A stretch of DNA of 23,572 nt from a virus. A program made the translations under genes and the position numbers. The stretch spans positions 1 through 23,572 of IMG/VR virus record IMGVR_UViG_3300035228_000752. The stretch is one strand, 5' to 3'. The notes under the pieces were generated by a model. It was not told where the DNA came from and did no database searches. It worked only from the letters and a program-made list of their open reading frames with translations. Each line of letters begins with the position of its first letter. The stretch's first letter is position 1. Positions 1-23,572 of this stretch are shown piece after piece.

Positions 1-103
1 AACTCTTTACCCTACCATCAACTTGGGATGCCCACCATACGGCACCAGCACCCTGAACAAGTAGGAATGATACAATCGCAAAAGGAACCTTTAAGTCTTT
101 CAT
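1..103 (-). CDS. Small membrane/secreted protein, N-terminal part only
   Basis: The reading frame starts with ATG at 103 and runs off the left edge of the window, so only 34 residues are visible. They begin MKDLKVPFAIVSFLLVQGAG, followed by AVWWASQVDGRV: a short charged start and one hydrophobic segment (about residues 6-25) suggesting a single N-terminal membrane anchor. It lies 2 bases after the stop of the upstream gene, so it is the next gene of the same operon. No function can be named. Confidence 0.7.
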   Translation of the reverse strand, partial: MKDLKVPFAIVSFLLVQGAGAVWWASQVDGRVKS

Positions 104-105
104 TA

Positions 106-732
106 TTAACAATCATTAAATACTGTGCCAACTGTAGAACCAAGTGTAGACCCTGCCTTCTGTCCTAGAAGCAGTGCCCATCCACCTGCCAACCAACCCA
201 CGTAGGGGATGCTAGCAAGGGCAGGAACAGCAACACCAGCAGCAATAGCACTACCTGCCATTGCACCTTGACTTCGTGCGCCAGCGTCCGCCACTAAACA
301 CTCTGCTTCTTTGGCAGTCAACTTTCCCTCGCTGTCTCCTACAGCACCTCCTAAGTTACGAGTGCCATCCATAGTAAATTGATCTCTTCTATTCTCAGTC
401 CTTTGCTCTCTGCCTCCTCCAAATAATCCTCTTCTCTCTTTATCCATATCAAGTGATCTTTCAGACTCTAAGATCTTAGGATCATTTGCTCTGTATTCAA
501 TCTCATACCCATCTTTACCTGCCTTGATAGTATAAGATGAATAGTCACCACTAGGGATATTGATAGTTGGAACTTGAAGAAGTTTTGGTTCTTCTGGTCT
601 ATTGATTACATAACCCAACAAACCAACATGTGATAAAGCAAAAAGTCCACCTAATGTGAATGCAATCACCTTAGTTGGTGACTTGCTAGATACATGCTCG
701 GTAACTTGCTCAGTCTCTTTTGGATTTGTCAT
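106..732 (-). CDS. Membrane protein with N-terminal TM and Gly/Ala-rich C-terminus, unknown function
   Basis: 208 residues. A predicted membrane segment lies at about residues 22-43 (VIAFTLGGLFALSHVGLLGY). A polar, charged middle part includes an arginine-rich stretch around RRGLFGGGREQRTENRR. The C-terminal 50 residues are hydrophobic and rich in Gly and Ala (SAIAAGVAVPALASIPYVGW and GWALLLGQKAG), resembling a glycine-zipper hairpin. The start ATG overlaps the stop of the upstream gene as ATGA (729-732) with no clear Shine-Dalgarno, suggesting translational coupling. A virion or lysis-related membrane role is possible, but I do not recognise the family. The frame is secure; the function is not. 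Confidence 0.8.
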   Translation of the reverse strand: MTNPKETEQVTEHVSSKSPTKVIAFTLGGLFALSHVGLLGYVINRPEEPKLLQVPTINIPSGDYSSYTIKAGKDGYEIEYRANDPKILESERSLDMDKERRGLFGGGREQRTENRRDQFTMDGTRNLGGAVGDSEGKLTAKEAECLVADAGARSQGAMAGSAIAAGVAVPALASIPYVGWLAGGWALLLGQKAGSTLGSTVGTVFNDC

Positions 733-989
733 GGCAATCTAATGGCGGGACCAGTTGCAGATGGCAAGGAAGGAATAGCACCTCCAGTAGCACTAGGAAG
801 TTCTGGCATTGCTGCATCCATCATTCCAGGAAGAGCACCAGAGATAGCTTCAGCTGCTGCACCAGCAACTTGTGATTTGATATTCTCAACAATAGAATCT
901 TTATTGAGATATACTGCAGTACCACCGCCGATAATACCGGCAGTTCCTACAAATGATAGTAATGCTAAAACATTAATTACTTTTTGCAT
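729..989 (-). CDS. Small membrane protein, 86 aa, unknown function
   Basis: I chose the ATG at 989 (MQKVINVLALLSFVGTAGII) over a longer in-frame start at 1031, because the extra 14 residues overlap most of the 53-residue gene at 977-1138. The first 30 residues form a hydrophobic anchor ending in a Gly-rich GGGTAVYLN stretch. Next comes an Ala-rich amphipathic region (VAGAAAEAISGALPG). The C-terminus holds a short internal repeat, roughly LPSATGGAIPSLPSATGPAI. It overlaps its upstream neighbour by 13 bases and its downstream neighbour by 4. The function is unknown; a structural or membrane role is inferred only from composition. Confidence 0.75.
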   Translation of the reverse strand: MQKVINVLALLSFVGTAGIIGGGTAVYLNKDSIVENIKSQVAGAAAEAISGALPGMMDAAMPELPSATGGAIPSLPSATGPAIRLP

Positions 990-1138
990 TTGTAATTTTG
1001 TATAGAAAGAAGTGTTGTATAGGGGATCCATGCAGGATGTTCATCATCAAATTGAACTTGAACCTCAGTGATTACTTTTTCAAGTTCTTTGTTATAAGAC
1101 TTTCTTGTGTTTTTAACACAACTCATAGGACTAATCAT
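977..1138 (-). CDS. Small soluble protein, 53 aa, unknown
   Basis: ATG at 1138, TAA at 977-979. The protein starts MISPMSCVKNTRKSYNKELE, continues with KVITEVQVQFDDEHPAWIPY and ends QNYKCKK; it has no membrane segment. It fills exactly the gap between two supported genes. Its ATG overlaps the stop of the upstream gene (ATGA at 1135-1138), and its end overlaps the next start by 13 bases, as neighbours do throughout this operon. The internal ATG at 1126 (MSCVKN) is an alternative start. The function is not recognised. Confidence 0.65.
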   Translation of the reverse strand: MISPMSCVKNTRKSYNKELEKVITEVQVQFDDEHPAWIPYTTLLSIQNYKCKK

Positions 1139-1332
1139 CTGTCCTCCATAAAGCGTTTCATATCTCTATCTAGCTCTTTTTTGAGTTTACTCTTCATTAA
1201 ATTGATTCTAATCCTCAAAGGAAGGAATCTAATTTGCAGATAAGTATAAAAGAAGAGATTCATAGTTCCTTCAAACCCAGCATATGCTACCATCAAAACA
1301 ATAATAGTAGCAGTAATATACAAACTTATCAT
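1135..1332 (-). CDS. Small membrane protein, 65 aa, unknown
   Basis: The first 30 residues are hydrophobic (MISLYITATIIVLMVAYAGF), making one or two membrane spans. The remainder is strongly basic (RFLPLRIRINLMKSKLKKEL, then DRDMKRFMEDR) and probably cytoplasmic. A very good ribosome site (AAGGAGG, 4 bases before the ATG) fixes the start. The ATG overlaps the stop of the 28-residue upstream frame as ATGA. The positive-inside pattern predicts an inner-membrane protein with its N-terminus out. The function is unknown. Confidence 0.75.
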   Translation of the reverse strand: MISLYITATIIVLMVAYAGFEGTMNLFFYTYLQIRFLPLRIRINLMKSKLKKELDRDMKRFMEDR

Positions 1333-1415
1333 TTTCCTCCTTCTTTAGTCCAAGTAATCTCCATTGCATAACAAAGAAGACTAATAAAAGATAGTACAAA
1401 TAAAAAACTTAGCAC
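1329..1415 (-). CDS. Putative 28-residue membrane peptide, GTG start
   Basis: This short frame starts with GTG at 1415, only 4 bases after the nuclease stop, and ends in a TGA that overlaps the next ATG (ATGA at 1329-1332). Read from the GTG it begins MLSFLFVLSFISLLCYAMEI and ends TWTKEGGK, so it is a hydrophobic span with a polar tail. Its last codons also encode the strong ribosome site of the next gene. It could be a real small membrane protein or a coupling leader. Support is positional, since the codon count is too small for a firm coding call. Confidence 0.45.
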   Translation of the reverse strand: MLSFLFVLSFISLLCYAMEITWTKEGGK

Positions 1416-1419
1416 AGTA

Positions 1420-1884
1420 TTACTCTACCAGGGTACCGTGTGCTCTTCTGATTTCACGAAGTGCTTCCAAGTTCATATCTTTGGTGCCACCATCATATGC
1501 ATGAGCATATCCCTCAACAATCATTCTTTCGTTGAGCGATACTCTCTCTTCACCCACGTACAACCACCCAAGGAGACGCCCATACTTACCAGTACCGCCA
1601 ACAAGTTCAGTTCGTATAATAAGATCATCCTCTCCTTGAATTGCACCATCCAATTTTTCAATGAGCCAATTGGTTGCATCATATCCTAGTGCCTTTTCTT
1701 CAAGATTTCTTGTTCTTTTCTCTGGTGTATCAACTCCTGCAATTCTAACTCTTTCTTTCTTGAGTAGATCAAACCCAAGATCAATAGTGACGTCAATAGT
1801 ATCGCCATCAAGAACACGATTGATCTCTACTACTCTGAAGTTGTAACAACTCTTTCTGCTTGGCGGAACCATTGCTCCCATCAT
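1420..1884 (-). CDS. Thermonuclease (staphylococcal nuclease family)
   Basis: 154 residues forming one SNase-type domain, which cuts DNA or RNA phosphodiester bonds in a calcium-dependent reaction. Visible motifs are DGDTIDV at about residues 26-32, RIAGVDTPE at 47-55 and TGKYGRLLGW at 98-107. These supply the expected catalytic set: the Asp and Glu of the metal site and the two arginines, here about R47 and R103. No signal peptide is visible, so it probably acts inside the infected cell, perhaps in host DNA breakdown or nucleotide recycling; that role is inferred. ATG at 1884 follows a GGAG site. The first 26 codons overlap the upstream membrane-protein gene in another frame. Confidence 0.92.
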   Translation of the reverse strand: MMGAMVPPSRKSCYNFRVVEINRVLDGDTIDVTIDLGFDLLKKERVRIAGVDTPEKRTRNLEEKALGYDATNWLIEKLDGAIQGEDDLIIRTELVGGTGKYGRLLGWLYVGEERVSLNERMIVEGYAHAYDGGTKDMNLEALREIRRAHGTLVE

Positions 1885-2017
1885 TAATCTCCGTATATGA
1901 TATCTTTAATATGTATAATACATATCCAAGTGCCATACCCACAGCAATGATTACACACAAGATAACTGACCATACAGGATCAGATGGATTATCAAGAGGT
2001 CTTAGTATAAGATTCAT
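1808..2017 (-). CDS. Small membrane protein, 69 aa, overlapping the nuclease gene
   Basis: The start is well supported: ATG at 2017 is preceded by GGGAGG at good spacing and overlaps the upstream stop as ATGA. The protein begins MNLILRPLDNPSDPVW and has one clear membrane span, SVILCVIIAVGMALGYVLYI. A polar tail follows. The last 25 codons (1808-1884) lie inside the start of the nuclease gene in a different frame, a 77-base overlap and one of the longest here. The function is unknown. Confidence 0.72.
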   Translation of the reverse strand: MNLILRPLDNPSDPVWSVILCVIIAVGMALGYVLYILKISYTEINDGSNGSAKQKELLQLQSSRDQSCS

Positions 2018-2247
2018 AGATACCCTCCCCAGGTTTTCCAGAAGTCTAAAAAGTAAAAGTTAATCTCACTTATAGTTCCTTGAGGTGCTTCTTCTCCCTC
2101 AGTTTCAGCCCACTTCTTACAGAATCTAGAAATATCAGGGGAACTCATTACATGATGCACACCATACATTCTGGCGAATGCACTCATGGCAAAATTATAA
2201 CGCATCTTAATGTGCTGTTCCATTTCCATTATACTTATTGGATTCAT
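2014..2247 (-). CDS. Small soluble protein, 77 aa, unknown
   Basis: I start it at ATG 2247 (MNPISIMEMEQHIKMRYNFA), because an AAGGAGA site lies about 12 bases upstream. The longer frame would need a TTG at 2277. The sequence is a mix of short helices with no membrane segment: MSAFARMYGVHHVMSSPDIS, then RFCKKWAETEGEE and a C-terminal aromatic patch (NFYFLDFWKTWGGYL). It overlaps the next gene as ATGA and the previous 42-residue frame by 41 bases. The family is not recognised. Confidence 0.7.
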   Translation of the reverse strand: MNPISIMEMEQHIKMRYNFAMSAFARMYGVHHVMSSPDISRFCKKWAETEGEEAPQGTISEINFYFLDFWKTWGGYL

Positions 2248-2335
2248 AGTAGACTGTTTCTCCTTTATAACATCCAAAAATTATTGTAGTGACTACAAAT
2301 GGTATGGAAATCCATAGTAATATATTACCCAACAT
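2207..2335 (-). CDS. Small membrane protein, 42 aa, unknown
   Basis: ATG at 2335, TAA at 2207-2209. It begins with a clean membrane span (MLGNILLWISIPFVVTTIIF) and ends in a Tyr/Asn-rich polar tail (YYESNKYNGNGTAH). The frame overlaps the end of the gnd-like gene by 11 bases and the start of the next gene by 41 bases, and it fills what would otherwise be a 77-base gap in an operon without gaps. The tail does not look like random translation. It is probably an inner-membrane microprotein; no function can be given. Confidence 0.6.
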   Translation of the reverse strand: MLGNILLWISIPFVVTTIIFGCYKGETVYYESNKYNGNGTAH

Positions 2336-2879
2336 GATAAATCTCTTTCAGTTCTCCATTATATTTCCAACCAGTCATAGGATTGATGGAAGGACTTGTT
2401 GATATATCTGGTGAGATAGCTTTGAAGAGAGGAGAACAGATGGATACTGCAGTATTTGAACCCCTAACCATAAGACTGTATCCATAGTCCAAGCCACAAA
2501 CACTACCACCAATGCTGCTGTCAATATACTGGATACCCAGTTTCTCCATGGATAATGCCCTCTCTCTCGGATCTTTAGTATCAGAATTGCAATTATTAAT
2601 AATAATATCTCCTTCCCCACAATGCTGTAGAAGCTCATTAAGTGTTTCCTCCACTGTGTTAAATGGTTCAACCATCATATAAATTCCTGGACCACTAGAT
2701 CCTACTGCTTGGATAAGACTTTGGATAGAAGTGACACACCCACTGATGTATCCATTTTCATACTGTTCCTCAGCTTTTGAATAGTCTTTCCTATACCCCC
2801 ATACCTCATGACCTTTTTTGATGAGGCGACGAGACATCCCTTCTCCTACTGTGCCCAATCCAATTATTCCAATTTTCAT
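2325..2879 (-). CDS. gnd: Truncated 6-phosphogluconate dehydrogenase-like protein (NADP-binding domain only)
   Basis: 184 residues matching only the Rossmann half of decarboxylating 6-phosphogluconate dehydrogenase. They show the dinucleotide-binding GIIGLGTVGEGMSRRL at the N-terminus and the IGGSVCGLDYGYSLMVRG stretch near residue 125, where the family usually has an SGG-type substrate motif. The all-helical C-terminal domain, including the GxGHxxKMxHN segment with the catalytic Lys, is absent; full enzymes are about 300-480 residues. ATG 2879 is chosen over a TTG at 2885 because AGGA lies 6 bases before it. The ribosome site overlaps the talC stop, so the two are coupled. Family knowledge: phage talC and gnd feed the pentose phosphate pathway. 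As seen here, full enzymatic activity is doubtful. Confidence 0.82.
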   Translation of the reverse strand: MKIGIIGLGTVGEGMSRRLIKKGHEVWGYRKDYSKAEEQYENGYISGCVTSIQSLIQAVGSSGPGIYMMVEPFNTVEETLNELLQHCGEGDIIINNCNSDTKDPRERALSMEKLGIQYIDSSIGGSVCGLDYGYSLMVRGSNTAVSICSPLFKAISPDISTSPSINPMTGWKYNGELKEIYHVG

Positions 2880-2887
2880 AATCAATC

Positions 2888-3547
2888 CTATTGGTTTTTT
2901 GAATTAGCAGTTTCCCAATCAGCTTGGAATAACTCCAATCCTTTATCTGTAAGGATATGATTATACATTCCCCAGAATACCTTAGGAGGTATAGTACAAA
3001 CATCAGCACCTGCTGCAAAGCATCTACCAACTTGATTCACTTCACGAACTGAAGCAGCAAGAACTTGTGTTCTTACTCTATGAAGTGAATATGTCTCAGC
3101 AATTGCCTGAATCAATGCAATACCACCAAAGGAATTATCATTGAGTCTACCTACAAAAGGTGAGACATAGGTTGCTCCTGCTTTTGCAGCAAGAATTGCT
3201 TGAGTCACTGAGAAAATTAAAGTGACATTGACTTTGAAACCTTCATCTGTAAGTGTCTTACATGCTTTGAGACCTTCTACTGTGCAGGGAACTTTGATAG
3301 TGACTGCATCACCAAGAGGGATATACTTTCTTCCTTGTTCTATCATTTCAGTAGCAGTATCTGCTACTACTTCTGTAGATACGCTGATAAGATTGGGACA
3401 ACTCTGAATCAATTCAGTAGTAACATCCTCAATAGTTCTACCTCCTGCTAAAATTAAAGTAGGATTTGTGGTCACTCCATCAATAAGACCTGTTCCATAT
3501 GCCTTTACAATGGATTCAACATTTGCTGTATCTAAAAATATTTTCAT
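2888..3547 (-). CDS. talC: Transaldolase, TalC/fructose-6-phosphate aldolase-like
   Basis: 219 residues, the usual length of the short TalC class. It moves a dihydroxyacetone unit between sugar phosphates in the pentose phosphate pathway. A single (beta/alpha)8 barrel shows MKIFLDTANVE (Asp6), DGVTTNPTLI at 23-32, STEV (Glu59) and AVTIKVPCT with the Schiff-base Lys85. Further on are NVTLIFSVTQA and the phosphate-side residues around AASVRE. All expected catalytic residues are present. Cyanophages commonly carry talC as an auxiliary metabolic gene; together with gnd-like genes it is thought to raise NADPH and pentose supply for phage DNA. Its ATG overlaps the stop of the upstream petE remnant (TAATG). 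No Shine-Dalgarno is obvious. Confidence 0.96.
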   Translation of the reverse strand: MKIFLDTANVESIVKAYGTGLIDGVTTNPTLILAGGRTIEDVTTELIQSCPNLISVSTEVVADTATEMIEQGRKYIPLGDAVTIKVPCTVEGLKACKTLTDEGFKVNVTLIFSVTQAILAAKAGATYVSPFVGRLNDNSFGGIALIQAIAETYSLHRVRTQVLAASVREVNQVGRCFAAGADVCTIPPKVFWGMYNHILTDKGLELFQADWETANSKNQ

Positions 3548-3660
3548 TAGTTTAAGTGAATAACACCAATCATACCTGCGCCTTTATGGGGTCCACACTA
3601 GTAATTATAGTCGCCTTCATCTTGAAATGCAACTACACTATCTAGTATATTTTCAAGTCT
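3547..3660 (-). pseudogene. petE: Plastocyanin C-terminal remnant with in-frame stop
   Basis: Reading the minus strand in the frame that ends TAA at 3547-3549 gives VVAFQDEGDYNY, then TAG (3598-3600), then CGPHKGAGMIGVIHLN. This is the C-terminal copper-binding end of plastocyanin, Y-C-x2-H-x4-M, with Cys, His and Met ligands all kept and the stop in the place of the second tyrosine. Another stop lies at 3661-3663, and I see no plastocyanin sequence further upstream, so only about 37 of roughly 100 codons survive. Its terminal TAA overlaps the talC ATG, the arrangement expected for an operon of active petE and talC. The gene has decayed but the junction is preserved. A tiny chance remains that the stop is a sequence error, but the missing N-terminus argues against that. 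Confidence 0.8.
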
Positions 3661-3693
3661 TTATACCTAGACCTGTTCTGACTTCCTGACTTA

Positions 3694-4005
3694 TTATCTG
3701 CTCTTAGGTTCTACTGCAGAAACAACTTCAGGTTCTTCTTTCTTTTTCTTTGCAACTGCTCCAGCAACAGCTGCCTTAGCAGGACTCAGTCCAAATGCTG
3801 CTAGTGAGCCAGAAAATACTGAGGCGATAAAAGTAGGATCAAAATCTAAAATCTTTTGTCCATTAGGAAGTCTTACGTAGCTAAAGGTTAATAGGGAAGC
3901 AGACCAAATAAGTACTACGACTTTCACTAAATTACCAAGAACTTCACTCTTATCTTCATCATGGTCTTTCTCTTCTGATTTTGCCTTGGGTGTGTTACCA
4001 AGCAT
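3694..4005 (-). CDS. Membrane protein, 103 aa, unknown, behind a late promoter
   Basis: The N-terminus is highly charged (PKAKSEEKDHDEDKSE). A membrane span follows at about residues 26-43 (LVKVVVLIWSASLLTFSY), then LPNGQKILDFDPTFIASVFS with a second weakly hydrophobic stretch. The tail has a basic KKKK block and acidic residues. ATG 4005 lies 25 bases downstream of a TATAAATA late box and directly after a terminator, so it heads the late transcript that includes talC and the downstream genes. Late timing suggests a virion or assembly role; that is inference only. Confidence 0.8.
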   Translation of the reverse strand: MLGNTPKAKSEEKDHDEDKSEVLGNLVKVVVLIWSASLLTFSYVRLPNGQKILDFDPTFIASVFSGSLAAFGLSPAKAAVAGAVAKKKKEEPEVVSAVEPKSR

Positions 4006-4029
4006 TTTAATGAGAGATGAGGTTAAAAA

Positions 4030-4037
4030 TATTTATA
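4030..4037 (-). promoter_or_regulatory. T4-type late promoter box
   Basis: The minus strand reads TATAAATA, an exact match to the T4 late promoter core. It begins directly after the T-run of the terminator at 4036-4062. The expected start of transcription is near 4024, giving an about 19-base leader before the ATG at 4005. No -35 element is needed for this promoter class. Confidence 0.7.
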
Positions 4038-4062
4038 AAAAAAGAGGGTCCTTAGCCCCTCT
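4036..4062 (-). terminator. Rho-independent terminator after the hli group
   Basis: On the minus strand a 6-bp stem AGAGGG/CCCTCT (4062-4057 with 4048-4043) closes an 8-base loop and is followed by a run of T residues. The stop codon of the 45-residue gene (4052-4054) lies in the loop. It separates the early hli unit from the late unit. Confidence 0.8.
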
Positions 4063-4189
4063 CAAATGCTGGTTGCATCATACCACCATCAGGTGGACCA
4101 TCATCCTCATTATCTTCTTGCAGTAATGAGGAGATAACTCCAAGTATTGCAACTCCTGTAAACAACTGAATAATTATTTCAGTGGTCAT
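4052..4189 (-). CDS. Small membrane protein, 45 aa, unknown
   Basis: ATG 4189, TAA at 4052-4054 inside the terminator loop. It has an N-terminal hydrophobic span (MTTEIIIQLFTGVAILGVIS), then an acidic, Gly/Pro-rich tail (LLQEDNEDDGPPDGGMMQP). A GAGG ribosome site lies about 8 bases before the ATG, and the gene starts 16 bases after the hli stop. It is the last gene of the early hli unit. The size and single span resemble small photosystem-associated proteins, but no specific family can be claimed. Confidence 0.8.
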   Translation of the reverse strand: MTTEIIIQLFTGVAILGVISSLLQEDNEDDGPPDGGMMQPAFERG

Positions 4190-4205
4190 TTGTCTTTCCT
4201 CTGTG

Positions 4206-4313
4206 TTAAAAGATACCTGGAATGATTTGTCCAGTTAGTGCATATGCTCCCATTGCTGCAATTACTCCCAGCATTGCGAAGCGACCATTCAATTTTTCTG
4301 CATTTTCGTTCAT
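4206..4313 (-). CDS. hli: High-light-inducible protein (Hli), 35 aa
   Basis: A minimal Hli protein beginning MNENAEKLNGRFAMLGVIAA and ending GAYALTGQIIPGIF. It carries the chlorophyll a/b-binding helix signature E-x2-N-G-R-x-A-M-L-G, here AEKLNGRFAMLG. Family knowledge: single-helix Hlips bind chlorophyll and carotenoid, protect photosystems under stress and help keep photosynthesis going during phage infection. AGGAG lies 8 bases before the ATG. The start overlaps the upstream 53-residue gene (stop TGA at 4310-4312). It is half the length of the second Hli at 4530-4748 and shares its helix. Confidence 0.93.
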   Translation of the reverse strand: MNENAEKLNGRFAMLGVIAAMGAYALTGQIIPGIF

Positions 4314-4471
4314 TGTCTTTTCTCCTGTGTTTTGTTTTTGATAATAATTCTACCTTTGCCTGTCAGGTATTCTATTTGAAATACTAATTCATCATCATGA
4401 TCCCAACAAAGCTCTTCGTATAGGGCATTCAATTTTTCCATGTCCTCGTAGAGTTGATTGGGGTTTGGCAT
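4310..4471 (-). CDS. Small soluble protein, 53 aa, unknown
   Basis: ATG 4471, TGA overlapping the hli start (ATGA at 4310-4313). The sequence begins MPNPNQLYEDMEKLNALYEE and goes on LCWDHDDELVFQIEYLTGKG, then a basic end. It predicts an N-terminal helix followed by beta strands. It is the first gene after the promoter at 4506-4533 and so heads the unit that carries the short hli. Its role is unknown; position suggests host-takeover or stress timing. Confidence 0.78.
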   Translation of the reverse strand: MPNPNQLYEDMEKLNALYEELCWDHDDELVFQIEYLTGKGRIIIKNKTQEKRQ

Positions 4472-4505
4472 ATTACTTTTTACTATTCCCCTTATCTATT
4501 CCACT

Positions 4506-4533
4506 ATTATAGCAGACAATTTTCAAGTGTCAG
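4506..4533 (-). promoter_or_regulatory. Sigma70-like early promoter with extended -10
   Basis: Minus-strand elements: -35 CTGACA (4533-4528), 16-base spacer, -10 TATAAT (4511-4506) preceded by TGC, an extended -10. It lies between the 72-residue hli (its -35 overlaps the hli stop) and the ATG at 4471, giving a leader of roughly 28 bases. Confidence 0.75.
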
Positions 4534-4748
4534 AATCCGAAGACACCAAAGAAAAATACACTACCACTAGTGGCATAAGAGACAACAGCAGCAACAAATC
4601 CAAGCATAGCAGTCCGTCCATTTAGTTTCTCTGCTTTTTCTGCATATGTCTCAAGACCATAACGCTCTGCGTCTGTCTCTGAGATATACATTCTAGGTTC
4701 AGTAGCATACATGTTTGTACGTCCACCATCTTCAGTTGTTACAGTCAT
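4530..4748 (-). CDS. hli: High-light-inducible protein (Hli), 72 aa
   Basis: A polar N-terminal half (MTVTTEDGGRTNMYATEPRM, including a YGLETYAEKAEKLN lead-in) is followed by the chlorophyll-binding helix with LNGRTAMLGFVAAVVSYATS and a Phe/Gly-rich end (GSVFFFGVFGF). The E-x2-N-G-R-x-A-M-L-G signature is intact. Such proteins associate with photosystems in the thylakoid membrane and quench excess light energy; phage copies sustain host photosynthesis during infection. ATG 4748 follows AAGGAG at ideal spacing and has its own consensus promoter at 4776-4804. This fuller length is the common cyanophage Hli form. Confidence 0.95.
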   Translation of the reverse strand: MTVTTEDGGRTNMYATEPRMYISETDAERYGLETYAEKAEKLNGRTAMLGFVAAVVSYATSGSVFFFGVFGF

Positions 4749-4775
4749 GTTACACTCCTTAAAGTTTCTTTACAT

Positions 4776-4804
4776 AGTATATAGTAAATCTAAAGACCTG
4801 TCAA
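4776..4804 (-). promoter_or_regulatory. Sigma70 consensus early promoter for hli
   Basis: The minus strand reads TTGACA (4804-4799), a 17-base spacer and TATACT (4781-4776). Only one base departs from the combined consensus. The leader to the hli ATG at 4748 is about 20 bases and contains AAGGAG. This should be read by the host RNA polymerase early in infection. Confidence 0.85.
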
Positions 4805-4815
4805 GTTTTGTGGGG

Positions 4816-5004
4816 TTACTTGGGAGTGTACTTGCATCTCTCAGGATTTTTCTTACACCATCGATATACATATGCATCAGGATCATTACTCATCTCATAG
4901 TGAGCATGATTGTGTAGTGTGCCTATCATTATTAGTATCCCTAACAAGAATACTGATGCTTGAGCTGCAGGATTTGTAACTATGATTAGTAAATATTTTT
5001 TCAT
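4816..5004 (-). CDS. Small membrane protein, 62 aa, unknown
   Basis: MKKYLLIIVTNPAAQASVFL starts a hydrophobic region (to about residue 30, GILIMIGTL) that may form one long or two short spans. A His-rich turn (HNHAHYE) and a polar tail with two cysteines (RWCKKNPERCKYTPK) follow. The ATG overlaps the stop of the preceding gene (ATGA at 5001-5004). The CxxxxxxC pair and the histidines could bind metal, but this is speculation. The function is unknown. Confidence 0.72.
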   Translation of the reverse strand: MKKYLLIIVTNPAAQASVFLLGILIMIGTLHNHAHYEMSNDPDAYVYRWCKKNPERCKYTPK

Positions 5005-5216
5005 TCCACATCAGTAGGGGGATTTGGCCATCCAGGAGGACACATAGGTACGCTGTAAGGTTCACTCATAATAGATTTAACTATTGTTTCATCAACCTCT
5101 ACAGGGTTTATAGAATCGCTATCTCTCCATATAGATGGCATATCTAAAAGTACTTTACCTGCAGTATCAGAGGGGGCAATGCTTCTGATACAAAGAGCTG
5201 GTGGAGTATAGTCCAT
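5001..5216 (-). CDS. Small protein, 71 aa, unknown; start abuts a terminator
   Basis: The longest frame would start at 5252, but its first 12 codons are exactly the terminator hairpin and T-run at 5217-5241, so I prefer the ATG at 5216 (MDYTPPALCIRSIAPSDTAG). The protein is Pro-rich and acidic, with a C-terminal SEPYSVPMCPPGWPNPPTD. It has no membrane segment. No ribosome site is possible before this ATG because the T-run is there; expression by read-through or from an unrecognised signal must be assumed. It overlaps the next gene as ATGA. The function is unknown. Confidence 0.65.
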   Translation of the reverse strand: MDYTPPALCIRSIAPSDTAGKVLLDMPSIWRDSDSINPVEVDETIVKSIMSEPYSVPMCPPGWPNPPTDVE

Positions 5217-5241
5217 AAAAAAAGGGATGCAGTCGCATCCC
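5217..5241 (-). terminator. Rho-independent terminator after the porin-like gene
   Basis: The minus strand gives a perfect 7-bp stem GGGATGC/GCATCCC around a GACT tetraloop (5241-5224), followed by seven T residues (5223-5217). It ends the transcript of the porin-like gene 40 bases downstream of its stop. Confidence 0.88.
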
Positions 5242-5280
5242 CAGTATAACATCTAGATGTTTATGTGTCTATATTGAATA

Positions 5281-5646
5281 TCAGAAGCTGTACTTCAGAC
5301 CCAATTTGCCACCAACACCAAAGTCATCATCATTGTCAGCAGTCAGGAAGGACATCTCACCATATACTCCAAGAGCATCAGAGACGGGGACGCCAACTCC
5401 TGCTTTACCAGAGAACTGGGTGTCAGTGTCTTCGCCATCAACAGCTACGATCGCAGGGCCAGCCTGAACATAGTAGGAAGCATTTCCTGCTTCTCCTTCA
5501 AAACCCACGTGAAGATCTGTGGTTGCAGCGGTGTAGTCATCGCCAACCCATCCAGCATTGGTTTCAATATTGACATAGGGTCCAGCAAAGGCAGCGCCTG
5601 CGGACACAGAAAGAGCAGCAGCTGCTGCGAATACGGATTTGAACAT
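5281..5646 (-). CDS. Secreted porin-like beta-barrel protein, 121 aa
   Basis: A typical Sec signal peptide (MFKSVFAAAAALSVSAGAAFA) with a cleavage site likely after AFA is followed by short alternating-hydrophobicity strands: GPYVNIETNAGWVG, DLHVGFEGEAG, ASYYVQAGPAIV, GKAGVGVPVS, ALGVYGEMSFLT, GVGGKLGLKYSF. The acidic turns (DGEDTDT, DNDDD) and the terminal aromatic residue are classic for outer-membrane barrels, here about 8 strands. The product should reach the host outer membrane, where it could change permeability or block a receptor; that is inferred. It has stacked early and late promoters about 150 bases upstream and its own terminator, so it can be expressed independently of the glycan cluster. 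Confidence 0.82.
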   Translation of the reverse strand: MFKSVFAAAAALSVSAGAAFAGPYVNIETNAGWVGDDYTAATTDLHVGFEGEAGNASYYVQAGPAIVAVDGEDTDTQFSGKAGVGVPVSDALGVYGEMSFLTADNDDDFGVGGKLGLKYSF

Positions 5647-5692
5647 TTTTTGTTTACCTTTTTGTCTCGTAGAGTTTAACCTACGGATGTTA

Positions 5693-5711
5693 AGAGACTC
5701 GACTTGTCTCT
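5693..5711 (-). other. Leader hairpin upstream of the porin-like gene
   Basis: The minus strand reads AGAGAC, a 7-base loop, then GTCTCT, a perfect 6-bp stem in the 5' leader about 50 bases before the ATG at 5646. No T-run follows, so it is not a terminator. A regulatory or mRNA-stabilising role is possible but unproven. Confidence 0.4.
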
Positions 5712-5712
5712 G

Positions 5713-5721
5713 ATTCTATCA
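5713..5721 (-). promoter_or_regulatory. Possible extended -10 promoter for the porin-like gene
   Basis: The minus strand reads TGATAGAAT, an extended -10 (TG-N-TAGAAT), about 67 bases before the ATG at 5646. The best -35 (TTGAGC) is at poor spacing (14). It is much weaker than the pair at 5795-5830. Confidence 0.3.
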
Positions 5722-5794
5722 TTTAAAACCTTGCTCAAATTTGCGGAGATTCGGTTCTATTACTTAGTGTTAAGATGATCTCCCAACACAAGTA

Positions 5795-5802
5795 TATTTA
5801 TA
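5795..5802 (-). promoter_or_regulatory. T4-type late promoter box upstream of the porin-like gene
   Basis: An exact TATAAATA on the minus strand that shares its first two bases with the early -10 element TATATT (5807-5802). Transcription would start near 5789, leaving a leader of about 140 bases before 5646. Confidence 0.65.
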
Positions 5803-5830
5803 ATATAGCAGACCTCATAAGATCTGTCAA
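5802..5830 (-). promoter_or_regulatory. Sigma70 early promoter upstream of the porin-like gene
   Basis: Minus strand: TTGACA (5830-5825), 17-base spacer ending TGC, TATATT (5807-5802). The -35 overlaps the stop codon of the GT25 gene (5827-5829). Consensus -35, extended -10. Confidence 0.8.
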
Positions 5831-6651
5831 GCCTCCTCAGAGTATGTTGGAAGACTCTCCTGTTTTGGTGATGGTTCCACTACTCTGCCAAGATATGGAT
5901 CAAAATTCATCAGCTGATCAACAGTCATCTGGCAACCTTGTTGCTGCCAGTAGTTTGACTGAGAGTCATAATTGCCCTTATGAAAGACATCAATATGCTC
6001 AGGGTGAATACTTGAACCCAATTCAATACGATAAAGTAAAAGAGGAATAGAATAAGCATTGCCTGAGTTATAGAGGAGATCATCAGCAACAGGGCGTGGC
6101 TTTACCCCATTATCAAGTTTATACTTCTCTCCCCTGCAATGAAGATCAATCATCTTCTTAGCATGATGCCTTGTAATAAGGTAACAAGCAGTAGAAAACT
6201 CATTCACAAATCTTTTATGAATCCTTACATGAAGATCACCAGTACATATGATAGCAATCTGAACTACATCCCAATCATATGGAATTTTGCAGAACCAGTC
6301 CTTCCAAGTAAAGTTCCAGAAGCGAACTAAGTCTAGATTACAATCATCTTCCATCATGATTGCATAGGGTGATTCACTATTGTAATAGAAATCCTTAATT
6401 GCTTTGAGGTGAGAGACAGTGCAACCAATCTCACCAGAACTCATAAGTTCTGGATACCTACCTTTAAGTATATCTCCAAGGTCATCTTCTCTGCCATCAT
6501 AAGCAGAGATTCTCTTGTAGTTTTCAATCTCCCAATACTTAAACTGATCCTCCATGTACTCCCATCTCTCAGGTTGTCCATCAAGATTGATACAATAGAT
6601 AGGACCAATTCCTTTCAACTTGTATACTGATTTATTCTTATCTCTATCCAT
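5827..6651 (-). CDS. Glycosyltransferase family 25 (LPS-type)
   Basis: 274 residues. The family adds galactose or glucose to lipooligosaccharide, or sugar to hydroxylysine in eukaryotes. Motifs: PIYCINLDGQPERW (residues 17-30, the N-L-D-x3-R entry strand), SGEIGCTVSHLKAI (72-85), and MMEDDC (99-104), the metal-binding acidic motif. The C-terminus (after about residue 215) is a family-unrelated tail rich in Gln and Pro. No membrane span; cytoplasmic. It is the last gene of the glycan cluster, overlapping the GT4 gene upstream by 8 bases; its stop overlaps the promoter of the porin-like gene. The sugar and acceptor are not predictable. Confidence 0.88.
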   Translation of the reverse strand: MDRDKNKSVYKLKGIGPIYCINLDGQPERWEYMEDQFKYWEIENYKRISAYDGREDDLGDILKGRYPELMSSGEIGCTVSHLKAIKDFYYNSESPYAIMMEDDCNLDLVRFWNFTWKDWFCKIPYDWDVVQIAIICTGDLHVRIHKRFVNEFSTACYLITRHHAKKMIDLHCRGEKYKLDNGVKPRPVADDLLYNSGNAYSIPLLLYRIELGSSIHPEHIDVFHKGNYDSQSNYWQQQGCQMTVDQLMNFDPYLGRVVEPSPKQESLPTYSEEA

Positions 6652-7588
6652 GAATCACTTTTTCAACGTTTGGTAGGAAGTATTCAATCAACATTCTAGA
6701 CCATTCAAACTGTTTTGCATAGTCTAGAATCTCATCTCTATTCTTTACGGAGTATTCTCTATTCTCAATAATTTTTTGTTCTACATATTCCAGATCATCA
6801 ATTTTATTTTCTGGAATAACTGTGATGAACTTCTTGGTGGTATCTAAGTTAGCAGTAGCCCATTCACTGATAACCACTCCTAGACCAGCAGCAAATGCTT
6901 CAGGACATACCAGAGGGTGTGCTTCACCATCAGATAGGAGGACCAGGTTTCCATAGGTACTTAGCATCCTATGTAACTTATCCTTATCCCACTCTCCCAG
7001 ATAGTTCTTTGCCTTATCAAATCTACTATCAGCAATATTGCCAGCATACCAGAGTGAATCAATACTTTGAAACAAATGTTGTCTCTTTCTAGAATCTACT
7101 TTAGCAAGGTAGATGGATCTATCACCATTGTTTGGTTCATGTGTTACCTTAAACTTACTTAGATTTACACCATTGGGATTTAGAAACAATCTGTCCCTAG
7201 GAATACCAGCAAGATTGTGGTAGACATCATTAATTCCCTCAGATAAACCAAAGACATTAGGTTTAATTCTAGTAAACTCATCAAATACTCTCTGTTTATA
7301 TCCACCCATCATTTGAGGACGTTCAATATAAGCAAAGTGAGTGGTTACAGCACAGGGATACTGAATGTATGGATATAAAGGAACCCAATCATCATAATTG
7401 ATATGAACAAAGTCAGGACGAAACTCATTGATCATCTGAATGATCTGTCTAGGGTCTCCCACATTGATAATCTGAACACTATGACCTAACTGTCCTAGTG
7501 TAACCTTCATGTCCCATATTAGGGATTCAACAGCACCCCATCCCTTAGGTGGGATGGCAGTGTTAGGTCCAATAATACTGATATTCAT
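6644..7588 (-). CDS. Glycosyltransferase family 4 (GT-B fold)
   Basis: 314 residues. The N-terminal domain carries the GT4-type loop (IIGPNTAIPPKGWGAVESL, residues 5-23). The C-terminal domain has RSIYLAKVDSRKRQHL, where the nucleotide-binding domain begins. LLSDGEAHPLVCPEAFAAGL follows, containing the E-x7-E type motif that contacts the sugar nucleotide. It is a retaining transferase acting in the cytoplasm, probably with a GDP- or UDP-sugar. It is a clear paralog of the next gene upstream: both share WGALE/WGAVE, YLAK/YLGK-x-S-x-RK, LVLLSDGE and GLGVVIS. It overlaps that gene as ATGA. Confidence 0.88.
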   Translation of the reverse strand: MNISIIGPNTAIPPKGWGAVESLIWDMKVTLGQLGHSVQIINVGDPRQIIQMINEFRPDFVHINYDDWVPLYPYIQYPCAVTTHFAYIERPQMMGGYKQRVFDEFTRIKPNVFGLSEGINDVYHNLAGIPRDRLFLNPNGVNLSKFKVTHEPNNGDRSIYLAKVDSRKRQHLFQSIDSLWYAGNIADSRFDKAKNYLGEWDKDKLHRMLSTYGNLVLLSDGEAHPLVCPEAFAAGLGVVISEWATANLDTTKKFITVIPENKIDDLEYVEQKIIENREYSVKNRDEILDYAKQFEWSRMLIEYFLPNVEKVIHG

Positions 7589-8556
7589 TTGATAATGCTT
7601 TCTACATTTTTCATATACTTATCAATCAGAGTAGTCAATGAGAATGTTTTCATCCCATACTCTCTAATATCTTCTCTGTTAGTACAAGAATATTCTCTAT
7701 TCTCTTTGATCTTTTTATTGATGTAATCAAAGTCATTCAGATACTCATCAGGGATTACTGTAATGAACTCTTTGTTTATATCAAGTTCAGCAGAGCTGTG
7801 ACGTGAAATAACTACACCAAGTCCAACTACCAATGCTTCTTTAATAGCAAGAGATGTTCCATTCTCACCATCAGAGAGTAGAACCATATTAGCATACTTG
7901 GTCAGATCGCCACATAGTTTATCTCTTCCCCACTCACCTTTGTAACTATCTCTGTTCTTATCAAACAGAGTTCCAGGTTCAAACTTGCCCACAAAGTCGA
8001 CACCAATCAAATCTTGATAGATGTCTTGTTTCTTTCTAGCAGAGATCTTGCCCAGATAGATTGACTTATCAGTGTAAGTAGATTCCTTATCATATACAAA
8101 CTCAGGGTCATTGGTTCCTTCCATCAACCAGAAGAGTCTATCTTCTTCCCATTCATGCTCTTTATACCACTCAACATCCTTAGGTGATACAGCAAAGTTA
8201 TAATATTTCTCCCTATTCTGAATCATCCAGTCAGCAACTCTCCAATATCCATCCTTCTTGTGCCAATCAGGTTGGTCAATATAAGGATAGTGGCTACTGA
8301 ATAGGATAGGGCACTTTACCTTTCCATAAAGAAAGTCTATCACAGGATAGAACATATCATAGTGAATATGAATTACATCGTAGTCACCTTCAAGACATTC
8401 CTTAGCAATCTCATTCATATCAGGAACATTGATGATATCACCTTCATGACCCATCTCACCCAATACACATGCCCTATCCCATATCTGTCTTTCCAGAGCG
8501 CCCCATCCATCAGGTGGAATAGGCATAATGCCTGGTCCAACTAAACATATTTTCAT
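7585..8556 (-). CDS. Glycosyltransferase family 4 (GT-B fold), paralog of the next gene
   Basis: I start it at ATG 8556 (MKICLVGPGIMPIPPDGWGA), with GGAG 9 bases upstream; a TTG at 8571 is less likely. 323 residues. The loop GIMPIPPDGWGALE, SIYLGKISARKKQD at the start of the nucleotide-binding domain and MVLLSDGENGTSLAIKEALV show the GT4 layout. The spacing between the two glutamates is slightly altered relative to its neighbour. It contains many aromatic and acidic residues in the acceptor half (DMFYPVIDFLYG, DQPDWHKKDGYW), suggesting a different acceptor. The pair probably arose by tandem duplication and adds successive sugars. Confidence 0.87.
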   Translation of the reverse strand: MKICLVGPGIMPIPPDGWGALERQIWDRACVLGEMGHEGDIINVPDMNEIAKECLEGDYDVIHIHYDMFYPVIDFLYGKVKCPILFSSHYPYIDQPDWHKKDGYWRVADWMIQNREKYYNFAVSPKDVEWYKEHEWEEDRLFWLMEGTNDPEFVYDKESTYTDKSIYLGKISARKKQDIYQDLIGVDFVGKFEPGTLFDKNRDSYKGEWGRDKLCGDLTKYANMVLLSDGENGTSLAIKEALVVGLGVVISRHSSAELDINKEFITVIPDEYLNDFDYINKKIKENREYSCTNREDIREYGMKTFSLTTLIDKYMKNVESIIK

Positions 8557-9467
8557 TTCAAATTTCTCCAATAATCAAGAGTATCATTGATAGTTTCTTC
8601 TAGTGAAATCTTAGGTTCCCATCCTAGAAGTTCTTTTGCCTTATTTATATTACCCCAGATAATTGGTTCATCAGTGGGTCTGAATAGACTTTCATCCTGA
8701 TGGATATCTCTATCTCCTACAATTTTACGAATGATTTCAGAGACAGCATATGTATTTGTTGCCCCCAGATTTATAGTAGTATTCTTAATGCCTTCACATA
8801 GAATTAAACCCTCAACAAGATCTCTCACATCTACAATAGACCTAATTGCATTAAGGTTACCAACAGGAATAGACTCCTCACTAGTCACAACTCTTTTACA
8901 GACATCAGAAATAAGATCAGCAGTCTTCCTAGGACCAGTGCAGTTGAAAATACGAACATTCACATAATCAATACATCCCATCTCATAGTAATTCCTGACC
9001 AAATGTTCCTGAGCCAACTTGCTTGTTCCATAGGGAGACAGTGGCTTAGTAGCAGACTCTTCATCAGGTGGAACAGACCAATCAATATCACCATACACAG
9101 CAGAAGAAGATGCATTAATAATAAGAGGTTTATGCTTCAGGACTCTACATGCCTCTAATAGATGCTGAGTTCCAATGATATTTGTTTTCAGTGTGTGCTT
9201 TACAAACTTGAATGAAACATCTGGTCTGCTCTGTGCAGCAAGGTGAAAAATAACATCAGGTTTGAATAACTCAATAGACCTGAGTGTACTTGAAAAGGAA
9301 GTGAGATCTAGTTGGACTTGATCATCCAACTCATCCATATACTTATCTCTTTCATCTATAGTTGGTTGGTGGTATGTTGCTAATACATCACATTCCTTTC
9401 GTTTTAGGGATTCCCACAAGTGAGTCCCCATCATTCCAGCAGCACCTGTGATTAAGTATTGAACCAT
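8553..9467 (-). CDS. NAD(P)-dependent GDP-sugar epimerase/dehydratase or reductase (extended SDR)
   Basis: 304 residues. Rossmann motif LITGAAGMMGTHLWE at the N-terminus, IFHLAAQSRPDVSF, the active-site serine in NASSSAVYG and the catalytic YGTSK (Y-x3-K). The C-terminal half has RIFNCTGPRKTADLISD and SIVDVRDLVEGL, which resemble GDP-mannose 4,6-dehydratase and GDP-4-keto-6-deoxymannose reductase. Next to hddA/hddC-like genes, a GDP-6-deoxy-heptose or GDP-6-deoxy-hexose step is the most likely role; dehydratase versus reductase cannot be decided by eye. The ATG is preceded by GGAG and overlaps the upstream gene by 16 bases. Confidence 0.85.
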   Translation of the reverse strand: MVQYLITGAAGMMGTHLWESLKRKECDVLATYHQPTIDERDKYMDELDDQVQLDLTSFSSTLRSIELFKPDVIFHLAAQSRPDVSFKFVKHTLKTNIIGTQHLLEACRVLKHKPLIINASSSAVYGDIDWSVPPDEESATKPLSPYGTSKLAQEHLVRNYYEMGCIDYVNVRIFNCTGPRKTADLISDVCKRVVTSEESIPVGNLNAIRSIVDVRDLVEGLILCEGIKNTTINLGATNTYAVSEIIRKIVGDRDIHQDESLFRPTDEPIIWGNINKAKELLGWEPKISLEETINDTLDYWRNLK

Positions 9468-10099
9468 GATTTAAATTTCTCCAATCTTTCTGGGGTTCCT
9501 ATGTCAAACTTTTTAGAATGTATGACCTCATAGGAAAGATCTATATTAGGTAGTATATCATACTCTATGCTGATAGGGAAACCAAAAGGTAGATTTAAAT
9601 CTTTCTTATAGAACTTGTAGATGCCCACATTAACTAATTTATTTTTTCCTACTGCTTCTTGGTTCTTTTCTACAAACTTTTTAACTTTACCATCTTCTCC
9701 CTCAATATATCCTTCATCGCCAGTAATTATTTCTTCACTTACAAAGACAGTGGTTGAGTTGACATCCACATTAATATCATCAGCAAAAAATGTATCACCA
9801 TTCATGACGTAAAATGATTCTGGTAGATCAACTTTCTTTAACCAACCCCCAGTTCCTGTGAGATATCCTTCATTAAAGACTTTGTAATTGAATCCTTTAT
9901 ACCATTCAGCATTTAGTTCTGAGCATACCAAAGTAATATCAAAACCTGATAAATTTTCTATGACTCTTTGTAAGAATCTCTTTCCGTGTATATCTACAAG
10001 AGGTTTAGGAGTATCGCCTACTACTGATTTTAGTCTAGTTCCTCTCCCTCCAACAAGAATATAAAGTTTAGTCCCCTTTGATAACTCTGTAACTATCAT
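9452..10099 (-). CDS. hddC: Sugar-phosphate nucleotidyltransferase, HddC-like
   Basis: 215 residues from ATG 10099 (MIVTELSKGTKLYILVGGRG). A longer start at 10144 would overlap the cupin gene further and adds non-conserved sequence. The signature GGRGTRLKSVVGDTPKPLVD is the nucleotide-binding loop of NTP transferases. FYVMNGDTFFADDI holds the metal-binding Asp, and FDIGTPERLEKF near the C-terminus is typical of heptose-1-phosphate guanylyltransferases and relatives. With an HddA kinase two genes away, D-glycero-D-manno-heptose-1-phosphate guanylyltransferase (making GDP-heptose) is the best call. A mannose- or glucose-1-phosphate substrate is the alternative. Confidence 0.82.
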   Translation of the reverse strand: MIVTELSKGTKLYILVGGRGTRLKSVVGDTPKPLVDIHGKRFLQRVIENLSGFDITLVCSELNAEWYKGFNYKVFNEGYLTGTGGWLKKVDLPESFYVMNGDTFFADDINVDVNSTTVFVSEEIITGDEGYIEGEDGKVKKFVEKNQEAVGKNKLVNVGIYKFYKKDLNLPFGFPISIEYDILPNIDLSYEVIHSKKFDIGTPERLEKFKSWFNT

Positions 10100-10418
10100 C
10101 TTCAAAATGTTGTGTAGAAAATTCAAACAATTCAGTGTCTTCAATTGCCTTCATCTGGTGTCTCATGCCAACAGGAACATGGAACTTCTCTCCCTCATAT
10201 AGGGTGATAGTTTCTGCTGCATCAATATTGTCTGTATACCCGTAGGTAATAAAGATCTTACCACTCTGAACATAGAAGACTTCATCTTTGATCTTATGAT
10301 AATGATAGGAGCACTTCAATCCTTGCTTAAAGAAAAGTAGTTTGCCACAATATTCTTCCTTATTAACAATCCAGTTTTCCCATCCCCATCCTTTCTGATG
10401 GATATCTATTGCCTCCAT
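10068..10418 (-). CDS. Single-domain cupin (sugar-phosphate isomerase-like)
   Basis: 116 residues. A cupin barrel with the first metal-binding motif C-S-Y-H-Y-H-K-I-K-D-E-V (two His, one Glu) and the second His in VPVGMRHQMKAIE. The opening KGWGWENWIVNKEEYCGKL is shared by small cupins found in heptose and mannose biosynthetic clusters. It sits between the kinase and the guanylyltransferase genes, overlapping each (13 and 32 bases), so it probably acts on a sugar phosphate intermediate such as an isomerisation or epimerisation. The exact reaction is not known. A GAGG or GGAG site precedes the ATG. Confidence 0.8.
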   Translation of the reverse strand: MEAIDIHQKGWGWENWIVNKEEYCGKLLFFKQGLKCSYHYHKIKDEVFYVQSGKIFITYGYTDNIDAAETITLYEGEKFHVPVGMRHQMKAIEDTELFEFSTQHFEDDSYRVIKGD

Positions 10419-11449
10419 ACCTCTACTCCATGTTTTACAAACTTGAATGGGACAATCCTACCCTTCTCTCTTTTTTTAAGTGCTGATATCAATTTGTGTC
10501 TATTCTCAAATTCAGTAAAGAGAACCATATGTCCTCCACCACCAGCACCAGAAATCTTGGCAGCAGTTGCCCCATTAATCATAGCATATTCATAGGTATC
10601 TATTAGAGCAGGAGAACCCACCTTACTGCTAGTCTGCAATTTCAATTTCCAATACTCATTCATGAGTTCTGACAACTTTTTCACATCACCAACTAGAAGA
10701 CTTCTCTTGAACTCTATACACGATTCTTTAATTTTGTGAGTAACCTCTATAGTCTTCTCATCTTTATCTAGATTATTAGAAGTTGCTTCAATAATCCTAG
10801 CATCAGTTCTAGGTGAACCCACATAATATAGAACAGTATTCATTTCTAACATATTCTGTGTCTTATGGTTCAATCTCAGAGGATTCACAATAGTTCTGCC
10901 ATCCTGCAAGAACTCAATATAGTTGAACCCACCAAATGCTGCTGAGTATTGGTCTTGCTTACCACCAGGCAAGTCACAAATCTCTCTTTCAATCTTTAAT
11001 GCAGTAGATGCTATTTGATATTCATCATAAGGAATACCATAATACTCACTGATAGCAGCCACTAATGCTACTACAAGGGCACTAGAGCTACCTAAACCAC
11101 TACCAGGAGGTGCCTCAACATATGTGGTAATCTTTATGGGTTCTCTGTCTATATTGGAGGTTAGATACTGATATGCATTGATAAGAAGACTTAACTTGGA
11201 TTCACTACACTCTCCTCTCATAAAACTATCTGAGTATACATCGTAGTTTTCACACACTCCCAGATCAATACTATTGAATACCCAATGTTTGTCTCTACAA
11301 TCACAGATATACGGTTCTATCTTACAATAAGCGTACTGATCAATAGTTCCACTTAGCACTACTCCACCATAGTTATTCCAATATGGACTCAGGTCTGTGC
11401 CTCCTCCAGCAAGACCAAGACGAAGAGGTGCTTTTGCAAATACAGTCAT
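10406..11449 (-). CDS. hddA: GHMP kinase, D-glycero-D-manno-heptose-7-phosphate kinase
   Basis: 347 residues, the normal length. It phosphorylates C1 of heptose 7-phosphate with ATP, giving the 1,7-bisphosphate. Motif 1 RLGLAGGGTDLSPYW (residues 10-24), motif 2, the phosphate loop EAPPGSGLGSSSALV (112-126), then ICDLPGGKQDQYSAAFGG with the catalytic Asp, and motif 3 AAKISGAGGGGHM near residue 300. AAGGAG lies before the ATG. With the cupin and HddC-like genes it forms the GDP-heptose branch, but the isomerase (gmhA) and phosphatase (gmhB) of that pathway are not seen in this window and would have to come from the host or elsewhere. Confidence 0.93.
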   Translation of the reverse strand: MTVFAKAPLRLGLAGGGTDLSPYWNNYGGVVLSGTIDQYAYCKIEPYICDCRDKHWVFNSIDLGVCENYDVYSDSFMRGECSESKLSLLINAYQYLTSNIDREPIKITTYVEAPPGSGLGSSSALVVALVAAISEYYGIPYDEYQIASTALKIEREICDLPGGKQDQYSAAFGGFNYIEFLQDGRTIVNPLRLNHKTQNMLEMNTVLYYVGSPRTDARIIEATSNNLDKDEKTIEVTHKIKESCIEFKRSLLVGDVKKLSELMNEYWKLKLQTSSKVGSPALIDTYEYAMINGATAAKISGAGGGGHMVLFTEFENRHKLISALKKREKGRIVPFKFVKHGVEVWRQ

Positions 11450-11450
11450 A

Positions 11451-12290
11451 CTACTCCTTTATATAACAGACTTTCTCTAGTTTTTTAATCACATCTTGTT
11501 CTAGACCTGCTGTGATATCACTAGTATAAAATTCTTTGATGTCGTTATGAAACAAGAATACTTTTTCAAACTCCTCATCATCAGGATTCTTTCCATAAAA
11601 GTTGTCTCTAGTATATTTGAGAGGCATCTGATTATGATTAGAGCTATGATTCATAGAACCATGAGCAAACTTATAGTTGCCTTCCTGATATAAGGATAGA
11701 CCCAGCAGCAGTTCATCAGTAATACCAATAGGACACTGACCATCTACAAAGATAGAATCAAACATCTTAGAAAATGTTTTAAAGATTCCATCATGTACTC
11801 CCCTCTTAAACAAGAATACACCTGATGCAATGTATCTTTGATATGCATTGTTGTGGTCCAAGTAAGGTTTAATATCAGGAGTACTAACTCTTACCTTACT
11901 GAAGTAGTCTTTGATATCATTTAACCACCAATGTGCGCAGATAAGAAACTTATCCTCAGAGAACTCAATGAGCTCATCAACTTTATCATTTACAATCACT
12001 GTATCAGTATCCATATAGATGCAGTAATCAGTTTCAAGAAACTCATAAAGATGGTATCTCATCTTCCAGATGTGTGGTTTGAACCAATTATCACCTCTCC
12101 CCTCTTGAACAGGATAGTGAATGATTCTCACATTCTCCTGTTCATCAGAGTCACTAAGTCTGCCATCAGCATCTAAAATAAGAATTTCATGGTCCTGTTT
12201 GATCCTTTCCAGAGATCTCAACGACCTTAATAAATTCTCATAATGCTTATCTGACCCACCAACAATATAACCAAATGTTATTTTAGACAT
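11451..12290 (-). CDS. GT-A type glycosyltransferase, GT8-like
   Basis: 279 residues. An N-terminal nucleotide-binding strand (ITFGYIVGGSDKHYENLLRS) precedes the DxD metal motif in CIYMDTDTVIVND. Further on YIASGVFLFKRG resembles the N-x-G-x-x-L-F element of GT8 enzymes, and CPIGITDELLLGLSLYQEGN and the late histidine in VFLFHNDIK match the metal-binding end of the fold. The acceptor is unknown. Its ATG shares one base with the TAA of the upstream methyltransferase (TAATG). A retaining hexosyl transferase acting in the cytoplasm is inferred. Confidence 0.8.
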   Translation of the reverse strand: MSKITFGYIVGGSDKHYENLLRSLRSLERIKQDHEILILDADGRLSDSDEQENVRIIHYPVQEGRGDNWFKPHIWKMRYHLYEFLETDYCIYMDTDTVIVNDKVDELIEFSEDKFLICAHWWLNDIKDYFSKVRVSTPDIKPYLDHNNAYQRYIASGVFLFKRGVHDGIFKTFSKMFDSIFVDGQCPIGITDELLLGLSLYQEGNYKFAHGSMNHSSNHNQMPLKYTRDNFYGKNPDDEEFEKVFLFHNDIKEFYTSDITAGLEQDVIKKLEKVCYIKE

Positions 12291-12910
12291 TACTCAGGTT
12301 TGATATAGGACCAACTCTTATATGAAGCTTCTGAAGTCATCCAGATATCCTGAACAACATCTGCAAAGTATTCTTCCAGAGCACCTTCAACATCAAAGAA
12401 ATCATATGCTTCATTGGTAGGTTCGCAAAAACAATCATGTCCTGAAATGATACCACCCTTCCTAAGTTTAGGATACCATGCAGTAATATCACTCAATACT
12501 GCTTCCTTAGTATGATCTGCATCAATATAGATCCAGTCAAAATATTCATCTTCAAACTCTGCTGCTCTCTCTACAGAAGCACCCTGACATAATGTGACCT
12601 TAGGATTGTCACCATACCTTTCAATAACACGTTTATGTCCACGCTCTACTTGTCCATCACGATTACGAAAGTAATCATCATTGCCATCTGTTGACCAGAG
12701 ATCAACACAGTAGAACTCAGAAGTTACAGATTCAAGTTGGGGATAGTAGATATCAAGATAACCACCATACTCCACACCAATTTCAACAACCTTAAGATCA
12801 TTCCTACCATCAGTAGCAAGACTATCTTTGATTACTGTAGGTAGGTGTTCACGTTGGAATTCAAAGTGTTTGTAGCGAGGATCAATCTCAAATCCAAATG
12901 GGTTGTTCAT
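12290..12910 (-). CDS. SAM-dependent methyltransferase (class I)
   Basis: 206 residues. The SAM-binding motif I appears as KVVEIGVEYGGYLDIYYP. The second acidic motif is FYCVDLWSTDG, and motif IV is DWIYIDADHTKEAVLSDITA, followed by KLRKGGIISGHDC. The IDADH and GGxxxGHD signatures place it with small-molecule and sugar O-methyltransferases of the Methyltransf_24 type. It likely methylates a hydroxyl of a sugar or nucleotide sugar made here. AGGAG lies 6 bases before the ATG. No odd features; acceptor position unknown. Confidence 0.85.
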   Translation of the reverse strand: MNNPFGFEIDPRYKHFEFQREHLPTVIKDSLATDGRNDLKVVEIGVEYGGYLDIYYPQLESVTSEFYCVDLWSTDGNDDYFRNRDGQVERGHKRVIERYGDNPKVTLCQGASVERAAEFEDEYFDWIYIDADHTKEAVLSDITAWYPKLRKGGIISGHDCFCEPTNEAYDFFDVEGALEEYFADVVQDIWMTSEASYKSWSYIKPE

Positions 12911-12919
12911 TTCTTTCTC

Positions 12920-13834
12920 CTAGATCAGTTTCAGTAAACCTTGTGCACGATTGACAAATGTATGTTCTTTACGAATTACATTCATCTGATGTTGAATCCT
13001 ATCAATATCATCCTTGTGTTCCAAACCAAGTTGGAATAGTTCTGGGATGCTCTCAGAATATAGAACAGAATCATCAATAAATTCTTGACTAATCTTTGAG
13101 TTTGTCATACCAAGTTGACCAAAACTAATTGCTTTCATCAACCTGCATCCAATGTATCCCCATTTCTTATGAGTCCTGTTCCTAAAATCAGGACACATAA
13201 AAGATTGTTGTGTGAGTTTTACATTATCCTCCTCACTTAAAGGATTTTGCCATGGGTCATTGACTGCAGTCTCCACACCTATTTTAGCACAACATTCTGC
13301 AAATTGCTGAATGTATTCTGCATTGGCAAATCTACCACCACTAGAAATGCTTCCTAGGAAGTTATAAGTATTAGATCTTTCAATCTTTGCCCATTCAAGA
13401 TCAATTTCATCTGGCAAGAGATTAGTAGCCCAAGCCATGTAGATGATCTCATAGTCTCCAGAATGTCTTTCATGGAGCACACCTTTATCTAGTACATCAC
13501 AATTAGACCTATCCAGAACAAAACTATAATTATCTGAATCCATCTTGTCCATTAGATATCTGACGTCAATGAGTTTCTTGACTTTGCCAATATACCTTTC
13601 TGGATTCACACACACATGTACAAAGTATGTGCTGGTCTTCCTCAGAGGCATCTTTGAGTCTGCAAATCCTTCTGTGAAGAACAGACAATCTTCATAGTCA
13701 AAGTCTTCTGGATACTCACCATCATGAAACCAGTGTGTTTCATATCCTAGACTCTGAAATGCTTTATATACAGCAGCATGAGTATACGAATGGGTATGGG
13801 TATGTAAAGGATACCCCCAGATAATAACTTTCAT
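12920..13834 (-). CDS. Putative GT-B-like glycosyltransferase
   Basis: 304 residues. The N-terminus, MKVIIWGYPLHTHTHSYTHA, looks like the first strand and loop of a GT-B fold but with an unusual run of His/Thr. The second half has YNFLGSISSGGRFANAEYIQ and RLMKAISFGQLGMTNSKISQ, which resembles the sugar-nucleotide half of CgeB/GT4-like enzymes. No canonical E-x7-E is visible. AGGAG before the ATG supports the start. I infer a glycosyl transfer role mainly from fold-like motifs and context; a polysaccharide-modifying enzyme of another type cannot be excluded. Confidence 0.65.
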   Translation of the reverse strand: MKVIIWGYPLHTHTHSYTHAAVYKAFQSLGYETHWFHDGEYPEDFDYEDCLFFTEGFADSKMPLRKTSTYFVHVCVNPERYIGKVKKLIDVRYLMDKMDSDNYSFVLDRSNCDVLDKGVLHERHSGDYEIIYMAWATNLLPDEIDLEWAKIERSNTYNFLGSISSGGRFANAEYIQQFAECCAKIGVETAVNDPWQNPLSEEDNVKLTQQSFMCPDFRNRTHKKWGYIGCRLMKAISFGQLGMTNSKISQEFIDDSVLYSESIPELFQLGLEHKDDIDRIQHQMNVIRKEHTFVNRAQGLLKLI

Positions 13835-13842
13835 AATAACTC

Positions 13843-14616
13843 CTAGATCAGATCAACCTGAAGGTCTTCTGTTTTTTCTTTGATAATCTTCTTTTGCTCA
13901 TTGATATCTATACCACTTCTCTTCATCATATAAACACCCAGGTCTAAAATTTCACCAGGAACACTTTCTTCAGAGATAGAGTGTAGCATAAGTTCATGCA
14001 TATGTTTCAGTCCATTCTTATAGAATGGAAGAATCTTCTCATAAGTTTTATTAATCTGTCTCATATAGTTAGGTGGTCCAAACCAGAACCAATCTTGATA
14101 ATGTCTATCACCACCACACTGCAAAGATCCGTCCATCATATGAACTTTATCTACATCATAGTCAGAGAAATTAATTGGTTGTTCAAAAGTCAAGTCAGTT
14201 CTTGCTCTTACAATTAAGTCATAGTCATCCAGATCTGGATGAGACATAGACCAATGAATTGAATACCATTGACTTCTCTGTCTTGTCACAATACTACGAA
14301 TTACATCTATATCCATAGAGGAATCAAACAAACTAATAGTAGGAAACTTATCATAACCAAAAAACTCTTTTGGTTTGTGTGCTTCTATAAAGGTCCATTT
14401 GGGTTTGAAGAGTTCTTCAAATTTATCCATAGGACTGTAGTCTTCTGGATACTTGTCCTTACTTTCCCATACAAATGATTTGCCTTTATAGGATTCATCC
14501 CACCACATGTGGGCAAATACATCTACATCATTATTACTCAGAATATTTTTACTAAACTGTTCATATGATTTCTCAACATATCTGGGTTGACCAGAAAAAC
14601 ATAGTGCTACTTTCAT
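13843..14616 (-). CDS. CFSGQPR-family putative glycosyltransferase (WavE-like), copy 1
   Basis: 257 residues from ATG 14616; the TTG at 14619 is discarded because the ATG overlaps the upstream stop (TGATG). The opening MKVALCFSGQPRYVEKSYEQ and DVDVFAHMWWDE is shared with the gene upstream. A central DYDLIVRARTDLTF carries the R-x-R-T-D element that takes the place of a DxD in WavE-like LPS proteins, and DWFWFGPPNYM follows, where relatives have DWFxFG. Likely a GT-A enzyme for the glycan made here; the family assignment is by resemblance only. Confidence 0.72.
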   Translation of the reverse strand: MKVALCFSGQPRYVEKSYEQFSKNILSNNDVDVFAHMWWDESYKGKSFVWESKDKYPEDYSPMDKFEELFKPKWTFIEAHKPKEFFGYDKFPTISLFDSSMDIDVIRSIVTRQRSQWYSIHWSMSHPDLDDYDLIVRARTDLTFEQPINFSDYDVDKVHMMDGSLQCGGDRHYQDWFWFGPPNYMRQINKTYEKILPFYKNGLKHMHELMLHSISEESVPGEILDLGVYMMKRSGIDINEQKKIIKEKTEDLQVDLI

Positions 14617-15377
14617 CAAAATCTAGGGAGTGTAATGTGGATAGGAAGTGATTTGCAGGGGATGTTGAAGAAGTCAATCATCTTTCTATGGATGAGTTCA
14701 CAACACCAGGCACCTTCTGCTTGCTCAATACACTGTTCAATACAAAGATCAATCACAGGATATGCAGACATAAATGCATCCATGACTTTAGAACCACCAA
14801 AATTAAACCAATCATTAATCATTCCATCTGGTTGATTCTGATTACCAGAGTAGAAGATGGTGTCTTTTGAGAACCCATCATACTCAATCTTGGTTCCAAT
14901 AACTGAATCTGTTCTGATCTTTAACACATAGTCATACTTAAAATTATTCTCATGCTCATACTCCTTCTTAAGAGTGCAAACTTTCATTAAAGAATAATAA
15001 TAGGAGATAATATTGTTTACATCTCTTACTGCAAAGTCTGGTTCCTCTGGATTATCAATAGCTCCCCACTTATATCTTTTGAGTGATGCAAGATAGTCAT
15101 CAGATAGATTTGAGTCTAAAAACTTCCTACTCTTTTCTACTAGAATGCCCTTTGGTTTGTATATCTCTTTAAACTTATCAATAGCATCAGGTGCAATGCG
15201 CTGATCCTTCCACTTACCTGCTCCACCATACTTATACGGATTGGTTTGAAGATCCTCATCAAACCACAGGTGTGCAAAAACATCTACATCATTCTTATCA
15301 ATAACATTTTCAAGAATACTGGGAGCAACTTGTTCTATGAATCTGGGCTGCCCAGAAAAACACAATGCCATCCTCAT
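14616..15377 (-). CDS. CFSGQPR-family putative glycosyltransferase (WavE-like), copy 2
   Basis: 253 residues. MRMALCFSGQPRFIEQVAPS and DVDVFAHLWFDED start it; KYDYVLKIRTDSVIG and NDWFNFGGSKVMDAF match the corresponding blocks of the next gene, so the two are tandem paralogs of low overall identity. The Cys-rich later part (DLCIEQCIEQAEGAWCCELI) differs from copy 1. Start ATG 15377 overlaps the upstream stop as ATGA, and a TATAAATA box sits 35 bases upstream. A role in adding two different sugars or a phosphate-linked group is possible; nothing shows which. Confidence 0.72.
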   Translation of the reverse strand: MRMALCFSGQPRFIEQVAPSILENVIDKNDVDVFAHLWFDEDLQTNPYKYGGAGKWKDQRIAPDAIDKFKEIYKPKGILVEKSRKFLDSNLSDDYLASLKRYKWGAIDNPEEPDFAVRDVNNIISYYYSLMKVCTLKKEYEHENNFKYDYVLKIRTDSVIGTKIEYDGFSKDTIFYSGNQNQPDGMINDWFNFGGSKVMDAFMSAYPVIDLCIEQCIEQAEGAWCCELIHRKMIDFFNIPCKSLPIHITLPRF

Positions 15378-16426
15378 AGATACTCACTCAAATTATCATG
15401 ATTTCTGGGAATATTTATAGCATCACATGAAGGGTATGTATTGCTCTTTGCAAAATCATTGATCACAGTTCTTTTGCAATGTGGAAGTCCCATCACCAAT
15501 TGATCATAAGGCATGTTATGCCTCTCCATCTCACTCACAGTTATCTTACGTAGAAACTCTGGACGACTTGTGGTCAGGATGATATAAACCTTCCCCTTCT
15601 CATACTCCTCTCGTAGATACTGAATGTTGAGTGTAAGTGGTTCTCCTGAACCCACATATGGTGGGAACTGAATAGATGAGTTGGTGACTAATGTCCCATC
15701 AATATCAACAAACAGAGTGTTGTATTGTGACTTATACTTGTTCCAGACTTCTAATGTTCCCCAATCCTTATACTTATCAACTCTTGAACCAGAGAACTTA
15801 GAACCAGACAGCATCATATCGTAGATGACATTACTGATATAACACTCACCTTCCATCACTTCAAGTTTTTCATATGACTTGCAGAACTCTTGTGCATCTG
15901 CAAACCCATATCCACCACAAGAGAATGTAGAACTGATAACATCCTTCTCTACAATATTAGTAATGACTCCATTCACATCCAGTTCAATGTAACTCTTATT
16001 CCTAGCATTAATATCATCTTCTGCATTCAGATCATAGTAGACAACCTGATTTTCTTCTTGGATGTTGCACTCATAGTAATTGTCAGAGTCCTTTACAAAC
16101 ACAAACCCCTCTACTTCATCACCTGAGAGAACTTGATATACAGTATCTGACTGTGAAGATGTGGGTTCTGTGAGATAAGCAAATTTAGACTTCTCTAAAA
16201 TCCCTAATTCATTGAGCTCCCTAGCCATTCCTTTAGTGAATTGATACTGATCCTCATGTTCTTGAAGGACAACAAAGTAAATTATGTCAAAGAAGTCTAA
16301 GTTAAGTCCTGAGATAGACTCAACCACCATGAATCTATTCTTCTTTGGGTGAGTCAGCATCCACTTGGGTCTCATGTTTGGGAAGCGTGATGACTTCCCT
16401 GCCATGGGAACTACTAAGGTCTTCAT
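15374..16426 (-). CDS. Bifunctional nucleotidyltransferase-HAD phosphatase
   Basis: 350 residues with two domains. Residues 1-230 are an NTP-transferase domain: LVVPMAGKSSRFPNMRPKWM is the nucleotide loop with the key Lys, VKDSDNYY (111-118) the metal-binding acidic motif, and VDKYKDWGTLEVW (217-229) the end of the fold. Residues 238-350 are a HAD domain with LFVDIDGTLV (nucleophile Asp241 and Asp243), ILTTSRPE (motif II) and VINDFAKSN (motif IV region). Such fusions couple activation of a phosphorylated group with phosphate removal. It partners with the kinase gene, which overlaps it by 92 bases. The substrate is unknown; a phosphorylated sugar or alcohol is inferred. Confidence 0.85.
   Translation of the reverse strand: MKTLVVPMAGKSSRFPNMRPKWMLTHPKKNRFMVVESISGLNLDFFDIIYFVVLQEHEDQYQFTKGMARELNELGILEKSKFAYLTEPTSSQSDTVYQVLSGDEVEGFVFVKDSDNYYECNIQEENQVVYYDLNAEDDINARNKSYIELDVNGVITNIVEKDVISSTFSCGGYGFADAQEFCKSYEKLEVMEGECYISNVIYDMMLSGSKFSGSRVDKYKDWGTLEVWNKYKSQYNTLFVDIDGTLVTNSSIQFPPYVGSGEPLTLNIQYLREEYEKGKVYIILTTSRPEFLRKITVSEMERHNMPYDQLVMGLPHCKRTVINDFAKSNTYPSCDAINIPRNHDNLSEYL
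15412..15419 (-). promoter_or_regulatory. Candidate internal late promoter box
   Basis: The minus strand reads CTATAAATA, a full match to the T4 late core, inside the HAD domain gene 35 bases before the ATG at 15377. As it lies in coding sequence (Ala-Ile-Asn-Ile codons), it may be chance. Confidence 0.35.
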
Positions 16427-17216
16427 ATAGATCTGTCTTTTCTACTAGTGTATTCAGTATAGAACTCTGTTTCTCATTAGTCAAGTAAGGTTCTATACGT
16501 AAAAGGTTCATAGCATCCAATACTTTGAATGCTTTTGTGTCCAGATAATCAGAGTATCTGCTCTCTATCTTTCCCCAGATATATGAGTATATCTGATATA
16601 TTCTAAGATTATGTATGTCTTGAACTCTAAGGTTCCAACAATAATACAAATCCTGCTTCAGTTTTGCAAAGTCTATCAGATAACTATCTATAAATGAATC
16701 TAAAAAATCAATGAAATATAATCTATTCTTATGAAAGATTATATTGGCAAAGGTCAAGTCACCATGGCAAAAACTATATGGTACTTGCATATCCACCACT
16801 TGTTTCTTGATGTGTGAGAGGAAATCACTCTGCTTCATACTGTTTAGTTTGTTCTCAAAGATACCTTTAGATACCTCAGTATGGTATACTCTTGAATTTC
16901 TAATCAAAAAATCAAAATATCCATATAATGATTCAACTACAAAGTCAATTTGCTTTGTATTAGCGTGAGAAAAGTATTCATCAAAAGAGAACCCTGAGAC
17001 ATACTCCATATCAAAAGAGTATAGATCTTCCTGATGAATACTATGCACTCTAGGTGCTTCAATATTTTGTAATACAAAATGCGAAAAAAGAGACTGCTTC
17101 CTGATTTGAGAAAGCAATCTCTGGTTATATCCTTCACAGGAAGAATACTTTCTTAATATATTATTATTGAGTAGTGTTATCTGACATCCAGATAGACCAC
17201 TCTTCAAGTTTGTCAT
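16335..17216 (-). CDS. APH/choline-kinase-fold phosphotransferase
   Basis: 293 residues. The kinase signature is SFCHGDLTFANIIF (catalytic loop H-G-D-x4-N), followed by LYFIDFLDSFID with the metal-binding Asp. FDMEYVSGFSFDEYF upstream is the hinge of the fold. The family phosphorylates small molecules such as choline, ethanolamine, sugars or antibiotics. The C-terminal 30 residues (SSSHGREVITLPKHETQVD and beyond) overlap the nucleotidyltransferase-HAD gene by 92 bases. An APH-fold kinase next to a nucleotidyltransferase matches the LicA/LicC logic of phosphocholine activation, but that is only an analogy. CAGGT lies before the ATG, which overlaps the upstream stop. Confidence 0.8.
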   Translation of the reverse strand: MTNLKSGLSGCQITLLNNNILRKYSSCEGYNQRLLSQIRKQSLFSHFVLQNIEAPRVHSIHQEDLYSFDMEYVSGFSFDEYFSHANTKQIDFVVESLYGYFDFLIRNSRVYHTEVSKGIFENKLNSMKQSDFLSHIKKQVVDMQVPYSFCHGDLTFANIIFHKNRLYFIDFLDSFIDSYLIDFAKLKQDLYYCWNLRVQDIHNLRIYQIYSYIWGKIESRYSDYLDTKAFKVLDAMNLLRIEPYLTNEKQSSILNTLVEKTDLYEDLSSSHGREVITLPKHETQVDADSPKEE

Positions 17217-17929
17217 ACCTGATACTTAGAGTTGTCTTTTGCTAGATGGACAATTACTGAATCAAACTCACAGTAGTCGCTGAAGCATTCTGGATATGCA
17301 TACTGTGGACCAAGAGTATGAACATCTTCTTTGTTTTCAATAAAGAACTTGTTCATCTGACTTTCATCATGCCATACAGCAATCACATCTCTGTCTAGAT
17401 CATCCATAGTCCTTCTATCTAGTTCTTTAATCATATCAATCACATAAGGAACTCTACCACCCCACAAACAACCTTGCCAATAGGTAGAGACATCATCCTC
17501 TTCTGTGATTGATGCAAGAGATTGGGGGTTAGTCTCAAAGGCTCCTGGAAATTGAGTATGTGGGTTCATACCCATTGCATGACATGGATGATGCACACCA
17601 ATAAACTTTTTATTAGTGAACAAGTCTTCTTCTGATACCTCAGATACTACTCTCATATCAGCATCAAGGAAAAGAACATAGTCAAATTGTTCCAATGGAG
17701 TACGTGCTTTAAGAATAGTGTCCCATCTCTTAAGAGTGATATATGGCCAGGGCAAATGCTCTTGACTGAATGCATTTACATTCTCAGGCATACCTTCAAT
17801 CTCACCATCAGTAAAGACAAAGTATTGCTTCTCTGTCTTAGGAGTAAGAAACTTCTCACATGCATTATACCAACTAGGTAAGAAGTTAAGATACTTATTA
17901 GTACCAATAAAGACTACTGCTAGTTTCAT
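17213..17929 (-). CDS. Glycosyltransferase family 6 (ABO/alpha-1,3-Gal(NAc) transferase type)
   Basis: 238 residues, short because only the catalytic core is present, without the membrane stem of animal enzymes. Blocks in order: FVFTDGEIEGMP, LPWPYITLKRWDTIL (59-73), the DxD metal motif FLDADMRVV (87-95), FPGAFETNP, YWQGCLWGG (150-158), VWHDESQMNKFF (185-196) and HLAKDNSKY near the end. These are the hallmark GT6 motifs, including W-H-D-E-S. GT6 enzymes transfer galactose or N-acetylgalactosamine in alpha-1,3 linkage. Many bacterial GT6 proteins lack the DxD; this one keeps it. It probably adds a terminal sugar to the fucosylated glycan built by the GT11 enzyme. Confidence 0.9.
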   Translation of the reverse strand: MKLAVVFIGTNKYLNFLPSWYNACEKFLTPKTEKQYFVFTDGEIEGMPENVNAFSQEHLPWPYITLKRWDTILKARTPLEQFDYVLFLDADMRVVSEVSEEDLFTNKKFIGVHHPCHAMGMNPHTQFPGAFETNPQSLASITEEDDVSTYWQGCLWGGRVPYVIDMIKELDRRTMDDLDRDVIAVWHDESQMNKFFIENKEDVHTLGPQYAYPECFSDYCEFDSVIVHLAKDNSKYQV

Positions 17930-18522
17930 ACAATTTCAACTATGGTTTGAATAGGCAAGTGGTCTGTACTATTCATTAGGATTTTGTATCCATAATTATA
18001 CTCATCAAGAAACTCAGCAAATGCTTTAGCTTCATTCTCCTTCATGTTCTTCTTAATAAGAAACTCATCAAAGTATATGTATGTTCCAGGTTTAATATAT
18101 GGACCAAGATACTTGAATATGGTTTTAGTAGAAGAGTATAGATCACAATCAATATTAATGAAAGAGATCTTATCAATAACATACTCCTTTACAAATTTAG
18201 GAAGTGTTTCATCAAACCAACCAATCACTAGTTCAACATTGTCTTCTACTCTTGGTGGTTCAGGAACACTAAAATGCCCTTTCCCAATATCATCAGTCCA
18301 ATCCTCTGGAAGACCATCAAAGGAATCAAACCCATAGATTAGATTACAGCACTTACTTAGTTTGTTGATAGTCTTTCCAGAGTATACTCCAAACTCAAGC
18401 CAGTATCCATCTCTAGGGATATCAAATGATGGAATATGATCACTCAAAATGATATGATCATTAGATATAGGACCTTTGAATGAAGTGAAGTCTTCAATAA
18501 TTTTTTGATACGTATCAGACAT
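17926..18522 (-). CDS. TylF/MycF-like sugar O-methyltransferase
   Basis: 198 residues. SAM-binding motif I is YWLEFGVYSGKTINKL (residues 40-55). The TylF-type block IYGFDSFDGLPEDWTDD follows, then ISFINIDCDLYSSTKTI with the metal-binding Asp pair, and TYIYFDEF. MycF/TylF proteins methylate hydroxyls of deoxysugars in macrolides with magnesium. In this cluster a nucleotide- or polymer-bound sugar is the likely acceptor. ATGA overlap downstream; 8-base overlap upstream. The function class is clear, the acceptor is not. Confidence 0.88.
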   Translation of the reverse strand: MSDTYQKIIEDFTSFKGPISNDHIILSDHIPSFDIPRDGYWLEFGVYSGKTINKLSKCCNLIYGFDSFDGLPEDWTDDIGKGHFSVPEPPRVEDNVELVIGWFDETLPKFVKEYVIDKISFINIDCDLYSSTKTIFKYLGPYIKPGTYIYFDEFLIKKNMKENEAKAFAEFLDEYNYGYKILMNSTDHLPIQTIVEIV

Positions 18523-19198
18523 CTTTTATAAAAGTTAAACTGCAAACATTGAGGTAAGAAAACCCAGGAACTTTGAATAGATCCTTAGTTCTATTTGTCC
18601 ACCTTCCCATCAATTTCAATCCCTGTGCTTTTGCTGCTGAGATGAATATCTGGGGACTTACAAACTCACCATCTTCAGAATCAGTCTGACAGTCAGAAGA
18701 GATAATGAAGTGACCACCTGGTTTTAGGCATCTGTAGGTCTCTCTGAATACATTATTCAGAACAGTTTCTCCATCAGAACAGATACCAGTGCTACCACAG
18801 AAATGAGTAATAGAACATAGATCAGTGAAGACATCTATGCTTCCATCTTCTACAGTAGGAAACCAATCCCAGATATTAGACTCAATCATTGTTGTCTTAC
18901 TATCTACACAGTCATGATCAATACGACCACCTGTCTTAATAGTATCTACGCCTGTTACATCATTGCCCCAGGAACTAATGATGTGAGGAACACATCCCCT
19001 AGCACATCCTAAGTCTACCACAGTCTTACCATTATCAGGATATAGTTCTTTAAACCTATCCAATACACCTACCCATTTTACAAGAGCATCGTCCTTTCTC
19101 CAAAGGTCTTGATGTGGGAAGTCATTCTCCCAGTTATTATTATCTCTTGATTCTTTAGAATGGATTAGATCTGCTTTATTGTATATGTAATTCTTCAT
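18515..19198 (-). CDS. SAM-dependent methyltransferase (class I, Methyltransf_11-like)
   Basis: 227 residues. KTVVDLGCARGCVPHIIS is motif I. VTGVDTIKTGG is the acidic motif II region. GSIDVFTDLCSITHFCG is the motif IV strand with its acceptor loop, and RCLKPGGHFIISSD is motif VI. The fold resembles small-molecule C-, N- or O-methyltransferases. It is rich in Cys (about 9), unlike its neighbours. Start ATG 19198 overlaps the upstream stop as ATGA with a weak ribosome site. Together with the genes at 17926 and 12290 it makes three distinct methyltransferases in the cluster, which suggests a multiply methylated glycan. Confidence 0.85.
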   Translation of the reverse strand: MKNYIYNKADLIHSKESRDNNNWENDFPHQDLWRKDDALVKWVGVLDRFKELYPDNGKTVVDLGCARGCVPHIISSWGNDVTGVDTIKTGGRIDHDCVDSKTTMIESNIWDWFPTVEDGSIDVFTDLCSITHFCGSTGICSDGETVLNNVFRETYRCLKPGGHFIISSDCQTDSEDGEFVSPQIFISAAKAQGLKLMGRWTNRTKDLFKVPGFSYLNVCSLTFIKDV

Positions 19199-19851
19199 TG
19201 TCTCACAAAATAATCTGGAAGTGTATTGTAATAGTCAGTTGCTTTCTGAAGAATAGATTCAAATTGCTCACGTTTGTCTGGTGGAACAAGATCAATCTTT
19301 GAATTCCTTGGTTTCTTCACATAATTTGATGGAACTTTCTTCTGTCTTAAGAAGTCTAAAAAGATTTCTTTTCCATAGTCCCACTGAACATCAGACTTAA
19401 CACAAAGTATGGGATACCTTGTCTCCATTATTGTCCAGTTATATATGTGCTCATAGGTCATAAACCAATCTAGACCACCTTCTACATATTCCTTAAGATC
19501 GTAGTTCTTTTTATACTGTGGATGAACCTTGTAAATCTCTTTAGACTCAGGATGTAACTCTACATTATCAGTCCTAGTAGGATGAAGAGGAAGACCTTTA
19601 TTTTCAATATGAGTAACACCCATATCACGTCTGAATAATGATATAACAGACTGAATTGGGTCACCCATCACAAAGATTGCCCTATCAATCTCAACATATT
19701 GTGGAGGATAAAGTGTGTGTTTACATCTGCCAAAATTGATACCTTGATGAAAATGGTCTGAGTTACTTTCAATACCCAATTCATTTACAATCTTGAATAG
19801 TTGACTAGAGGCGCAACCCCCAATACTATTCATAATAGTCACTTCACTCAT
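19195..19851 (-). CDS. Putative sulfotransferase-like protein
   Basis: 218 residues. The start IMNSIGGCASSQLFKIVNEL could be a PAPS 5'-phosphosulfate-binding loop, and AIFVMGDPIQSVISLFRRDM looks like the 3'-phosphate-binding block (R/K-x-V-x-D-P-x(3-4)-S-x2-R) of sulfotransferases. The rest is helical and charged (YEHIYNWTIMETRYPIL, then KKVPSNYVKKPRNSKIDLVP). The match is to motif shapes, not whole-family identity. If correct it transfers sulfate from PAPS to the glycan. A strong GGGAGG lies before the ATG. Alternative: an uncharacterised P-loop kinase-like transferase. Confidence 0.6.
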   Translation of the reverse strand: MSEVTIMNSIGGCASSQLFKIVNELGIESNSDHFHQGINFGRCKHTLYPPQYVEIDRAIFVMGDPIQSVISLFRRDMGVTHIENKGLPLHPTRTDNVELHPESKEIYKVHPQYKKNYDLKEYVEGGLDWFMTYEHIYNWTIMETRYPILCVKSDVQWDYGKEIFLDFLRQKKVPSNYVKKPRNSKIDLVPPDKREQFESILQKATDYYNTLPDYFVRQ

Positions 19852-20656
19852 CTATTACCTCCCATCCTTCAGGATATAAATCTTTGATATCTAGGTGTGC
19901 ATTGTTAGGACCAAACCACACTGATGGTGCAATTACTTTGCCTTTGTTTGCTAACCAAGCACCCCACCAAGAAAAGGTAGAGTTAGCAATAATGAAGTCT
20001 GAACACAGAGACATCAGACACAAATCAATATAGCTTGAATTGCCCTCTGACACTAAAAATCTATCATCTGAGAAAGCTTTCTGATCTTTACACCACTGAG
20101 GATCATCAGAGAAGATGATTGCATTTCTATCAGCACCAAACATGGAGAGTGCTTTCTCATAGTAAGTGATGCTCAGATTATGATGATTGCCTGAGTTCTT
20201 CAAGAAGTCCCCTCTTCTGATATGAATTGCAACTGGATTCTCTACACCAGCAATCATCTCTACACAGGGTTTATGATACTCATCAATGAACTCAAAATCT
20301 TGACGAATCTCATCTTCAATATTCTTAAAGTACTTCTCTGTCTGATAGAAACCAAACAGGGTTACCCAGTCTGGACATTCATTGAATATTGATTCATTAA
20401 AATGAAACCCACTCTCTTGAATACTGGGTCTGTTTTGATCAATAAATTGAATATTGAGAGCACTACAATTACTCATCTTGAAGACATTGAAGAGTTCAAT
20501 CCTCAAGTTATTACCTAGAGTATCAACCAGAACATCTTTATGATTAGGAATGCAGTAATTATATCCTCTGTTTGCTGCAATACCTTTTATAGCAGCATAC
20601 TGAAACATCTGGTTACCCAGTTGTCCTAGTTTGCCAAGATAATTAAATCCAATCAT
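19844..20656 (-). CDS. Alpha-1,2-fucosyltransferase type enzyme, GT11
   Basis: 270 residues, the normal length. GT11 enzymes transfer L-fucose (sometimes L-galactose) from the GDP-sugar. Visible blocks: LGQLGNQMFQYAA at 10-22, the GDP-binding HIRRGDF at 145-151, IIFSDDPQWC at 180-189 and ANSTFSWWGAWLANKGK (224-240), the C-terminal signature. The gene follows GDP-mannose 3,5-epimerase by ATGA overlap, so the donor might be GDP-L-galactose made by that enzyme rather than GDP-fucose; no GDP-fucose synthase pair is clearly present here. Cytoplasmic; no membrane segment. Confidence 0.93.
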   Translation of the reverse strand: MIGFNYLGKLGQLGNQMFQYAAIKGIAANRGYNYCIPNHKDVLVDTLGNNLRIELFNVFKMSNCSALNIQFIDQNRPSIQESGFHFNESIFNECPDWVTLFGFYQTEKYFKNIEDEIRQDFEFIDEYHKPCVEMIAGVENPVAIHIRRGDFLKNSGNHHNLSITYYEKALSMFGADRNAIIFSDDPQWCKDQKAFSDDRFLVSEGNSSYIDLCLMSLCSDFIIANSTFSWWGAWLANKGKVIAPSVWFGPNNAHLDIKDLYPEGWEVIDE

Positions 20657-21702
20657 ACTTCTTCAAGTTGAGCATTAATCCAATGATAGGTGTAACGAAT
20701 ACCTTCTTCAAGAGTCACCTCAAAATCCCATCCAAGTTTCTCTCTAATCAAATCATTGTTAGAGTTCCTACCACGAACACCAAGAGGAGCATCCATTTTA
20801 TGGTTTCTCTTGATAGGTTTGCCTGCTACCTTAGAAGTAATATCAGTCAACTGATTGATTGTTACCATCTCTTCAGAACCAATGTTCACTGGTCCCATGA
20901 AATCAGAATCCATCAACCTTCTAGTTGCTTCAATACAATCATCAATGTATAGGAAGGAACGTGTCTGCTCACCATCACCCCATACTTCAATATGTCCACC
21001 TACTCCAGGAAGTTTTGCTATTTTACGACAGATTGCTGCTGGTGCCTTTTCTCTTCCACCATCCCAGGTTCCTTCAGGTCCAAATATATTATGATACCTA
21101 GCAATCCTCACAGGAATACCATGGTTCTTATTATAAGCAAGATATAGTCTTTCACTGAAAAGTTTCTCCCACCCATACTCAGAGTCAGGTGCTGCTGGAT
21201 ATGCTGAATCCTCCCTGCAATCAGGATTATTAGGATCTACTTGATTGTATTCTGGATACATGCAAGCAGATCCAGAATAGAAAATCTTAGTAGAACTTTT
21301 GCCTAGTTGCTCATTAAATTTACGTTGCTCTTCAAGAACATTTAAATTAATACTAACAGAGTTGTGCATGATGTCTGCATCGTTTTCTCCAGTGAATACA
21401 AATCCTGCTCCACCCATGTCAGCAGCAAACTGATAGATCTCATCAAAAGATTTAATATATTGATAAGGAACACTACTATAAAAGTTACCCCGCTCACCTT
21501 TGAACTGAATAACTCTTGAAACAAAATTCACATCACGCAAGTCTCCTTGAACAAATTCATTTGCTTTATGCTCACCAAACTCTGGGTGCTTGAGGTCTAC
21601 CCCACGTACCCAGTATCCATCCTCACGCAGTCTATTGACCATGTGACTACCAATAAATCCACCAGCACCTAATACAAGTGCTGTCTTTCTATATTCAGAC
21701 AT
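20653..21702 (-). CDS. GDP-mannose 3,5-epimerase
   Basis: 349 residues. It converts GDP-D-mannose to GDP-L-galactose and/or GDP-L-gulose using bound NAD. The Rossmann loop is LVLGAGGFIGSHMVN (9-23). Other signature blocks are YQFAADMGGAGF (90-101), SGSACMYPE with the proposed catalytic Cys147, YGWEK with Tyr176 and Lys180, RYHNIFGPEGTWDGGREKAP with Lys219 and GVRGRNSNN. Extended SDR length fits. It is the first gene of the 16-kb glycan operon, just after the promoter at 21724-21752, with an about 15-base leader and no clear ribosome site. It sets the GDP-hexose supply of the cluster. Confidence 0.93.
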   Translation of the reverse strand: MSEYRKTALVLGAGGFIGSHMVNRLREDGYWVRGVDLKHPEFGEHKANEFVQGDLRDVNFVSRVIQFKGERGNFYSSVPYQYIKSFDEIYQFAADMGGAGFVFTGENDADIMHNSVSINLNVLEEQRKFNEQLGKSSTKIFYSGSACMYPEYNQVDPNNPDCREDSAYPAAPDSEYGWEKLFSERLYLAYNKNHGIPVRIARYHNIFGPEGTWDGGREKAPAAICRKIAKLPGVGGHIEVWGDGEQTRSFLYIDDCIEATRRLMDSDFMGPVNIGSEEMVTINQLTDITSKVAGKPIKRNHKMDAPLGVRGRNSNNDLIREKLGWDFEVTLEEGIRYTYHWINAQLEEV

Positions 21703-21711
21703 GTAAAATAA

Positions 21712-21719
21712 TGTTTATA
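21712..21719 (-). promoter_or_regulatory. Weak late-like box before the glycan operon
   Basis: The minus strand reads TATAAACA, one mismatch to the T4 late core, 10 bases before the ATG at 21702. A start there would leave only a few bases of leader, so its use is doubtful. Confidence 0.25.
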
Positions 21720-21723
21720 ATTT

Positions 21724-21752
21724 ATTATAGATGATTAAATATCAGACGTCAA
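21724..21752 (-). promoter_or_regulatory. Sigma70-like early promoter of the glycan operon
   Basis: Minus strand: TTGACG (21752-21747), 17-base spacer, perfect TATAAT (21729-21724). The -35 overlaps the stop codon of the coiled-coil gene. It is the only strong promoter I find upstream of the 20 glycan genes, and it fits host-polymerase-driven early expression. Confidence 0.85.
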
Positions 21753-22074
21753 TTCTCCTGATACCATCTTCTCCTTTAGGGAAATTATCAGTAACTTGTG
21801 TCACCTTGTTTAGCCCTACAATCAGAGCATCAAGTCTTGCATCACTACCAGATGATGCTGCAGCCTTGGGAGCAGGAGCATTACACTTTGCTGTCAGTGC
21901 TTCCAGTGCTGCTTCAAGAGCATCCAGTCTTGCATCAACCTTTGATGAAGTTGCACCAGTTGGCTTTTTGTGTGCCTCTGTTTCCAGTGCCTTAAGTCTT
22001 TCTTCTACTTCCACATCATACTGAGACATAGATGCACCACTTGAAGACTTTGCTGCAGTTCCTTTGTATGCCAT
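21742..22074 (-). CDS. Small coiled-coil protein, 110 aa, possible virion protein
   Basis: Start at ATG 22074 (MAYKGTAAKSSSGASMSQYD); a TTG 9 bases upstream is less likely. The protein is Ala/Ser/Lys-rich. A heptad-like repeat occurs three times: VEERLKALE, KVDARLDALEAALEAL and SDARLDALIVGLNKV. These predict amphipathic helices for an oligomeric coiled coil, separated by Ala/Pro linkers. It lies after a terminator and a late-like box, so it may be expressed late as a structural or tail-linked protein; that is inference. It carries no enzyme motifs. Confidence 0.8.
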   Translation of the reverse strand: MAYKGTAAKSSSGASMSQYDVEVEERLKALETEAHKKPTGATSSKVDARLDALEAALEALTAKCNAPAPKAAASSGSDARLDALIVGLNKVTQVTDNFPKGEDGIRRIDV

Positions 22075-22096
22075 TTGTTTCAATTAAGTTCTGGTG

Positions 22097-22104
22097 TATT
22101 TAGA
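22097..22104 (-). promoter_or_regulatory. Late-like promoter box
   Basis: The minus strand reads TCTAAATA, one mismatch to TATAAATA. It abuts the terminator T-run, the same arrangement as at 4030-4062. The leader to the ATG at 22074 would be about 17 bases. Confidence 0.45.
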
Positions 22105-22131
22105 AAAAAAAGAGACCCCTAAAGGTCTCTT
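22104..22131 (-). terminator. Rho-independent terminator, strong
   Basis: Perfect 8-bp stem AAGAGACC/GGTCTCTT (22131-22124 with 22117-22110), 6-base loop, then a run of eight T residues on the minus strand. It ends the transcript of the two small genes upstream. Confidence 0.9.
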
Positions 22132-22201
22132 ACGCAGGTCCGCATGCACGCCACTTGTTCTTTATATGGAAACAAGAAACCATAGGGTCTATTGACTCCA
22201 C
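22130..22201 (-). CDS. Possible 17-23 residue Cys-containing peptide
   Basis: The frame opens with GTG 22201 or ATG 22183 and ends in TAA at 22130-22132, whose first base flanks the terminator stem. The end reads MVSCFHIKNKWRACGPA. GGTGGAG lies upstream of the ATG. Stop-in-terminator is also seen for the 45-residue gene at 4052, which makes this worth listing, but its length does not allow a firm call. Confidence 0.25.
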   Translation of the reverse strand: MESIDPMVSCFHIKNKWRACGPA

Positions 22202-22210
22202 CAGGTATTT

Positions 22211-22465
22211 TTAGCGACTTACCGAGTCTCTAACATAACAAGGTACACCATCAGGATCAAGCCATTTGGTGTACTCAAAATCTTCCATAGCAGTCATTAA
22301 CTGCATTTCATTATCACAAAGATACATGTCTTTGTATTTTCCAGTGTAGGAATCAACTTTTTGAATACGAAAATCAGGTTTGCCATTAATTTCTAATGTA
22401 CCAACTTGAATGTATCTATATGGAAACTGCTCCAAGAGAACAGATGGTTTTTGAATGACTGGCAT
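22211..22465 (-). CDS. Small protein, 84 aa, unknown
   Basis: It begins MPVIQKPSVLLEQFPYRYIQ, with VGTLEINGKPDFRIQKVDSY, then a helix with an acidic MEDFEYTKWLDPD segment. It predicts a mixed beta/alpha fold with no membrane span and no recognised motif. It starts 2 bases after the stop of the gene upstream. The ribosome site is weak. It is probably an early regulatory protein, judging only from the promoter at 22706-22735. Confidence 0.72.
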   Translation of the reverse strand: MPVIQKPSVLLEQFPYRYIQVGTLEINGKPDFRIQKVDSYTGKYKDMYLCDNEMQLMTAMEDFEYTKWLDPDGVPCYVRDSVSR

Positions 22466-22467
22466 AA

Positions 22468-22683
22468 TTAAGAAACTTCAATAGCAGAGAGATCTTGTGA
22501 CAGACAATCCAAAAGGATGTCGTAATCATCAAGTGGATCCCCAGAAAAAACTACTCCATCATTCTCGTAGAACTTGCGAACCTTCTTGTAAAGTTTAGGA
22601 TTCTTCACATCTAGAAAGAAATCACCCTGAACTGCTGAACGAAGAGTGCTGATGTCTTTTTTGAACTTAGAAGTAATAGTCAT
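22468..22683 (-). CDS. Small protein, 71 aa, unknown
   Basis: MTITSKFKKDISTLRSAVQG, then a basic KLYKKVRKFYENDG and an acidic DPLDDYDILLDCLSQDLSAI end. Helical and charged; the family is not recognised. It is the first gene after a consensus early promoter (22706-22735); the leader is about 16 bases and has no good ribosome site. Early timing and small size fit the many host-takeover proteins of T4-like phages, but no function is shown. Confidence 0.74.
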   Translation of the reverse strand: MTITSKFKKDISTLRSAVQGDFFLDVKNPKLYKKVRKFYENDGVVFSGDPLDDYDILLDCLSQDLSAIEVS

Positions 22684-22705
22684 TGTCTTGTTTGTTGACC
22701 TTAGT

Positions 22706-22735
22706 ATTATAAGGGTTTGACAGGGGTTCTGTCAA
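22706..22735 (-). promoter_or_regulatory. Perfect consensus sigma70 early promoter
   Basis: Minus strand: TTGACA (22735-22730), 18-base spacer, TATAAT (22711-22706). It begins 2 bases past the 3' end of the CAT-anticodon tRNA and drives the gene at 22468-22683. Confidence 0.88.
22717..22735. repeat. Inverted repeat within the promoter spacer
   Basis: TTGACAG, 5 bases, CTGTCAA: a perfect 7-bp inverted repeat with the -35 element as one arm. It could act as a repressor or activator operator, or form a small hairpin right after the tRNA end. The plus strand also shows TTGACA but has no -10 at the right distance. Confidence 0.6.
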
Positions 22736-22736
22736 G

Positions 22737-22809
22737 TGCTTCCTGTGAGGATCGAACTCACCTTAGGCAAATTATGAGTTTGCTGCATTCACCAGATTGC
22801 TAAGGAAGC
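22737..22809 (-). tRNA. tRNA with anticodon CAT (Met, or Ile if modified)
   Basis: 73 bases folding to a full cloverleaf. The acceptor stem GCTTCCT/AGGAAGC is perfect (7 bp). The D-arm contains CTGGTGAA. The anticodon stem GCAAA/TTTGC holds loop CTCATAA (anticodon CAT). The T-stem GTGAG/CTCAC holds TTCGATC. The discriminator is A and no CCA is encoded. An unmodified CAT reads Met; with lysidine at position 34 it would read AUA (Ile). The sequence alone does not decide. Confidence 0.9.
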
Positions 22810-22820
22810 AAAGTAGTCCC

Positions 22821-22988
22821 TCATGATGCATCATCATGCTCAGTATGAATTCTTATAATTTCTTCATCTGCAGGAACCATCACTGCTTTATGCTTTCCGT
22901 TTGTTATTCCTATTGACTCACCATTCTCAACCTTTGTGATTAGTTCTTCCCAGTTCTCTTGCCAGTGTTCCACGGAATAAAATTTCAT
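22821..22988 (-). CDS. Phd/YefM-like antitoxin-type protein, 55 aa
   Basis: MKFYSVEHWQENWEELITKV, then ENGESIGITNGKHKAVMVPA and a short acidic-His tail. The pattern of an aromatic/charged helix, GESIGITNGKHKAVMVP and an acidic D-E-E matches the N-terminal DNA-binding half of Phd/YefM antitoxins (helix, then G-E-x-I-x-I-T-x-x-G-x-x-x-A-V-x-V). The toxin-binding C-terminus is missing, and no toxin gene is adjacent, so an orphan regulator or a protein neutralising a host toxin is more likely than a full toxin-antitoxin pair. ATG 22988 has no strong ribosome site. Confidence 0.7.
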   Translation of the reverse strand: MKFYSVEHWQENWEELITKVENGESIGITNGKHKAVMVPADEEIIRIHTEHDDAS

Positions 22989-23010
22989 TCTTGTAATATG
23001 TATATGATTA

Positions 23011-23175
23011 TTATTTCCACAATCCTACCACAATTAGAAGTCCTTGAGCATAGAAGAACAGCAATACTGAACCTATACAAGCACTAATGAGTGAAGCAGT
23101 TTTGTTGTGTTTATCGATTGCTTTATCAATCATCTTCTGACACTCTTCTTTGGTAACAAAATGTTCTTCAGACAT
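23011..23175 (-). CDS. Small membrane protein, 54 aa, unknown
   Basis: ATG 23175, 2 bases after the upstream stop. A polar helix (MSEEHFVTKEECQKMIDKAI) is followed by a membrane span (SLISACIGSVLLFFYAQGLL) to the end. The charged amphipathic start and C-terminal span suggest a tail-anchored type inner-membrane protein. No function can be given. It lies between the zinc-ribbon and antitoxin-like genes in the same direction. Confidence 0.78.
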   Translation of the reverse strand: MSEEHFVTKEECQKMIDKAIDKHNKTASLISACIGSVLLFFYAQGLLIVVGLWK

Positions 23176-23177
23176 AC

Positions 23178-23426
23178 TCACTTCACATCAAAGTCCATTT
23201 TACGAACTTTACGATGTCTTCTCTCTTCTTGATACATAAGGTCTTCAGAAGACAGGACACTTCTTTGATTGGGTTTCTGTATTGTGTTCAACATGACTAC
23301 TTTAGTTAAGTCAACTGCTGAGATATTGTCCTCTTTAATTGTTAACATATTGGGACAACCACAACACTGAACTTTTGTGGAACTAATGATCTCCTTATTG
23401 CAGGATGTGCATCTAACTTTAAGCAT
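23178..23426 (-). CDS. Zinc-ribbon-type small protein, 82 aa, unknown
   Basis: The start is ATG 23426 (MLKVRCTSCNKEIISSTKVQ). A longer frame would run into tRNA-Asn and is rejected. Four cysteines form C6-x2-C9 and C21/C22-x-C24 (VQCCGCPN), a zinc-ribbon-like knuckle. The rest is polar and helical with a basic Arg/Lys cluster near the end (ERRHRKVRKMDFDV). It may bind nucleic acid or a protein partner; inference from the zinc knuckle and basic tail. It starts 21 bases after the tRNA-Asn 3' end. Confidence 0.82.
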   Translation of the reverse strand: MLKVRCTSCNKEIISSTKVQCCGCPNMLTIKEDNISAVDLTKVVMLNTIQKPNQRSVLSSEDLMYQEERRHRKVRKMDFDVK

Positions 23427-23447
23427 TGTTTGTATACTCAGCCTTAA

Positions 23448-23520
23448 CTCCTCCACCTGGACTCGAACCAGGGACAACAGAATTAACAGTTCCGTGCTCT
23501 ACCAACTGAGCTATAGAGGA
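23448..23520 (-). tRNA. tRNA-Asn(GTT)
   Basis: 73 bases with acceptor TCCTCTA/TGGAGGA (one G-T pair). The D-arm is GCTCAGTTGGTAGAGC. The anticodon arm CGGAA-CTGTTAA-TTCTG gives anticodon GTT. The T-arm is CCTGG-TTCGAGT-CCAGG and the discriminator is G. The CCA end is not encoded. Cyanophages carry tRNAs that may support translation of their AT-rich genes. Confidence 0.95.
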
Positions 23521-23527
23521 TTGTGTT

Positions 23528-23572
23528 TTAACCAACAAGGTTTACATAACGAATTTTTGTATCTTTTCTCAG
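23528..23572 (-). CDS. C-terminal end of an unidentified upstream gene
   Basis: An open frame enters from the right edge and stops at TAA 23528-23530, giving the last 14 residues LRKDTKIRYVNLVG. The position just upstream of tRNA-Asn and the clean stop suggest a real gene end, but the visible part is too short to identify. Confidence 0.4.
   Translation of the reverse strand: MRKDTKIRYVNLVG

Follow-up and report, generated by a model that had tools for sequence, protein, structure and literature searches.

The DNA immediately upstream of an intact talC in the window (the whole 23,572-nt stretch that was analyzed) is, with a probability that we place at about 0.94, a petE pseudogene of a marine T4-like cyanophage, generated by a 253-bp deletion between direct repeats of AGTTGCAT in an ancestor whose petE and talC genes overlapped. 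The plastocyanin remnant itself is real and far beyond chance, and its origin can be read by comparison with L189 (IMGVR_UViG_3300020431_000133), a contig found by searching for overlapping petE-talC junctions. The features concerned are the following:

2888..3547, minus strand: talC, transaldolase / fructose-6-phosphate aldolase family, intact, 219 aa (PF00923, E = 3.2e-55)
3547..3634, minus strand: petE 3' remnant, comprising the last base of codon 79, codons 80-107, and the stop TAA (PF00127 match and L189 alignment)
3547..3573, minus strand: possible 8-codon ORF, MIGVIHLN and stop, running from the former copper-ligand Met to the TAATG at talC (read directly; function putative)
3598..3600, minus strand: in-frame TAG for TGG (Trp), before the copper-ligand Cys (codon comparison with L189 and L170)
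3627..3634, minus strand: deletion junction with a single AGTTGCAT copy, of which L189 has two (window/L189 comparison)
3629..3644, minus strand: element conserved upstream of petE, TAGATAGTGTAGTTGC, intact (constant spacing to the petE ATG across leaders)
3657..3676, minus strand: second, weaker conserved leader block acaggtctaggtataaagac, ~20 nt further upstream (leader consensus)

A profile search matched PF00127 (Copper-bind) to the minus strand at 3553-3636 (E = 1.2e-7; 26.7 bits against a cut-off of 21.2), but the match covers no more than positions 71-98 of the 99-position model and contains one TAG. Translated searching likewise found plastocyanin homology (tblastn with the petE of L189 as query, 3e-12), bearing out the initial annotation, which had read the copper-binding end of plastocyanin on this strand. 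The minus-strand frame from 3633 translates as VAFQDEGDYNY, a stop, CGPHKGAGMIGVIHLN, and a final stop, and the Cys, His, and Met of the C-terminal copper loop are all present (CGPHKGAGM, read directly at 3597-3571). The N-terminal part is gone, as had been claimed; relative to L189, codons 1-79 are missing, and the remnant has no start codon, signal peptide, or N-terminal copper-ligand His. Its reading frame is interrupted by a single in-frame TAG (3600-3598), which had been taken to replace a Tyr. However, L189 and L170 have TGG (Trp) at this position, and in the window's codons, TAC TAG TGT, the Tyr (TAC) is retained while the Trp has become a stop. The remnant had also been drawn from 3547 to 3660; up to 3634 this span is indeed derived from petE, whereas 3635-3660 is noncoding petE upstream leader. 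The residues ILDSV, obtained by reading through in the remnant's frame, come from the petE leader before 3634 and were rejected as plastocyanin.

The stop TAA of the remnant (3549-3547) overlaps the talC ATG (3547) by 1 nt, the final A being common to both (TAATG at 3549-3545), in agreement with the earlier description of this junction. A TAATG stop/start overlap was present in 25/46 distinct petE-talC junctions counted, the window included. In L189, L170, L002-L004, and the Synechococcus phage S-BM3 (OQ319121), gene order, strand, and the 1-nt TAATG overlap are as in the window, and the petE upstream element stands at the same distance in L189, L170, L003, and S-BM3. In contrast to the window, however, the petE of all these phages is full length (107 codons), with a start, a signal peptide, and all copper ligands. 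The junctions uphold the proposed ancestral petE-talC pair, as genes that overlap. TAATG overlaps also join the petE stop to the starts of many downstream genes besides talC (L088, L106, L160, and others), and the petE 3' end seems to be a recurrent overlap partner, in a sample that was fetched by the TAATG pattern and is biased as to frequency.

When the window was aligned with petE-talC junctions of relatives, as originally recommended, L189 proved to have, in the same flanking context, a petE that is intact at 107 codons. The two contigs are ~92% identical across the petE-talC region; their talC genes are identical at 632/660 bases (95.8%) and the encoded proteins are 96.8% identical, the remnant matches the same stretch of L189 petE at 79/87 bases, and upstream of the junction identity is 60/60 over 60 bp and 119/120 over 120 bp. 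On the talC strand of L189, AGTTGCAT occurs at 1488, in the petE leader, and again at 1741, from the end of codon 79 to codon 82, the copies being 253 bp apart. Thus, the intact relative has two breakpoint copies and the deleted allele has one. Such a deletion between 8-bp direct repeats is what slippage or short-homology recombination usually produces. Considering that the L189 region contains three repeats of at least 8 bp, AGTTGCAT included, where ~1.5 would be expected after shuffling, the repeat supports this route but is alone no proof of it. The converse event, insertion of petE into a window-like ancestor to give L189, was rejected, being contradicted by the petE coding remnant in the window. 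We therefore favor a course in which petE and talC would have overlapped by one base, an arrangement still kept in relatives, until deletion between the 8-bp AGTTGCAT copies in the leader and in codons 79-82 took away codons 1-79 of petE together with the start and signal peptide; the 28 codons left behind would later have acquired the stop (TGG to TAG) plus other changes.

Among the records searched, the exact junction was present in one contig only, and when further contigs with the fossil were sought by the pattern YTATAATTACTRGTGYGGNCCCCA, only the intact L170 and L189 matched. A junction in a single contig could also arise if the phage's petE were in fact intact and had collapsed in the contig through an assembly or sequencing artefact. 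We judge this very improbable, since the remnant differs from L189 at 8/87 positions, including the stop, while the adjacent upstream flank differs at 1/120, and since another petE wreck occurs in two separate contigs (L008 and L010). Also counting against an artefact, assemblers join sequences via overlaps much longer than 8 bp.

The leader in front of the pseudogene retains the petE upstream element. Many loci have TAGATAGTGTAGTTGC in the petE leader (L189, L170, L091, and L083 among them), about once per genome where present. Across 88 distinct petE leaders, a count that omits loci fetched by the motif itself, GATAGTGTAG was matched at 9-10 of 10 positions in 37, against ~0.3 expected; 56 leaders matched at 8 or more positions, and in 55 of these GATAGTGTAG starts 23-26 nt before the petE ATG. 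The 12-mer TAGATAGWGTAG occurred four times in 12 long or complete records, three times directly upstream of petE. By its distribution, TAGATAGTGTAGTTGC is petE-associated, and it is a candidate promoter or RNA-level signal. A sigma-70 scan returned promoter-like sites no more often than in shuffled sequence, and the coding strand of the petE leader had none; an Rfam search of 3300-4100 returned no RNA family. Since TAGATAGTGTAGTTGC survives in the window, talC is now probably the first gene behind this element, and the fossil would constitute the talC 5' leader.

Similar losses beside talC occurred independently at least twice more in related phages. L005, whose talC is 76% identical, has a petE wreck before an intact talC; part of the N-terminal half is kept, most of the signal peptide is lost, there is a 7-bp duplication, and only about two codons are left before the TAATG (compare L002). 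In L008 and L010, petE is reduced to GTIHVN and the stop (the last 6-7 codons) with talC intact, and the petE of the neighbor L014 is intact. L189 is the window's sister in the talC tree (100/96), and L170 joins them next (98/91); both relatives have an intact petE, and each wreck groups with intact sisters on well-supported branches. Since this placement requires three changes, the tree indicates that petE has been lost beside talC at least three separate times in these phages. That talC was kept each time suggests that petE can be dispensable in phages where talC is not.

Among 251 distinct talC upstream regions, 66 had a full petE directly upstream, two a partial one, and one a short stub. 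Phage isolates gave no petE fossil: each of the 401 phage records with a match spans 80% or more of petE, which makes such remnants rare there. A genome scan for host petE yielded as its sole record a contig of a MAG titled Euryarchaeota (L493, NHGE01000043.1), with a petE 75% identical to that of L189, then a talC start; the sequence after this petE resembles phage petE-talC junctions, and the contig is probably misbinned cyanophage DNA. For the S-TIM5 PetE (L082, 2797-3069), the annotated start looks too late, as the frame reaches an ATG at 2746 that restores the signal peptide.

It had been suggested that the 3' end of petE may persist because it provides the talC start. Spelled out, the remnant would be selected as a translational leader on which initiation at the ATG of the former copper ligand is followed by translation of MIGVIHLN, termination at the TAA, and reinitiation at the talC ATG. 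Its TAATG overlap is retained, and talC's own Shine-Dalgarno signal is weak where petE lies upstream (mean -1.6 kcal/mol), with the KGAG codons before the Met ligand supplying a stronger Shine-Dalgarno-like stretch (mean -6.2 kcal/mol; in the window, a modest AAAGGCG 5' of the MIGVIHLN ORF at -3.5 kcal/mol). However, this stretch was not clearly different between petE genes followed by talC and those followed by other genes (means of -6.2 vs. -5.5 kcal/mol). The signal also occurs in petE genes with other partners, and the window and L189 have it in identical form; it is thus a consequence of the encoded protein sequence. The old petE stop ends some short ORF in all three wrecks, yet a short ORF reaching a given stop, and capable of coupling, is expected about half the time by chance; moreover, many talC genes lack an upstream petE. 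In E. coli, termination-reinitiation can make do with the final 15 nt of the preceding gene (PMC10666635); if translated, the L008 stub, short as it is, could thus couple to talC. L005, however, has lost the Shine-Dalgarno-like stretch entirely and keeps talC with only about two codons of the petE 3' end, which argues that the copper-loop part is not needed. Selection of the remnant as a leader thus seems unlikely. It is quite unlikely that petE has been converted as a whole into a control leader for talC, with the upstream element driving talC and the copper-loop codons AAAGGCGCAGGTATG acting as both ribosome-binding site and start of an 8-codon ORF that leads into talC via the TAATG.

We consider it probable that a recent deletion left the fragment behind as inert DNA, which is on its way to being lost, and that talC starts independently. 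Divergence from L189 is higher in the remnant (9.2%) than in talC (4.2%) or the leader (0.8%), and the wreck in L008 and L010 has eroded to its last few codons. Amino-acid-changing and silent codon differences stand at 4:3 in the remnant vs. 7:20 in talC, which is not a significant difference (p = 0.18). Against inertness, all wrecks retain the sequence adjacent to the talC ATG, as would be required if any of it were needed for initiation.

Other differences were observed near the locus. At 2325-2879 on the minus strand, the window has a gnd-like gene of 184 aa with the NAD-binding domain only (full-length gnd is ~345 aa); L189 has it too, the two copies differing at 16 codons with and 14 without an amino-acid change, and domain-only versions of ~156 aa occur in other phage contigs. 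At two further indels relative to L189, at ~4500-4530 and 2014-2017, the window lacks a ~310-bp stretch with a 76-aa ORF and a ~350-bp stretch with two small ORFs.

The initial annotation had concluded that this lineage lost electron-carrier supplementation and kept talC. The comparisons support the local part of this claim, the loss of petE next to an intact talC within the 23,572-nt window. Phage-wide loss of plastocyanin is unproven, because the window covers 23,572 bases and petE can sit far from talC, as in the ACG-2014f records (petE near position 957 and talC near 176,800). The locus presents a metabolic gene in the course of disappearing from a phage; its intact sister allele is known, and the likely molecular route is fixed.

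With respect to known systems, the window resembles those in which termination-reinitiation has been described at overlaps of -1 and -4 nt (PMC10666635) in its TAATG overlap and short upstream 3' piece; those systems are E. coli and Haloferax reporters, whereas the window has no intact upstream gene. Decay of the carbon-metabolism cassettes of cyanophages, petE among their genes, was described in 2010, in an account of degraded zwf/gnd/petE/PTOX cassettes in T4-like cyanophages (Sullivan et al., 2010; PMC3037559). As in the window, host-derived metabolic genes there decay piecemeal and leave remnants. The portion of that paper considered here reports zwf remnants and a degraded cassette in P-RSM4, and contains neither a petE fossil fused to talC nor a repeat-mediated deletion. 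Gene decay of this kind is therefore known; the present addition is one particular event for which the intact sister allele is available, together with its recurrence in relatives.
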